The position numbers and the translations under genes are program-made. A stretch of DNA of 64,000 nucleotides from an uncultured Porphyromonadaceae bacterium (GTDB lineage: Bacteria; Bacteroidota; Bacteroidia; Bacteroidales; Muribaculaceae), in contig CAMWSM010000001.1 of NCBI GenBank assembly GCA_947176915.1, positions 79,880 to 143,879 on the forward strand, in the 5' to 3' direction. Each line of letters starts with the position of its first letter. Position 1 is the stretch's first letter. Below, piece by piece: positions 1 through 64,000 of the stretch. Under the pieces are notes generated by a model that saw only the letters and a program-made list of their open reading frames with translations, was not told the origin of the DNA and did not search any database.

Positions 1-287
1 ACTCCCTAAATTCTATTCCGCAACATTGTGATTGCTAACTCCAATTGAGCCGAAATTGGTAATTTTCCGGCGTGAAAGAGAGAGAGAAGATTGAATGACA
101 CAACGACTGCTATTAATATTTCTCATATCTTTTTAATTTTATGGGAATTAGAAATAGTTTGCGTAATTTTTACAAAATTTATTTGTGTCAATAAAACAAT
201 TTTAACTCTTTTTGCGTTATTTCAACACAAACAAATTGTGTCGATTTCACGAAAACAAAATTATCTAACACTTAAAACTAAACGTTC

Positions 288-875
288 ATGGCAGCTTCAA
301 TCTACACATCACCGGAAACATTCTTCACTGAGTTTCGCGCAATCTTCATTGAAAAGATGGCGTGCAAGTATTCCTCAATTTCCCGGGAGGATATTGAAGA
401 TCTCTATCAGGATTCATTCCTCATCCTTGTGGAGAACTATAGCGCAGGGAAAGTAAATCCTGAGACAGGAAAGGGGAACGTCAGAACAAATTGGTGGAAC
501 TATCTTCTGTCAGTAGGGACTCGTCAGATGTCGAAGCGCCTGAAAAGACTTTCCGACACCTCCTCCCTGGAAAGCAATGCCAATATTGAGAACATGGATG
601 GCTTTATGTTCCAGACCGGCGCATATATCTCTGCCGATGAGGAGAGTGAAGCAGCATTGAGAGAGAGAAGGATAATCTTTATTGAAAGTGAGCTTTCAAT
701 GCTTTCTGAAAATGTAGCCGGAATTATCACCGACAAGTATATTCTGGGACTTCCTGACACGGAAATAGCCCGCAGAAGAGATTACGCCAATGCCTCCACC
801 ATCAAGGCAAAGCGTTCACAAATTATTAAGAGAATAAAAGATAAGAAACAAAAGATTGCAAGGGCAGTGGCATAA
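288..875 (+). CDS. RNA polymerase sigma-70-like (ECF-type) factor
   Basis: 195 aa ORF; region 2-like 'EDIEDLYQDSFLILVENY' and C-terminal region 4-like HTH 'LPDTEIARRRDYANASTIKAKRSQIIKRIK'. Confidence 0.7.
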   Translation: MAASIYTSPETFFTEFRAIFIEKMACKYSSISREDIEDLYQDSFLILVENYSAGKVNPETGKGNVRTNWWNYLLSVGTRQMSKRLKRLSDTSSLESNANIENMDGFMFQTGAYISADEESEAALRERRIIFIESELSMLSENVAGIITDKYILGLPDTEIARRRDYANASTIKAKRSQIIKRIKDKKQKIARAVA

Positions 876-979
876 TTTTGCCACTCCCTTACAATCATGC
901 AGTCTCTTTTACGTTTTAATTATACACTGAATTATCTCAAATTCAACTTGGGAGCTCTCCCTTCACCTATTATTCTATT

Positions 980-1708
980 ATGGATCAATATAGCATGGAA
1001 ATAATCTTCATCATATTTGTAATAATTGTCTCACTCATTGCCGGTGTCCTCTGCGCGGCATTCTATCGTCATCTCCACAGGAAATTCTCCAATATCAAGC
1101 AGCTGCTCACAGAGGAGGAGGACCGGAAAGTGGAGGAAAGAGCCCAACTTCTTGCCAAAGAATATATTGAAAAGAGAGCCCGGCAGGCCTCCCTACAACC
1201 CGGGGCTACCGTTCCGAAAGATGATTTTGACGTCAATCAGCCTCGGGAGAATCATATACCCTATTTGAGTTCCATCCTTAAGGATATAGGATGCAATATT
1301 GAGGTAGACAATGAAGGAAACACATCTTTCAAATATCAGGGAGAGGAATTTTTCGTGGAATATAACGGTATATACCTGCGTATCTGGGATCCCTCCTGGG
1401 CACGCATAGAGACTGACAATCCCAATTTCCGGGATGTCCTTAAGGCAGTCAACGAAGCCAACTACGGCTTCGGTCCTACTGTCGTTTTCACTCTTCCCGA
1501 CACCTCAGGCTCCGTAGCACTCCATAGCCGTTACGATATCTATTTTCCGGCTTTTATGAAAAATGACCCCGGTTTCCTAAAGATGTCGCTTAATCTCTTC
1601 TTCGACACTAAACATAATTTAGCCGGCCATCTCCGCGAGATAAATGACAAAGGAATCAATCTGCCTAATCCTGCGCTTCTCAATCCCCTCATCCCCTCAA
1701 GCAACTAA
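980..1708 (+). CDS. Hypothetical membrane-anchored protein (N-terminal TM helix, soluble C-terminal domain)
   Basis: 242 aa ORF with hydrophobic N-terminus 'IIFIIFVIIVSLIAGVLCAAFY'. Confidence 0.6.
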   Translation: MDQYSMEIIFIIFVIIVSLIAGVLCAAFYRHLHRKFSNIKQLLTEEEDRKVEERAQLLAKEYIEKRARQASLQPGATVPKDDFDVNQPRENHIPYLSSILKDIGCNIEVDNEGNTSFKYQGEEFFVEYNGIYLRIWDPSWARIETDNPNFRDVLKAVNEANYGFGPTVVFTLPDTSGSVALHSRYDIYFPAFMKNDPGFLKMSLNLFFDTKHNLAGHLREINDKGINLPNPALLNPLIPSSN

Positions 1709-1715
1709 ACGATTC

Positions 1716-1832
1716 CCCTCCTCGGAGGTGGGGCAACACCATACCGGGAGGAGGGGCAGTCCCCTGCCCCGACATGCGCGACTGAACCAAAGCAAAAAAC
1801 TCTTTAAATCATTTCATCGCGCACCAGAGACA
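1716..1832 (+). repeat. Dispersed repeat copy A with GGGGCAG-tccc-CTGCCCC palindromic core
   Basis: 'ggggcaacacc.taccgggaggaggggcagtcccctgccccgac...cgactgaaccaaagca...ttcat...tcgcg.accagag' shared with 3727-3840. Confidence 0.8.
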
Positions 1833-1875
1833 CTCCCGAGGAGCAAATAAAACAGCTCCTGCCATATTATTACAG

Positions 1876-1905
1876 AAAATCTTGCGAATGAATCCGCAAG
1901 ATTTT
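1876..1905 (+). terminator. Rho-independent terminator
   Basis: AAAATCTTGCG-loop-CGCAAGATTTTTTT stem plus T tract. Confidence 0.75.
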
Positions 1906-1967
1906 TTTGTAATACCCCAGTCGGCTTTGTTCGGATGGTTACAATCGTTTGGAGGAGCTGTGATGTG

Positions 1968-3563
1968 TTAGGGCATTCGGCGAATGCTCCGGGGCACTAC
2001 GAGAATTTTCCACGACTCGATGCAGCGGGTTTTTGAAGAAAAAGATGCTCCAATCAGAATCAGCTTCCGAGAGTCCAGCTGATATTTTCTCCCATAATTA
2101 CGCTCCTGTATCTGACGAAGGGCTTCTTCCGCCGGGTGGTCATATTTAAGCTCGATTATATACACATAGTTTTCTGTTTTAATCTCAATATCTATCCGCC
2201 CTTCGGATGTGTGTGATTCAGTAGCTGTATTCAAGCCAATCATATCCATCAGAAGAAAGAAAGCATTATGGAAATTATTCTCATTATCCATACGCATGGC
2301 GTAATCAATGCCGGCAAAATATGATTGCAGACCCTTCATCCCTTTTTCCGGCTCTCCAAAAATGAAATTACGGGCAATTTCTTTTACAAGGATATTCCCT
2401 TCCACAGGTTTAGTGGTTACGTAATAAGGTATCAATACGTTAAACAGACCAAACTTAACCTCGTTGTTAGGGAGACCAAGGCGATAGCTTTTTATACGTC
2501 TGTCATAATCTTTGATGGTCAGATAACCTGTTTGAAACAGAAGAGCCGTTGGATTTGGATTAAGAAGATCGAGTCCTTTCAAATCGGATTCTCCACAATA
2601 TGAATCAAGTGTATCTTCAAGATTGACATCAATACGTCGTAAAGTTTCGGCTATGAGTGTAGGTAAGCCGGTATCATTCCAATAATACTCGATTTTTCCT
2701 TTGTACAAACAACTCAGCAAGGACCAAGGATTGTAAACATGAGAACCATTCTCCGTAAACCTATACCCATCATAGTTTTCTTTTAATTCTCGCTCTGTCT
2801 GTTCAACAGGAATCCCCAATTTATCTGCAAGTTTTTCTATGCCGGGAGATAATATTGTGTTAATTTCTTTGACTGTTACTCCACAAATATCAGCAAAGGC
2901 ATCATCAAAAGTTATGTCGTTGAGATTATTGAGGTCAGAGAATATGGAGAGTTTGCTGAAGCGGCTCACCCCCGTCAGGAACACTAAACGAAGATGCTCT
3001 GAAGAGCTTTTGAAATTTGAATAGAGGGAGGCAAGCTTAGCACGATATTGCTCAAATTCTTCTTCCCGGCTGATATTTCTCACCAACGGTTTGTCATATT
3101 CATCCACCAACACCACCACACGCTTACCCGTCTTTCGATGTGCCTGCTCAATTATATGTCGAAATCGGGTCGAGATTTCTTTAGTAAAAGGAATGATGTC
3201 ATACTTTGTTTCCCACTCTCTGAAATATGCCTCCAGAATAGCCTCCAAGCTATCAGGATCTGTGTAATTGCCTAAATTGAGATCAAGTCTGAGCACAGGA
3301 TAGCGCTCCCAATTCCAGTTGGTGGAAGCAACGGCAAGTCCTTTGAAAAGCTCCCTTTCCCCCTCAAAGAAGTATTGGAGAGTAGAAAGGAAGAGTGATT
3401 TTCCGAAACGCCGTGGACGAGCGAGAAAGTAATATTTCCCCCCCTCTTCAAGGATTGTATTGATGAAAGAGGTTTTGTCGATATAGACATATCCACCCTT
3501 GACAAGAGTTCTGAAATCTTGTTCCCCGATAGCATATTTCATCTTATTCGTCATACTCTCCAT
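1968..3563 (-). CDS. AAA-ATPase-like protein with C-terminal PD-(D/E)XK nuclease-like domain
   Basis: 'YAIGEQDFRTLVKGGYVYIDKTSFI...FLARPRRFGKSLFLSTLQYFF' N-terminus and 'GRIDIEIKTENYVYIIELKYD' C-terminus, typical of the AAA-ATPase_like/DUF1703 architecture; internal ATG chosen (ORF extends to 3608). Confidence 0.85.
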   Translation of the reverse strand: MESMTNKMKYAIGEQDFRTLVKGGYVYIDKTSFINTILEEGGKYYFLARPRRFGKSLFLSTLQYFFEGERELFKGLAVASTNWNWERYPVLRLDLNLGNYTDPDSLEAILEAYFREWETKYDIIPFTKEISTRFRHIIEQAHRKTGKRVVVLVDEYDKPLVRNISREEEFEQYRAKLASLYSNFKSSSEHLRLVFLTGVSRFSKLSIFSDLNNLNDITFDDAFADICGVTVKEINTILSPGIEKLADKLGIPVEQTERELKENYDGYRFTENGSHVYNPWSLLSCLYKGKIEYYWNDTGLPTLIAETLRRIDVNLEDTLDSYCGESDLKGLDLLNPNPTALLFQTGYLTIKDYDRRIKSYRLGLPNNEVKFGLFNVLIPYYVTTKPVEGNILVKEIARNFIFGEPEKGMKGLQSYFAGIDYAMRMDNENNFHNAFFLLMDMIGLNTATESHTSEGRIDIEIKTENYVYIIELKYDHPAEEALRQIQERNYGRKYQLDSRKLILIGASFSSKTRCIESWKILVVPRSIRRMP

Positions 3564-3726
3564 TTTATTATTATTCCTTATCTTCCGGCGGCATCCAATC
3601 CTTGCCACGACAGGTTGCCCATAATGTCAATAGTGACTTGAATAAAGCATTCGTGAATCACATATCTTTCATGGAATTGGCTTTATTCTGCTAAATTAAT
3701 AAAAATAATTTGATAATCCAAATTCC

Positions 3727-3840
3727 CGCGAGGAGGGGCAACACCTTACCGGGAGGAGGGGCAGTCCCCTGCCCCGACCGTGGCGACTGAACCAAAGCAT
3801 ATAACCTTTTTAATTCATTTTGTCGCGAACCAGAGTCGCC
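3727..3840 (+). repeat. Dispersed repeat copy B (direct orientation relative to copy A)
   Basis: Near-identical by eye to 1716-1832, including the GGGGCAG/CTGCCCC core and 'gactgaaccaaagcat'. Confidence 0.8.
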
Positions 3841-3985
3841 CCCTGGGTCAGAGGACTGACCCCTCTCCCAGTGACGGATTCAAGAGATGACTCCAATCTC
3901 AGTTTAATATCTCAGAATATATTCTATAAAAATGTCGGCTACAATTTATTTCGTTGTAGCCGACATAATTATTTATTAAACCCTA

Positions 3986-6900
3986 TTACCAAGTTGCAGT
4001 AACTTCATAACAGTTATCCGTGGCATTGTAATTATTTTTCACATCATTGAAGGTAATGGTCTTATCACCACCTTGCCCGGTATCATTATTCAAGATATAA
4101 TGAATACTTGTATGATTATTCACAATTGTAATGTCACACTGTCTCATTCCATTTCCGGCATCCACACCTTCAGAGCCATGCCAGTTACCTACATATTTAT
4201 ATTCAGGAGTTTGATTAAAGATATAAATATATTTAGCTGTGGATGAAGACCATTTGAAGCGGATCTTATCGCCGTTTTCGAATTCGGTCTTCTCTTTCTT
4301 GCTGACGGTGAGTGTCTGGGTGGTGGAATTATAGGTAAACTTATAGGTTCCCTTTGTAATGGAGAAGTTTTTATCGCCTTGACCGGTTGAGCCGCCACAG
4401 AGGAATGGAGTGTCAAGAACAATCGTACCTGATGCTCCTGCATATCCGTAAGCATCTACTTCAACGCCATCACTCAATTTCTGAATTACAAATTCACCGT
4501 CATAATTTACAGTTACGGTAGCAGTCCAAGTATCAGAGCTTTCCTTATTAAGAGCCTTCTTTGAACCGGCCTCATCCCAGGCATTCGTAAAGATATTGCC
4601 ATGAATCTGATAGGTTATCTCAGGATCTTTATAACCCTGAGCCTCAGCGTTCGTAAGAGATATTTTGGAAACATCCGTTCTGTTGACATTCCAATAATAA
4701 CTGAGTGTTCCACTGTTGACTCCGGTTTTTGCGCAAGAAGTAATATTTCCATTACCGGCTGCATTCAATACGGAGATTCCCGGATTCGGAGCGTCATCCC
4801 CTGAAGCCTTCCAACCGTTCAATGCACCCGGAGAGAGTTCTGTAGTTATTTTTGCTCCTCCTGTTCCATCTTTAGATATGGAGTAGATCTGACCGTTTTC
4901 ACCTTTAAAGTTGAAAATCAAGTAGAGATCTTCAGCACTTGTTTTGCCTAAGTATCTATAATTGATATAATCGCTGTAGGCAGTATTATAGTTGGCTATA
5001 GGAGTGCCGGGCCAGGTTGCCACAGGTACGCGCTCATCGGCTGCATTCAGAGTGTAAGCAAACACGTGGGTAGCCCCTTTTACGAAGAATTTGGCTTCCT
5101 GAGTATCTTTCTCTTCTGTATGCTTGCTGACACATCTTAGACTCAATGCAAATCCCTTGTTATCGCCGTAATCCACGCGTGCATTTGAAATCTGAGTAGC
5201 CTCACCATAAATTACGAAATCCTTCAACCAGCGACCACGTTCATCTTTCTCGAAACCGGTAGCGGTGGTCTGCGACCAATAGTAGCCCACACAGTTATCA
5301 CCCGCCTTAGTTGTATTATCAAAATACATTGATTTCGAGAAATAGACGTTCAGATCCGTACCATCTGATTTCTTGGAGTCGGAAGCATAATAGGCAGTTA
5401 TATAAGAACCCATGTTCGTGGTAACGAACTTAGAGGATTTTCTTATAGCATCCCAGTCAGTAGAATAAGGCACTTGGTAACCGGGAGGACAAAGATTAGC
5501 ATAAAGGTTAGGCTCAGTTCCATTCTGTTTTGCAGCATAGAAATACGCTCCGCGCCCGGCTGTTGTGCCATGTTGTGCGTTTCCATTTACCTGCTCTATA
5601 TAAAGCTCAGCAGAATGAGCACCAATGTTACGGTCAAGCCAACGGTTATTGCCGATTTTCACTACACCGTAGTATGTAAACTGTTTTGAGTTATCATACG
5701 TCCCTGCGACAGCATGGGAATAATCATCCTTATGGAAGAAACCGGTATGATAGATTGCGATCGGCATCTCTTTCCAGTCATTAGTTCCGGAGGGAGCAAC
5801 CTCTACCATCAATGTACCCACACCATAGAGATCACCGGCTTCCTTCTTCATTGAAAGCTCAATCTTCGGACCCTCCTGATTTGCCGTAGTAGTTACAATG
5901 CCATCGTCATCCGCAGAGAGAATATTGATCTGAGCGTTATTGCGAATTACCGGATCGCTATCGTCAGAAATACTGAATCTCCATTTGTAGGTATTATCAT
6001 TCGGATTAACAAACGTAACTGTATATTTATATGTCCAAGGATTATTAGTATTCTCACCATACATCACCGGGAAATGGAAGCCTTCGTCGCGTGCATCGCC
6101 ATTATTGGCTTCAGCCTCAACACCCCAAACATTATTTTCCAAAAATCTAAAATAATCCGCTTGTCTCCAATCCGACTTTTGAGTGGTACCATTCTCATAT
6201 ACTTCCAGAACAGCAGATTTCACAACATCCTCGGCATTAAAATCTCTTTTCCATACTACAGGCACCACACGCGATAGATTTCTCCATCTCACAGTGATAT
6301 TGGCAGTTTGAGAGCCGACTTCTGACGTACGTGAGAATTTAGCTTCTACCCTGTAGAGCTTGCCGGGAGTAGAGCCTGTTGCGAGATTCTCCCCGGTCTC
6401 ATCAACTTTTGAAATGGCACCGATAGTCAACCAAGATTTGCTTGATATGAAATTATCAGCCTTGAGATCAATATCATCATATTGACCATCCTTATTACTT
6501 ACTCGCACATAGAAATATTCTGAGGCGGTGGCATTGCCCGTTACATTTCCTGTGTGAGTCAAGGAATGGCTCACACCAAGAGAATTCTTTCCGTCAGTGA
6601 CGATATTGTAGACACGCGGGGAACGATCAACGATATTCCATTCAAGGGCTCCTCCTGATTTGGGAGTAGGATTAGCGGCAGCCTCCTCAGTAGTGGTATA
6701 ACCTTTCCCCTTGACATCTTCAATCACAAACTGATAGTAATGGTTCGGATTCAGATTCAGGAGGTTTTCTTGCTCGAAGTCCAGACGGTAGTAATAATCT
6801 GTACCGTCAAATTCATTATTCTTCACAATCACGTATGCTCCCGACTTGTTCGTAGTAGGATGAACGAATACAGGATCAGTGGTGGTGAAAGACGCAGGAA

Positions 6901-7594
6901 TTGTTACTCTTGTCGGAGTATTACCTAAAATAAAGTTGGAATTGTCAGTATCGGCTCCTGAGAAAATACTTCCCTCATTAGCTGAACCCAACACAACGAA
7001 AGGAAGCGCCTCGTCAAGTTTAATCATACCGTCAGCATCGGTAACAAGATTGCCGTCGTTGTCTTTCATACCTTTATTGACACTCACTTTTGCAGCACTT
7101 CTGTATAAAGCTACGGAGTTAAAAGCGAGAATATCGTTAAGGGATGCGCTGCCGCTCATCACAAGATAATCCGTATCTCCGTCAGTCACTTTAGTGAGGT
7201 TGGTGGTAAGAGGTTTTATATCATCTTTTGATGAAAGATTTTTCTTTCCTTCAAAGTATGCCACATCGTATGCTTCGGGAGCATTAGCAAGCATAAGGAA
7301 GGAGAGATTTTTATCCTTGCGAAGCTTAGCATCAATAGTCACATCGCAACTTGTCTTGGTGGGATCAAGGGATTCCACTTGCTGAAGTTTTCCGGCTCCG
7401 TCAAAAATAAGTAGAGTCAATGTATGCACGGTATTTTCATCGGTTGCACGAGTCTGAATGCCCTGCATTTCCGGTACGGAGTAGCGGAATTCGAGCTGAC
7501 CGTCAGATGGCATTTCCGCAAATTGCCCATCGAACATGTCGTCGCTACAGGAAGTAGCGAGCAACATAAGTCCGGCGGTCATATATGATAATAT
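3986..7594 (-). CDS. Large fimbrial/adhesin lipoprotein (tip-like) with FISUMP-like and C-terminal CBM26/SusE-like carbohydrate-binding modules
   Basis: Lipobox 'LMLLATSCSDD'; 'QTRATDE' motif; 'NRWLDRNIGA...GYYWSQTT...GFALSLRCV' FISUMP-like; 'VFAYTLNAADERVPVATWPGTPI' CBM26-like. ORF extends to 7630; the start MKKILSYM is preferred. Confidence 0.7.
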   Translation of the reverse strand: MLSYMTAGLMLLATSCSDDMFDGQFAEMPSDGQLEFRYSVPEMQGIQTRATDENTVHTLTLLIFDGAGKLQQVESLDPTKTSCDVTIDAKLRKDKNLSFLMLANAPEAYDVAYFEGKKNLSSKDDIKPLTTNLTKVTDGDTDYLVMSGSASLNDILAFNSVALYRSAAKVSVNKGMKDNDGNLVTDADGMIKLDEALPFVVLGSANEGSIFSGADTDNSNFILGNTPTRVTIPASFTTTDPVFVHPTTNKSGAYVIVKNNEFDGTDYYYRLDFEQENLLNLNPNHYYQFVIEDVKGKGYTTTEEAAANPTPKSGGALEWNIVDRSPRVYNIVTDGKNSLGVSHSLTHTGNVTGNATASEYFYVRVSNKDGQYDDIDLKADNFISSKSWLTIGAISKVDETGENLATGSTPGKLYRVEAKFSRTSEVGSQTANITVRWRNLSRVVPVVWKRDFNAEDVVKSAVLEVYENGTTQKSDWRQADYFRFLENNVWGVEAEANNGDARDEGFHFPVMYGENTNNPWTYKYTVTFVNPNDNTYKWRFSISDDSDPVIRNNAQINILSADDDGIVTTTANQEGPKIELSMKKEAGDLYGVGTLMVEVAPSGTNDWKEMPIAIYHTGFFHKDDYSHAVAGTYDNSKQFTYYGVVKIGNNRWLDRNIGAHSAELYIEQVNGNAQHGTTAGRGAYFYAAKQNGTEPNLYANLCPPGYQVPYSTDWDAIRKSSKFVTTNMGSYITAYYASDSKKSDGTDLNVYFSKSMYFDNTTKAGDNCVGYYWSQTTATGFEKDERGRWLKDFVIYGEATQISNARVDYGDNKGFALSLRCVSKHTEEKDTQEAKFFVKGATHVFAYTLNAADERVPVATWPGTPIANYNTAYSDYINYRYLGKTSAEDLYLIFNFKGENGQIYSISKDGTGGAKITTELSPGALNGWKASGDDAPNPGISVLNAAGNGNITSCAKTGVNSGTLSYYWNVNRTDVSKISLTNAEAQGYKDPEITYQIHGNIFTNAWDEAGSKKALNKESSDTWTATVTVNYDGEFVIQKLSDGVEVDAYGYAGASGTIVLDTPFLCGGSTGQGDKNFSITKGTYKFTYNSTTQTLTVSKKEKTEFENGDKIRFKWSSSTAKYIYIFNQTPEYKYVGNWHGSEGVDAGNGMRQCDITIVNNHTSIHYILNNDTGQGGDKTITFNDVKNNYNATDNCYEVTATW

Positions 7595-7661
7595 CTTTTT
7601 CATGATGATTTTTAACTTTTGAATTACCATTTAAGCATTTCAAATTCTTAAGTTAATCCTA

Positions 7662-10373
7662 TTAATGAATGCTAATATAAGCTTCTGCTTCCTCCTTGGT
7701 CTGGAACCATTGACTCCCCTCTCCATAATTCTTACCATATTGATCTCCTTCCCAATGGTACCCTTGTATATAATACCATCCTTCTTTCGTGGGAAAGTCA
7801 AAAAGACGAATACCGGCATCTTTGGGGAATTGGTCACCACCTCCATGATCTTTCGACCATATAATCAAGGTTCTACCTGGGGTGGCTGCTCCAGTCAATT
7901 CAATTTTTGCCCACCCGTCACCTTCTTTCTCCATAACAAGACCGGGCCAACCTCTTCTGGGATCTGTCCGACAAAGATCGCATACACATCTGGTTCTATC
8001 CTCACGGTATTCCTTGAAGAAGTCCATATCTGTATTATATCGATTTTGGGAATTCGAATTTTCTGACCAGTCTCCCTTGAATCTGATAAAATGTTTTCCC
8101 CCTCTATCTTGACGATGCCAACCATGATCATTAGTTAACTTACCTTTATTATTGTTAGCATCAATTTCATTTTTGTAATCAGAAAGGGATTTTGCATTCA
8201 AATCCCAATCCCAACCACGGAATGCAACTTTTCCAGTAAATGAATATTCAAGAGCAGCGACATCTGCTTCGTAAACATTTGTATCATCTGAGGCACTATT
8301 TATCCCAGATACCGGCCAGTTTGCCAATTTAATTCCATCCCACTCTCCTTGGAATGTTGATGGAATTTCCAAGCATTGATAAATGTAACAGTGAGGAGCC
8401 TCTGTTAAAAAATTATCTTTTGCCTTGACATGGATTATATATGAATCACGGCTTGGCACTACATCAACCTGATAAAGAGATGTAATTGCCTCTCCACCCG
8501 CGTTCGCAACCTTAAAGTTGAGTTTATACTGTTTTGCAACTTCCCAGATAGGATAGCCATTGTTAAGACCTTCATAGCGCAAACGGAATTTGCGTCCCCC
8601 TTCATTAGGAGTGATTTTATACTCATCCGTTACTGCGGCTCCATTTGTCAGGCATTTCACAGTTGACCAATTTTTACTAACAGGATCCTGGATCTCTACC
8701 CATAAGTGATTAGCTTCGGCATTGGAATTATTGGGCCAGTTATCCATTTCTATCCAGAAGCTGTCTACGTTAGTCTCAATCTCAAATTCTGTCGCAGTTT
8801 CAGGGTTATTGTAACTTCCTGATGCCACCAATTCGCTGATATTGATAGCCATACGGTCAGGAGTGATATTGAGGAAGCGATGAAGGTCAAGATCTTTGAT
8901 GTCGATTCTCTTTGTGATGATGCCTCCACCGGTCTTCACCTCAAACCATCTATAGTTGTCAACATCAGCCATGATTGCAGGATAGTTTTCTGCGGGAATC
9001 TCCGGATTCACATTGATATATACTGAATCAGGATGAGTGTCTGTATCAAACTCAAACAATTTCTTCCCACCAAAGTCAGGGCTTACAAATTCTACAATAC
9101 CGTTGGTATTATAGTAGACAGAATAAGTCTTGCCAGCCTCAACTTTGTCAATCGCTGTAGGATTGATATGGAGGAAGAGGTTCTGCATCAGGGAATAGAG
9201 CAGCTGAGTGCGGTTCCAGTCGGTCTCTACGGTTGGCTGATTGATAGCGATTGTTTCCAAACCGGTAACTCTTGCGGCAATGTCATAGAACTTGCCGGCT
9301 TTAAGAGCCTTCACAGAGGAGCCGTTGGGAACGAGAGGAATAGTATAGCTCACTTTCCCTTTTCCATCTATATCTCCTGTAAAGTTCAATGTAGTCGGTT
9401 TAGTCTCCACAGTATTCGCAGGGAGATAAACCACACCCTGCCATGCGCGTTTTGAACCAGCCTGAGTTGTCGTTACAGTAAGATTGGTGTTTTTCTGCTC
9501 ATCGGAGGGATAAGTAGTAGGGTTAGCGGGATATTCCACCTTGTTGAGGGCAATAGTGCTCAGAGAGAATGTTCCGGAAGGATTGCGGGAGTCTATGCTT
9601 ACAGTCTGTGAACCGTCGCATACACCTGTAACACTTGCCGAGTTTAGATTAAGAGCACTTGTGCCGAATACGTCATGTGAAAAACCAGCATCACCATTAT
9701 CAAAGAGAAGCGTGTATCTTACTTTTGAACAAAGAAACTTCAGATTTCCTGTAATAAGCGCGTTTCCACCGGGCTCTACAGTCAGACCCCGTCCTATCAC
9801 CGCACTCACACCCGGAGCCTTAACACTAACTTCACTGTTGAGGCATGCCATGGGAAGACCATTCTGCTTAACATTGGAATGGTTGAGAAGATATGCGGTC
9901 TCTCCATTACGGAAATTCAGGACAGTCTGTATGAGATCACTCTCTTTAGCAGGAGTCTGCCAGGCAGTACCGGTTGTATATGCGCCAAGGTTGGCAACGA
10001 GATACAACTTGTATATGGCTCCTCCGTCAGCACCCTGAAACCACTCGGTGATATTATATGTCTTATGCCCTGTCTCATTTTTAAACTTAACAGGGGAAAG
10101 ATTCTCAAGTATGTTGTCGCTTTTGAAGAAATTGCCATCATTATCAAAGGCTATGAGCCAAAGGTCGGTCAATTTTCCTTCTGTCTGGACAGTTTCGAAA
10201 GGATCGCCACCCTCCAGAGCGCGTGTAGGCACATCCCCGCCAAGCGGATCAGGGATCGTGATGTAAATTCCTTGGGGAAGTTCCGAAGTGGAGTTATACT
10301 CTACCTCGTCGGAACATCCTGCGAGTCCGGCTACAGCCAATGCTGCAACAACAAATTTAGTTATCTGTTTCAT
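7662..10373 (-). CDS. Fimbrial/adhesin lipoprotein (Mfa/Fim accessory type) with C-terminal CBM26-like region
   Basis: Lipobox 'AVAGLAGCSDE', 'DVPTRALEGGD' motif, C-terminal 'RRGWPGLVMEKEGDGWAKIELTG'. Confidence 0.65.
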   Translation of the reverse strand: MKQITKFVVAALAVAGLAGCSDEVEYNSTSELPQGIYITIPDPLGGDVPTRALEGGDPFETVQTEGKLTDLWLIAFDNDGNFFKSDNILENLSPVKFKNETGHKTYNITEWFQGADGGAIYKLYLVANLGAYTTGTAWQTPAKESDLIQTVLNFRNGETAYLLNHSNVKQNGLPMACLNSEVSVKAPGVSAVIGRGLTVEPGGNALITGNLKFLCSKVRYTLLFDNGDAGFSHDVFGTSALNLNSASVTGVCDGSQTVSIDSRNPSGTFSLSTIALNKVEYPANPTTYPSDEQKNTNLTVTTTQAGSKRAWQGVVYLPANTVETKPTTLNFTGDIDGKGKVSYTIPLVPNGSSVKALKAGKFYDIAARVTGLETIAINQPTVETDWNRTQLLYSLMQNLFLHINPTAIDKVEAGKTYSVYYNTNGIVEFVSPDFGGKKLFEFDTDTHPDSVYINVNPEIPAENYPAIMADVDNYRWFEVKTGGGIITKRIDIKDLDLHRFLNITPDRMAINISELVASGSYNNPETATEFEIETNVDSFWIEMDNWPNNSNAEANHLWVEIQDPVSKNWSTVKCLTNGAAVTDEYKITPNEGGRKFRLRYEGLNNGYPIWEVAKQYKLNFKVANAGGEAITSLYQVDVVPSRDSYIIHVKAKDNFLTEAPHCYIYQCLEIPSTFQGEWDGIKLANWPVSGINSASDDTNVYEADVAALEYSFTGKVAFRGWDWDLNAKSLSDYKNEIDANNNKGKLTNDHGWHRQDRGGKHFIRFKGDWSENSNSQNRYNTDMDFFKEYREDRTRCVCDLCRTDPRRGWPGLVMEKEGDGWAKIELTGAATPGRTLIIWSKDHGGGDQFPKDAGIRLFDFPTKEGWYYIQGYHWEGDQYGKNYGEGSQWFQTKEEAEAYISIH

Positions 10374-10393
10374 ATTGGTCAGGTTGCGATTTT

Positions 10394-11551
10394 TCAGATT
10401 TCTGGTCTTATTGCTTCATAATCCCACCCTTCGAGACGTACGCTGACTTCAAGTCCCATGTCTCTCGGAGCGCTGAGGTTATAGATATACACTCTGTTGC
10501 GCATAACTCCTTGCCATGCCCCGTTGTCCTTTGTCATAAGTTGCTCAGGGGTAAGTGAACCGTCGGGATAACCCATATCGTATGGAGCTATGCTGAGTGT
10601 TGTCGTTGACGGATTACCATTCTTGTCTGTGAGAGTGGCAGCCACTACGGAAATTATCTGTCTTGCCGGATCATCACCTTTCGTACCTTCAAAAGACTGC
10701 TCGAAAGTATAGAAAATGAAAGCCGGTATTTCAGCTCCATTCTCATCTTTCACTGTTCCGTTAGGTGCGTCAAGAGTCTGGTCAATTATTTTCATACCGT
10801 CAGGAACTGCAGGGGGCACTATACCTCCGGCAATCCACGCCGTATGCTCGGGCGAGAGATAGCCTCGGTCGGGGGTCTTGAGAGTAACAGAACCGATTAC
10901 CCCCTCCGGGTCGCCTATCACCACTTTTGCCATAGCTCTTTCGGGCTGAATATCAGGAAGTCGGAAAGAAGTTACACCTGTATAGACATTCGGGTTATAA
11001 TCCTTCATGTAGGCAGCCGTGATATTACAGAGTCCCGCCATTGGAATGTGATGCTTCGCATTGGAAGCAGGATCAGGCCAAACGTTTTTGTTAGCTGCGG
11101 TGCCGGGCCAAGTGAGCAAACGGAAATCGTTATTATCAAGATCATTCATAGCGAAACTGTCGTTTCCTGTCATCCCATTAGGAACGGAATAGAATGCCAT
11201 GGCAAAACCATCCTTGCATGTTGATTTCGGCAGACGGGCAGATACGGTATGACCCCAATTTGCCTCATAATACACGGCGTTGACTTCATCGTTGAGTGTT
11301 CCGCCGGTATAGAGGAAATGTTTGAGCTTTCCGGTTGAGGAATATGCGCCGAAATGAATCCGGCTTGCTTCGAAGGCATATTCATCCACATTTTTCACTT
11401 GAGCGTCAGAGCCTTCAGCCCTTGTAGGAAGCACCGACAGCTGGATGTTAAAACTACCCTCTTCCGCATTCGGCTCAGAAGCATTGTCAGAACTGCAGGA
11501 GGCAGCCAGAACGCAGAGAGGCATTGTCAGATATAAATAGAGTTTTTTCAT
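10394..11551 (-). CDS. Fimbrillin-like lipoprotein (Mfa/FimB family-like minor subunit)
   Basis: Lipobox 'LCVLAASCSSD', 'VLPTRAEGSDA' motif; position within the fimbrial operon. Confidence 0.65.
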   Translation of the reverse strand: MKKLYLYLTMPLCVLAASCSSDNASEPNAEEGSFNIQLSVLPTRAEGSDAQVKNVDEYAFEASRIHFGAYSSTGKLKHFLYTGGTLNDEVNAVYYEANWGHTVSARLPKSTCKDGFAMAFYSVPNGMTGNDSFAMNDLDNNDFRLLTWPGTAANKNVWPDPASNAKHHIPMAGLCNITAAYMKDYNPNVYTGVTSFRLPDIQPERAMAKVVIGDPEGVIGSVTLKTPDRGYLSPEHTAWIAGGIVPPAVPDGMKIIDQTLDAPNGTVKDENGAEIPAFIFYTFEQSFEGTKGDDPARQIISVVAATLTDKNGNPSTTTLSIAPYDMGYPDGSLTPEQLMTKDNGAWQGVMRNRVYIYNLSAPRDMGLEVSVRLEGWDYEAIRPEI

Positions 11552-11564
11552 TTTGCAAGGTCAG

Positions 11565-12620
11565 TTATTTCCATTCAACTTCATAGTTCATTACCGCCCA
11601 TCCTGCCACATAAATTGACAGATTCATGAAATAAGTATCAATGTCCATCGTGATGTCGACAGTAAAACGGTCCATACGGTCGAGATATTCCTGAAGATCC
11701 ATATCAGGATGGGTATAGTTCTTGGCTGCGACGATAAGGTCTATCAATTTGGCATTAAGAATCTCGGTTCCGTCCTCTTTTGATATCACAATAAGACGCG
11801 CCTCTGAATTTTCCATTATACGGGCAAGATGCACCTCTGTCTTAGCGCCATTTGTCGTCTCATCCTTATATCCGCCCTGGCCATCAGGGAGTGCATATTC
11901 TCCCGGCTCCGCTTCCTGGTTGAGATAGTGGATTGTTTCATCGCCAGACACTTCATTTTCGGATGACATTACACCATTGTTGTCAGTCACCTTAACGATA
12001 AATTCCTTTGAGCCAATAGTGAAGTTATCAGTACGCCTTAGAGTTACATCCAGCACATTTGTATTCTTCATCAGCTCACAAGTGTATTCCTCAGGATTCT
12101 CATACTCGGAATAGTTAACTACTTTTGTTCCGTGGAAAAGTCCCGGAAATTTCTTATCATTATAGAGATTGCCCTCTTCATCAATGTCGACCGTAAGACG
12201 GCAGGTGATGTCGCCCGACGAACCGAAAGCTCTTGAGCCGTCAAGTTTGAACGGAGACTCTGTGGTCAGACCTCCCCACACCACGAGGTGATAGTCTTTA
12301 AGGCGTTCCAGGCCCAGACCCTTCAGGGAGATAGTGTAGTCGTTGTTCTGGAGAGTTGCCTTATCAACCGGGGGCACGAAAGAGATGAGACGTCCCTCCG
12401 TATCGAAGGCATAAACCTCAGCTTCCTCCACCTGATTGACAAGCTCGGTTCTCGACATATTGTATTGATAAGAAAGACGCACACGATAGTCCGGATTACA
12501 AGCCGGGAGTTCGTCATGCATGAATGAGTTGCAGGAACCGAGTGCCACAATCGCTATTGCGGCGGCACTTATTTGCAATCCTCTTTGTAATTTAAATCTC
12601 GAAAGGTTCATATTTTTCAA
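11565..12620 (-). CDS. FimB/Mfa2 family fimbrial anchor lipoprotein
   Basis: Lipobox 'IVALGSCNSFMHDELPACNPDYRVRLSYQYNMSRTELVNQVEEAEVYAFDTEGRLI', typical Mfa2/FimB N-terminus. Confidence 0.8.
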   Translation of the reverse strand: MKNMNLSRFKLQRGLQISAAAIAIVALGSCNSFMHDELPACNPDYRVRLSYQYNMSRTELVNQVEEAEVYAFDTEGRLISFVPPVDKATLQNNDYTISLKGLGLERLKDYHLVVWGGLTTESPFKLDGSRAFGSSGDITCRLTVDIDEEGNLYNDKKFPGLFHGTKVVNYSEYENPEEYTCELMKNTNVLDVTLRRTDNFTIGSKEFIVKVTDNNGVMSSENEVSGDETIHYLNQEAEPGEYALPDGQGGYKDETTNGAKTEVHLARIMENSEARLIVISKEDGTEILNAKLIDLIVAAKNYTHPDMDLQEYLDRMDRFTVDITMDIDTYFMNLSIYVAGWAVMNYEVEWK

Positions 12621-12708
12621 GGTCAGTTATTTTTTAGTTGCCGGAAGGTGTTTCACGACCTTCCGACATTAAAGACTTCAATCCGGAAATCTTCAGAACG
12701 GTTTCAAA

Positions 12709-14256
12709 TTACTGCCATTCAGCATTATAATTCATTATAGCCCAATCCTTGACGTCAACAGCTATGTGGAGATAGTAGTTCTCATCCTTAGGATCGTTCG
12801 GCTCGAGAGGAATGATCTCGATATCATCGCCCGGGATGCCGATACCCATACCGTTGATAGTCTTGATGGTTACATTATACAGTGTATTACGTACGATAGC
12901 GGGATATTCCACACCATTAATGACAGCGCGAGGAATAGCTCTTGAATAATAACCGAATCCTCCGTTATACTTCATACACTTGGGAAGATAAGTCTTGCCC
13001 TTGATTCTCATCCAGCCTGTCCATGTAAGATGGCTGTCTGCATTCTCACGATCCTCTTCAAGCACATCGCCCGTTACGCCACCCATAGCAGCGATAGCGT
13101 CAGCCTCAGTCTTGTAAACTTTGAATTTATCACCGATAGCAACAAGCCAGAAAGAGCCGTCGGCAGCTGCAAGATTATTTCCGGCTGTATCTGTAAGTTT
13201 ATAACGACCTGCAACTACAACACTGGTTGTATATACAGCCTCATCATCTATATTATCAAAGGGATAGAATACAGGATTAGCTGAATATTGATAGCCGGCA
13301 TTTACAGTAACTTTAGTGGCATCCTCAGCATCTTTTGTGATCATATTCTTGAGTATAGGATACACAACATTACCTGCAGTCTCTCCTACCCAATTTGAAC
13401 GACGGTTTGCGTATTCATTAACTTTTACAGTCCATTTTGTACGAATATCCTCCGGTATATCAGTATATTTGGTAGGGATTCTCTTAACAGTGAATCGGTG
13501 TGTGTTCTCTGCTGTGAGGAATGCGAGTTCGGGAGTGAAGGTTACAACTGCGTCAACCTGATTTTCTCTCTCACCCTCCTGAGGATTTATTGAGCCATCC
13601 TCAGCAAGCTCCAACCCATTTGATACTGCCACTTTAGCAGCTACCGGCTCAACCGGGATGATAACAGCAGCATCTCCCTGCGCTGCGGTTGCAGCTTCCT
13701 TAGTGGTGTGGAGCATCTTCTCCCTGTTGATCTCAACGAGATAAACGGGAGTAGGATCCTGACCCTCCTTCTCCTGATAATATTTGGTGCTACTCATTAT
13801 CATGACATTCTTTCCGCTCTTCTTGACTGTATTAGACTGAAGATCTCTGAAAGCCTGCTCATTAGCGCCTGAGAAGGTCCAACTATCATCTGCATTTACC
13901 ACACAGGATACATACTTGGGAGCTGAAGAGAGCTTAAGCACCGCGCACTTGCTTGCGGGATGACCGGGCTCACTCACCCATTCCAGGTCAGCAGTTTCAG
14001 CATTACCCTGCTGGCCGCCAATGTATCTTGTAGCGATTCTTCTGCCCTGCTGGTTATAAAATACAAAGGCTGCGTTTTCGATCTGCAATTCCGGATCAGT
14101 TGTAGCACGGGTCTGAAGTGTGTTGAAAGCCACTTTCATGTAGTAGCCCTCTCCGTTTTCAGGTTCTTCACCTTGAACCACGTCCGGAGCTTCACTTGAA
14201 CAGCTTCCCAATAAGGAAAGACCGGCTACAAATGGAAGATAATAGAATTTTTTCAT
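12709..14256 (-). CDS. Mfa1 family major fimbrillin (fimbria major subunit)
   Basis: Lipobox 'LSLLGSCSSE', 'LQTRATTDPE' cleavage-like motif, C-terminal 'AVDVKDWAIMNYNAEWQ'; located next to the Mfa2-like gene. Confidence 0.8.
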   Translation of the reverse strand: MKKFYYLPFVAGLSLLGSCSSEAPDVVQGEEPENGEGYYMKVAFNTLQTRATTDPELQIENAAFVFYNQQGRRIATRYIGGQQGNAETADLEWVSEPGHPASKCAVLKLSSAPKYVSCVVNADDSWTFSGANEQAFRDLQSNTVKKSGKNVMIMSSTKYYQEKEGQDPTPVYLVEINREKMLHTTKEAATAAQGDAAVIIPVEPVAAKVAVSNGLELAEDGSINPQEGERENQVDAVVTFTPELAFLTAENTHRFTVKRIPTKYTDIPEDIRTKWTVKVNEYANRRSNWVGETAGNVVYPILKNMITKDAEDATKVTVNAGYQYSANPVFYPFDNIDDEAVYTTSVVVAGRYKLTDTAGNNLAAADGSFWLVAIGDKFKVYKTEADAIAAMGGVTGDVLEEDRENADSHLTWTGWMRIKGKTYLPKCMKYNGGFGYYSRAIPRAVINGVEYPAIVRNTLYNVTIKTINGMGIGIPGDDIEIIPLEPNDPKDENYYLHIAVDVKDWAIMNYNAEWQ

Positions 14257-14298
14257 GATTAGTGAAAAATTAGATTAGAATTTTTATTTTATTGTTAT

Positions 14299-15753
14299 TT
14301 ATTCTTCGTTTTGTTGTGCGAGTTTGCGTTTGCGTGCGAGGACTTCGAGGTTGAAGTCGGCTGAAGCGACGCCAAGTGCTTTTGCTTCCTCGAAGAGGCG
14401 CTGTGCCTCGTCGAAGCTTCCGCGTTTCATGGCGAGAATGCCTCGTGCCTGCTTTGCCTCGCCGCTGTCGCCGGCTTTGCGGAGATAGTTGTCAGCCTTA
14501 TCGAGTTGGTCGGCGTTGAGGGCAACGAGTCCGGCATTGAGGTTGGCAACAGGATCATCAGGATATGTGCTCACAGCAATCGCCATCGCCTCGTTAAATT
14601 CGTCGGAACCAGGCTCGTAGCTCTGAGCGACAAGGAACATCTCCTGAAGAGAGGCGTTCTTCGGATTCTTTCTCATCACCTCGATGGTCTCTTCAAGAGT
14701 GAGAGGACGAACCACATATTTCACAGTATAGTCGGTGTGGCGCAATGCGGGATACATCTCCTTGAGCATGATTGCGTAGCTCTTCGGGAAACGCTGACGC
14801 AGAGCCAAATCCTTAGCGTCGGGATCCATGTTGGAGTCAATCACCTCAAGAATGGCAGTCTTGTCGGCAATGTCAGAATTCTCCACAAGGCGGCGAAGAC
14901 CAACCCAGTCTTCCGGAGTGGCGGATGAGGTGAAGATTCTGTCGGGAAGTGTGTAGAGAGACTTGACATAGTTCTTTAGGGATTCCGCACGTCCTTCGGC
15001 GAGACGCTTGTTGGCGTCATACTTACCTTCAGGAGAGGCATAACCGTGAATGTTGATTTCCGTGATCGAAACGAGGGGATCGTTCTTCACGAGGTCAATT
15101 GTTCCGGTAATTTTTGCAAGCTCCTTGCGGTTCTGGCGATAGTCGGGGAGAATGTTTGTCTTATTGACCATGAAGTCGACGAAAGCACTACCCTCTTCCG
15201 CACGAGCCTTTGTAGCCTCTACATTCGGCTGGAGATAGGTAATCTCCGCCATCGGCGCCGGGCGGTTGTCGAAAGGAACGCCCACCATGAGGGATGCCTG
15301 GTCCTGAAGGTCGCCGCATCCGCAGAGGTCTTCCTTAATTGTCAGATAAGAGAGATCCATCCAGGATTGATAAGGGAGAGTTGACGTGCCGCTCCATACG
15401 AGGTTTCCCCCTTTTCCAGCCTGAAGCACCTGTGCAGCACCGGGGACTCTCTGTTTCTTTTCCCTATCATATTTAATCTGGGCATTTCTTCCGTTGACAA
15501 CAACGGGGTCGAAAGCTATAGAGTCGCCCTCACCCACCAACACGGGAGTGAAGATTATTCGCTGGTTTGAGCCGAGCTTCATGGATGAGAGGTCGAACTG
15601 ATAGCCCACCTCCATATTTCCGGCACGCTTTTTAAGGGTAACGTCAATGACCTTTATAGCATCGAGCATATCCCCCTTTTCCATCTTCGCAGCTCCGGCA
15701 ACTCCCGGCAGCAATAGAGAAGACGCGATAATAAATGACGGTATTAGTCTCAT
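14299..15753 (-). CDS. DUF3868/OmpA-like fimbrial-operon protein with C-terminal TPR-like repeats
   Basis: Signal peptide; 'ITEINIHGYASPEGKYDANKRLAEGRAESLKNYV' OmpA-like motif; adjacent to DUF3575 and Mfa1 genes. Confidence 0.8.
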   Translation of the reverse strand: MRLIPSFIIASSLLLPGVAGAAKMEKGDMLDAIKVIDVTLKKRAGNMEVGYQFDLSSMKLGSNQRIIFTPVLVGEGDSIAFDPVVVNGRNAQIKYDREKKQRVPGAAQVLQAGKGGNLVWSGTSTLPYQSWMDLSYLTIKEDLCGCGDLQDQASLMVGVPFDNRPAPMAEITYLQPNVEATKARAEEGSAFVDFMVNKTNILPDYRQNRKELAKITGTIDLVKNDPLVSITEINIHGYASPEGKYDANKRLAEGRAESLKNYVKSLYTLPDRIFTSSATPEDWVGLRRLVENSDIADKTAILEVIDSNMDPDAKDLALRQRFPKSYAIMLKEMYPALRHTDYTVKYVVRPLTLEETIEVMRKNPKNASLQEMFLVAQSYEPGSDEFNEAMAIAVSTYPDDPVANLNAGLVALNADQLDKADNYLRKAGDSGEAKQARGILAMKRGSFDEAQRLFEEAKALGVASADFNLEVLARKRKLAQQNEE

Positions 15754-15783
15754 TTTCTTTTATTTTACTGTTTAGGAGTTTTT

Positions 15784-16431
15784 TCAGAATACGTACATAA
15801 ATGAGAGATTGGCATGTGTAGGACCAACATAATGAAGCTTACGCTCATCAATCGTGCGGGCGCAACGACCATAAAGAGTAAGTTTTGAGTAAGCGTAACC
15901 CACACCGAGAGATGCCTCGAGGTTCCAATGCTTATTGAGCATCCACTGGTAGCCACAGGTCAAGCCGCCGCCGCCAAACCAACCCTCAACGTGGCGATCA
16001 TGGTTTACGACGCCTGCAAGGTCGGGCCACCCCTTCACCAATGAAGCCTCGTCGTCTTCAGCCACGGGGATAGTGGTGGAAGATATGATGAGCGGTTTGA
16101 GAGGGAAGTTAACGTTCTTGGCGTTATACTGTCCACCAAGGGCATGTATACCCAGAAACCATCCGGAGAATTTTTCACAGAACCAATAACGGAACTCAGG
16201 CATGGCGATCCATGACTTGAAATGTTTCTCGTCTTTGAAATTCCAAGGATTCACCGCCCCGGTCAGGCTGATGGTGGTGTGATGGGAAGTGCCAAACTCA
16301 AGTCCGAGGTTTGGATTTGTTACTGCCCATCCGAGCAAGTTTGTCTTGATGCCTACGTTCTGCGCGAGGGCACGCGGCGCGAAAAGCGCTGCCAATGCGA
16401 AAAGAATTGCAATTAATGTTGGTCTTTTCAT
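15784..16431 (-). CDS. DUF3575 family outer-membrane protein
   Basis: 'NVGIKTNLLGWAVTNPNLGLEFGTSHHTTISLTGAVNPW' is characteristic of DUF3575; internal start MKRPTLIA chosen. Confidence 0.8.
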   Translation of the reverse strand: MKRPTLIAILFALAALFAPRALAQNVGIKTNLLGWAVTNPNLGLEFGTSHHTTISLTGAVNPWNFKDEKHFKSWIAMPEFRYWFCEKFSGWFLGIHALGGQYNAKNVNFPLKPLIISSTTIPVAEDDEASLVKGWPDLAGVVNHDRHVEGWFGGGGLTCGYQWMLNKHWNLEASLGVGYAYSKLTLYGRCARTIDERKLHYVGPTHANLSFMYVF

Positions 16432-16587
16432 GATGTTAATAATATATGGTCCGGACTGAGTTAGTCCGCGGGCTAACAAAATTATTTTTTATATGGATTA
16501 GATTCGGGTAAGAATCTTATTATTGGTTAAGCTGCGTAATTAAGCGTTCCATCACCCATTCCTATTTAGAAAAGGGTATTTCCGCTG

Positions 16588-16618
16588 CAAAGCTACAACT
16601 TATTTTTTAAATTGCAAA
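16588..16618 (-). promoter_or_regulatory. Bacteroidetes-type promoter of the fimbrial operon
   Basis: Minus strand reads TTTG-N19-TAGCTTTG, matching the TTTG/TAnnTTTG -33/-7 consensus. Confidence 0.6.
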
Positions 16619-16666
16619 CACTTTGCACTAAATTTTTCAATATTTTTTCAATCAGGTAAGATTTTA

Positions 16667-16674
16667 TAACTTTG
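16667..16674 (+). promoter_or_regulatory. -7 element (TAACTTTG) upstream of purT
   Basis: TAACTTTGC upstream of the ATG at 16803. Confidence 0.5.
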
Positions 16675-16802
16675 CAGAGAAAATGTTTCAACTTTCCCAA
16701 GCTCAGTCTCCATTTTTTCAACTCTCAATTCCTGAGCTTAGTTTTCAATTTTCTATTCTAATTTTTCAATTTTCAACTTTCAATTTTCAATTCTATATAA
16801 GT

Positions 16803-17984
16803 ATGGCAAAAATTGGCAGCGTATTGACCACCCGGGGAAAAAAAGCGCTCCTGCTCGGAAGCGGTGAACTCGGCAAGGAGGTGGCTCTCGAACTTCAGCG
16901 ACTCGGAGTGGAGGTCGTGGCTTGTGATAAATATTCTAATGCTCCCGCCATGCAGGTGGCTCACCGTTCTCACGTGTTCAACATGCTTGATCCGGCAGAA
17001 CTCCGCAGGGTTGTGGAAATGGAGCAGCCCGATCACATAATTCCGGAGATTGAGGCTATTGCCACTCCCGCTCTTCTTGAGCTCGAAAAGGAGGGCTTCA
17101 ACGTTACTCCGACGGCTCGTGCCGCATGGCTGACGATGAACAGGGAGGGTATCCGCCGTCTTGCCGCCGAAGAATTGCAACTTCCTACCTCCCCTTATCG
17201 CTTCGCCTCCACCAAAGAGGAGTTTGACAAGGCAGTGGAGGAGATAGGGATTCCTTGTGTAGTGAAGCCAATCATGAGTTCGTCGGGCCACGGACAATCT
17301 ACGATCAAATCTTCGGAAGATATAGAAAAGGCATGGAAAGAGGCTCAGGAGGGAGGACGCGCCGGAGCCGGAAGGGTTATCGTAGAGGGTTTTGTAGATT
17401 TCGACTATGAAATTACCCTACTTACTGTAAGAAGCATATCAGGCACTACCTTCTGCGAACCGGTAGGACACATACAAGTGAACGGGGACTATCGTTATTC
17501 CTGGCAGCCTCAGCCAATGTCGCAGATAGCCATAGAGCAAGCGCGAGAAATCGCCAAGAAGATTACGGATGCCTTGGGGGGATATGGCATTTTCGGAGTT
17601 GAGCTGTTCATTAAAGGGGATAAGGTGATTTTCAGTGAGGTTTCTCCTCGTCCGCATGACACGGGGATGGTTACAATGATCTCTCAGGATTTATCGGAGT
17701 TTGCACTTCATGCGAGAGCGCTTTTGGGACTTCCGGTGCCTGCGATAGAATTTTACGGTCCTTCGGCTTCACGGGCAATAGTGGTGGAGGGAGACACAAA
17801 TTGCGTGGAGTTTGACAACCTGGAGGAGGTGCTTAAGGAGCCGGGCACTCAGATAAGACTTTTCGGCAAACCGGAAGTGCATGGACATCGCCGTATGGGT
17901 GTGATCCTGGCAAAGGATAAGAGCGTGGAAGCGGCAAGGGAGAAAGCTGAGAGAGCGTTCTCGAAATTGAAAATAAGTATCTAA
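16803..17984 (+). CDS. purT: Formate-dependent phosphoribosylglycinamide formyltransferase (PurT)
   Basis: ATP-grasp: '[47 protein letters not shown] ... [35 protein letters not shown]'. Confidence 0.95.
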
Positions 17985-18042
17985 GGGATGTTAAGGTGTT
18001 AAGGGGGAAGGGTTAAGGGTTAAGGATTAAGGGGATGAACTT

Positions 18043-18315
18043 ATGGGGCGGATGCAACGTTTTATTAGCAAACAAATGCTGGTAGATATGATTGCATCCG
18101 TTATTGTTTGGGCGGTGGTCGCCGCCTTACTTCTGATTGTTTTTGTGGCACGTATAGTGGCTGAGCATCATCGCTCCCTCCCTCCTGTCCATGCTGCCAA
18201 ACATCATAGACATTCCAAATTCATAGAGTTAGGCAAAGAGCGCGAGGAGTTTTTTGCCACCGGAGATTCTGATTTAATTCCCGGCGACGATTATGACATC
18301 TACTATAATTCCTGA
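18043..18315 (+). CDS. Small single-TM hypothetical protein overlapping the exporter gene
   Basis: 90 aa ORF, TM 'VIVWAVVAALLLIVFVARIV', overlaps the start of the ThrE-like CDS. Confidence 0.5.
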   Translation: MGRMQRFISKQMLVDMIASVIVWAVVAALLLIVFVARIVAEHHRSLPPVHAAKHHRHSKFIELGKEREEFFATGDSDLIPGDDYDIYYNS

Positions 18316-19132
18316 ACCCTTTGAGTCGGTGTATCTTTCCGATGATCCTCTGACTCCAGTTGATGTAAACTGTTGCTCGAAGGAGGTGTGCCTCTTTCTG
18401 ACAGAATATGCCGAAAGGCTGTTAGGAGCCGGAGCCACGTGCATGCGCATAGAGAAAAATATCGAACGGATGGCGGCTACCTTCGGCAAGAAGGTAGAAC
18501 TCACCATCATGCCCCGCCACGTACACATGACCGTATGGCATCCGGGGGCTGATGATATCTACACTTATATCTCTACTGTCAAGCCGGCTCCTATCTCCTA
18601 TTCACTCAACACGCGCCTGAGCCAGCTGAGCTGGAATGTAGCCGACGATAATCTTTCGCTCCGGGAGACAGAGCGACGTTTCAGAAAGATCGTCTCTTCC
18701 GATTATGAGAACCCCTGGATGACACTTCTGTTGGCTTCGCTTGCCAACGCCTGCTTCTGCGGCATTTTCGGAGGGGACTGGATGGCTATGCTTATCGTGT
18801 TTATTGCTACGGCAACGGGGTTTAACCTTAAGCAGGTGCTTATGTCGAAACATGTGGACGGACGCGCCGTATTTTTTATCTGCGCTTTTGTCTCGGCAGT
18901 GATAGGCTCCACAGGCTATATCTTCCCTATAAGCAGCACCCCGGCGATTGCCGTAGGGACGAGTGTGCTTTATCTTGTGCCGGGCATTCCCTTTCTCAAT
19001 TCATTCAATGACTTGCTGTATAAGCATTACATCTGCGCGTTCTGCAGGTTTCTGGATGCCTTGGTGCTTACGGGTTGCCTTTCGTTAGGGCTTATCCTTG
19101 CCATGAAAATAATGAACGTTACCCTCTTTTAG
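18293..19132 (+). CDS. Threonine/serine exporter family protein (ThrE N-terminal half, DUF1212-like)
   Basis: 'YAERLLGAGATCMRIEKNIERMAATFGKKVELTIMPRHVHMTVW' plus multiple TM helices. Confidence 0.85.
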   Translation: MTSTIIPEPFESVYLSDDPLTPVDVNCCSKEVCLFLTEYAERLLGAGATCMRIEKNIERMAATFGKKVELTIMPRHVHMTVWHPGADDIYTYISTVKPAPISYSLNTRLSQLSWNVADDNLSLRETERRFRKIVSSDYENPWMTLLLASLANACFCGIFGGDWMAMLIVFIATATGFNLKQVLMSKHVDGRAVFFICAFVSAVIGSTGYIFPISSTPAIAVGTSVLYLVPGIPFLNSFNDLLYKHYICAFCRFLDALVLTGCLSLGLILAMKIMNVTLF

Positions 19133-19309
19133 AAAAATAAGATGGTAAGATCAGAAAATAAGATGGTAAGGAAATAAGGGGGTAAGAAAACTCTCACCAT
19201 CTTATTTCCTTATTTTATTAACTCCCTATTTACTTAATTTCTTATTCTCTTAACCTCTTATTCCCTTAACTTCTTATTCTCTTAACTTCTTATTCCCTTA
19301 TTTGCTTTT

Positions 19310-19795
19310 ATGTTAGTATTTGATTTATTGAAAGATGCGTTGTTTGCTGCCGTTGCGGCAATCGGGTTCGGAGCTATCAGCAGGATTCCCCGGAGAGCAT
19401 ACTTATGGTGCGGATTGATTGCGGCGATAGGTCATTCGCTGCGATTTCTACTGATGGGAGAGGCGTTAGGTTCGATGAATATAATAGTGGCTACGGCAAT
19501 CGCGGCATTTGTGATAGGCTCGTTATCGGTGTTTGTCTCCCCTTTCGCGCGCACTCCGGCGGAAGCATATCTCTTTCCCTCGCTATTGCCTATGATTCCC
19601 GGGATTTTTGCCTATAAGTCTTTCGGCGGGGCGGTGATGTGCATTTTGGGGAAGGATCCGGATATGTTTGATTTCTATTTCCGGCAGTTTACTCAAAATG
19701 GCTTTATCTGCATTTCCATTCTTATGGCGATGGTGATTTGCGCTACAATTCCGATCTTTATTTTTCGCTCAAGAGCTTTCAGGGCGACGAGGTGA
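19310..19795 (+). CDS. Threonine/serine exporter family protein (ThrE C-terminal half, DUF3815-like)
   Basis: 161 aa polytopic: 'RIPRRAYLWCGLIAAIGHSLRFLLM...PLLPMIPGIFAYKSF'-type motif. Confidence 0.8.
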   Translation: MLVFDLLKDALFAAVAAIGFGAISRIPRRAYLWCGLIAAIGHSLRFLLMGEALGSMNIIVATAIAAFVIGSLSVFVSPFARTPAEAYLFPSLLPMIPGIFAYKSFGGAVMCILGKDPDMFDFYFRQFTQNGFICISILMAMVICATIPIFIFRSRAFRATR

Positions 19796-19800
19796 GAGGG

Positions 19801-19950
19801 ATTCAGAATTTTTCGGAGCTTTCGGAGCTTTCGGAGGAATCGGAATTATCGGAGTTCTCAGAATTATCGGAGTTATCTGAGTTATCTGAGAATTCCGATA
19901 ACTCCGATAATTCCGAGAAAGTTAAGAGAAAGTTAAGAGGAAGTTAAGAG
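19801..19950 (+). repeat. Degenerate TCGGAGTT/TATCTGAG tandem repeat containing a 17-bp inverted repeat
   Basis: Repeated 'tcggagct/tcggagtt/atctgagtt'; GAATTATCGGAGTTATC (19861-19877) versus GATAACTCCGATAATTC (19897-19913). Confidence 0.8.
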
Positions 19951-20090
19951 GAAGTTAGAGAATTATTTTGAGTGGTTGGAGCGGTATTCGCGGCGCGCCC
20001 TGCTCATGGCTTCACGAATGCCTCCTGACTCAAGGAATCTGCGTTGCTGCGATTCCAATAGTTTGTCAAGAAGATATTGGGTCTGCCTGA

Positions 20091-20519
20091 TCAAGGTGAT
20101 TGCAAGATTGCAGAATTCCTCTGCGGGAGTCTGCAAACTAATTCCCTATATTCTGACTCAAAACGGGGAGAACAAAGATAGGTTCTCAATTTATCAAGCC
20201 GTGGATGCCCCTTCTCCCAACGTGATAATTGCTTGAACCGGAGATAATCAATGTAATCTTCTTCCAGTTCACTTAATGAAGCCCGAGCCACATTGGTGAG
20301 TTTTATCTCTGTCTCTTTCGAAGTAGGCGCAGCAGCACTCCCCTCTACAATATTTTGTTTACATGAGCGAGCTGCCTGCTGCATCTGATCGGTTGTGCGT
20401 GAACCACGTGAAATAAAACGGTCTACAAACACCTCTGTGATTACAGAAACTATCGTGGCAAGTCTGTAGACTTTGAGGGAACGAACATCTCCGTTGTGGA
20501 TAATAAATTTCTCATTCAT
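20091..20519 (-). CDS. Four-helix bundle protein (S23/TIGR02436-like)
   Basis: 'RGSRTTDQMQQAARSCKQNIVEGSAAAPTSKETEIKLTNVARASLSELEEDYIDYL'. Confidence 0.75.
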   Translation of the reverse strand: MNEKFIIHNGDVRSLKVYRLATIVSVITEVFVDRFISRGSRTTDQMQQAARSCKQNIVEGSAAAPTSKETEIKLTNVARASLSELEEDYIDYLRFKQLSRWEKGHPRLDKLRTYLCSPRFESEYRELVCRLPQRNSAILQSP

Positions 20520-20596
20520 AAAAAAAACGAGCTGAATGGGTTATGAGGCAAAGTTATATATTTTCGGGATTCATTCAAAATGGAGATCGTATATAA

Positions 20597-20618
20597 AAAC
20601 ATGTTTTAAAACATGTTT
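20597..20618. promoter_or_regulatory. Perfect 22-bp palindrome upstream of the Ter operon (candidate operator)
   Basis: AAACATGTTTTAAAACATGTTT equals its own reverse complement. Confidence 0.6.
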
Positions 20619-20758
20619 GGAGGATATATCAAACTATTTTGTTTAAATTTGTGGTAAAGAAAGCATTTACCTTTCTCTTTTTTTATTATTATATAACAGT
20701 AGGATTTCAGATCTTCCCTACCGACTTTCTTCTTATAACTCTAATATCATAATAGATT

Positions 20759-21373
20759 ATGGCTATAAATCTCGTAAAAGGACAACGTGTTGAAATAGGA
20801 CTCTCCCGCCTAATAGTAGAAATGGGATGGAAAGTAAATCCCGATGCAGACCCACCCTACGATCTTGACGCTTCCACTTTCCTGCTTCGTAAGAATAATG
20901 AGATCGGCGTGGAGGAGGATTTCGTTTTTTATGGATCACCTAACACCAAAGAGACACCCGATGGGAGCAGACCCATGTCGAAAGACGGGAGCGTGTTAGG
21001 GGCAGTGGACGACAGAGGAGATGACGATGATAACACAGGCATCGGCGAGGAATCAATTGAAGTGGATCTCTCCAAGACAGATCCGCTGATTGATCAGATT
21101 CTTTTCACGGCAAGCATCTACTGGGAAAAGGGTTCCAAGAGTGAGAGATATAATTTCGGACAGGTCAGGAATGCCTATATCCTCATTAAGGATGCGGTGA
21201 GCGGTGAAGAGATCTGCCGCTATGATCTCGACGAGGATTTCTCCACAGCCAAAGGGGTGGAGTTCGGACGGCTTTACAGAAGGAACGGCGCATGGAAATT
21301 TGAAGCCGTGGGCATCCCCTATACTGACGGGCTGGAACCTATCGTGCGCAAATATGCGTCGCGATTTATGTAA
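20759..21373 (+). CDS. TerD family protein
   Basis: 'MAINLVKGQRVEIGLSRL...YDLDASTFLL...NFGQVRNAYILIKDAVSGEEICRYDLDEDFSTAKGVEFGRLYRRNGAWKFEAVG'. Confidence 0.93.
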   Translation: MAINLVKGQRVEIGLSRLIVEMGWKVNPDADPPYDLDASTFLLRKNNEIGVEEDFVFYGSPNTKETPDGSRPMSKDGSVLGAVDDRGDDDDNTGIGEESIEVDLSKTDPLIDQILFTASIYWEKGSKSERYNFGQVRNAYILIKDAVSGEEICRYDLDEDFSTAKGVEFGRLYRRNGAWKFEAVGIPYTDGLEPIVRKYASRFM

Positions 21374-21562
21374 AGTTGCGGAAAATCCGCCACTGCCTGT
21401 CATCCTTTTTTCTGCAAAGTTGCGAAAGTGCATCCGAAACTCTTTTGAAAGGCTAACTTTGCATCATCAAAATCGACAAACACCTCTCCCGAGAGGTAAA
21501 CGCTTTTGATCTTAAATCCTCAACTTTCAATTTTCAACTTTAAATTTTCAATTTTCAAAGAT

Positions 21563-22117
21563 ATGGCTATAAATCTCGAAAAAGGACAGCGTGTGGCTGT
21601 CGAACTTCCCAAGTTCACGATCGGACTTGGATGGGACGTGAACAGTTCTTCTACGGGCACTGACTTCGACCTTGACGCCTCTGCCTTCATCATGGGAGAG
21701 AACGGCAAGATTCTTGCAGACGAGTTCTTCGTTTTCTACAATAACCTGAAATCGCCTGACGGAGCCGTAGAGCATACCGGGGATAACCGCACAGGGGAAG
21801 GTGAAGGGGATGACGAAAGCATCCGCATCGATCTTTCAAAGATAGATCCTCGGGCTACTCAGATAACCTTCGTTGTAACAATTCATGAGGCAGATTCCCG
21901 CCGTCAGAATTTCGGTCAGGTAAGAAATGCTTTCATCCGCATCTACGACAGCGCTACGGGAGAGGAGATCATGCGCTATGATCTTGATGAGGATTTCTCA
22001 GTGGAGACAGCAGTGGAGTTCGGAAGGCTCTATAAGAGAAACGGACAGTGGAAGTTTGAGGCGATCGGCACCGGTCAGAAAGCGGGGTTGGCGCAATATT
22101 TGGAGAAGTATAATTGA
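21563..22117 (+). CDS. TerD family protein
   Basis: 'MAINLEKGQRVAVELPK...FDLDASAFIM...RQNFGQVRNAFIRIYDSATGEEIMRYDLDEDFSVETAVEFGRLY'. Confidence 0.93.
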   Translation: MAINLEKGQRVAVELPKFTIGLGWDVNSSSTGTDFDLDASAFIMGENGKILADEFFVFYNNLKSPDGAVEHTGDNRTGEGEGDDESIRIDLSKIDPRATQITFVVTIHEADSRRQNFGQVRNAFIRIYDSATGEEIMRYDLDEDFSVETAVEFGRLYKRNGQWKFEAIGTGQKAGLAQYLEKYN

Positions 22118-22280
22118 GGCGTTAGGCATTAGGCATTAGGCGTTAGGTGTTAGGCGTTAGGCATTAGGGACGAGGCGCGAGATGCTGACTCATACCATTA
22201 AAAATCAAATTTTACGGCTTTGGACCTTGCCTCGGACCTCAGACCTCGAGCCTAATGCCTAAAGCCTAAAGCCTAAAAAA
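22117..22280. repeat. Inverted TTAGGC/GCCTAA array
   Basis: Left arm '(g)gcgttaggcattaggcattaggcgttagg...', right arm '...cctaatgcctaaagcctaaagcctaaa'. Confidence 0.75.
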
Positions 22281-22306
22281 TTTTTTAAATTTCAATTTTA
22301 ATTATT

Positions 22307-22972
22307 ATGGCTATCAGACTTGAAAAAGGACAGAAGATAAATCTTGAGAAAAATAATGGCTCCAAACTCACTGAATTTTGCGTGGGCTGCAACTGGGGCG
22401 CAATAGTAACATCAGGGGGATTCCTCGGACTGGGTAAAAAGACTCAGGATGTTGACCTCGATTTGAGCTGCCTGATGATCGACGCTAACGGGAATATATG
22501 CGATCATATCTATTCACCCCTTTACCGTACAGATTTCCTCGGGCGATATGGAATGCCTCCCGGCAAAGTAGACTCCCTTGACGGAGCGATGCACCACAGC
22601 GGTGATGACCTCCAGGGGGATCAGGGGGGCGACGATGGTCTTGACAATGAAATCATCACTGTCAACCTGAATCGTGTGAGTCCGAACGTGAATCAGATTT
22701 TCTTCTTCCTGAACAACTGTGGCAAAGAGGATTTCTCCCAGATACCCTACGCTTCCATCAGAATGTATGAGGGGACTCCGTCAAGAGTAAAAGAGGTGTT
22801 CGCTTCCTACGATGTGGCAGCAGAGCCAAGGTATCGCGGGGCTACGGCACTTATAATGGGCAAGCTTTACCGCCGCAACGGGGAATGGAAATTCTCAGCC
22901 ATCGGCGATGCCTATCCCGACAAAAATATCTGTGAGACTATCCAACGGATAGCAACAAATTACGCAAAATAA
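22307..22972 (+). CDS. TerD family protein (TerZ-like)
   Basis: 'MAIRLEKGQKINLEKNNGSKLTEFCVGCNWG...DVDLDLSCLMIDANG...GKLYRRNGEWKFSAIGDAY'. Confidence 0.92.
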   Translation: MAIRLEKGQKINLEKNNGSKLTEFCVGCNWGAIVTSGGFLGLGKKTQDVDLDLSCLMIDANGNICDHIYSPLYRTDFLGRYGMPPGKVDSLDGAMHHSGDDLQGDQGGDDGLDNEIITVNLNRVSPNVNQIFFFLNNCGKEDFSQIPYASIRMYEGTPSRVKEVFASYDVAAEPRYRGATALIMGKLYRRNGEWKFSAIGDAYPDKNICETIQRIATNYAK

Positions 22973-22977
22973 AAATT

Positions 22978-23616
22978 ATGAGAAAACTACCGGTTTACAT
23001 TCTTCTCGACACCTCCGGCTCAATGTATGGTGAGCCTATCGAGGCAGTAAAGAACGGACTGCAGGTGCTCACAAGCACTCTGACCTCCGATCCATACGCT
23101 CTTGAAACCGCCTATCTGAGTGTCATCACTTTTGACAGCACAGCCAAACAGGCTGTGCCCCTCACGGAGATAGCCGCTTTCCAACCACCGCAGCTTAAGG
23201 CTTCAGGATGCACCGCTCTTGGGGAGGCGCTTCAACTCGTGGCTCAATGTGCTGACCAGGAAGTGATCAAAACCACTCCTGAAAAGAAAGGAGACTGGAA
23301 GCCGCTCGTCTTCATCATGACAGACGGAGAGCCTACGGATGATATCCGCAAAGGTCTTGAGGATTTCAAGAGCAGGAAGTGGGGAATGGTAGTGGCTTGC
23401 GCAGCGGGAGCAGGAGCCAACACCAATACGCTGAAGCAGATCACTGAGAACGTGGTGTCGCTCGACACAGCCGACAGCGCCACAATCCGCCAATTCTTCA
23501 AATGGGTGTCAGCTTCCGTTCAGGCTAACAGTGTGAAGGTTGATGAAGGGAAAGGGGAAATCAACTCCATAGGAGAGCTTCCGCCTCCGCCGCCTGAGGT
23601 AAATATCGTGATTTAA
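22978..23616 (+). CDS. VWA domain protein (TerY-like)
   Basis: MIDAS 'LLDTSGSMYGEPIEAVKNGLQ', 'FIMTDGEPTDD'. Confidence 0.9.
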   Translation: MRKLPVYILLDTSGSMYGEPIEAVKNGLQVLTSTLTSDPYALETAYLSVITFDSTAKQAVPLTEIAAFQPPQLKASGCTALGEALQLVAQCADQEVIKTTPEKKGDWKPLVFIMTDGEPTDDIRKGLEDFKSRKWGMVVACAAGAGANTNTLKQITENVVSLDTADSATIRQFFKWVSASVQANSVKVDEGKGEINSIGELPPPPPEVNIVI

Positions 23617-23630
23617 TTTATCGGAATTTA

Positions 23631-23727
23631 GAAAGAGGATATATTGAAGTTAGCTTTTTAGGGCGCAGCGGGATTGCGGAGCAATCCCCTCCCAGGCATT
23701 ACTCTTAATTTTGATATATCCTCTTTC
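23631..23727. repeat. REP-like element GGGATTGCGGAGCAATCCC nested in a perfect 14-bp outer inverted repeat
   Basis: GAAAGAGGATATAT (23631-23644) / ATATATCCTCTTTC (23714-23727); core at ~23670-23688. Confidence 0.8.
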
Positions 23728-23785
23728 TTCCTCTTATTTCCTTATTTTCTTATTTCCTTATTTTATAATTCTCTATCCTTCTAAG

Positions 23786-24421
23786 ATGCGTATTCTTCCC
23801 GTATATCTTCTTATCGACACTTCCGGCTCCATGCATGGCGAGCCGATAGAATCCGTCAAGGTTGGCTTGGAGGCGCTTGTCAGCAGCCTGCGTCAAGAGC
23901 CGGCTGCCTTGGAATCGGTTGCTCTCAGCATCATCACTTTCGATAAGGATGTGAAGCAAATTCTCCCCCTCACTCCGCTTGACGAACTCCAGCTTCCGGA
24001 AATCACTACTCCTGAAAGCGGACCCACTCACACCGGACTTGCCTTGCAACTGTTGTGCGAAAGAGTTGACAAGGAGGTGAAAAAGGGCACTGCCGAGACA
24101 AAAGGGGATTGGAAACCACTGCTCTTTATAATGACCGATGGAAAGCCCTCCGACAGCAAACTATATAAGGATATGATCGAGGAGGTAAAGAAACGTCATT
24201 TCGGAAATATAGTGGCGTGTGCAGCCGGACCGTCAGCCAAAGCGGAGGAATTGCTGAAACTTACGGATAAGGTGGTGTCGTTAGACACGCTTGACAGCAC
24301 AGCCTTCAAGAAATTCTTCAAATGGGTTTCCGACTCTATCAATATCGGCAGTCAGAGTGTAGGCGCCACAGACGACATCGCCCTACCACCTCCACCCCCG
24401 GAAGTGAACCTCATCCTCTAA
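23786..24421 (+). CDS. VWA domain protein (TerY-like)
   Basis: 'MRILPVYLLIDTSGSMHGEPIESVKVGLEALVSSL...FIMTDGKPSDS'. Confidence 0.9.
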   Translation: MRILPVYLLIDTSGSMHGEPIESVKVGLEALVSSLRQEPAALESVALSIITFDKDVKQILPLTPLDELQLPEITTPESGPTHTGLALQLLCERVDKEVKKGTAETKGDWKPLLFIMTDGKPSDSKLYKDMIEEVKKRHFGNIVACAAGPSAKAEELLKLTDKVVSLDTLDSTAFKKFFKWVSDSINIGSQSVGATDDIALPPPPPEVNLIL

Positions 24422-24459
24422 AACCTAAAGCCTAAAGACTAACGTCTAAAACCTAAATT

Positions 24460-25071
24460 ATGAATGTAAAACTAAAAGGAGCTTACGTAAAACATCTGGA
24501 GGTGGAGCTTTTCCCCGGAGAGGAGTTTTATGCTGAAAAGGGTTCGCTGATATACATTGAAGAGGGAATCGACATGACGAGTGAGTTTTCCGGAAATTCA
24601 CTCGGACAGATCATCGGCTCCAAGCTATCGGGAGAGAATCTCCTTATCGTGCATTACCGCAATTTCACATCGCAGCCGCGCCGCCTCGTGCTCGGGTCGC
24701 GAGGGGGAATGATTCATTTCAAACTCACCAACTCGGAAATTATCTGCAATCGCGGAGCATACGTGGCATCAAGCAAGAAAGTGGATCTCTCGATGAAACT
24801 TTCCCTTTCCGGATTTATAGGTGGGATAGGAGGAATGTTGCAAAGAGTGAGCGGAGATGCGACTGTATTTCTTGAGACCATAGGAGATCCTATTATCGTA
24901 GAGTTAGGACCGGGACAAGGCATTCAGATTGACGAACAGCATTTCCTTGCCCTGGAAGGAATACCTGAAAACAGGATCACACCTCAGTTTTCCACCCGCA
25001 ACCTCTTCGGAGGGGAGGGACTGAGGATGCTCAGCGTGCGCGGACCCGGCAAAGTCTACCTCAACCCCTAA
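24460..25071 (+). CDS. AIM24/TIGR00266 family protein
   Basis: 'LEVELFPGEEFYAEKGSLIYIEEGIDM...GLRMLSVRGPGKVYLNP'. Confidence 0.85.
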   Translation: MNVKLKGAYVKHLEVELFPGEEFYAEKGSLIYIEEGIDMTSEFSGNSLGQIIGSKLSGENLLIVHYRNFTSQPRRLVLGSRGGMIHFKLTNSEIICNRGAYVASSKKVDLSMKLSLSGFIGGIGGMLQRVSGDATVFLETIGDPIIVELGPGQGIQIDEQHFLALEGIPENRITPQFSTRNLFGGEGLRMLSVRGPGKVYLNP

Positions 25072-25128
25072 CATCTTAACCCTTAATTCTTAACCCTTAA
25101 CCCTTAACCCCCTTAACCCCCTTAACAA

Positions 25129-26175
25129 ATGAGACGACTTCCTATATATTTCCTTATAGACATTTCGGAATCAATGGTGGGTGTGCCCATAGAGCAGGTG
25201 CAGGAGGGGATGCGCAACATCATACAGAATCTGCGCACCGATCCATACGCTCTTGAAACCGTCTTTGTCAGCATCATAGCATTTGCCGGGAAAGCGGTTA
25301 CCCTCTCCCCTCTCACCGAGCTTTACAAATTCTATCCTCCCGTCTTCCCTATCGGAGGGGGCACGTCGTTAGGCTCAGGGCTGGAAGCGCTGATGAACGA
25401 CATCGACAAGTCTGTGCAGAAAACCACTATGGAAAAGAAGGGAGATTGGAAACCGATTGTATTCCTTTTCACAGACGGCAACCCCACGGACGACTATTCC
25501 GCCGCTTTCAGGAGATGGAACAATCATTACAGGAGACATGCGAATCTCGTGGCAGTCTCCTTAGGAGATAATGTAAACACACTGACTCTTGCGCAAATAA
25601 CTGAAAACATTCTCCTGCTTAAGGACACGGACCCCAAATCTTTCTCCGAGTTTTTCAAATGGGTGTCGGATTCAATAAAAGCCTCCAGCATGTCAGTAAC
25701 AGACTATGGAAGCGATGAACTTCGTCTACCCTCCACAACAGGGATTAATCTTGAAAAAGTAAATCCGGCGCAACATTCCAATCCGGATGAGAATTTTGTA
25801 GTGCTTCACGGTCGGTGTCAGACCACCCACGGGGATTATCTGGTGAAATATGCACGGAAAGATAACTTGTTTAATGAAAACTTTGCCTCCTATTACAGAG
25901 GGCCGGGCTTCCGCCTGGTAGGGGCTTATCCGGTGAACGGCGCTAAATATCAGCAACTTTCCTCCGGAGAGGAGGCCTCGGTCAACACGTCATCCCTTAC
26001 CGGCGTGCCCGCGTGTCCCTGCTGCGGCAATCAGCTCGGGGTGGTCGTTTGTGAATGCGGGAAAATATTCTGTGTGGGAGAGAATGGGGATCACGCCTGT
26101 CCGTGGTGCGGACTGGAGGGCACTTTAGGGGACATCGGACCCGGAGGGCTGGACATAACCAGAGGTTTGGGATAA
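25129..26175 (+). CDS. VWA domain protein with TerY-C-type zinc-ribbon C-terminus
   Basis: 'FLIDISESMVGVPIEQVQEG', 'FTDGNPTDD', C-terminal 'CPCCGNQLGVVVCECGKIFCV...CPWCG'. Confidence 0.9.
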   Translation: MRRLPIYFLIDISESMVGVPIEQVQEGMRNIIQNLRTDPYALETVFVSIIAFAGKAVTLSPLTELYKFYPPVFPIGGGTSLGSGLEALMNDIDKSVQKTTMEKKGDWKPIVFLFTDGNPTDDYSAAFRRWNNHYRRHANLVAVSLGDNVNTLTLAQITENILLLKDTDPKSFSEFFKWVSDSIKASSMSVTDYGSDELRLPSTTGINLEKVNPAQHSNPDENFVVLHGRCQTTHGDYLVKYARKDNLFNENFASYYRGPGFRLVGAYPVNGAKYQQLSSGEEASVNTSSLTGVPACPCCGNQLGVVVCECGKIFCVGENGDHACPWCGLEGTLGDIGPGGLDITRGLG

Positions 26176-26207
26176 CACACTGTCATCACTGTCAATGAAA
26201 CATAATT

Positions 26208-27650
26208 ATGAATAGAGAACAACGCCTTGTAGCCCGCAGAAATGCCGCTGACTCCCGGATAAAAGATTTTTTGGATGCCTTTGAAGAAGCAGCCGACCGC
26301 CTTTCAATTCCATGTTCGGAAAGGAGGAGATTTCTGGGATGGACAATTGAAAACCTTTGGAACAAACATATTGAAGAACGTATGAACCGACGTCTCGTAA
26401 TAGAAAATGAAATTAATAATCTCGGATTACGCATTCCTAACGGGACTGTACGTAAAGCCTATACAGCCTCATTCGCTTTGCCGGCGGATAAGGTGAAGGA
26501 TGTAGCTATAGATGGGCTTGAGGAAACGGGTCTTACGCTCAGTCAGCCGGCGGAAGGGGAATATCTTATTTCAGGCACACCTCAGAAACATGGCGATTTC
26601 ACCCTTACAGTCTCCTACTCGACAGTGGAGGGTGAGCCGCGTTCGAGTTTCAAGCTTCCCGTGGCTTTTAATCCTGATCCACGCTCGATATGGCGCGACC
26701 TTAGAAGCCGGCTTCATAAGGATGGGGTGAAACCGGATTGGGCTACGGAATATATTATGGTGAAGGAGGATGCAGAGGGGGCGCCACGTAAAGATGTGAT
26801 CGCTGCCAGCATCCAGGGACGCAGCCATGCGCATGAGGAGCGTCCCCGGGATGATTATTTTGCAGCCCGTCATTATGAGGATTCCGACTGGTATGTAGTG
26901 GCTGTGGCTGACGGCGCCGGCTCTGCCCCGCTCTCCTGGAAAGGTTCTGAAATTGCTTGCGACACGATCATTGAACATTGTCGGGAAAATCTTGACGGGA
27001 ATAAAGTTTTTGAAGAGGCAATTGCCGCCTTTCATGCCGATCCCAATACGGAATTGCGCTCTGTGCTGACGGCACAAGTTTCCAACATTATCTACAAAGG
27101 GGCTGTAAAGGCACACGAAGCAATCAATGCGGAAGCGGCAGCCCAAGGGGAGAAGCCACGCGACTACGCGACCACCCTGATGTTTGCGATCTGCAAGCAT
27201 TTCTCGTTCGGATGGTTCATCGCCTCATTCTGGGTAGGGGACGGAGCAATGTGCATTTATGACGAAAAAGGGGGAAGCGCAAAGCTTTTGGGGACGCCCG
27301 ACGAAGGGGAATTTTCAGGTCAGACACGATTCATCACCATGCGTGAGATTTTCCATGACAAGGATTTGGTAGCCAAAAGGATGAGGATGACTATCGTGCC
27401 CGATTTCACTGCCCTTTTCCTTATGACCGACGGAGTTTCGGACCCTCTGTTTGAAACTGACAATAATCTTAATGACTTCAATAAATGGAAGGAATTTTAT
27501 TCCCTCCTTAAGGAGGGTTTTCCGGAGGATGGCATCCCGGGGGTCAATCTTACGGATGATAATCCGGAGGCTGCGGGAGAACTGCTTGAATGGCTTAAGT
27601 TCTGGCGACCGGGGAATCATGATGACAGAACGATGGTGGTGGTGAAGTAA
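26208..27650 (+). CDS. PP2C family Ser/Thr protein phosphatase
   Basis: 'VVAVADGAGSAPLSWKGSEIACDTIIEH...SFWVGDGAMCIYDEKG...LFLMTDGVSDPLF...HDDRTMVVVK'. Confidence 0.88.
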   Translation: MNREQRLVARRNAADSRIKDFLDAFEEAADRLSIPCSERRRFLGWTIENLWNKHIEERMNRRLVIENEINNLGLRIPNGTVRKAYTASFALPADKVKDVAIDGLEETGLTLSQPAEGEYLISGTPQKHGDFTLTVSYSTVEGEPRSSFKLPVAFNPDPRSIWRDLRSRLHKDGVKPDWATEYIMVKEDAEGAPRKDVIAASIQGRSHAHEERPRDDYFAARHYEDSDWYVVAVADGAGSAPLSWKGSEIACDTIIEHCRENLDGNKVFEEAIAAFHADPNTELRSVLTAQVSNIIYKGAVKAHEAINAEAAAQGEKPRDYATTLMFAICKHFSFGWFIASFWVGDGAMCIYDEKGGSAKLLGTPDEGEFSGQTRFITMREIFHDKDLVAKRMRMTIVPDFTALFLMTDGVSDPLFETDNNLNDFNKWKEFYSLLKEGFPEDGIPGVNLTDDNPEAAGELLEWLKFWRPGNHDDRTMVVVK

Positions 27651-27754
27651 GGGGTTAAGATGTTAAGAATTAAGGGTTAAGGGTTAAGGGTTAAGGTGTT
27701 AAGATGTTAAGGGTTAAGGGGAAGGGGGGAGGTAAATTTAATAAGAAGAGTGTG

Positions 27755-29236
27755 ATGGCAAAGACTATAAAATTGAAAGCCCTTGATGGCTCACCGGTGG
27801 AATTTGTGGATGAGGTGATTGGCAGCGGCGCGATGAAGGATGTGTATTTCAGCCCTGACAAAAGCTATGTCGTGGGCTTTTTCCGTCAGCCTCAGGATGC
27901 AAATGCCAAAGACCGGCTTCAAAATATCGTAGGAAGATACCGAGAGAGAATTTTCAATCAGGTGGGCGGAGATTATTGGGAAAATCTTTTCTGCTGGCCT
28001 ACCAAGCTTGTGGAATGGAACGGGAAGTTGGGAGTGGTCTGTCCCGCTTATCAGAAACATTTCTTCTTTCAGGAGGGAAATTTCAAAGGGAAGGAGAAGG
28101 AGGGGAAATGGTTCGCCTCGGCTAAATTACGCAATAAATTCCTTACTCCCAAGCAGAAGGGCACTTTCCTCTCCAACATCCATCTGTGTCTGCAGATTGC
28201 ACGCGCTGTGCGCCGTCTTCATGCAGCCGGGCTTGCGCATTCCGATCTCTCTTATAAAAATGTACTCGTAGACCCTGAATCGGGGCGTGCGTCGATCATT
28301 GACTGCGATGGACTGGTTGTGCCGGGGAAATATCCTCCCGACGTTGTGGGAACCCCTGACTTCATTGCGCCTGAGGTGCTTCAGACCCGTTCCCTGAAGA
28401 AAGATGATCCCAATAAGAAACTGCCGAGCATACTGACCGACCGTCATGCCTTGGCGGTGCTGATCTACATGTATCTTCTCAACCGTCATCCGTTGCGCGG
28501 GGGAAAGGTGAACGATCTCGACCCCACCAAAGATGAGGAGCTGTCAATGGGAGAAAATGCTCTTTTCGTGGAACACCCCACCGACAGGAGCAACCGCCCT
28601 AAAACCGACAATATGGCACCTTCCGAACTTCCGCAGGGTGATGTTGAGAAACGTCCGTACACACTCTGCGGACCCTATCTGTCGGAACTTTTCCGCCGGG
28701 CATTCATAGACGGCTTGCATGATCCTTCCAAGCGTCCTACAGCCGACGAATGGGAAATTGCTCTCGTAAAGACCACCGATCTGATACAACCGTGCCAAAA
28801 TCCTCAATGTGAAGGTAAATGGTTTGTTTTCGACAATACCACCAAGTCTAAGTGTCCTTTCTGCGGCACGGAATATCACGGGCAACTTCCGGTGCTTAAC
28901 CTTTACTACTCCCCCTCTAAAGGGAAATTTCTTCCTGACAATTACCGTCTGATGGTCTACGACAAACAGTCGCTCTATATGTGGCACGTCAACCGCCTCA
29001 TCACTCCCAACGAGCGCATCAAACCGGAGGATAAGAAGCCCGTGGGCGACTTCCATTTCCATAACGGAAAATGGATCCTCATCAACCGCCGGCTTCCTGA
29101 CTTATGGGAGATAACGGACAGCGGGAAACGACATGTGAACCCCGGGGAGTATGTGGAACTGACCGAGGGGAAGAAGATCCTGCTCTCTTCGGAAGAGGGG
29201 GGAAGGCTGATAGTAACTCAATTGGTGAAAAATTAA
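27755..29236 (+). CDS. Protein-kinase-fold protein with C-terminal zinc ribbon (TerY-P triad kinase)
   Basis: 'HAAGLAHSDLSYKNVLVDPESGRASIIDCDGLVVPG...VVGTPDFIAPEVL'; 'PCQNPQCEGKW...CPFCG'. Confidence 0.88.
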   Translation: MAKTIKLKALDGSPVEFVDEVIGSGAMKDVYFSPDKSYVVGFFRQPQDANAKDRLQNIVGRYRERIFNQVGGDYWENLFCWPTKLVEWNGKLGVVCPAYQKHFFFQEGNFKGKEKEGKWFASAKLRNKFLTPKQKGTFLSNIHLCLQIARAVRRLHAAGLAHSDLSYKNVLVDPESGRASIIDCDGLVVPGKYPPDVVGTPDFIAPEVLQTRSLKKDDPNKKLPSILTDRHALAVLIYMYLLNRHPLRGGKVNDLDPTKDEELSMGENALFVEHPTDRSNRPKTDNMAPSELPQGDVEKRPYTLCGPYLSELFRRAFIDGLHDPSKRPTADEWEIALVKTTDLIQPCQNPQCEGKWFVFDNTTKSKCPFCGTEYHGQLPVLNLYYSPSKGKFLPDNYRLMVYDKQSLYMWHVNRLITPNERIKPEDKKPVGDFHFHNGKWILINRRLPDLWEITDSGKRHVNPGEYVELTEGKKILLSSEEGGRLIVTQLVKN

Positions 29237-29248
29237 CAATATCATATA

Positions 29249-30652
29249 TTGGCAATGGCTACAAAGAGAGAGAAAATTGCAGTGGCACGCATATTTGCCG
29301 ACCTTATCAAGGCAGACCGTATCGTGGATATCGGCGAAATGGAATATTGGGAGGAGATTTGCTCAAAATATGGCATAAACAGAGAGATTCATCTGGAAGC
29401 AAAACATCTCTCCTTTTCCGATGCGCTGACTGTAATCTGCAATTCGGACGACCATTCCCTTAAACCTGAACTGCTTGCCGACTGCAGGAGAATGACTGTA
29501 TCGGACGGTTTCTGCGCCCATTCGGAAGCTTTGATAATAAGCGCCATAACCTTTCTACTGGATAAAGAAAATAATGTAGCTACGGAAGTTTACTCCATTC
29601 CACGTTCCAACTTCAACATCGATATGGCAACGATGGTGTATGTTGAATCAGACTACGACAAGGAGACAAATGAGGCTATCATATCGAATTACAGAGCCAT
29701 ATTCAGGGAACTTCAGATCGCCGGCTTCCATTTCATCTATCTTCCCCAGATAATAGGCCATTACAAGGAGACAGAACCGACAAGATTTAAGCAGATTCTT
29801 TCCTTTTTAGCTCCTGATCTCAGCGAGGAGAACATCAATGCTGCATACAGTTCTCTGGTGAATATGACAACCGACAGGTTTTGTGAGGATATTCTTTGCA
29901 ACAAATGCGGAATTGATAATCTCCGCCACACCTATCCGGCGTTGCTGCTGAAGTTCGGGAACAGTTATGTAGGAGATGTGGAATATGCCAACTACCTTAA
30001 AATCGAGGTCGGAAACGACATTCTCACCTTTGTGCAGCATTTTGTAGACAACTTCTGCAAGATGCTGAGCAGCGACCTTTTCATAGTGAAATCATCAGAG
30101 GAGAGGGATAACCAATTCCACTTCTTCGGATTCTATAAGCAACTTCTCGAGATATTTATTGTAAGGAAAAATATCAGAAGCAAAGTGGAGATAAATCTCC
30201 ACGACCAACAGATCCGCTTTCCCGGCATAGACAGATGGCTCAATGAGGTGAACAGGCGCGAACGCGCCCTCTACACGCTGCTGCTCTGCCAGGGGAAAGA
30301 GGGACTGAACTTTAAAAAGCCTATCCCCTCCCAACTCGACAGATATGAACGCAGGATGAAAAAATATCAGAAGCGGTTTGAGGTGATCTATCAGATGATG
30401 GGGGGAGAAAGAACGGCTCCCGATCTGTCAAAAACCAATAACCGCTCCCCTATGCTTACTCATCTAAATGGATGTCTTAAGAAACTTCCGGGCCTTTATA
30501 ATCCACAGGATTATGTCATTTCCCAAGGGGAAAAGGGTCATTATTTCGTGCATCTCCCCTCCGATTATGTCCAGATCACCCCTATGCTCAGCGACCTTCC
30601 GGAACCCCTTCTTGACTCCGAACTTTACAAAAGGGTGATGAGCATCAAATAA
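29249..30652 (+). CDS. TerB-like domain protein, C-terminal region of unknown function
   Basis: 'REKIAVARIFADLIKADRIVDIGEMEYWEEICSKYGI...DALTVI...CRRMTVSDGFCAHSEALIISAITFLL' resembles TerB. Confidence 0.65.
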   Translation: MAMATKREKIAVARIFADLIKADRIVDIGEMEYWEEICSKYGINREIHLEAKHLSFSDALTVICNSDDHSLKPELLADCRRMTVSDGFCAHSEALIISAITFLLDKENNVATEVYSIPRSNFNIDMATMVYVESDYDKETNEAIISNYRAIFRELQIAGFHFIYLPQIIGHYKETEPTRFKQILSFLAPDLSEENINAAYSSLVNMTTDRFCEDILCNKCGIDNLRHTYPALLLKFGNSYVGDVEYANYLKIEVGNDILTFVQHFVDNFCKMLSSDLFIVKSSEERDNQFHFFGFYKQLLEIFIVRKNIRSKVEINLHDQQIRFPGIDRWLNEVNRRERALYTLLLCQGKEGLNFKKPIPSQLDRYERRMKKYQKRFEVIYQMMGGERTAPDLSKTNNRSPMLTHLNGCLKKLPGLYNPQDYVISQGEKGHYFVHLPSDYVQITPMLSDLPEPLLDSELYKRVMSIK

Positions 30653-30693
30653 CCGCAAGATTGCGGAATATTGCAGATATAATTGAAGTTTGC

Positions 30694-30701
30694 TAACTTT
30701 G
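30694..30701 (+). promoter_or_regulatory. -7 element TAACTTTG for the Ca2+-ATPase
   Basis: TAACTTTGCC between the TerB-like stop (30652) and ATPase start (30771). Confidence 0.45.
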
Positions 30702-30770
30702 CCGAACAATAGAGAGGAGGAATGGAGCTCTCTCCCATAACAAGGACTATATAACTAAACAGATAAATAA

Positions 30771-33431
30771 ATGGCAGAACAAAAACATTTCACCGGTCTT
30801 ACGGATGCCGAAGTGCTGCAAAGTCGCGAGCAGCATGGAGTCAACATACTGACTCCGGCAGAGAAAGACCCACTATGGAAGCGGTTTTTAGAGAAATTCA
30901 GCGACCCGCTGATCATTATTCTTCTTATTGCCGGCGCTCTCTCCATCGGCATTTCATGTTATGAATACTGGGGTCTGGGTCATGGAGCCGGAGTCTTCTT
31001 CGAGCCTATCGGAATATTCATCGCCATACTTCTTGCCACGGGTCTGGCTTTTATCTTCGAACTTAAGGCTGATAAGGAATTTGCTCTCCTTAATCAGGTG
31101 AATGATGACGAGCCGGTGCAGGTGATCCGTAACGGCAACGTAACTCAGGTGCCCCGCAAGGATATTGTCGTGGGTGATATCGTAATCCTCAACACAGGCG
31201 AGGAAGTGCCGGCTGACGGAGAACTCCTGGAGGCTGTCTCACTGAATATCGACGAATCCACCCTCACGGGCGAGCCGATGTGTCATAAGACCACCGACCC
31301 CGAGCAGTTCAACCCGGAGGATACATTCCCCTCCAACCATGCCATGCGCGGAACAAAGGTGATGGAAGGACACGGAACAATGAAGGTGTTCGCCGTGGGA
31401 GATCAGACGGAGAACGGAAAGGTGTTTGAAGCTGCACAGATCGACGACAGCGTCAAGACCCCCCTTAATGAGCAACTTGACGGACTCGGAGACCTCATCA
31501 CAAAGATTTCATACGCTTTCGCGGCACTCATCGTGGTGGGGCGTATAATAATGTTCTTCTTCAATTATCCCTTTGAATGGGTCAGCTTCATCGCTTATCT
31601 CCTTCAGACGCTGATGATTGCCGTTACGTTGGTGGTTGTGGCAGTGCCGGAAGGTCTTCCGATGGCTGTTACCCTCTCGCTTGCCTACTCCATGCGCCGT
31701 ATGCTCAAGACCAACAATCTTGTGCGCAAGATGCATGCCTGCGAGACTATGGGAGCCACTACGGTTATCTGCACTGACAAGACAGGCACGCTCACGCAGA
31801 ATCAGATGCAGATCTATAAAACTAACTTCTTCGGCAATCCTTCCGACGTGGTGCTATATGAGGGAATCGCCGTGAACTCTACGGCTCAGCTTGATCTTTC
31901 AGGTGAAAAGCCTCAGGTGCTCGGAAATCCCACTGAGGGTGCGCTTATTCTCTGGCTGAAGGAGCGCGGAGTGGATTATGCGAAGCTTCGCGAAACTGCG
32001 CAACGGGTTGAAGAACTCCCCTTCACTACAGAGAGAAAATATATGGCTACTGTAGTGAAATCCTCAACCGGAAAAAAGATACTTTACGTAAAGGGCGCTC
32101 CCGAGATTGTATTCGGGATGTGCAAGGACACTGCCGGAGTAACCAAGCAGGAGATTGACGCTCAGCTTCTCGAATATCAGAACATGGCTATGCGCACCTT
32201 GGGCTTCGCATATCAGGAGATTGAGGATGGAGATGCCACAATCAGAGATAATAAGGTAGCCGCCGAGAAACTCACATTCCTCGGAATTGTCGCTATCTCC
32301 GATCCTGTCCGCGCTGATGTGCCTGCAGCGGTAAGAGAGGTTATGGATGCAGGCATTAAAGTCAAGATTGTAACAGGCGACACTCCCGGCACAGCCAAGG
32401 AGATCGGACGTCAGGTAGGACTCTGGAATGATTCCTTCGACGGCGACGAGAATATAATCACGGGAGTTGAATTTGCAGCGCTTTCAGATGATGAGCTCCG
32501 CAAGCGCGTGGGCAATATCAAGATTATTGCCCGTGCCCGCCCGATGGATAAGAAGCGTCTCGTGGAGTCTCTTCAAGCCAATAATGAAGTCGTGGCTGTA
32601 ACCGGCGACGGCACCAATGATGCCCCTGCCCTAAAAGCCGCTCATGTCGGTCTGTCGATGGGCGACGGCACTTCCGTGGCTAAGGAGGCTTCCGACATCA
32701 CTATTGTTGACAATTCCTTCTCTTCAATCGGACGCGCAGTGATGTGGGGCCGTTCCCTTTTCCAGAATATCCAGCGTTTCATCCTTTTCCAGATGACTGT
32801 CAACGTGGCAGCCTGCTTCATAGTACTTGCAGGAGCTTTCATGGGTACGGAGTCACCACTTACCGTAACACAGATGCTTTGGGTGAACCTCATAATGGAC
32901 ACATTCGCGGCTATGGCTCTTGCTTCGCTGCCTCCGTCGGAGAGCGTTATGAAAGACAAACCGCGCAGCCGCGAGGCATTCATCATCAACCGCCCGATGT
33001 GGCAGTCGATTGTAGGGGTAGGCGGAATCTTCTTCCTGCTTCTTCTCGGCATCCTCTATATCTTCGAGCATTACAGCGTGGAATCAATGACTCAGCTTTT
33101 CACGTTTGCGGAGCAGACAGTGAAAGAGGGACAGCCGGCATTGACGGCTTACGAGCTTTCAATGTTCTTCACCATCTTCGTATTCCTTCAGTTCTGGAAC
33201 ATGTTTAATGCGCGTGCATTCGAGACAGGGAAGTCAGCCTTCCATTTCAAGGGAGCGAGCGGTTTTGTGATGATAGCACTTATAATCGTCATCGGTCAGA
33301 TCTTTATCGTCTCTGTGGGCGGAGAGTTCTTCAACGTTACTCCCCTGCGCATTCTTGACTGGGTGATCATCATCGGCTCGACATCACTCGTGCTTTGGAT
33401 CGGTGAGTTTATCCGGCTTTTCAAGAAATAA
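30771..33431 (+). CDS. P-type calcium-transporting ATPase (PMCA/SERCA-like)
   Basis: 'VICTDKTGTLTQNQM', 'NIDESTLTGEP', 'AVTGDGTNDAPALKAAHVGLSMG', 'VVVAVPEGLPMAVTLSLAYSM'. Confidence 0.93.
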   Translation: MAEQKHFTGLTDAEVLQSREQHGVNILTPAEKDPLWKRFLEKFSDPLIIILLIAGALSIGISCYEYWGLGHGAGVFFEPIGIFIAILLATGLAFIFELKADKEFALLNQVNDDEPVQVIRNGNVTQVPRKDIVVGDIVILNTGEEVPADGELLEAVSLNIDESTLTGEPMCHKTTDPEQFNPEDTFPSNHAMRGTKVMEGHGTMKVFAVGDQTENGKVFEAAQIDDSVKTPLNEQLDGLGDLITKISYAFAALIVVGRIIMFFFNYPFEWVSFIAYLLQTLMIAVTLVVVAVPEGLPMAVTLSLAYSMRRMLKTNNLVRKMHACETMGATTVICTDKTGTLTQNQMQIYKTNFFGNPSDVVLYEGIAVNSTAQLDLSGEKPQVLGNPTEGALILWLKERGVDYAKLRETAQRVEELPFTTERKYMATVVKSSTGKKILYVKGAPEIVFGMCKDTAGVTKQEIDAQLLEYQNMAMRTLGFAYQEIEDGDATIRDNKVAAEKLTFLGIVAISDPVRADVPAAVREVMDAGIKVKIVTGDTPGTAKEIGRQVGLWNDSFDGDENIITGVEFAALSDDELRKRVGNIKIIARARPMDKKRLVESLQANNEVVAVTGDGTNDAPALKAAHVGLSMGDGTSVAKEASDITIVDNSFSSIGRAVMWGRSLFQNIQRFILFQMTVNVAACFIVLAGAFMGTESPLTVTQMLWVNLIMDTFAAMALASLPPSESVMKDKPRSREAFIINRPMWQSIVGVGGIFFLLLLGILYIFEHYSVESMTQLFTFAEQTVKEGQPALTAYELSMFFTIFVFLQFWNMFNARAFETGKSAFHFKGASGFVMIALIIVIGQIFIVSVGGEFFNVTPLRILDWVIIIGSTSLVLWIGEFIRLFKK

Positions 33432-33452
33432 TCCGATATATCAGCTATACAG

Positions 33453-33486
33453 AGACAGACGGCGTGGACCTCCACGCCGTCTGTCT
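33453..33486. terminator. Strong 16-bp hairpin between convergent genes
   Basis: AGACAGACGGCGTGGA-cc-TCCACGCCGTCTGTCT. Confidence 0.65.
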
Positions 33487-33496
33487 TACATGATAT

Positions 33497-34579
33497 TTAC
33501 TTAATAACGAATATGACATCGGAGAGAGCTTTATAAGCTTTCTTTTTATATTCAAAATGAATTTCTTTAAGATTGTGATGTGAGAAATTTTTAATAAAAT
33601 CATTAATTTTTGGTTCAATTAATGAAAACGCTCGTTTCAGTTTCCAGGATTGGTCAAAATTTATAGAATCTGCTAAAATGAGATATATTCTATTTTCTGC
33701 TCCAAAGCGCATTTCTCCTTGATTTTCATATAACCATCTGATTAATTCGTAAGGATTGCTTTGCGATTCCTCAATAATTTTACGTCGCACACTATCTAAC
33801 TCATCGATAATGGCAGTATTATTTATTTCTTTTAGTTTTTCGGTTAAGATATATGCTTGTTGATTAGGGGAGATACTGGTGGATTTAATTCCTATTTCTT
33901 TACATCTTGTTTTAAGCCATGATAAAGAACCCTTCCCTAATATAGATTTAACCTTTTGTTCCATAAACTGATTAGGGAAAAATGTTACTTTTAGATCAAA
34001 AGGATAATTTTGTATAAAAAAGTCAACACTCTTAATTTCCCCTACAGCAGAGATTACGTCAGGGTTACGTTTGAACAAAGATTCTATAATGAAAGAAGTC
34101 CAATTATTATACCAGCTATTTTGCACATAATCCCATGCATTTGCCCCAATTTCAGGTTGTTTACTTTGCAATTCATTATAATTGCTTATTACTTTTACAT
34201 ACCGACTTATGAAATATTTGTCAAGAGAATTGTTTTGATCGCCTCCCCATGAATAATATTTAATCTTATATAAGTCTTCTTTCAATTGCTCTACATCCAC
34301 TCCCATTTGCGCGTACCACTCATGATTCATACACTGTAGGAAGGCATCAAGCATAGACATAGCATCCGGACGTTTTTTTAAAATATCATATAACTCAACA
34401 TTCCGTGCAGAAACTTTAGTGGTCTTGAGGATTATATTATTTTCTTCAATAAACTGTTGCAATTGCTTTCCCCGACAAATAGCGCGCACTTTTAGCCACA
34501 ATAGACCATAAAAATTTTCATTAAAAGCATTCAAATCTTGATTTCGGAAAGCATAATCCCATTTTTCAAATTCAGTCAT
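33497..34579 (-). CDS. Putative type II restriction endonuclease (PD-(D/E)XK-like)
   Basis: 'VGEIKSVDFFIQNYPFDLKVTFFP' matches a D-Xn-D-X-K motif; directly follows a DNA methyltransferase gene (about 2-bp gap between the ORFs). Confidence 0.65.
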   Translation of the reverse strand: MTEFEKWDYAFRNQDLNAFNENFYGLLWLKVRAICRGKQLQQFIEENNIILKTTKVSARNVELYDILKKRPDAMSMLDAFLQCMNHEWYAQMGVDVEQLKEDLYKIKYYSWGGDQNNSLDKYFISRYVKVISNYNELQSKQPEIGANAWDYVQNSWYNNWTSFIIESLFKRNPDVISAVGEIKSVDFFIQNYPFDLKVTFFPNQFMEQKVKSILGKGSLSWLKTRCKEIGIKSTSISPNQQAYILTEKLKEINNTAIIDELDSVRRKIIEESQSNPYELIRWLYENQGEMRFGAENRIYLILADSINFDQSWKLKRAFSLIEPKINDFIKNFSHHNLKEIHFEYKKKAYKALSDVIFVIK

Positions 34580-34586
34580 AATCATA

Positions 34587-35666
34587 TTATGGTTTACAAA
34601 TTATTAAAATTTCACTACTGCCGGCTACACTTCCTTTTCCACCTCTACCGAATTGATAAATTTTTCGTTTCACATCGACATTTCTATAGGGGCTTATTAA
34701 TTCAACGAGTGTATCTATAGATGGATAACTCCTATCATTATAACTGATTAACCAGTAAGGGATATTTTCAGAAAGTTTAAATAAACGTTTAAAACTATCG
34801 ATGATTTCCCTTTTTGTCTCAAAACCACTATCTTTCTTGGGGCTATATCTTTTAGTTCCATTTACAAATTCTTTATCTTTCCAATAATTTGTATATGTTT
34901 CTAACAGATGATAGAAGCCTTGGTAATCCGCATGACTATCACAATAGGGAGGATCAAAATATGCCACATCTGCATCGGATATAGAAGGAAGCAAGTCAAG
35001 GATGTTCTCATTGTATGCTATACAGTCGGTTCCATTATCAAATACGGCATTATTATACTCAATAACCAAATCTAAAAAAATATCTTTGATCGGTCGGATA
35101 AGGCTACGGTTACGTTTCACTCTTTCCGGATTAGATGCATACACTAAAGCCTGGGTATGGGCGAAATGCCCCATTGTAACTTTACGTGTCATGGCTCTAT
35201 TAATAACGGAGAATGCTAAAGCTCTTTTATATTCATTTTCAAGAATATCAACATTGCTCCTAAAAGCGTCTAAAAATTTGGTCTCCTCCCTGACAAAAAA
35301 TAAATCGGTGAAAAGACGTTCCATCAAATTAAATTTTTCAGGATCAGAGTTAGGAGAGAAAAGAATATCAATATCGTCCGGAGTCAGAATTTCATTCTTA
35401 TTTTCAATCAACGCTTTCCCGATTTTGCTATTGAAGGATAAAAAATCATTAGAAATAACAGCTTTCCCCATCTTCTTGCATAAGAATCCAATTGATTGTG
35501 AACCGCTGAAGGCATCTAAGATCACATTTGAATCTTCAGGGATATGTTGGGCAATCCATTCACTATGAATATATTTAGCTCCCAAATATTGTGGTTTTGG
35601 AAACTGTATATCCATAAATTTGTAATCTTCAAATAACGATGGTTGAAGTGCAATATTATTCCTCAT
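34587..35666 (-). CDS. D12-class/Dam-like adenine-specific DNA methyltransferase
   Basis: 'YLGAKYIHSEWI...ILDAFSGSQSIGFLCKKMGK...VAYFDPPYCDSHADYQGFYHLLETY'. Confidence 0.88.
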   Translation of the reverse strand: MRNNIALQPSLFEDYKFMDIQFPKPQYLGAKYIHSEWIAQHIPEDSNVILDAFSGSQSIGFLCKKMGKAVISNDFLSFNSKIGKALIENKNEILTPDDIDILFSPNSDPEKFNLMERLFTDLFFVREETKFLDAFRSNVDILENEYKRALAFSVINRAMTRKVTMGHFAHTQALVYASNPERVKRNRSLIRPIKDIFLDLVIEYNNAVFDNGTDCIAYNENILDLLPSISDADVAYFDPPYCDSHADYQGFYHLLETYTNYWKDKEFVNGTKRYSPKKDSGFETKREIIDSFKRLFKLSENIPYWLISYNDRSYPSIDTLVELISPYRNVDVKRKIYQFGRGGKGSVAGSSEILIICKP

Positions 35667-35772
35667 ACAACAAAGTTAACCATAATAGATGAGATAAACA
35701 AATGGGGAACCCATTCTAATGAAAATTGATTAATCTCTCAGTGTTTTTAATGTTTTGGTTTTATGCGCTTCT

Positions 35773-37113
35773 TCAGTCAGAAGAGGCGATCTTGAGGATT
35801 TCAGGCAGCCAGCCTGCCATGGGGATAGGGAGATGAATTACTTGAGTGGACTCATCTTTTGAACTGATAGAGAATCCCTGGGCAGAAAGAATTATTGCGG
35901 TAGAAGGTTTATATTTGCCTATATAGACTGAAAGACTCTTAGAAGAGGTATTGACTGATGACTTGACTTCAATCGGGATGATCTCAAGATCATTCTGAAT
36001 TATATAATCTACCTCTGCCGTACCATTTGACACCCAGTAGCGAGGCATCTGCTCTATTGCCGGCAATAGGTTTTCCAATACGGTATTCTCCGTCAAAGCC
36101 CCTTTGAATTCAACGAAACTTGCACTCTCAGATGTAAATATCGAAGGGGGAATATTTGCAAGTTCTCTCAATAAGCCCACATCAAGCAAATAAATCTTGA
36201 AAGCGCCTAAGTCGTCGAATGCACTCAAAGGCAGCCCCGGTTTTGAAAGACAATAGACTTGATAAATAAGTCCTGCCTCCTTTAACCAAGTCAAGGCATC
36301 TTCATATTCTCTTGCCCTGGCTCCGTTTTTCACTACTTTATAAACAAATTTTCTGTTTTCCTTAGAAAGTTGGGATGGAAGGGATTGCCATACGGCAGCA
36401 ATCTTCGGGAATATAGTTTGCGGCGCATGTTTAGAGAAATCAAAATAATAAGAGGTGAGAATCTCACGTTGTTCAGCGATTACCCTTTCCAGTCCCGAAT
36501 GCTCTATCGAACTTACCACCGCCCGGGGCATTCCACCACATACCTGATACTGCCGATATGCCTCCCACATTTTGCTTTCTATGATTGCCGGCAAACCACA
36601 TATTTCTGATAAATTATTGATATAATCATAGACTTCAGTCTTTACAGCCCGTAAATATTCGCGAAAAGATATAGGATACATTCGGATGAAATCAACTTTT
36701 CCCACAGGAAACCCCTTATGTCTATGGATAGCTACACCCAGTAAAGATCCTGCTGCCATTATATGATAGTCGGGAGCTTCCTCATAGAAGTATTTGAGAC
36801 TATTCAAGGCTTCGGGACATTCTTGAATTTCATCAAATATAATCAGAGTTTCTTTTGGAATAATCGGGGCAGAAGAATATAATCTGAGAATCTCAAGAAG
36901 TCTTTCAGGCTCTTTGGTACGTGTAAACTCAGACTTTAATTCTTCATTAGAGTCAAAGTTAAAATAGACATAAGAAGAATAATATTTCTGACCAAATTTT
37001 TTCATGACCCAAGTCTTGCCGATTTGTCTCGCTCCTTGAATCAATAATGGACGCCTATAATCTGAATTTTTCCATTCCAGCAATTTTGTAAATATATCTC
37101 TTTCAATTTCCAT
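35773..37113 (-). CDS. ATP-binding protein, AAA_14 + DUF4143 family
   Basis: 'RRPLLIQGARQIGKTWVMKKFGQKYY...LIIFDEIQECPEALNSLKYF...GSLLGVAIHRHKGFPVGKVDFIRMYPISFREYL'; start MEIERDIF preferred (ORF to 37125). Confidence 0.9.
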   Translation of the reverse strand: MEIERDIFTKLLEWKNSDYRRPLLIQGARQIGKTWVMKKFGQKYYSSYVYFNFDSNEELKSEFTRTKEPERLLEILRLYSSAPIIPKETLIIFDEIQECPEALNSLKYFYEEAPDYHIMAAGSLLGVAIHRHKGFPVGKVDFIRMYPISFREYLRAVKTEVYDYINNLSEICGLPAIIESKMWEAYRQYQVCGGMPRAVVSSIEHSGLERVIAEQREILTSYYFDFSKHAPQTIFPKIAAVWQSLPSQLSKENRKFVYKVVKNGARAREYEDALTWLKEAGLIYQVYCLSKPGLPLSAFDDLGAFKIYLLDVGLLRELANIPPSIFTSESASFVEFKGALTENTVLENLLPAIEQMPRYWVSNGTAEVDYIIQNDLEIIPIEVKSSVNTSSKSLSVYIGKYKPSTAIILSAQGFSISSKDESTQVIHLPIPMAGWLPEILKIASSD

Positions 37114-37138
37114 AAGGTAAACCATTCTGTTAAGACTC

Positions 37139-37146
37139 CAAAATTA
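37139..37146 (-). promoter_or_regulatory. -7 element TAATTTTG for the DUF4143 gene
   Basis: Minus strand TAATTTTG just upstream of the start codon. Confidence 0.4.
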
Positions 37147-37180
37147 AGCATTATTTTCCTTACATGAAAGCGCAGGTTAG

Positions 37181-37239
37181 AAAAATGTGGAAATTTTCAC
37201 ATTTTTCCATATAGAAATGTGTGGATTTTCACATTTTTC
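37181..37239. repeat. Tandem imperfect palindromes (AAAAATGTG...CACATTTTT and AAATGTG...CACATTT)
   Basis: Two palindromes with centres at 37193.5 and 37225.5 (32 bp apart). Confidence 0.8.
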
Positions 37240-37449
37240 CAACTTACTCTATTACTATCATGCAAAACCGGAGTTCCATTATATCCTTGAACGTACTTGT
37301 CCTTATTCATAACATTTTGATTGAGACTGCAAAGGTAATTTCAACTCGTGTGCTCCAAAATCGCTTATAACAAACTGAATTACAAAATTTCCAAAAAATT
37401 TTTATGATTTATTAGAGGACACTAATGATTTTTTATTAATTTTGCAACA

Positions 37450-37655
37450 CAATCGGAACTCTATAATCCGAATGTAAAATATCTAGCCTAATCGTCGTCG
37501 AACTACCACCTTGATTTATGATAAGGCTAATCACAATATTTTCCCAATGGGCGAAGTATATCTACGCGCATAACGTAGAATCGTGCCCATGGGAAAATTG
37601 GCTGTGGTAGGCCACGACGACGTTGGGCTTCGGTTCTACGTTTTTCGTATAACTC
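37450..37655 (+). ncRNA. Candidate structured RNA or single-strand-folding DNA element (multi-helix)
   Basis: Nested pairings: 37493-37500/37615-37622 (CGTCGTCG/CGACGACG), CTACCAC/GTGGTAG, 37538-37552/37585-37598, TCTACG/CGTAGA; preceded by TAATTTTG at 37437. Confidence 0.5.
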
Positions 37656-37703
37656 GTTGCCATTTTACTAGATAATTTCTAAATTAACTCTACAACTTGT
37701 AAA

Positions 37704-38393
37704 ATGGAAACTGTTTTAGCAATCATTTCACTTTTATCACTTCTTGCTTTTATAGTAGGAATGGTAAAACCATCTTTTGTAAAATGTAAATCAAGAAGGA
37801 TTGTGGCGCTTATCTACCTTGGAATTTTCCTTGTAAGTGCTATTATTGGAGGTTCCCTAATAGAACCTTCCCCTTCCAATCAATCGGAGAACCTAACAGG
37901 GATTGAAAGCGATACCACAAAAAATGAGAGAACGAAAACCCAAAATTCCACCTTCATTTCGGAAACCGAAGACGACTCCAATACTAAAGAAAAAAAGGAA
38001 ATCAACAAAATTCCTGATTTATTAGCAGGCAGTGAGTTCAAAGTAAAACATGGAGATGGGGAAATAGAATTCAACTTAGAGGATATTAAGATTAACCGTA
38101 TACCCAATGACGGAAGAAATCTGGTAATCACTGTGAAGATAAAGAACAAATCCAATAGCAAATTTTTCATAAGTGATTCGGGATGGAAACTCTTAGATTC
38201 AGAGAATGTAGAGGTAGAAGAATCCGGTATATATGAACCAGTTTTCAGTGACTTTGCGCCCGGCACATTCTTCTTCACCATAGTTGAGCCGAATGTAGGA
38301 AAAAAGGAAATAGTGGGATATTCAATTAAAAATGAACCCTACTATCTAACCATAGACGGAAAAATTGTAGGAAGAATTAATAACACCAAATAA
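37704..38393 (+). CDS. Hypothetical membrane protein with extracytoplasmic DUF4352-like domain
   Basis: Two N-terminal hydrophobic segments, then 'FNLEDIKINRIPNDGRNLVITVKIKNKSNSKFFISDSGWKLLDSEN'. Confidence 0.55.
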   Translation: METVLAIISLLSLLAFIVGMVKPSFVKCKSRRIVALIYLGIFLVSAIIGGSLIEPSPSNQSENLTGIESDTTKNERTKTQNSTFISETEDDSNTKEKKEINKIPDLLAGSEFKVKHGDGEIEFNLEDIKINRIPNDGRNLVITVKIKNKSNSKFFISDSGWKLLDSENVEVEESGIYEPVFSDFAPGTFFFTIVEPNVGKKEIVGYSIKNEPYYLTIDGKIVGRINNTK

Positions 38394-38443
38394 TATATCC
38401 CCCTTATAGTCAGCAGGGATTGTTTCCTACATCAATTTAATAT

Positions 38444-38500
38444 AAAAAGTGTCCTAAAATTTAGGACACTTTTTATATTTTTGTCCTAAAATTTAGGACA
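38444..38500. repeat. Tandem palindromes GTGTCCTAAA-A-TTTAGGACAC and TGTCCTAAA-A-TTTAGGACA
   Basis: Centres at 38459 and 38491 (32 bp apart); the first extends to 15-bp arms. Confidence 0.9.
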
Positions 38501-38507
38501 CTTTTAT

Positions 38508-38515
38508 TATCTTTG
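38508..38515 (+). promoter_or_regulatory. -7 element TATCTTTG for the DUF4143 gene
   Basis: TAnnTTTG match 18 bp upstream of ATG 38533; possible -33 TTTG at 38480-38483 touching palindrome 2. Confidence 0.5.
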
Positions 38516-38532
38516 CAAAAAATTATAATTGG

Positions 38533-39849
38533 ATGGATAAAAAATACATCAAAAGCCAAATTGCAATGCGTCAGGCGGAATTTCCCACCGACCTTATCCC
38601 ACGTGAAACCCCGTTGCCAATTGGTTTGGGAAAAATCATCACCATACCGGGAGTAAGAAGATGCGGGAAATCATCTAAAATGGAGATTGTGGCAAACACC
38701 CTTCTAAATCAGGGGATAGACAGAAGGAAATTGCTGTGGGTAGGATTTGACGACGAACGCCTTGTGAAGAGCAGTTCGGAAGAACTCCATACTATCATAG
38801 AGGCGTATCAGGAAATGTACCCGGAAATAGAGATGCGGGAAGTGATTATGTTTTTTGATGAAATTCAGTTGATAGAGGGTTGGGAATATTTCATAATGCG
38901 ACTATATAAACACTATTCCAGGAATATTTATATTAGCGGGAGCAACGCAAGCATGCTTAGCACTGAACTTAAATCTGCATTAAGGGGATGGCCACTTGAA
39001 GAACGTACGATGCCCTTGTCTTTTTCAGAATATTGCCGATTTATGGAAATCGACACCAAAAGTTGGCTTGAAAAAGACTTGGTCAGGGTGCGGAATGCTT
39101 TCTATCATTATAACGACTACGGTGGTTTTCCTGAAGTCGCCTTGATTGAAAATCCTCTATTAGTAAACAAGATACTGCAAGGATACTTTGACACGATGCT
39201 TTTAAAGGATTTAGCAGAACATTACTCTATATCCAATCTGGAAGTGTTAAGATACTTTATTAAAAGGATTATGGCAAATCTTACAAAACCTACCTCAATA
39301 CGTTCAATTCATAACGATATAAAGTCACGCAATCTTAAAGTGAGTAAAGACAATCTTTATGAATGGGCGGCGCATGCCTGTGATATATTCCTTTTTGTCG
39401 GAATTTCCAATTATAGCAGATCTCTTCAGAAGACTGAATCTTCCCTTCCCAAATACTATTGCATAGACAATGGTTTGCTTAGCGCTGTTCTCCTTCCTCA
39501 AAGTGATGACTATGGAAAAAAATTAGAAAATACAATTTTTCTGCAACTATACCGTAATACCGGACCTCTCACAAAGATATTCTATTATCAGGGAAAGGGC
39601 GAATGTGATTTTGTTGTGCAGCAGTCAACTAAAATCAGTCAACTCATCCAAGTGACTTGGAGCATAGCCGATGAAAACACCCGAAAACGAGAAATTGCAG
39701 GATTAATTGAGGCATCCCAAAAGACGGGATGCAACGATTTATTGATAATAACATCGGAAGAAGAGGAAACAATTGTCCTTCCAGATGCCGGCATTATCAA
39801 AGTGATGCCGGCATGGAAATGGTTGCTGCACGAGTCTGAAGGAAAGTGA
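38533..39849 (+). CDS. ATP-binding protein, AAA_14 + DUF4143 family
   Basis: 'IITIPGVRRCGKSSKMEIV...VIMFFDEIQLIEGWEYFIMRLY...ISGSNASMLSTELKSALRGWPLEERTMPLSFSEYC'. Confidence 0.9.
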   Translation: MDKKYIKSQIAMRQAEFPTDLIPRETPLPIGLGKIITIPGVRRCGKSSKMEIVANTLLNQGIDRRKLLWVGFDDERLVKSSSEELHTIIEAYQEMYPEIEMREVIMFFDEIQLIEGWEYFIMRLYKHYSRNIYISGSNASMLSTELKSALRGWPLEERTMPLSFSEYCRFMEIDTKSWLEKDLVRVRNAFYHYNDYGGFPEVALIENPLLVNKILQGYFDTMLLKDLAEHYSISNLEVLRYFIKRIMANLTKPTSIRSIHNDIKSRNLKVSKDNLYEWAAHACDIFLFVGISNYSRSLQKTESSLPKYYCIDNGLLSAVLLPQSDDYGKKLENTIFLQLYRNTGPLTKIFYYQGKGECDFVVQQSTKISQLIQVTWSIADENTRKREIAGLIEASQKTGCNDLLIITSEEEETIVLPDAGIIKVMPAWKWLLHESEGK

Positions 39850-40006
39850 AATTATTAAACCATTAGGTTAAAAACGAGCCTATAATTTCGTAATTTAAGA
39901 CAAATTGCCTACCTTTGCGGTGTATTTCTTCAATCGGACGGTCATCACAGCCGGCAATGAGGTGGAAATACGCCTCTTTTTTGATACTAATCAACTATAT
40001 CATAGA

Positions 40007-42019
40007 ATGAAAAAGGAAATTCTGAACCGCGCAGCCGACAATATTCGTATTCTCTCTGCCGCGATGGTTGAAAGGGCAAAATCAGGTCATCCCGGCGGTG
40101 CTATGGGTGGTGCTGACTTTTTAAATGTCCTTTTCAGCGAATACCTGATTTTCGATCCCTCCGATCCCACATGGAATGCAAGAGACCGTTTCTATCTCGA
40201 TCCGGGCCACATGGCGCCTATGCTTTACGCCAATCTCGCATTCTTCGGCAAGTATTCTATCGACGAACTCATGAATCTTCGTCAATGGGGTTCCCCTACT
40301 ACGGGACATCCTGAATTTGACATTGCCCGCGGAATTGAGAACACATCCGGTCCTCTGGGACAAGGGCACACATTTGCCGTCGGAGCTGCAATCGCTGCCA
40401 AATTCCTTCACACACGCACAGGAAATCCCGGTTTCGGAAAAGAGACCATATATGCATATATTTCAGACGGCGGAGTGCAAGAGGAAATTTCACAAGGAGC
40501 GGGTCGTATCGCAGGACACCTCGGACTCGATAACCTCATCATGTTCTATGATGCCAACGACATTCAGCTTTCTACCGAGACCTCCGAAGTAACATCCGAA
40601 GACACGGCTATGAAATATCGCGCCTGGGGCTGGAGAGTGATCGAAATCAACGGCAACGACGTTGATGAGATACGCGAAGCCCTTGATGCGGCAAAACTTG
40701 AAAATGAAAAACCGACTCTCATAATCGGCAAATGCATAATGGGCAAAGGGGCACGCAAGGCGGACAATACATCTTACGAACGCTCCTGCAAGACCCACGG
40801 CGCTCCTCTCGGCGAGGAAGCCACAAGAAACACTATCATCAATCTCGGGGGAGATCCTGAGAATCCATTCCTGATCTTCGATGAGACTAAGGAACTTTAT
40901 GCCAACCGCACTAAGGAACTGGAAGAATTGGTTGCAGTGCGTCGTGAAGAGGAGAAGAAATGGGCTGACGAAAATCCGGATATGGCTGCTGACGTGGCTG
41001 AATGGTTTGAAAACAAAGCTCCTAAAATCGACTGGAGCATGGTTGAGCAGAAACCAAATCAAGCCACACGCGTAGCTTCAGGAAATGTGCTTGCCGAGCT
41101 TGCGAAACAGGTGCCCAACATGATTGTGTCATCAGCAGACCTTTGCGATTCCGACAAGACAGGAGCCTTCCTCAAGCAATCCTCAGTATTCAAAAATGGA
41201 GATTTCTCCGGAGCATTCCTTCAGGCAGGAGTTGCAGAGCTGACCATGGCCTGCTGCTGCATAGGCATGGCGCTTCACGGCGGAGTGATCACGGCATGCG
41301 CAACTTTCTTCGTATTCTCCGACTATATGAAGCCTGCCATACGTATGGCTGCTCTCATGGAACTTCCCGTCAAGTTTATCTGGACTCACGATGCTTTCCG
41401 TGTCGGCGAAGACGGTCCGACCCACGAGCCGGTTGAACAAGAGGCTCAGATCCGCCTGATGGAGAAACTCAAGAATCATCATGGCAGAAATTCTGTGCTT
41501 GTAATCCGCCCTGCTGATGTGGAGGAAACCACTATCGCATGGAAAATCGCCATGGAGAACATCTATACTCCTACCGCTCTCATCCTCTCCCGCCAGAATG
41601 TGAACAATCTTCCGGAAGGAACGCCTTACGAACTTACGGAGAAAGGTGGATATACTGTGGCGGAAAGCGATGAAGATCCGGACATTATCCTTGTGGCAAA
41701 CGGTTCGGAGGTTTCTACACTTGTCGACGGTGCCAAACTGCTCCGTGCCGAGGGTCTGAAAGTAAGAGTTGTGTCGATACCTTCCGAAGGTCTGTTCCGC
41801 GCTCAGCCTATCAGCTATCAGCACGCTGTCCTTCCGGCAGGCATCAAGAAATTCGGACTTACAGCCGGCTTGCCACACAACCTTATCGGTCTTGTCGGCA
41901 CACATGGCAAAATCTGGGGTCTTGAAAGTTTCGGTTTCTCGGCTCCTTACAAAGTGCTTGACGAAAAATTAGGTTTCTGCGCTGAAAACGTCTACAATCA
42001 GGTGAAGAGCATGTTCTAA
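40007..42019 (+). CDS. tkt: Transketolase
   Basis: 'MKKEILNRAADNIRILSAAMVERAKSGHPGGAMGGADF...STSGPLGQGHTFAVGAAIAAK'-type; 'YDANDIQLSTETSEV'; internal ATG chosen. Confidence 0.95.
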   Translation: MKKEILNRAADNIRILSAAMVERAKSGHPGGAMGGADFLNVLFSEYLIFDPSDPTWNARDRFYLDPGHMAPMLYANLAFFGKYSIDELMNLRQWGSPTTGHPEFDIARGIENTSGPLGQGHTFAVGAAIAAKFLHTRTGNPGFGKETIYAYISDGGVQEEISQGAGRIAGHLGLDNLIMFYDANDIQLSTETSEVTSEDTAMKYRAWGWRVIEINGNDVDEIREALDAAKLENEKPTLIIGKCIMGKGARKADNTSYERSCKTHGAPLGEEATRNTIINLGGDPENPFLIFDETKELYANRTKELEELVAVRREEEKKWADENPDMAADVAEWFENKAPKIDWSMVEQKPNQATRVASGNVLAELAKQVPNMIVSSADLCDSDKTGAFLKQSSVFKNGDFSGAFLQAGVAELTMACCCIGMALHGGVITACATFFVFSDYMKPAIRMAALMELPVKFIWTHDAFRVGEDGPTHEPVEQEAQIRLMEKLKNHHGRNSVLVIRPADVEETTIAWKIAMENIYTPTALILSRQNVNNLPEGTPYELTEKGGYTVAESDEDPDIILVANGSEVSTLVDGAKLLRAEGLKVRVVSIPSEGLFRAQPISYQHAVLPAGIKKFGLTAGLPHNLIGLVGTHGKIWGLESFGFSAPYKVLDEKLGFCAENVYNQVKSMF

Positions 42020-42033
42020 TTCCTTATATGCTT

Positions 42034-42070
42034 CAAAAAGGGGAGGCCGAAGTTCGGCTTCCCCTTTTTT
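42034..42070 (+). terminator. Rho-independent terminator after tkt
   Basis: AAAAAGGGGAGGCCGAA-g-TTCGGCTTCCCCTTTTTT. Confidence 0.85.
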
Positions 42071-42140
42071 GTCAAAAAAATATTGCTGGTTTATTGAAAA
42101 AATATTAATTTCGCCAAATAAACCCTTATATTTTTTTATC

Positions 42141-43526
42141 ATGAAACAATTATTAATCTCAGCCCTCCTTCTTTCTATGGCGTCAGCCGGATTCGCAGTG
42201 AATCCCAAGGGGGGAATCGATGATGCCATGCTCGGGCGTCTGCGCTCTTCCTATAAGAACGACGCTAACGATAAGGCAATTTCCAATGCTTTGAAATCAA
42301 ATGACATCAATGCCCTCGCAGCTAATGTAGAGGCCCAAAACGGTCTTGACGAGAATTTCACCTACCGCGTAAAAAGCAAAGGAATCACCAATCAGAAATC
42401 TTCAGGCAGATGCTGGCTTTTCACCGGTCTCAACGTGCTCCGTTCCCAGATTATGGATCAGCATGATATGCCTCAGATTGAATTTTCACAAAGCTATAAC
42501 TTCTTCTTCGATCAGCTGGAAAAATCCAACCTCTTCCTGCAGGCTATGATCGATACAGCTAAACTTCCGGAGGATAATGAGACCGTGCAGTGGCTTTTCG
42601 CCCATCCGATTCAGGATGGAGGACAATTCACCGGAATAGCCGACAACCTGTCGAAATATGGTATTGTGCCGAAGAGCGTGATGGGGGAAACTTTTTCAAG
42701 CTCAGCCACTACGAATCTTCGCAAAATCCTTTCCCGCCGTCTTCGTGAGGATGGTCTCCGTCTTCGTGAAATGGCTGCCAAGGGAGCGAAGGAATCTGCT
42801 CTTATGGCAGAAAAAGAGAAAATGCTTCAAGGCGTCTACCGTATTCTCACCCTCACTCTGGGCGTGCCTCCAACTGAATTTACATGGACTCAGAAAGACA
42901 GCAAAGGGAATATTGTCAGCACCAAGACCTACACTCCTCAGCAGTTCTACAAAGAGTTTGCCGGAAATGATCTCAAGAATGACTATGTGATGTTCATGAA
43001 CGACCCTTCACGTGAATATTACAAAGTCTATGAAATCGACTATGACCGCCACAATTATGACGGTTCCAACTGGAAATACATCAACCTTCCTATGGAAGAG
43101 ATCAAGAAGATGGCTATCGAAAGCCTCAAGAACGGCCAGATGATGTATTCATCCTGGGATTCAGGGAAATTCCTGAACCGTCAGAATGGCACAGCCTCTC
43201 TTGACAACTATGACTATGACTCTCTGTTCGGCACAACTTTCGGCATGAACAAGGCAGAGCGTATCCGCACAAAAGACAGTGCTTCCACTCATGCAATGAC
43301 TCTCTGCGCCGTTGATCTTGACGCCAACGGTCAGCCCGTGAAATGGATGGTCGAGAATAGCTGGGGGCCTGTAGGCGATTACAACGGACATGTTGTCATG
43401 ACCGATGATTGGATGAATGAATATCTTTTCCGTCTGGTTGTAAACAAGAAATTCGTACCCGCCGACATTCTTAAACTTCAGAATCAGAAGCCTATCCTGC
43501 TTCCGGCATGGGATCCTCTATTCTGA
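42141..43526 (+). CDS. C1 family aminopeptidase (PepC/bleomycin hydrolase-like), secreted
   Basis: 'NQKSSGRCWLFTGLNVLRSQI', 'STHAMTLCAVDLDANGQPVKWMVENSWG'; signal peptide MKQLLISALLLSMASAGFA. Confidence 0.92.
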   Translation: MKQLLISALLLSMASAGFAVNPKGGIDDAMLGRLRSSYKNDANDKAISNALKSNDINALAANVEAQNGLDENFTYRVKSKGITNQKSSGRCWLFTGLNVLRSQIMDQHDMPQIEFSQSYNFFFDQLEKSNLFLQAMIDTAKLPEDNETVQWLFAHPIQDGGQFTGIADNLSKYGIVPKSVMGETFSSSATTNLRKILSRRLREDGLRLREMAAKGAKESALMAEKEKMLQGVYRILTLTLGVPPTEFTWTQKDSKGNIVSTKTYTPQQFYKEFAGNDLKNDYVMFMNDPSREYYKVYEIDYDRHNYDGSNWKYINLPMEEIKKMAIESLKNGQMMYSSWDSGKFLNRQNGTASLDNYDYDSLFGTTFGMNKAERIRTKDSASTHAMTLCAVDLDANGQPVKWMVENSWGPVGDYNGHVVMTDDWMNEYLFRLVVNKKFVPADILKLQNQKPILLPAWDPLF

Positions 43527-43555
43527 TTCTTATTTATTTGACAAATATTAGAGCA

Positions 43556-43590
43556 AAAGGATGTATCAAAATTCAGATACATCCTTTTTT
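43556..43590 (+). terminator. Terminator hairpin downstream of the aminopeptidase gene
   Basis: AAAGGATGTATC-aaaattca-GATACATCCTTTTTT. Confidence 0.8.
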
Positions 43591-43592
43591 CG

Positions 43593-43740
43593 TAATGCCT
43601 GGGAGGGGATTGCTCCGCAATCCCACTATGCGATAAGAAGGAAACTTCTTTTACTCAACATATTTGATAACGAAGCGGGATTGCGGAGCAATCCCCTCCC
43701 AAGCATTACGAAACATCAAGTTTTTTTTGATACACCCTCA
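43593..43740. repeat. Head-to-head pair of GGGATTGCGGAGCAATCCC REP-like elements
   Basis: 'gtaatgcctgggaggggattgctccgcaatccc' (43594-43625) and its reverse complement 'gggattgcggagcaatcccctcccaagcattac' (43678-43710). Confidence 0.85.
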
Positions 43741-43790
43741 TTTTCCGTAATTATTCCTGATATTCTTAACGCATATTGGTTATTTTTTAC

Positions 43791-43798
43791 TAACTTTG
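43791..43798 (+). promoter_or_regulatory. -7 element TAACTTTG of the thi operon
   Basis: TAnnTTTG motif ~13 bp upstream of the riboswitch. Confidence 0.5.
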
Positions 43799-43810
43799 CC
43801 ACAAACATCG

Positions 43811-43900
43811 CAAGAGGGGTGCCCCTGCCACAAAGACTGTGATACGGGCTGAGATTATACCCTGTGAACTTGATGCGGTTCGTACCGCCGAAAGGACTTG
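43811..43900 (+). ncRNA. TPP riboswitch (THI element)
   Basis: 'GAGGGGTGCCCC...ACGGGCTGAGATTATACCCTGTGAACTTGATGCGGTTCGTACCGCCGAAAGGA' matches the TPP aptamer core; P1 CAAG/CTTG. Confidence 0.95.
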
Positions 43901-43968
43901 TTCATAGCCTTGAATTATGCAGGCTCCCTTTTTGGGATGGTTATTTATTACTCATAATCCAGGCATTC

Positions 43969-44169
43969 ATGAAAATTTTTATTAACCGTAAGGAAACCGA
44001 CACTGCAGGGATGAATGTTCTTGCAGATATTTTGTCGCATCATAATCTAAAGATTAACGAGATAGCCGTTGCTGTCAATAATAAAGTTGTCCCCCGCCCC
44101 CGCTGGACCGACACCTTGCTTAATGAAGGGGATAAGCTTACAATCATCACGGCGGTCTGCGGAGGATGA
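43969..44169 (+). CDS. thiS: Sulfur carrier protein ThiS
   Basis: 66 aa, 'KIFINRKETDT...ILSHHNLKINEIAVAVNNKVVPRPRWTDTLLNEGDKLTIITAVCGG' with C-terminal GG. Confidence 0.93.
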   Translation: MKIFINRKETDTAGMNVLADILSHHNLKINEIAVAVNNKVVPRPRWTDTLLNEGDKLTIITAVCGG

Positions 44170-44744
44170 ATTTCTCAGTCATTGCAATTACGCTTCCTCA
44201 ACCGATCGCGAACGAGAGCGGGATTATTTCAGAATTACTTGCATCCGGATGCATCGACCGCGTGCATCTGCGAAAACCTGAAAGCACACCGGAAAATATG
44301 CAAAAGCTGATTGAGGATATTCCTTCCGACATGCATAGCCTGCTGAGTCTTCACGATTTCCATTACCTTGCCCCGATTTATGGATGCGGCGTACATCTCA
44401 ATTCCCGTAATCCTCAGCCACCGGAGAATTACTGCGGCATTATGAGCTGTTCTTGTCATTCTGTCAGAGAATTGGAGCTTCAAAAGGAAGTAAGCTACAA
44501 ATTCCTTAGCCCCATATATCCCAGCATCTCCAAACCGGGCTACCATCCGGAGTCTCCTATTGCTTCCTTGAAAAGGCAAATTGCTGACAACACCATCGCT
44601 TTGGGGGGAGTTACTCCGGATAAATTCAGAGAGCTATCGGAATTAGGATTCTCAGGAGGAGCTATGTTGGGATATATCTGGAAAGCAATTTCAGAAAACA
44701 GATTATATCAATTGATTAAAGAGATAAAATGCTACAATTCATAA
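44166..44744 (+). CDS. Thiamine phosphate synthase-like protein (TenI/ThiE family)
   Basis: 'RVHLRKPEST...LLSLHDFHYLAPIYGCGVHLNSRNP...YKFLSPIYPSISKPGY...IALGGVTPDKFRELSELGFSGGAMLGYIW'. Confidence 0.8.
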   Translation: MNFSVIAITLPQPIANESGIISELLASGCIDRVHLRKPESTPENMQKLIEDIPSDMHSLLSLHDFHYLAPIYGCGVHLNSRNPQPPENYCGIMSCSCHSVRELELQKEVSYKFLSPIYPSISKPGYHPESPIASLKRQIADNTIALGGVTPDKFRELSELGFSGGAMLGYIWKAISENRLYQLIKEIKCYNS

Positions 44745-45352
44745 CCCATACCTCCGACTCGGAAGATTACGTCGGTGGAGCCCATGCTGCTCTTCAAGGG
44801 GGATGCCGATGGATTCAGCTGCGCATGAAAGATGCCGATGATGCTGAATTTATTTCCGCAGGAGAAAGATTGGCAGCTCTTTGCTCGTCAGCTAATGCTA
44901 CCTTTATCCTTGATGATCGCGTGCATCTTGTCAAACATCTGAAAGCCGATGGCGTCCACCTTGGCAAAAATGATATGCCTATTCCGGAGGCAAGAAAGAT
45001 ATTAGGCGACGGCTACATTATAGGCGCTACGGCAAACACCATTGAGGACGCACTTGATGCAGTAGAGAAGGGAGCTGACTATATAGGGATGGGACCCTTC
45101 CGATTCACCTCCACTAAGAGAAAACTGAGTCCGATGCTCGGCATAGAGGGATTGAAGAATATAATGAAGGAATTACGGCGGTTTTCTGATATTCCGGTAG
45201 TTGCAATAGGCGGCATCGAAGAGGAGGACATTCCCCTCGTAATGTCGTCAGGAGTAAGCGGAATCGCCCTATCGGGAGCGATCCTGAGATCACCCGATCC
45301 GGTTGCTGCCACCGCCTCTATATTGAAAACTCTTAATAATGAAAATAAATAA
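44729..45352 (+). CDS. thiE: Thiamine phosphate synthase ThiE
   Basis: 'GGCRWIQLRMKDADDAEFI...FILDDRVHLVKHLKADGVHLGKNDMP...GADYIGMGPFRFTSTKRKLSPMLG...VAIGGI'. Confidence 0.92.
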   Translation: MLQFITHTSDSEDYVGGAHAALQGGCRWIQLRMKDADDAEFISAGERLAALCSSANATFILDDRVHLVKHLKADGVHLGKNDMPIPEARKILGDGYIIGATANTIEDALDAVEKGADYIGMGPFRFTSTKRKLSPMLGIEGLKNIMKELRRFSDIPVVAIGGIEEEDIPLVMSSGVSGIALSGAILRSPDPVAATASILKTLNNENK

Positions 45353-45361
45353 CTGACTCTT

Positions 45362-46129
45362 ATGGATAAATTGATAATCGGAGAAAAGGAATTTGCTTCC
45401 CGTCTATTTGTGGGAACAGGTAAATTCCGCTCAAATGAGGAGATGGCGCGTGCCATTGAATCATCCGGCACGGAAATGGTAACGGTAGCTATGAAGCGTA
45501 TTGACATGACTAATCCTGCCGATTCTATGCTTTCATATATAAAGCAGCCTTGCATCCAGCTCCTTCCTAATACTTCAGGAGTGCGCGATGCTGAGGAAGC
45601 AGTTTTAGCAGCTCAGCTTGCACGAGAGGCTTTCTCCACCAATTTCATAAAACTTGAAATTCATCCTGACCCCAAATATCTACTTCCGGATCCTGTGGAA
45701 ACCCTGAAAGCTACTGAAGAGTTGGCAAAGATGGGTTTCATAGTGCTCCCTTACATTCAGGCGGATCCGGTGCTGTGCAAACGTCTCGAGGAGGTAGGGG
45801 CAGCCGCTGTCATGCCTTTAGCCGCACCTATAGGCACGAATAAAGGACTCGTAACCCGCGACCTCATTGAGATTATAATTGAGCAGAGCAATATTCCTGT
45901 CGTTGTCGATGCCGGACTGGGAGCACCATCCCATGCGGCGGAGGCTATGGAGATGGGGGCGGATGCCGTACTCGTCAACACCGCCATTGCCGTGGCTGCC
46001 GATCCTGTAATGATGGCGAAAGCCTTTAAGAAAGGTGTAGAGGCCGGCAGAGAGGCTTTTCTTGGTGGTCTGGGGGTTAGAAGGAATTATGCGGAGGCAA
46101 GCAGTCCGTTGACATCTTTTCTTGATTGA
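45362..46129 (+). CDS. thiG: Thiazole synthase ThiG
   Basis: '[45 protein letters not shown]...[32 protein letters not shown]'. Confidence 0.95.
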
Positions 46130-46138
46130 CCATAAACC

Positions 46139-47248
46139 ATGTTTTCAGAGGAACTTAAAAAATATGATTGGGAGGAGATCACCCGAAAAATAAACGGAAA
46201 GACCTCCGCCGACGTAGAATGTGCGCTGGGTAAAGAACTGCTGTCGATTGATGATTTCATGGCTTTGGTATCGCCGGCAGCTGCCCCGTATCTTGAAAAA
46301 ATGGCTCAACTGAGCAGATATTATACACAGATGAGATTCGGGAAAACAATATCAATGTATATCCCCCTGTATCTCACAAACTCATGCACAAATTCCTGCG
46401 TGTATTGCGGATTTAACCGGCATAATAAAATTCCACGCGTAATACTGACACCGGAACAGATTGAAGCGGAATGCAGAGCGATACGCCGTCTCGCGCCATT
46501 TGAAAATCTTCTTCTTGTTACGGGGGGAAATCCTCGGGCAGCCGGCACGGATTATCTGGAGAGGGCGCTGCAGATTTGCCGCCCCTATTTCAATAATCTT
46601 ACAATAGAAGTGATGCCTCTGCCGGAAGAGGATTACGGAAGGCTTACAAAATCGGGACTAAACGGCGTGGTGTGTTTCCAAGAGACCTATCATAGAGAAA
46701 AATATAAGGATTATCACCCTGCCGGGATGAAGTCAGATTTTGAATGGCGCGTCAACGGTTTTGACAGGATGGGGAAAGCCGGAGTCCATAAGATAGGCAT
46801 GGGGGTTCTGATAGGCCTTGAAGACTGGCGCACGGATGTAACCATGATGGCAATCCATCTCACTTATCTGCGGAAACATTATTGGAGAACACGTTATAGC
46901 GTTAATTTTCCACGTATGCGCCCTTCGGAGAGCGGATTTCAACCGAATGTGGTGATGACTGACCGTGAACTTGCGCAGCTTACATTCGCTTTCCGCCTCT
47001 TCGACCATGATGTGGATATCTCCGTGTCTACCCGTGAGACACCTGTTTTCCGTAATAACATTCTCTCTCTCGGCGCAACATCGATGAGTGCAGGTTCGAA
47101 AACGGAACCGGGTGGATATGAAACTTATCCGCAGGCACTGGAGCAATTTGCAGTAAGCGATGAGAGGACTCCTGCCCAAGTGGAAAGAGATATTCGTGCT
47201 TCCGGCTATGAAGTTGTGTGGAAAGACTGGGATAAAATATTCGACTAA
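46139..47248 (+). CDS. thiH: 2-iminoacetate synthase ThiH
   Basis: radical SAM 'YLTNSCTNSCVYCGFNRHNKIPRVILT...LLLVTGGNPRAAG'. Confidence 0.93.
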   Translation: MFSEELKKYDWEEITRKINGKTSADVECALGKELLSIDDFMALVSPAAAPYLEKMAQLSRYYTQMRFGKTISMYIPLYLTNSCTNSCVYCGFNRHNKIPRVILTPEQIEAECRAIRRLAPFENLLLVTGGNPRAAGTDYLERALQICRPYFNNLTIEVMPLPEEDYGRLTKSGLNGVVCFQETYHREKYKDYHPAGMKSDFEWRVNGFDRMGKAGVHKIGMGVLIGLEDWRTDVTMMAIHLTYLRKHYWRTRYSVNFPRMRPSESGFQPNVVMTDRELAQLTFAFRLFDHDVDISVSTRETPVFRNNILSLGATSMSAGSKTEPGGYETYPQALEQFAVSDERTPAQVERDIRASGYEVVWKDWDKIFD

Positions 47249-47268
47249 GTAAACAAACTGATAATATT

Positions 47269-47922
47269 ATGAAGAAATGGAGTGAAGAAGCATGGGAAAG
47301 CAGCGAGGATATCTATCTGGCTATTCTCTCTCATCCTTTCATTAAAGAACTCACTGACGGCTCACTGCCTCGGGAGTGTTTTGACTACTATCTCAGGCAG
47401 GATAGTCTTTACCTGCGTCAATATTTCCGTGTGCTTGCCCACATAGCATCCCGGCTTACCAATATCGATTTTGCAGATACCTTTATCCATTTTGCCGCCG
47501 ACGGTGTAGCTGTGGAGAAAGCTCTCCACCAATCTTTTCTTAAAGATAACCCTCTTTCGGAAGAGGATATGTCGCCCGGCTGCACCCTCTATACCTCTGT
47601 GCTTCTCAGTCAGGTCCTCCGACCGGTGGAAGTTGAGGCAGCGGCGATCCTCCCCTGTTTCTGGATATATCAGAAAGTTGGCGATCATATTCTTGCCTCC
47701 TGCCGGAATATTGAAGACAATCCCTACAAGGAATGGATCAGGACTTATGCCGACCCTGCTTTCGCAGAGTCAACAAGAAGAGCCATAGGGATATGTGATG
47801 CGCTGGCCGAGAAAGCCGCTCCGGAGATTCGTATGGAAATGACCGGTATTTACCGTCAGTGTGCAAGAATGGAATGGATATTCTGGGACAGCGCATGGAA
47901 TCTTGAAAAATGGAAAATATGA
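47269..47922 (+). CDS. tenA: TenA family protein (thiaminase II / aminopyrimidine salvage)
   Basis: 'HPFIKELTDGSLPRECFDYYLRQDSLYLRQYFRVLAHIASR...AILPCFWIYQKVG...WIRTYADPAF'. Confidence 0.9.
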   Translation: MKKWSEEAWESSEDIYLAILSHPFIKELTDGSLPRECFDYYLRQDSLYLRQYFRVLAHIASRLTNIDFADTFIHFAADGVAVEKALHQSFLKDNPLSEEDMSPGCTLYTSVLLSQVLRPVEVEAAAILPCFWIYQKVGDHILASCRNIEDNPYKEWIRTYADPAFAESTRRAIGICDALAEKAAPEIRMEMTGIYRQCARMEWIFWDSAWNLEKWKI

Positions 47923-47925
47923 ATT

Positions 47926-48750
47926 ATGGAAAAGAAAACATATAACCGGGTTTTAAGTATTGCGGGTAGTGATCCAAGCGGCGGAGCCGGAATACAGGCG
48001 GATATAAAGACCATCTCCGCATGCGGATGCTTTGCCACAACTGCCATCGTTGCGATAGTGGATGAGAACACCTTAGGAGTTTATGGCATCCATCCCGTGC
48101 CTATGGAGTTTGTAAAGGGACAGATACGTTCGGTTCTTGATGATATAGGCACGGATTCGATAAAAATAGGCATGCTTCATTCCGCAGAACTTATCCGTGC
48201 TGTTCGTTCGACTCTTGACCTCTACCCCGAGATAACCGATATTGTGCTCGATCCTGTGATGGTTGCCACTTCAGGAGATCCCCTTCTCGAACCGGATGCG
48301 GTGGAAAGCCTGAAAAATGTGCTCATTCCACGCGCCCGGGTGATAACCCCTAACATTCCGGAAGCCGAAATTCTCCTGGGCGAGAAAATTGAAAGTCAGG
48401 AGAACCTTCCCGAAATGGCACGCAAACTTTCCGAGAAATGCAGTGGAGTATCGGTGTTCCTGAAAGCCGGCCATCTTTCCGACAAGAAGCTTATTGATGT
48501 TTTCTACAATGCGGAAACTGACAAGGTTATGTTGTTGGAATCTCCACGAATCTATACTGTCAATACTCACGGCACCGGGTGTACACTCTCCTCAGCATTC
48601 GCCTCCTTCCTTGCCAAAGGACTGTCGCTGGATGAAGCAGCCATAGCTACGAAACGCTACATCTCCTCAGCCATCGAATCCGGAGCCGGCTATAAAATCG
48701 GGAAAGGACATGGACCTGTGGATCATTTCTTCAATTTCACAAAAAAATAG
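47926..48750 (+). CDS. thiD: Hydroxymethylpyrimidine/phosphomethylpyrimidine kinase ThiD
   Basis: 'SIAGSDPSGGAGIQADIKTISACGCFATTAIVAIVDENT...TVNTHGTGCTLSSAFASFLAKG'. Confidence 0.94.
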   Translation: MEKKTYNRVLSIAGSDPSGGAGIQADIKTISACGCFATTAIVAIVDENTLGVYGIHPVPMEFVKGQIRSVLDDIGTDSIKIGMLHSAELIRAVRSTLDLYPEITDIVLDPVMVATSGDPLLEPDAVESLKNVLIPRARVITPNIPEAEILLGEKIESQENLPEMARKLSEKCSGVSVFLKAGHLSDKKLIDVFYNAETDKVMLLESPRIYTVNTHGTGCTLSSAFASFLAKGLSLDEAAIATKRYISSAIESGAGYKIGKGHGPVDHFFNFTKK

Positions 48751-48892
48751 AAGTTCCATGCAGTATTTTAAATTATCCGGAGTCATCATAATAAAAGAAG
48801 CGACTCAGAATTTAGATACAGAATTATGATGCACTTCTTTTGAAAAGTCAGTTAAATTCTCTACATTTGCAATTCATTCAAACTCATAGATT

Positions 48893-49357
48893 ATGAAATT
48901 CAGATTTTCCACATTTCTTACCACGGTTTTTTCCTCTTTTCTCGCCTTTCTCGGATTCAGCAGTTGCGATAACGATAATGGATCTGAGACTTCGATGATG
49001 TATGGAAGTCCCTACGGTGAGTTTAAATTCAGCGGTCTTGTAACTGATGAGGAGGGGAACCCTATCAAAGATGCCCGTGTTATTGTACGCACGCATAACG
49101 ACTATGAGGGCAATTTCTTTATGTTGGATTCAGACACAGTTGCAACGAATGCTTCGGGGGAATATAAAGGGGAAAGAGATACCTGGGCCCACGAGGCGAG
49201 AATTGTCTGCCAGGATCCTAAAGGGGATTTCCTTCCGGATTCCACTGTGGTTGCACTCGACTATAAGAAAGACCGTAATGAAGCATGGTATATGGGCACT
49301 GCCAATGTAACCACCAACTTCACTTTGAAAAAAGATCCCAAGGGGGAGGATAAATGA
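48893..49357 (+). CDS. Radical SAM-associated putative lipoprotein (TIGR04134-like)
   Basis: 'FLGFSSCDNDNGSETSMMYGSPYGEFKFSGLVTDEEGNPIKDARVIVRT'; directly overlaps the downstream rSAM gene. Confidence 0.8.
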   Translation: MKFRFSTFLTTVFSSFLAFLGFSSCDNDNGSETSMMYGSPYGEFKFSGLVTDEEGNPIKDARVIVRTHNDYEGNFFMLDSDTVATNASGEYKGERDTWAHEARIVCQDPKGDFLPDSTVVALDYKKDRNEAWYMGTANVTTNFTLKKDPKGEDK

Positions 49358-50436
49358 AAAATAACCGTCATCTCACTCTCCGACGCCGTCTCGCCCTTGA
49401 ATCTTTCAGGCTGAAATGGAAAATAGCCGTGGAGAAACATGAGTTGCGCACTCTTTTCTGGGAATCCACACAACGCTGCAACGTGCATTGCCTTCACTGC
49501 GGAAGCGACTGCAAAGCATCGACAGATATACCTGACATGCCTGCGGAAGACTTCCTGAAAGTGGTTGACACAATTACTCCCCATGTTGATCCGCATAAAG
49601 TATTGATCATCATATCAGGGGGAGAACCATTAGTGAGGGGGGATCTTGAAAAGGTAGGTCGGGAACTTTATCGCAGGGAATATCCCTGGGGCATCGTTAC
49701 CAACGGCTTCGCGCTTACAGACAGCCGTCTTCAGTCATTGCGTCGTGCAGGATTGAGAAGCATCGCCGTGAGCATAGACGGACTTGCCGACACACATAAT
49801 TGGCTTAGAGGTCAGTCACTCAGCTTTGAGAAAGCCATGCATGCGATAGAACATATATCACTCTGTCCTGAGTTGGTATGGGACACAATAACCTGCGTTA
49901 ACAAACGCAACCTGACTCAACTTCCTCAGCTTAAAGAGGAACTTATTAAAAGAGGGGTTAAAAAATGGCGTCTCTTTACAATTTTTCCTATGGGGCGAGC
50001 CGCCGGACAGCCTGATTTGCAACTCAGCCACGAAGAATACCTCCATCTTATGGAATTTATAAAAGATGTAAGATCTGAAGGAAGGATAAAAGCATCCTAT
50101 TGTTGTGAAGGTTTCTTAGGGAACTATGAAGGCGAGGTGCGCGACTATTTCTATCACTGCACTGCCGGAGTGTCGACAGCATCAATTTTAATCGACGGAT
50201 CCATATCGGCATGTGGAAGCATTCGCTCCGATTTTCATCAGGGGAACATCTACGAAGATGATTTCATGACGGTCTGGAACAATGGCTTCAAACAATATCG
50301 TGACAGAACGTGGATGAAAAAAGATGAATGCGCCGATTGCAAGATGTGGCGCTATTGCGAAGGAAACGGCATGCACCTGCGCGACAACAACGGTTCTCTC
50401 CTCCGCTGCAACTACCATGAACTGACCCGCAAATAA
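49354..50436 (+). CDS. Radical SAM/SPASM protein (TIGR04133-like)
   Basis: 'FWESTQRCNVHCLHCGSDCK...IISGGEPLVRGDLEKVG...CADCKMWRYCEGNGMHL' (CxxxCxxC plus SPASM cysteines). Confidence 0.88.
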   Translation: MKNNRHLTLRRRLALESFRLKWKIAVEKHELRTLFWESTQRCNVHCLHCGSDCKASTDIPDMPAEDFLKVVDTITPHVDPHKVLIIISGGEPLVRGDLEKVGRELYRREYPWGIVTNGFALTDSRLQSLRRAGLRSIAVSIDGLADTHNWLRGQSLSFEKAMHAIEHISLCPELVWDTITCVNKRNLTQLPQLKEELIKRGVKKWRLFTIFPMGRAAGQPDLQLSHEEYLHLMEFIKDVRSEGRIKASYCCEGFLGNYEGEVRDYFYHCTAGVSTASILIDGSISACGSIRSDFHQGNIYEDDFMTVWNNGFKQYRDRTWMKKDECADCKMWRYCEGNGMHLRDNNGSLLRCNYHELTRK

Positions 50437-50549
50437 CCCTGGGAAATAGTCGTCGGAATTTTTGATGCTACCAGCGAATAATCTGCCTTCAATCCTGAGA
50501 ATGACAGGGAAAGAGGCAATAGAATTGACTCGGCAACGAGTTAATTCTC

Positions 50550-51254
50550 CTATGTGCTGAGGATATCGAATTGGAGATTGAGAAGATCAAACAGGAGAAG
50601 ACTATCTGATAACAACGGAGTCAAGCCTAATAATGATTTCAGAGCTTCCGCCACCTCGATGCTCGCTGCTACCGTGGCAGCAGGTCCGATAACGCCGGTC
50701 AAAGAGCAAGGCAAAATCCCCGAACCGGAAGCTACCGGAAATACGTCGGCATATCTCCGGCCCCCGCGCAGACAGGTCATAACCTGACCTGTAAAACCGG
50801 AGACACCCGCCAAAACACACCTGACACCCACCTCATTGCATACGCTGTCAATAAGCATCATGGAGGAGGCATTGTCGGTGGCTTCCACCACAAAATCACA
50901 CCCTGCAATTAGTTGCCTGACGTTATCTTTATTCAACATTTCTCCGATCACCTCTACCCTTACCTCCGGATTAAGCTCTCTGATTCTTTCTGCCAGTGTT
51001 GACGCTTTCGGTCTCCCCGTCTCATCTGTCTTAAAAAAGAGCTGCCGCTGAAGATTCGAGAGATCTATGGTGTCAAAATCCACAAGACGGAGATACCCCA
51101 CTCCCGAGGCTGCAAGCTGCATGGCAGCCATTGAGCCCAAAGCGCCACATCCGGCTACGAGCACAGTGGATTTATTGAGTAATTCCACCCCCTCTTTTCC
51201 TATCTCTTCAATGGAGATGAGTCGGGAGTATCTGATACGGTTATCTTCAGTCAT
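50550..51254 (-). CDS. ThiF/MoeB/HesA family E1-like adenylyltransferase
   Basis: 'NRIRYSRLISIEEIGKEGVELLNKSTVLVAGCGALGSMAAMQLAASGVGYLRLVDFDTIDLSNLQRQLFF'. Confidence 0.88.
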   Translation of the reverse strand: MTEDNRIRYSRLISIEEIGKEGVELLNKSTVLVAGCGALGSMAAMQLAASGVGYLRLVDFDTIDLSNLQRQLFFKTDETGRPKASTLAERIRELNPEVRVEVIGEMLNKDNVRQLIAGCDFVVEATDNASSMMLIDSVCNEVGVRCVLAGVSGFTGQVMTCLRGGRRYADVFPVASGSGILPCSLTGVIGPAATVAASIEVAEALKSLLGLTPLLSDSLLLFDLLNLQFDILST

Positions 51255-51282
51255 AAAACAGATAGACTATTTCCCGGGTCAA

Positions 51283-52260
51283 TCAGTGTGAACGCCCTAT
51301 ACTGCCAAACATTTCATAATCCGCTTCAATGCCGCTCCCAATCGTGGTCAGCATATCCCCTACGAGCGAACCGTTCATACCTCCGTTGAGAATCCGCTCG
51401 GTTGTGGCCCGAGACAATCGTGCTCGGCCGCCGGCAAAGCGCAACGTTACTTTAGGTGCGACAAGACGCATAAGAGCCACTGAACGGATTATCTCCTCCT
51501 CTTCAATAAGAGGTGTATTCTCGAGCGCCGTACCTTTGATAGGGCTCAGTATATTGACCGGTATAGAACATGCCCCTGCTTCACGAGCTTGCTCGGCAAG
51601 TTCGAGCCTCTGACGCATGGTCTCTCCCATGCCGATAATGCCGCCACAACAAACCTCCATCCCTACAGCGCGGGCATCCGCTATTGTGCGGAGTTTATCC
51701 TCTTGGGTGTGAGTTGAACACAATTCCGGAAAATAGCTTGCAGAAGTCTCGAGATTACAATGATAGCGACGCACACCGGCATCATAAAGCTGCTGCAACT
51801 GATCGCGACTAAGCAAACCCATTGATGCACACAAATACAGTCCGGTAGAGCTACCGACCTTCCGGTAGATCGAGCAGAAACGCTCCATATCTGAGGGAGC
51901 AACCTTCCTCCCGCTGGTTACAAGAGAAAAACGGTGCACACCCTTGGAATCATTGTCGCGAGCCATGGAAAGTGCCTCCTCCAAAGGGACAAAGTCATAT
52001 TCCTTTATTCCGGAAGAATGATGAGCCGACTGTGCACACCACTTGCAATCCTCCGAGCATCGTCCGGAACGTGCATTGATGATGGAACAAGTGTCGATAC
52101 GGTCGCCACACCATTTACGGCGTACCCGATCAGCAGCTTCGCAAAGAGTATCGGTATCACAAACTTCGGCAAGCAACATAGCATCATCCACCGAAGTCGG
52201 CTCCCCCTCCAAAGCGCAGGCCACAACCCGCGAAAGCAACTCATTTACATCTTTTTCCAT
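51283..52260 (-). CDS. bioB: Biotin synthase BioB
   Basis: 'INARSGRCSEDCKWCAQSAHHSSGIKEYDFVPLEEAL...YHCNLETSASYFPELCSTHTQEDKLRTI'. Confidence 0.94.
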   Translation of the reverse strand: MEKDVNELLSRVVACALEGEPTSVDDAMLLAEVCDTDTLCEAADRVRRKWCGDRIDTCSIINARSGRCSEDCKWCAQSAHHSSGIKEYDFVPLEEALSMARDNDSKGVHRFSLVTSGRKVAPSDMERFCSIYRKVGSSTGLYLCASMGLLSRDQLQQLYDAGVRRYHCNLETSASYFPELCSTHTQEDKLRTIADARAVGMEVCCGGIIGMGETMRQRLELAEQAREAGACSIPVNILSPIKGTALENTPLIEEEEIIRSVALMRLVAPKVTLRFAGGRARLSRATTERILNGGMNGSLVGDMLTTIGSGIEADYEMFGSIGRSH

Positions 52261-52448
52261 TTTAATCCATTAAATATTTTATTCCCTTAAAGAAGGGATT
52301 ATTAGTAAGTCATTGTTCCAATCCAATATCATTACCTATCCGCAGTTATTGTCTGACAAAAATCCCAAACGACTTTCCGCATCACAAAAGTAACTTTTTA
52401 TCCATTCCCAAACAAATAATTATCTAAAATTTATTGTATATTTCATAG

Positions 52449-52492
52449 AAAGAGGCTGCGCCGTAAACCTCATTACGACACAGCCTCTTTTA
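52449..52492 (-). terminator. Terminator downstream of gltB
   Basis: AAAGAGGCTGcG...CACAGCCTCTTTT hairpin. Confidence 0.7.
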
Positions 52493-52540
52493 TTGAAGAT
52501 TTATGTGCTAATGCTCTTTTATCGGAAGCGTCAGGGTTGA

Positions 52541-55500
52541 TTACTTCTTCAGGGCTATGCGTTTGTATTCGACGGGGGTTACCTTCAGGAACTGGGGCAG
52601 GTATTCCTCCCAGTTGTCGAGCATGCGCTTGGCGAGTTTGCTGCGGGTGTGGCGATAGTGCTCTTCGATGAGACCTTTGAGTTCCGCTATCTCGTCATCC
52701 TCCTTAAGAAGGGTCAGCTCAACCATATCCATGTTGATGTAGTAGTCAACGTTGCCCGTGCGGTTCCAGATATAGGCAATACCTCCGCTCATGCCGGCTG
52801 CGAAGTTGCGTCCTATCTTGCCGAGCACCACCACACGTCCGCCGGTCATATATTCACAGGCATGATCGCCTACACCTTCCACAACAACATTGACGCCGCT
52901 GTTTCTGACTGCAAAACGTTCGCCTACACGTCCGTTGACAAACATCTCTCCTGCTGTTGCTCCATAAAGGAGTGTGTTGCCGGCGATGGTGTTGCTCTCG
53001 GCATCAAATGTGGCGTCTCTCGGGGGCACCACTATTATACGGCCTCCGGAAAGTCCCTTGCCGACATAATCATTCGCATCCCCCTCAAGACGCAATGTCA
53101 CTCCTTTGCATAGGAAGGCACCGAAACTCTGACCTGCACTTCCGGAGAAGGTAAGATTTATACTGTTATCGGGCAGACCATTTCCTCCGAACCGTTTCGT
53201 AATGTAGCCCGAAAGCATAGAGCCTACCGACCGGTCGGTGTTCACGATCGGCATCCCCAATGAGATGCCCTGCTGCGAATCGATGGCATTGCTGATGAGC
53301 TGAAGCAGAGCGGCATCCTTTACATGGTCGAGTTTATGGTCCTGTTCAGATTCAAAATGGATCGCTGTCTCAGGATGTTCCGCTGCCATATAGAAGAGGC
53401 GTGAGAAGTCCACCTTATCAGCTTTAGTGCCGGGAACAGTCTCCACTTTACGTAAAAGATCGGCGCGTCCCACTATCTCGTCAAGACTCCTGTAACCCAT
53501 AGCGGCAAGACGCTCACGGATGTCGCGAGCCATGAAGCGGAAGTAATTCACGAGATATTCGTAACGCCCTACAAATTTCTTGCGGAGTTCGGGATTCTGA
53601 GTGGCTACACCTTTAGGACAGGTGTTGGTGTGGCACTTGCGGATCATGCAGCAGCCGAGCACAACGAGAGCGGCTGTGCCGAAACCGTATTCCTCAGCGC
53701 CAAGCATAGCGCTGACCATAACGTCGTGGGGGCTCTTCAACTGACCGTCGACCTGAAGGCGCACCTTGCCGCGGAGATTGTTCATCACCAACGTCTGCTG
53801 AATCTCGGCAAGACCGATCTCGGCAGGCACACCGGCATGCTTCATTGAGCTGGCGGGACTTGCTCCCGTGCCGCCATCGCAGCCGCTTATCAATATCTTA
53901 TCTGCCTTCGCTTTCGCAACTCCGGCTGCTATCGTGCCGACGCCGCTTTCCGAAACAAGCTTGACGCTGATCTGTGCCTCGGGATTTATATTCTTAAGAT
54001 CGAAGATAAGCTGCGCAAGGTCTTCGATGGAATAGATGTCGTGATGCGGCGGAGGTGAGATAAGCGTGATGCCGGGAAGAGAACGACGCGTCTTCGCGAT
54101 AACCTCGTCTACCTTGAATCCGGGGAGCTGTCCCCCCTCGCCCGGCTTCGCGCCCTGGGCTACCTTGATCTGGATCTCGTCGGCATTGACAAGATATTCA
54201 GCGTCAACACCGAATCTGCCGGAGGCAACCTGCTTCACGCTGCTGCGTGCCCACGTGCCATCCTCACGCACCTTATTGCGTTCGGGGTCCTCGCCACCCT
54301 CTCCGGTGTTGCTCATGCCCCCTATCTTGTTCATGGCTATGGCGAGCGCTTCGTGTGCCTCCTTGCTGATCGCGCCAAACGACATCGCCTCAGTGCAGAA
54401 TCTGCGCATAAGGCTCTCCTCGCTCTCCACCTCCTCTACAGGTATTGGTTCGCGATCGCTCTCTACAGTGATAAGGTCGCGCAGGAAGATTGGCTCCGGT
54501 TTATTCTCGACAAGATTGACATATTCCTTGAATTTGTCGTAATCGTTTTCCCACGTAGCTTTCTGAAGAGCCTTGACAACGGGGGGATTCCACGCATGGA
54601 GCTCGCCGGCTTTGCGGAAATTATAGTTGCCGAAATCCTGAAGCTTCGCATCCTCCTCTCCGAAGGCAAGATGATGGTTATGGAGAACATCCTGAGCCAC
54701 CTCATCAATTCCTATACCCTCAATGGGTGATGGCGCACCACCCATGTATCGGCTCAACAAGCGTGAGCTTACGCCCAATGCCTCGAAAAGGGCACAACCG
54801 CGATAGCTGCGGATTGTAGAGATGCCCATCTTCGACATTATCTTCAGTATTCCTTTATTGACTGCCTTTATATAATGCTTTTCGGCTCCCTCATAGTCAA
54901 GCTGGAGCTCCTTCTTATCAACGAGATCCTTGAGAATCGCGAAAGCCATGTAGGGATTCACGGCACTCGCGCCGTAACCCATAAGCAACGCAACGTGCAT
55001 CACCTCACAAACCTCTCCTGTCTCAACGATGATGGCGATCTGCGAGCGTTTACGTCTTGCCACAAGATGATGATGAACGGCTGAAAGAGCAAGCAAGGAG
55101 GGAATGGCAGCATACTTGGCATTCACATTCCTGTCGGACAATACCATGTAGTTGTACCCCTTGTCGACGGCATCATCCGCCTCTACGCAAAGGCGCTCGA
55201 TAGCCTCCTCCATTGCCTTGACTCCCCCCTCTGCCTCAAAGAGCATGGAGACGGTGAGAGTGTTGAAACCCTTGTATTGCAGATGGCGCAACTTGTCGAG
55301 TTCGCTGTCGCTCACGATGGGGGAAGGCATCATCACTACGTTGCAAAGCTCAGCCGACGGCTGAAGTATATTCTTGCGCACAGCCCCTACGTAACTTGTC
55401 AGCGACATCACCAACTCCTCGCGAATAGGGTCGATGGGGGGATTCGTCACCTGGGCAAACTGCTGACGGAAATAATTGAAAAATCTTTGCGGCATCTTGG

Positions 55501-57016
55501 AAAGAATTGCCGGAGGAGCGTCGTTGCCCATCGAGATGGTGGGTTCCTGCGAATTAAGAGCCATAGGCTTGATGATCTTCTCGATATCCTCCACGTCATA
55601 GCCAAACGCCACCATCTGGCGCTCACGATCCTCCACTTCGTGGCTAACCTTGCGGCCGCTCTTTATATCGCTCAACACGATTCGGTTCTGATCAATCCAA
55701 TCCTTATAGGGATGTTCGTTGGCAAGTTCATTCTTAATATCGCGGTCTACCAGAATCTTCCCCTCCTCGGTATCGACCATCAGGATCTTGCCAGGCTTCA
55801 GACGCGCCTTATGCTCTATGTCGGCAGGATCAAAATCCAGCACTCCGGTTTCAGAGGCGATGATCATCTCTCCGCTCTTGGTTACTACCACACGGGCAGG
55901 GCGCAGACCGTTTCTGTCAAGCATGCCTCCGGCGTATCTTCCGTCGGAGAAGATGATGGCAGCCGGACCGTCCCAGGGAGCCATAAAGATGGAATGATAT
56001 TCATAGAAGGCAAGCAGACGGCGAGAGAGAGGGTTCTGCTCGTTGCAGCTTTCCGGCACCATCATCGCCAGGGCATGGGGAAGGCTCATTCCGGAGCGCA
56101 CGAAAAATTCAAGCGCATTGTCAAACGAGGCACTGTCGCTCATGCCGGGCTGAATCACCTGCCCGATCTTCTCCATCTTTCCGAGGTTTTCCGGCTCTAC
56201 GATCGCCTCTCTTGTCGACATCCAGAAGCGGTTGCCGCGTATGGTGTTGATCTCACCGTTGTGTCCTATAAGGCGGAAAGGCTGGGCAAGACGCCATGTC
56301 GGGAAGGTATTGGTGGAGAAACGGGAGTGAACCAACGCTATCGCGCTCGTGAAATAAGGACTCTGAAGATCCTTGAAATATCCTCTGAGCTGCAGCGACG
56401 AGAGCATACCCTTATAGATCAAGGTGCGGGTGGAGAGACTGACGATATAGCATGATTCCTTATCTACTATATCCTCGCTTTCAAGCACCGCCTGCTCTAT
56501 TCTCTTACGTATTATATATAGAAGTCCTTCGAGACGCTCACGGTTGTCGCAGCCTACGATAAAGAGCTGGCGAATCACCGGCTCCGTCATCAACGCATCA
56601 TGGCCCAAGACGGAAGAATCAACCGGCACGTCTCGAGTGTGCATCAGGAATAGTCCCTGAGCCTTTATCTCCCGGTCTATAATTTCTTCAAAGCGTTTTC
56701 TGTCTTCCTCATTTTTAGGGAGGAAAACCATACCGACGCCATATCTCCCTTTCTCCGGCACCGGTATTCCATTCAACAATATATACTCATGGGGAATCTG
56801 AACCATAATTCCGGCTCCGTCGCCGGTCTTGTTGTCGGCACCCTCAGCTCCACGGTGAGCCATGTGCTCCAACACTTTAAGTCCTTGATCTACTATTGAA
56901 TGATGTTTGCTTCCGTCGATCTTCACTACAAGACCCACTCCGCAGCCGTCATGTTCATAGGAAGGGTTGTAGAGCCCCTCGGCGCTTGTCGGTTGAATTG
57001 TTGACGTTGATATCAT
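52541..57016 (-). CDS. gltB: Glutamate synthase large subunit
   Basis: 1491 aa; 'EHDGCGVGLVV', 'RFSTNTFPTWRLAQPFRLIGHNGEINTIRGN', 'GEGGQLPGFKVDEVIAKTR', 'ISGCDGGTGASPASSMKHAG'. Confidence 0.96.
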   Translation of the reverse strand: MISTSTIQPTSAEGLYNPSYEHDGCGVGLVVKIDGSKHHSIVDQGLKVLEHMAHRGAEGADNKTGDGAGIMVQIPHEYILLNGIPVPEKGRYGVGMVFLPKNEEDRKRFEEIIDREIKAQGLFLMHTRDVPVDSSVLGHDALMTEPVIRQLFIVGCDNRERLEGLLYIIRKRIEQAVLESEDIVDKESCYIVSLSTRTLIYKGMLSSLQLRGYFKDLQSPYFTSAIALVHSRFSTNTFPTWRLAQPFRLIGHNGEINTIRGNRFWMSTREAIVEPENLGKMEKIGQVIQPGMSDSASFDNALEFFVRSGMSLPHALAMMVPESCNEQNPLSRRLLAFYEYHSIFMAPWDGPAAIIFSDGRYAGGMLDRNGLRPARVVVTKSGEMIIASETGVLDFDPADIEHKARLKPGKILMVDTEEGKILVDRDIKNELANEHPYKDWIDQNRIVLSDIKSGRKVSHEVEDRERQMVAFGYDVEDIEKIIKPMALNSQEPTISMGNDAPPAILSKMPQRFFNYFRQQFAQVTNPPIDPIREELVMSLTSYVGAVRKNILQPSAELCNVVMMPSPIVSDSELDKLRHLQYKGFNTLTVSMLFEAEGGVKAMEEAIERLCVEADDAVDKGYNYMVLSDRNVNAKYAAIPSLLALSAVHHHLVARRKRSQIAIIVETGEVCEVMHVALLMGYGASAVNPYMAFAILKDLVDKKELQLDYEGAEKHYIKAVNKGILKIMSKMGISTIRSYRGCALFEALGVSSRLLSRYMGGAPSPIEGIGIDEVAQDVLHNHHLAFGEEDAKLQDFGNYNFRKAGELHAWNPPVVKALQKATWENDYDKFKEYVNLVENKPEPIFLRDLITVESDREPIPVEEVESEESLMRRFCTEAMSFGAISKEAHEALAIAMNKIGGMSNTGEGGEDPERNKVREDGTWARSSVKQVASGRFGVDAEYLVNADEIQIKVAQGAKPGEGGQLPGFKVDEVIAKTRRSLPGITLISPPPHHDIYSIEDLAQLIFDLKNINPEAQISVKLVSESGVGTIAAGVAKAKADKILISGCDGGTGASPASSMKHAGVPAEIGLAEIQQTLVMNNLRGKVRLQVDGQLKSPHDVMVSAMLGAEEYGFGTAALVVLGCCMIRKCHTNTCPKGVATQNPELRKKFVGRYEYLVNYFRFMARDIRERLAAMGYRSLDEIVGRADLLRKVETVPGTKADKVDFSRLFYMAAEHPETAIHFESEQDHKLDHVKDAALLQLISNAIDSQQGISLGMPIVNTDRSVGSMLSGYITKRFGGNGLPDNSINLTFSGSAGQSFGAFLCKGVTLRLEGDANDYVGKGLSGGRIIVVPPRDATFDAESNTIAGNTLLYGATAGEMFVNGRVGERFAVRNSGVNVVVEGVGDHACEYMTGGRVVVLGKIGRNFAAGMSGGIAYIWNRTGNVDYYINMDMVELTLLKEDDEIAELKGLIEEHYRHTRSKLAKRMLDNWEEYLPQFLKVTPVEYKRIALKK

Positions 57017-57356
57017 AGACCTGATTTATTAAATTGTGAAGCGCCCGAATCTTCCGATTGGAGCCTTCTTTTGTCAAATATTTTGCAAAATTACACATTT
57101 TTTAAATATTTGCAAACAGATTATCGGTTTACATCTCACTTTTAACATATCCCTCCCCCTTTGAAACCATATTGTATTTTTATTATTCCGCCTTAATCAC
57201 CCATTATTTTCAGAAAAATTTCCATTATTTAAACTTTCAGCGAACTTTTTATTCTCATTAAGTGTAGTAATAGTACGAATAGATGATCCACCTCGGATAA
57301 CCAATCTATTCCACATTTATTTCCATTATAGTGCAAAATCAAAACTTAAACAACTT

Positions 57357-58496
57357 ATGAAAAAGACTATTATTTCTGCCGCATTAGTATTAGGAGCTGT
57401 CTCCGCGGCATCTGCTCAGCAGGCTATAGCCACTCCTAAATTTGGTGATAATTGGTCGCTCGGCATCAATGGCGGTGTTACAACCCCGATGAATCATGGC
57501 GCTTTCTTCGGTGATATGCGTCCGGTAGTAGGTCTTAAACTTGACAAGAAGATAACTCCCGTGTTTAAAGTAGGTGCTGAGGGCAATTTCGCTATCAACA
57601 CATCAACAGTAAGAGGACCTCACAGCTACACAGCTTTTGATGATTCCTACGTTGGCGCTTACGGTGCTGTCAACCTCTTCAATCTCTTCGGAGGCTATCC
57701 AGGCGAGACCCGTCCGTTTGACATTGAGGCACAGGCCGGTGCAGGCTGGGGACACAGATTTGAAACTGCAACTCAAGACATCAACTATTTCGGCACAAAG
57801 GTTGGCTTGAATTTCAACTTCAATATTCAGGATAACGTCACTATCTCTGTAAGCCCCTCTATTCTTTGGAATATGACAGGCGAACCGGTTGATCAAAGCA
57901 CCGCCTCATATAACAAGAACCGTGCGAACTTCAACATCACCGCAGGCGTGGCTTACAACTTCGGTGGCAATGGATTCAAAGTGGTTGAGCCTTACAACCA
58001 GGCCCAGATTGACGAACTCAACGGTCAGCTTAACGAACTTCGCGGCGCTCTGAAGGAATCAGGTGCTGAGAACGGTGCTCTCCACAAGAAGATCAAGGGT
58101 CTTGAGTCTGAAATCCATAAACTTCAGAATCAGCCTGCCAAGGTGGTTAATACGGTTCAGATCAAGAACAATCTCGAATCTGTAAGATACGTGTTCTTCA
58201 AGATCGGTTCTTCTGCAATCGGTGCTGACCAGCAGCCAAACGTAGAAATGATCGCTGCATATCTCAACAATCATCCCAACAGCAAGGTTGTCATCAAGGG
58301 TTACGCTTCCAAGGATGGTCCGGAAGAGGTTAATATCCGTCTCGCCAACCAGCGTGCTCAGTCTGTTAAGGACGCTCTTATGAAACGCTACAAAATTCCG
58401 GCATCAAGAATCGTAGCTGAGGGTGAAGGCATCGGCAATATGTTTGAGGAGGAATCCTGGAACCGCGTTGCAATCTGCGTGCTTGAAGCTAAATAA
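57357..58496 (+). CDS. OmpA family outer membrane beta-barrel protein
   Basis: Signal peptide; beta-barrel region; 'YLNNHPNSKVVIKGYASKDGPEEVNIRLANQRAQSVKDALMKRYKIPASRI'. Confidence 0.92.
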   Translation: MKKTIISAALVLGAVSAASAQQAIATPKFGDNWSLGINGGVTTPMNHGAFFGDMRPVVGLKLDKKITPVFKVGAEGNFAINTSTVRGPHSYTAFDDSYVGAYGAVNLFNLFGGYPGETRPFDIEAQAGAGWGHRFETATQDINYFGTKVGLNFNFNIQDNVTISVSPSILWNMTGEPVDQSTASYNKNRANFNITAGVAYNFGGNGFKVVEPYNQAQIDELNGQLNELRGALKESGAENGALHKKIKGLESEIHKLQNQPAKVVNTVQIKNNLESVRYVFFKIGSSAIGADQQPNVEMIAAYLNNHPNSKVVIKGYASKDGPEEVNIRLANQRAQSVKDALMKRYKIPASRIVAEGEGIGNMFEEESWNRVAICVLEAK

Positions 58497-58527
58497 TGAT
58501 TATTGAAAAATCCTAAATTCTAATTTA

Positions 58528-58570
58528 AAGAGGCTGTGGCATAATTAGGTTTATGTCGCAGCCTCTCTAT
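58528..58570 (+). terminator. Terminator downstream of the ompA-family gene
   Basis: AAAGAGGCTGtGgCATAA...TTTATGtCgCAGCCTCTcta hairpin. Confidence 0.75.
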
Positions 58571-58627
58571 TTTATTTTGCCGGGAGTTGGGACTCTACTG
58601 CCCTTCTCCCGGCAAAATCCATCATTT

Positions 58628-58948
58628 TTACAAGTATTTGCGCCATGCGTATTTTTTGCGGCGCGGAAGATAGGAGTAATTTCTCTCGTTGGCGTATGCC
58701 TCTCTCTCAAAGGAAATTGCATGATATGCCTTGAAACTGTCTCCCTTTTGAATCAGTCGCCATAACCATTCCACGACATACCACAGATAAAACAACAGAT
58801 AGCCCATCTCCTTCATCTGCGCCGTGTGAATCTCCTCGTGATTGAGCATCTCACGGTCAACGGGACCTTTCGCGAAAAGAACTCCGAACAGATTTATGGC
58901 ATAATATCTCTCTCCAAAAGGGAGGAGATGGTTATAAATTATCTTCAT
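58628..58948 (-). CDS. Hypothetical protein (106 aa; HEExH-like 'LNHEEIHTAQMKE')
   Basis: ORF with internal ATG start MKIIYNHLLPFGERYYAINLFGVLF; upstream ORF extension overlaps the beta-galactosidase pseudogene. Confidence 0.65.
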   Translation of the reverse strand: MKIIYNHLLPFGERYYAINLFGVLFAKGPVDREMLNHEEIHTAQMKEMGYLLFYLWYVVEWLWRLIQKGDSFKAYHAISFEREAYANERNYSYLPRRKKYAWRKYL

Positions 58949-59039
58949 ATTACAAATCATCTTATCGACTATCGGCAAAATTAATATTTTATCACCTCTC
59001 AACACCCCTTTTTCAAAATATTTTTTTAAATTTGCATCC

Positions 59040-60794
<1,755 letters not shown>

Positions 60795-60824
60795 ATTTCC
60801 TTATTCTCTTACACCTTATTTTTC

Positions 60825-62483
60825 TTATTTTCTCTCCATCTTGTATCTGTCCCCCGTTGTCTTGACAACCATCTCATACCATTCAGGGGAATAGCCGGGT
60901 GATTCAGGGCTTAAGGGCTTGCCGTATTTGTTTCTGGCAAACTCCCCGTTCTCATCAATCTTTTTCCTCTTGCCGTCCATATACTTGACAAGCAGGTAGC
61001 GGGCAAGTTCATTATAGGAGTCAGTGGCATCCTTTGCTATCGCCGCCCCCTCTTCATTGACAATCTTTTCAATGGCATCCATATCGCCGGCTTCATAGAG
61101 AGCGAGGAGTTCCTTATCCTTAGCGGCTATCGTATCGGCAAACTTATTCTCCAGTCCGGACTGCACCTTTCTTATATCGTCAATCATAAGGTCATACTTA
61201 TGATATGCCTGATTCGCCACCCAGTTGTTCACCCAGAAATTGGCTGTCGGAGAGAAATTATAGAGATCGCCGTTACCCTCCTGAAGCTCCACAGGCACCT
61301 CTGTCATTGAGCAATAGAAAGGCATGTAGACCGAGGTGTTGGCATCGTCTGTGCCAAACCAGAGGACACCCCCTACAGCATCGGGCATATCCCCACGGCT
61401 CTGGCTGACAAAATGCCATGCCGTCTGCTGGGTAGCGGTAGGCCGCTCCTGGAAATAAGTCTCTCCATCCACCTCATATCTGTTTGGCGCCCATCTCACG
61501 GGAGCCTTGTAGCTGCCGGCTCCAAGGTCTTTCGTCATGTCGAGTTCAGTTCCTTCGTAATGGTCGCGCATACGGTCCTGAACATCCTTCCGGCTGAGCT
61601 TTCGGTCGGGGATAATGTAAAGCGGCAAAGGTTCGTCGCTCTCCCCCTTCACCCATTTCAGCCATTGCGCGTCCTCTTCGGGAGTAGCGAAATTGCGATA
61701 GAAACTCCAGACACGCCCGTCGCATGAGCGGCGTTTTGCCACCTTATGGTCGCTGAAAGCATCTGCAAAGGAGAAATCCTCATCCTTACCTTTCCAATAA
61801 CCGTTTTTACGCGCCCACTTGAAAAGGTCTTTGCTATACATCACATTCTCCTTATCCTTATAGTTCACCTTCCTGATTCTCGGTTCGTTGGCATGGGCTG
61901 CAATAGCATTGTCGGGAATCCTGACGGCAATCCAGTTCGCTCCTCTCTCTCCGCTCCCTTTGCCAATCATCTCCATTATCCAAGCCTCGTTCTTATCTGC
62001 GATGGAGAAGGTCTCTCCCGTGCTTGCATATCCATATTTATCCACAAGCTCACCCATGAGTTTTATGGCGTCGCGGGCTGTCTTGGCACGTTCAAGTGTG
62101 ATATATATCAGGCTTCCGTAATCAAGGATTGAATTTCCTGTTGTATCCTCCAATTCAGGGTAGCCTCCCCATGTGGTCTCGCCGATCACCACCTGATGCT
62201 CGTTCATGTTTCCTACTACATTATAGGTTTCCTCTGCCTGCGGAATCTCACCGCGTGGAGTGTTATCTCCCCAGTCGATCACCTTCCTCATCTCCCCGGG
62301 AGCATGTCTGCCACGCTTGGAGTGTTGCAGAAAACCGAAACGTGTGTAAGAGTCGTCAGCGTATGAAACCATCACGGATCCGTCCGTACTTGCTTTCTTG
62401 CCGACGATAAAGTTAGTGCAGGCGATAGCATCCGCCGCGCATAAAGCTGCCATAGCAGCTCCAATAAAAATACCGTATTTCAT
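60825..62483 (-). CDS. C69 family dipeptidase
   Basis: 'ACTNFIVGKKASTDGSVMVSYADDSYTRFG...GETTWGGYPELEDTTGNSILDYGSLIYITLERAKTARDAI'. Confidence 0.92.
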   Translation of the reverse strand: MKYGIFIGAAMAALCAADAIACTNFIVGKKASTDGSVMVSYADDSYTRFGFLQHSKRGRHAPGEMRKVIDWGDNTPRGEIPQAEETYNVVGNMNEHQVVIGETTWGGYPELEDTTGNSILDYGSLIYITLERAKTARDAIKLMGELVDKYGYASTGETFSIADKNEAWIMEMIGKGSGERGANWIAVRIPDNAIAAHANEPRIRKVNYKDKENVMYSKDLFKWARKNGYWKGKDEDFSFADAFSDHKVAKRRSCDGRVWSFYRNFATPEEDAQWLKWVKGESDEPLPLYIIPDRKLSRKDVQDRMRDHYEGTELDMTKDLGAGSYKAPVRWAPNRYEVDGETYFQERPTATQQTAWHFVSQSRGDMPDAVGGVLWFGTDDANTSVYMPFYCSMTEVPVELQEGNGDLYNFSPTANFWVNNWVANQAYHKYDLMIDDIRKVQSGLENKFADTIAAKDKELLALYEAGDMDAIEKIVNEEGAAIAKDATDSYNELARYLLVKYMDGKRKKIDENGEFARNKYGKPLSPESPGYSPEWYEMVVKTTGDRYKMERK

Positions 62484-62499
62484 AATATTAAATTTTTGT

Positions 62500-62690
62500 T
62501 TTAGGCGTTAGGCATTAGGCTCGAGGCATTAGGCTCGAGGCTCAAGCCTCGAAACTGGGAGAAGGGGCAGTCCCTGCCCCGACCACGACGCATTCCCCTC
62601 GAATATAACCCCTCAAACCTAACCCCTCAAACCTAACACCTAATGCCTAACACCTAATGCCTAATGCCTAAATCCTAACCCCTAACCCCT
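62500..62690. repeat. Inverted TTAGGC/GCCTAA array enclosing a GGGGCAG/CTGCCCC core
   Basis: Left 'ttaggcgttaggcattaggctcgaggcattagg', centre 'gaaggggcagtccctgccccgacc', right 'cctaacacctaatgcctaacacctaatgcctaatgcctaaatcc'. Confidence 0.8.
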
Positions 62691-63375
62691 CAACTCTCCA
62701 TTTAAGATACTCAAAATCCTCCGGTTCATCAAGATCAAAGCAAATGTGAGGCATCTCGTAAATCAGGGAACGTGGCGTTACGGCTCGCGGATTCTCACAG
62801 TCGAGGGCTTCGCGACGGTAGACATAAACCGAACCGTTCATATCGTACACCTTCGGCGCAGCCTGCCGGCTCTTGTAGACACCATCGCATACCACGCCGT
62901 AAAACCCGTTCTTCTTCTCTTCAACCATCGCGAAATAGGGATTTCTACCACAAGGGCTGACAGAGAAGATGGTCAGTGCGTCCGGACATTCCTCTATTCT
63001 TTTCACCATCTCAAGAATATCCTCCTCGGTGCGGAGAGGGGAAGTTATGTCGAGATCAAGCACGTAATCATATCTTTTCCCGTACTTCTTCTCAGCATAC
63101 AGCATTACATCGCGTATCGCCTCCGGCTTCCCGCACGTATCATTAGCCAGATAGTCAGGGCGAACATAATCGGTCGTCAGACCCCACTCAGCCGCCACAC
63201 GCCTTATCTCCTCCGAATCCGTAGAGAGTTCCACGTCAGCTCCAAGTTTAGGAGCCACCTCCAGTGCCTTCTCAATAGTATAGGCGATCAACGGTTTCCC
63301 GCCGATCTCCTTAATATTCTTGCCGGGAATCCCTTTCGAGCCTCCCCGACCGCATACAGTAATCAATAAATTCAT
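62668..63375 (-). CDS. Acylneuraminate cytidylyltransferase family protein
   Basis: 'MNLLITVCGRGGSKGIPGKNIKEIGGKPLIAYTIEKAL...LDLDITSPLRTEEDILEMV'. Confidence 0.9.
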   Translation of the reverse strand: MNLLITVCGRGGSKGIPGKNIKEIGGKPLIAYTIEKALEVAPKLGADVELSTDSEEIRRVAAEWGLTTDYVRPDYLANDTCGKPEAIRDVMLYAEKKYGKRYDYVLDLDITSPLRTEEDILEMVKRIEECPDALTIFSVSPCGRNPYFAMVEEKKNGFYGVVCDGVYKSRQAAPKVYDMNGSVYVYRREALDCENPRAVTPRSLIYEMPHICFDLDEPEDFEYLKWRVEGLGVRI

Positions 63376-63571
63376 AAGAATTATTTTTTATACACCGCAA
63401 AGATAATTCATAAAATTCAATTAAAAAAATACTGCCTACCACCATCAAATGTCAATTATTTACTAACATGAATATCCCGATGCACAATTATTTTATTTCT
63501 ATTTTCAACTTTCAAATTTTTTAAATAACTTTGCATCTTGAATTCCAAAAACTAAAAAACTCTTATTAAAA

Positions 63572-63856
63572 ATGACAAAAGCAGAAATAGCAAATGAGAT
63601 TGCAAAAACTACCGGCCTTGAGAAATCCGCTGTAGTGACTGTTATCGAAAATTTCATGACAGTAGTGAAAGATTCTCTCGCTCACGGTGAAAACGTTTAC
63701 CTCCGTGGATTCGGTTCTTTCATCATCAAAAAGCGCGCTGAAAAGACAGCACGCAACATCTCCAAGAACACATCCCTCATTATTCCCGAACACAATATCC
63801 CGGCGTTCAAACCTGCTGATGTGTTCAAAGAGGAAGTAGCTAAAGCAACAAAGTAA
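63572..63856 (+). CDS. HU family DNA-binding protein
   Basis: 'MTKAEIANEIAKTTGLEKSAVVTVIENFMTVVKDSLAHGENVYLRGFGSFIIKKRAEKTARN'. Confidence 0.95.
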   Translation: MTKAEIANEIAKTTGLEKSAVVTVIENFMTVVKDSLAHGENVYLRGFGSFIIKKRAEKTARNISKNTSLIIPEHNIPAFKPADVFKEEVAKATK

Positions 63857-63930
63857 GTTTCCTCCGCAATTAGGATTTCTACTGCTCCAAGGAGCGCAAA
63901 ACGAGACTTATTCTCGTAAAAAATCAAACC

Positions 63931-63976
63931 AAAAAAAAGTTAAGTATCTCTTTGCAAGAGATACTTAACTTTTTTA
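63931..63976 (+). terminator. Rho-independent terminator after the HU gene
   Basis: GTTAAGTATCTCTT-tgc-AAGAGATACTTAAC-TTTTTT, perfect 14-bp stem. Confidence 0.92.
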
Positions 63977-64000
63977 TTCCCCTTTTTATCAGGAAATTAT

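Follow-up and report, generated by a model that had tools for sequence, protein, structure and literature searches.

Paired Palindromes Upstream of Two ATPase Genes

Why should two ATPase genes of one genome each be preceded by a pair of palindromes with identical spacing and unrelated sequences, and what would read these sites? The question is raised by the region 37181-38500 of the window (the whole stretch of 64,000 nucleotides that was analysed), where an earlier note had described tandem palindrome pairs with 32-bp spacing at two DUF4143 ATPase genes, here called P1 and P2. Their positions and spacing were confirmed on the sequence. The P1 gene is located on the minus strand (35773-37113), and its gene-proximal site is the palindrome AAATGTGGAAATTTTCACATTT at 37183-37204 (minus strand, centre 37193.5, extended symmetry 37180-37207). 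The distal site, AAATGTGTGGATTTTCACATTT, lies at 37215-37236 on the same strand (centre 37225.5) and is imperfect at its middle. The P2 gene is located on the plus strand (38533-39849) and is preceded by site 1, GTGTCCTAAAATTTAGGACAC, at 38449-38469 (plus strand, centre 38459), and by site 2, TGTCCTAAAATTTAGGACA, at 38482-38500 (plus strand, centre 38491). Both P2 palindromes of the earlier note are thus present, the second being symmetric over 19 bp and not over 21.

Direct reading of the sequence gave a centre-to-centre spacing of exactly 32 bp in both pairs. Dinucleotide shuffling of the whole window gave expected numbers of palindrome matches (≤3 mismatches) of 0.01 and 0.00 for the two motifs, and a chance origin of both pairs was therefore excluded. 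Candidate Bacteroidota -7 boxes, assigned by consensus match only, were found at 37139-37146 for P1 (TAATTTTG, minus strand, between the array and the start codon) and at 38508-38515 for P2 (TATCTTTG, plus strand). The latter box had been placed 3' of palindrome 2 by the earlier note, which holds with its position corrected as given here; site 2 lies directly 5' of it. A CRISPR reading found no cas match, by Pfam or PADLOC, among the five proteins around the site. A phage-derived target was rejected, as neither the P1 nor the P2 motif was found in IMG/VR contigs.

The surroundings of the two genes were also inspected. A D12-class N6-adenine methyltransferase is encoded next to P1 (34587-35666, minus strand), and a 362-aa gene without family match directly follows the methyltransferase gene (33497-34585, minus strand); together (33497-35666) they are a possible type II restriction-modification pair. 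The GC content at 32001-40000 was 0.38-0.40, compared to about 0.42-0.52 in the rest of the window, which suggests horizontally acquired DNA. Elsewhere in the window, low-complexity tandem repeats with short units (CCTAAAGCCTAA, TTTCAACTTT, and CTTATTCCCTTA) lie in front of each of several neighbouring genes (21562-25068) and of one at 19309, all from the control set used below.

P1 and P2 Belong to the Candidate Defence Family PDC-S01

Both proteins consist of an AAA_14 domain, a winged helix, and a DUF4143 domain of the PD-(D/E)XK kind. P1 has 446 aa, whose start was set at MEIERD (37113) to agree with the orthologues, in a reading frame that is open to 37125, and P2 has 438 aa, with the winged helix at about residues 236-310. 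The Pfam matches to AAA_14 (E 2.5e-30 for P1 and 2.1e-25 for P2) and DUF4143 (E 1.2e-32 and 1.4e-17, respectively) were above the cut-off, and P1 had in addition a weak match to ATPase_2. In PADLOC, both proteins matched PDC-S01 over nearly their full length (P1 to PDLC04786 with E 4.4e-163, P2 to PDLC04787 with E 2.9e-100). According to its description, this family is a single-gene candidate defence system in which an ATPase is joined to a PD-(D/E)XK domain; it is the fourth most common defence system across prokaryotes and has been detected in tens of thousands of copies among bacteria and archaea; experimental validation is pending for most PDC-type candidates, and PDC-S01 itself is unvalidated (PMC12988326). 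The earlier statement that AAA_14/DUF4143 proteins have no established function should thus be refined, since a phage-defence candidate is not wholly uncharted. The catalytic D-E-K motif is intact in P1 (D373/E386/K388 in the numbering of the 450-aa reading frame), and P2 carries a degenerate D-Q-T without the lysine, which places it in a minority of PDC-S01.

AlphaFold (AF2) models were obtained with a pLDDT of 89.8 and a pTM of 0.89 for P2 and a pLDDT of 85.7 for P1. In both models the AAA+ domain is followed by the winged helix, with its helices and wing strands, and then by the PD-(D/E)XK fold; confidence in the P1 model was low at 251-264, inside the winged-helix region. When the models were compared with the PDB by Foldseek, the first match of P2 was the Cdc6/Orc1 heterodimer on origin DNA (2qby, E 4.5e-7), which ranked third for P1 (E 8e-7) behind the archaeal ATPases 2qen and 2fna. 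The lower-ranked matches comprised ORC subunits, RuvB, and STAND defence proteins, the STAND-like ones including Avs3, Avs4, Avs5, and NLR proteins. Since the TM-scores of these matches were low (0.2-0.5), they support a kinship of architecture, not of function, for the modelled folds. A phmmer search of the P1 and P2 sequences against the PDB gave no match.

Helically Phased Arrays Are Common Upstream of Family Members

The genome of the window has 12 DUF4143 genes, and visual inspection showed most of them with their own array or palindrome; the number of PDC-S01 copies per genome ranged from 1 to 31. For a survey of the family, 195 distinct genes with 120 bp or more of sequence upstream were taken from Bacteroidales and a few other groups, and they fell into 99 clusters at 60% identity. 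The genomes were mostly MAGs, and start codons were inferred from homologues. An array was called when the direct-repeat score within 200 bp upstream exceeded that of 99% of dinucleotide shuffles. By this measure, significant tandem repeats were found in 58 of the 99 clusters, and when palindromes were counted along with direct repeats, 79 of the 99 passed the 99% shuffle level. Among the roughly 40% of clusters without a significant direct array, some had a single palindrome, some had nothing, and some are possibly embedded in operons. Upstream of the DUF4143 gene of L001, a large inverted repeat with arms of about 27 bp (TTTATGTAAATTTGCAATT and AATTGCAAATTTACATAAA) contains a -7-like box, TAAATTTG, and several members of the L001 clade have palindromes in place of tandem repeats.

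The best offsets were 23 bp (11 clusters), 32 bp (16), and 33 bp (19), with a few at 21, 22, 31, 34, and 66 bp. The spacings of 22-23 and 32-33 bp correspond to two and three turns of B-DNA. Phased spacing (21-23 or 31-34 bp) was found in 51 of 99 clusters, compared to 6 of 298 control genes taken from the window and from twenty 8-20 kb stretches of related genomes (Fisher p=9e-30), and several of the six control repeats were microsatellites. The offsets 22, 23, 32, and 33 accounted for 48 of the 58 array clusters (binomial p=2e-45). After clustering at 40% identity, 20 of 32 clusters were phased, and the family-wide sample alone gave the same picture. The arrays had two to five copies of a palindromic or direct repeat; units spaced by 32 bp were more often palindromic, and those spaced by 23 or 33 bp were mostly direct. 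Paired sites with conserved spacing are thus found upstream of homologues, a point on which the earlier note had asked for a check, but the spacing is not always 32 bp and the repeats are often direct instead of palindromic.

The position of the arrays relative to the promoter was also recorded. In 83% of the array-bearing family genes, a TAnnTTTG -7-like box was found no more than 80 bp from the start, and 37 of the 46 non-redundant arrays with such a consensus-matched box reached the -33/-7 region. The catalytic D-E-K was present in 76 of the 99 clusters, and about 20 had no lysine. Arrays were found in both kinds, and their retention in members without the lysine indicates that the array is independent of nuclease activity. 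No earlier description of arrays upstream of DUF4143/PDC-S01 genes was found in the searchable library, which leaves most subscription papers and preprints outside its scope; no paper there joined DUF4143 with palindromes, and none of the papers naming the Pfam or COG identifiers was on function by its title.

A further 21 loci from plasmid and phage collections, two of them Bacteroides plasmids, were examined as a small, non-random sample. Clear arrays of 32 or 33 bp (some seen as 66) were found for members from Fusobacterium animalis, Collinsella, Agathobacter, Glaesserella, and Acinetobacter towneri, as well as on a Bacteroides plasmid and two unverified phage contigs. The member on an archaeal plasmid (Methanomethylovorans) had a borderline array, and two others from these collections had a spacing of about 40 bp. 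Among the prophage contigs, L325 and L327/L328 had 33-bp arrays and L324 was borderline. Homologues from several phyla other than Bacteroidota are thus among those with arrays. In this sample of 21 loci the array was absent upstream of other members, such as those from Vibrio and Sulfurimonas and a Treponema copy in an hsdR-hsdM operon. In the latter, L276 (a Treponema saccharophilum plasmid), the PDC-S01 gene at 1381-2616 is flanked by hsdR and a DNA methyltransferase gene; its missing array is in line with an operon-embedded copy.

The Array Diverges With the Protein, and Tested Arrays Are Private Within the Genome

When 111 proteins were placed on a tree, spacing class tracked the clade: all members of a nine-member clade had 23 bp, a large clade had mostly 33 bp, and the P1 group had 32 bp. 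The tree required 14 changes of spacing class, compared to at least 22 in 200 shuffles. Array similarity was at background (7.0) for proteins of 20-30% identity and reached 13 at 60-70%, 25 at 70-80%, and 39 above 80% identity, while the DNA 5' of the arrays stayed at its background of 6.5-7.5 at all protein identities. These results indicate that gene and array move and diverge together, in surroundings that differ. When the protein was divided into domains, the identity of the winged helix was the best predictor of array similarity (coefficient 0.38, CI 0.13-0.62), and that of the nuclease domain had a negative coefficient; the regression was bootstrapped over genes, and the gene pairs are not phylogenetically independent. 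The co-variation of palindrome sequence with protein clade that the earlier note had asked about is therefore present, and is best with the winged helix. Within the P2 family, TGTCC..GGACA arrays are paired with the recognition region SRGLKVSKDxLYDWA and TTTCCGG..CGGAAA arrays with the recognition region SQGKRLDKNKLYELA. Upstream of P1-like members from several phyla (L045, L232, L262, L263, L280, L325, and L327), a half-site core AA(A/G)TGTG / CACA(C/T)TT recurs, which suggests that the addresses within this clade are variations on a shared core.

Pattern searches of the whole 2.99-Mb genome found the P2 palindrome (≤2 mismatches) only at its two sites and the P1 pattern (≤2 mismatches) at its two sites and at one isolated position with two mismatches on another contig. 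With one 33-bp and one 23-bp array added, four addresses were searched in the genome of the window, and each motif was private to its own gene, save for that single degenerate P1 match. The same palindromes are thus not scattered over the genome. Taken together, the conserved spacing, the co-divergence, and the privacy support the suggestion of the earlier note that each ATPase may be coupled to its own cognate site.

Some Arrays Persist Without an Intact Gene

The P2 palindrome (one mismatch) was found in 23 of 111 genomes of the genus, of which 6 had an intact P2-like gene, about 8 had gene remnants, and about 9 had no recognisable gene. In L285 and L287 an internal deletion has left the C-terminal 50 aa at about 80% identity, and L284, L293-L295, and L303 retain the array with remnants of the start codon. 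At L297 (1520-1780), a P2-like gene is interrupted just past its start by a small MITE-like insert with the inverted ends CAATGTCACTAAATTAAG and CTTAATTTAGTGACATT. Single copies or 33-bp-spaced pairs without any ATPase remnant were found in L283, L289-L292, L296, L299, L302, and L304, near position 1504 except for L291 (near 1067) and L302 (near 151). Gene decay with a surviving array probably explains most of the gene-less cases. The persistence of these arrays suggests that an array can outlive its gene, or perhaps serve something other than it.

Gene-less arrays would also be expected if a mobile element used the arrays for attachment or as targets, so that the gene inserts at or moves with the array and the gene-less copies are empty or vacated sites. 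The conserved array between unrelated 5' flanks and the low GC content of the region at 32-40 kb are compatible with this, and the gene-less locus of L289, L290, and L292 corresponds to the place where, in L300, an intact P2 gene lies between arrays. However, arrays are not generally present downstream, as terminal repeats would be: over 400 bp downstream of 55 genes, the median best match was 8 against a null of 7.75, with two outliers and, separately, L300. Moreover, eight of the gene-less arrays come with gene remnants, which fits gene decay, and no transposase or integrase adjoins the genes of the window. We therefore regard mobility of this kind as quite improbable.

A Proposed Self-Addressed ATPase Module

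The reading that we prefer, with a probability of roughly 70%, is that a PDC-S01 gene and its promoter array form one module, a DNA-reading AAA+ ATPase with a private address that would regulate its own promoter. As a comparison of the sequences shows, the arrays lie just upstream of the start codon at spacings of 23, 32, or 33 bp in most array-bearing members, the spacing class goes with the clade, the array co-diverges with the protein and most closely with its winged helix, and the tested addresses are private. We infer that the array is probably recognised by the ATPase itself. The winged helix of each subunit, or of a dimer at palindromic sites, would read one repeat, and the spacing of two or three turns would set successive ATPase domains on the same face of the DNA, where they could make contact and assemble cooperatively. 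Since the array borders on the -33/-7 region or overlaps it, this assembly would regulate its own gene, most simply by repression (the sign is assumed), and would hold the ATPase at a low, inactive level. If PDC-S01 is a defence system, a phage-induced disturbance of the assembly could lead to higher expression or release the ATPase/nuclease. With private addresses, the 10-30 paralogues of a genome could be regulated independently. Autoregulation fits better than cleavage, because the site is protein-specific, private, promoter-overlapping, and kept in nuclease-dead members.

The array might be more than an operator. It could act as a sensor on which the ATPase is kept inactive as an oligomer until infection frees an active nuclease/NTPase, the control of expression being a by-product. 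The helical phasing, the AAA+/STAND-like fold matches, the membership in PDC-S01, and the large share of clusters with an intact nuclease motif (76/99) are in its favour, but simple autoregulation already explains the promoter overlap, and we consider the sensor somewhat unlikely. A wider proposal, which we offer tentatively, is an ORC-like, DNA-addressed form of candidate immunity, in which each ATPase would assemble as a phased oligomer, its private promoter array would serve as the lock or sensor, and dozens of co-resident copies would be kept orthogonal, in the manner of immunity groups, by winged helices and arrays that diversify together and rapidly.

The likeness to initiators could also mean that the array is an ORC/initiator-, origin-, or iteron-like assembly platform for replication, plasmid or phage maintenance, or handcuffing, with promoter control secondary. 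Cdc6/Orc1 on origin DNA is the top fold match of P2 and is also matched by P1, family members occur on plasmids and phage contigs, and haloarchaeal orc/cdc6 paralogues adjoin diverse cognate ORBs that depend specifically on the adjacent gene (PMC3528665, PMC3936714). The low TM-scores count against this platform, as do the 1 to 31 copies per genome, the standalone genes within ordinary chromosomes, the many arrays with only two sites, and their overlap with promoters, so that we hold it to be improbable. A replication origin as such was rejected on the copy number and the absence of a skew switch in the window. We consider it very improbable that the arrays serve an unrelated host regulator as operators, or that they are terminators or RNA hairpins. 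Downstream of the preceding gene, P2 site 1 does score as a terminator-like hairpin. But a host regulator would be expected to have one shared motif, whereas the motif of each gene is private and co-diverges with the ATPase. The hairpin or terminator reading fails for the many arrays that are direct repeats and cannot form hairpins, and an RNA element was rejected because an Rfam search gave only sub-threshold matches, none near the curated threshold.

Comparison With Known Systems and Implications

The archaeal Orc1/Cdc6 proteins share with the self-addressed ATPase module proposed here an AAA+ domain with a winged helix, a gene beside its own sequence-specific repeats, and paralogues with distinct repeats (PMC3528665, PMC3936714), and an orc/cdc6 gene with its adjacent, paralogue-specific ORBs is the closest working analogue. 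The P1/P2 family differs in several respects: its proteins have a PD-(D/E)XK domain at the C-terminus, the promoter is covered by two to five repeats in even phase, a genome can have as many as about 30 copies, and nothing points to origin activity; by Pfam, both proteins are AAA_14/DUF4143 and not Orc1/Cdc6. The best fold matches of P1 were archaeal Walker ATPases of the ATPase_2 kind (2qen, PABY2304, and 2fna, SSO1545), a family to which P1 also has a weak Pfam match. To our knowledge, these two proteins have no known function and no array has been reported for them.

Proteins encoded beside their own specific operators are familiar from toxin-antitoxin systems, the controller proteins of restriction-modification systems, phage repressors, and iteron Reps, and in autoregulated selfish or defence modules co-resident paralogues diversify in specificity. 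PDC-S01 differs from these in being a single-gene ATPase whose putative operators keep a spacing of two or three helical turns throughout a very large family. Our searches returned no report that PDC-S01 has a cognate array upstream, falls into helical classes of spacing, or recognises specific DNA sequences.

The gene-specific site beside most of the copies tested is a first handle on the mechanism of PDC-S01. The sites are short and predictable; binding, oligomerisation, and induction are testable with a 100-bp probe for any array-bearing member. The pairs of winged helix and array also constitute a large natural data set for decoding the DNA specificity of winged helices, from which orthogonal pairs of regulator and operator may be drawn for use in gut Bacteroidota.
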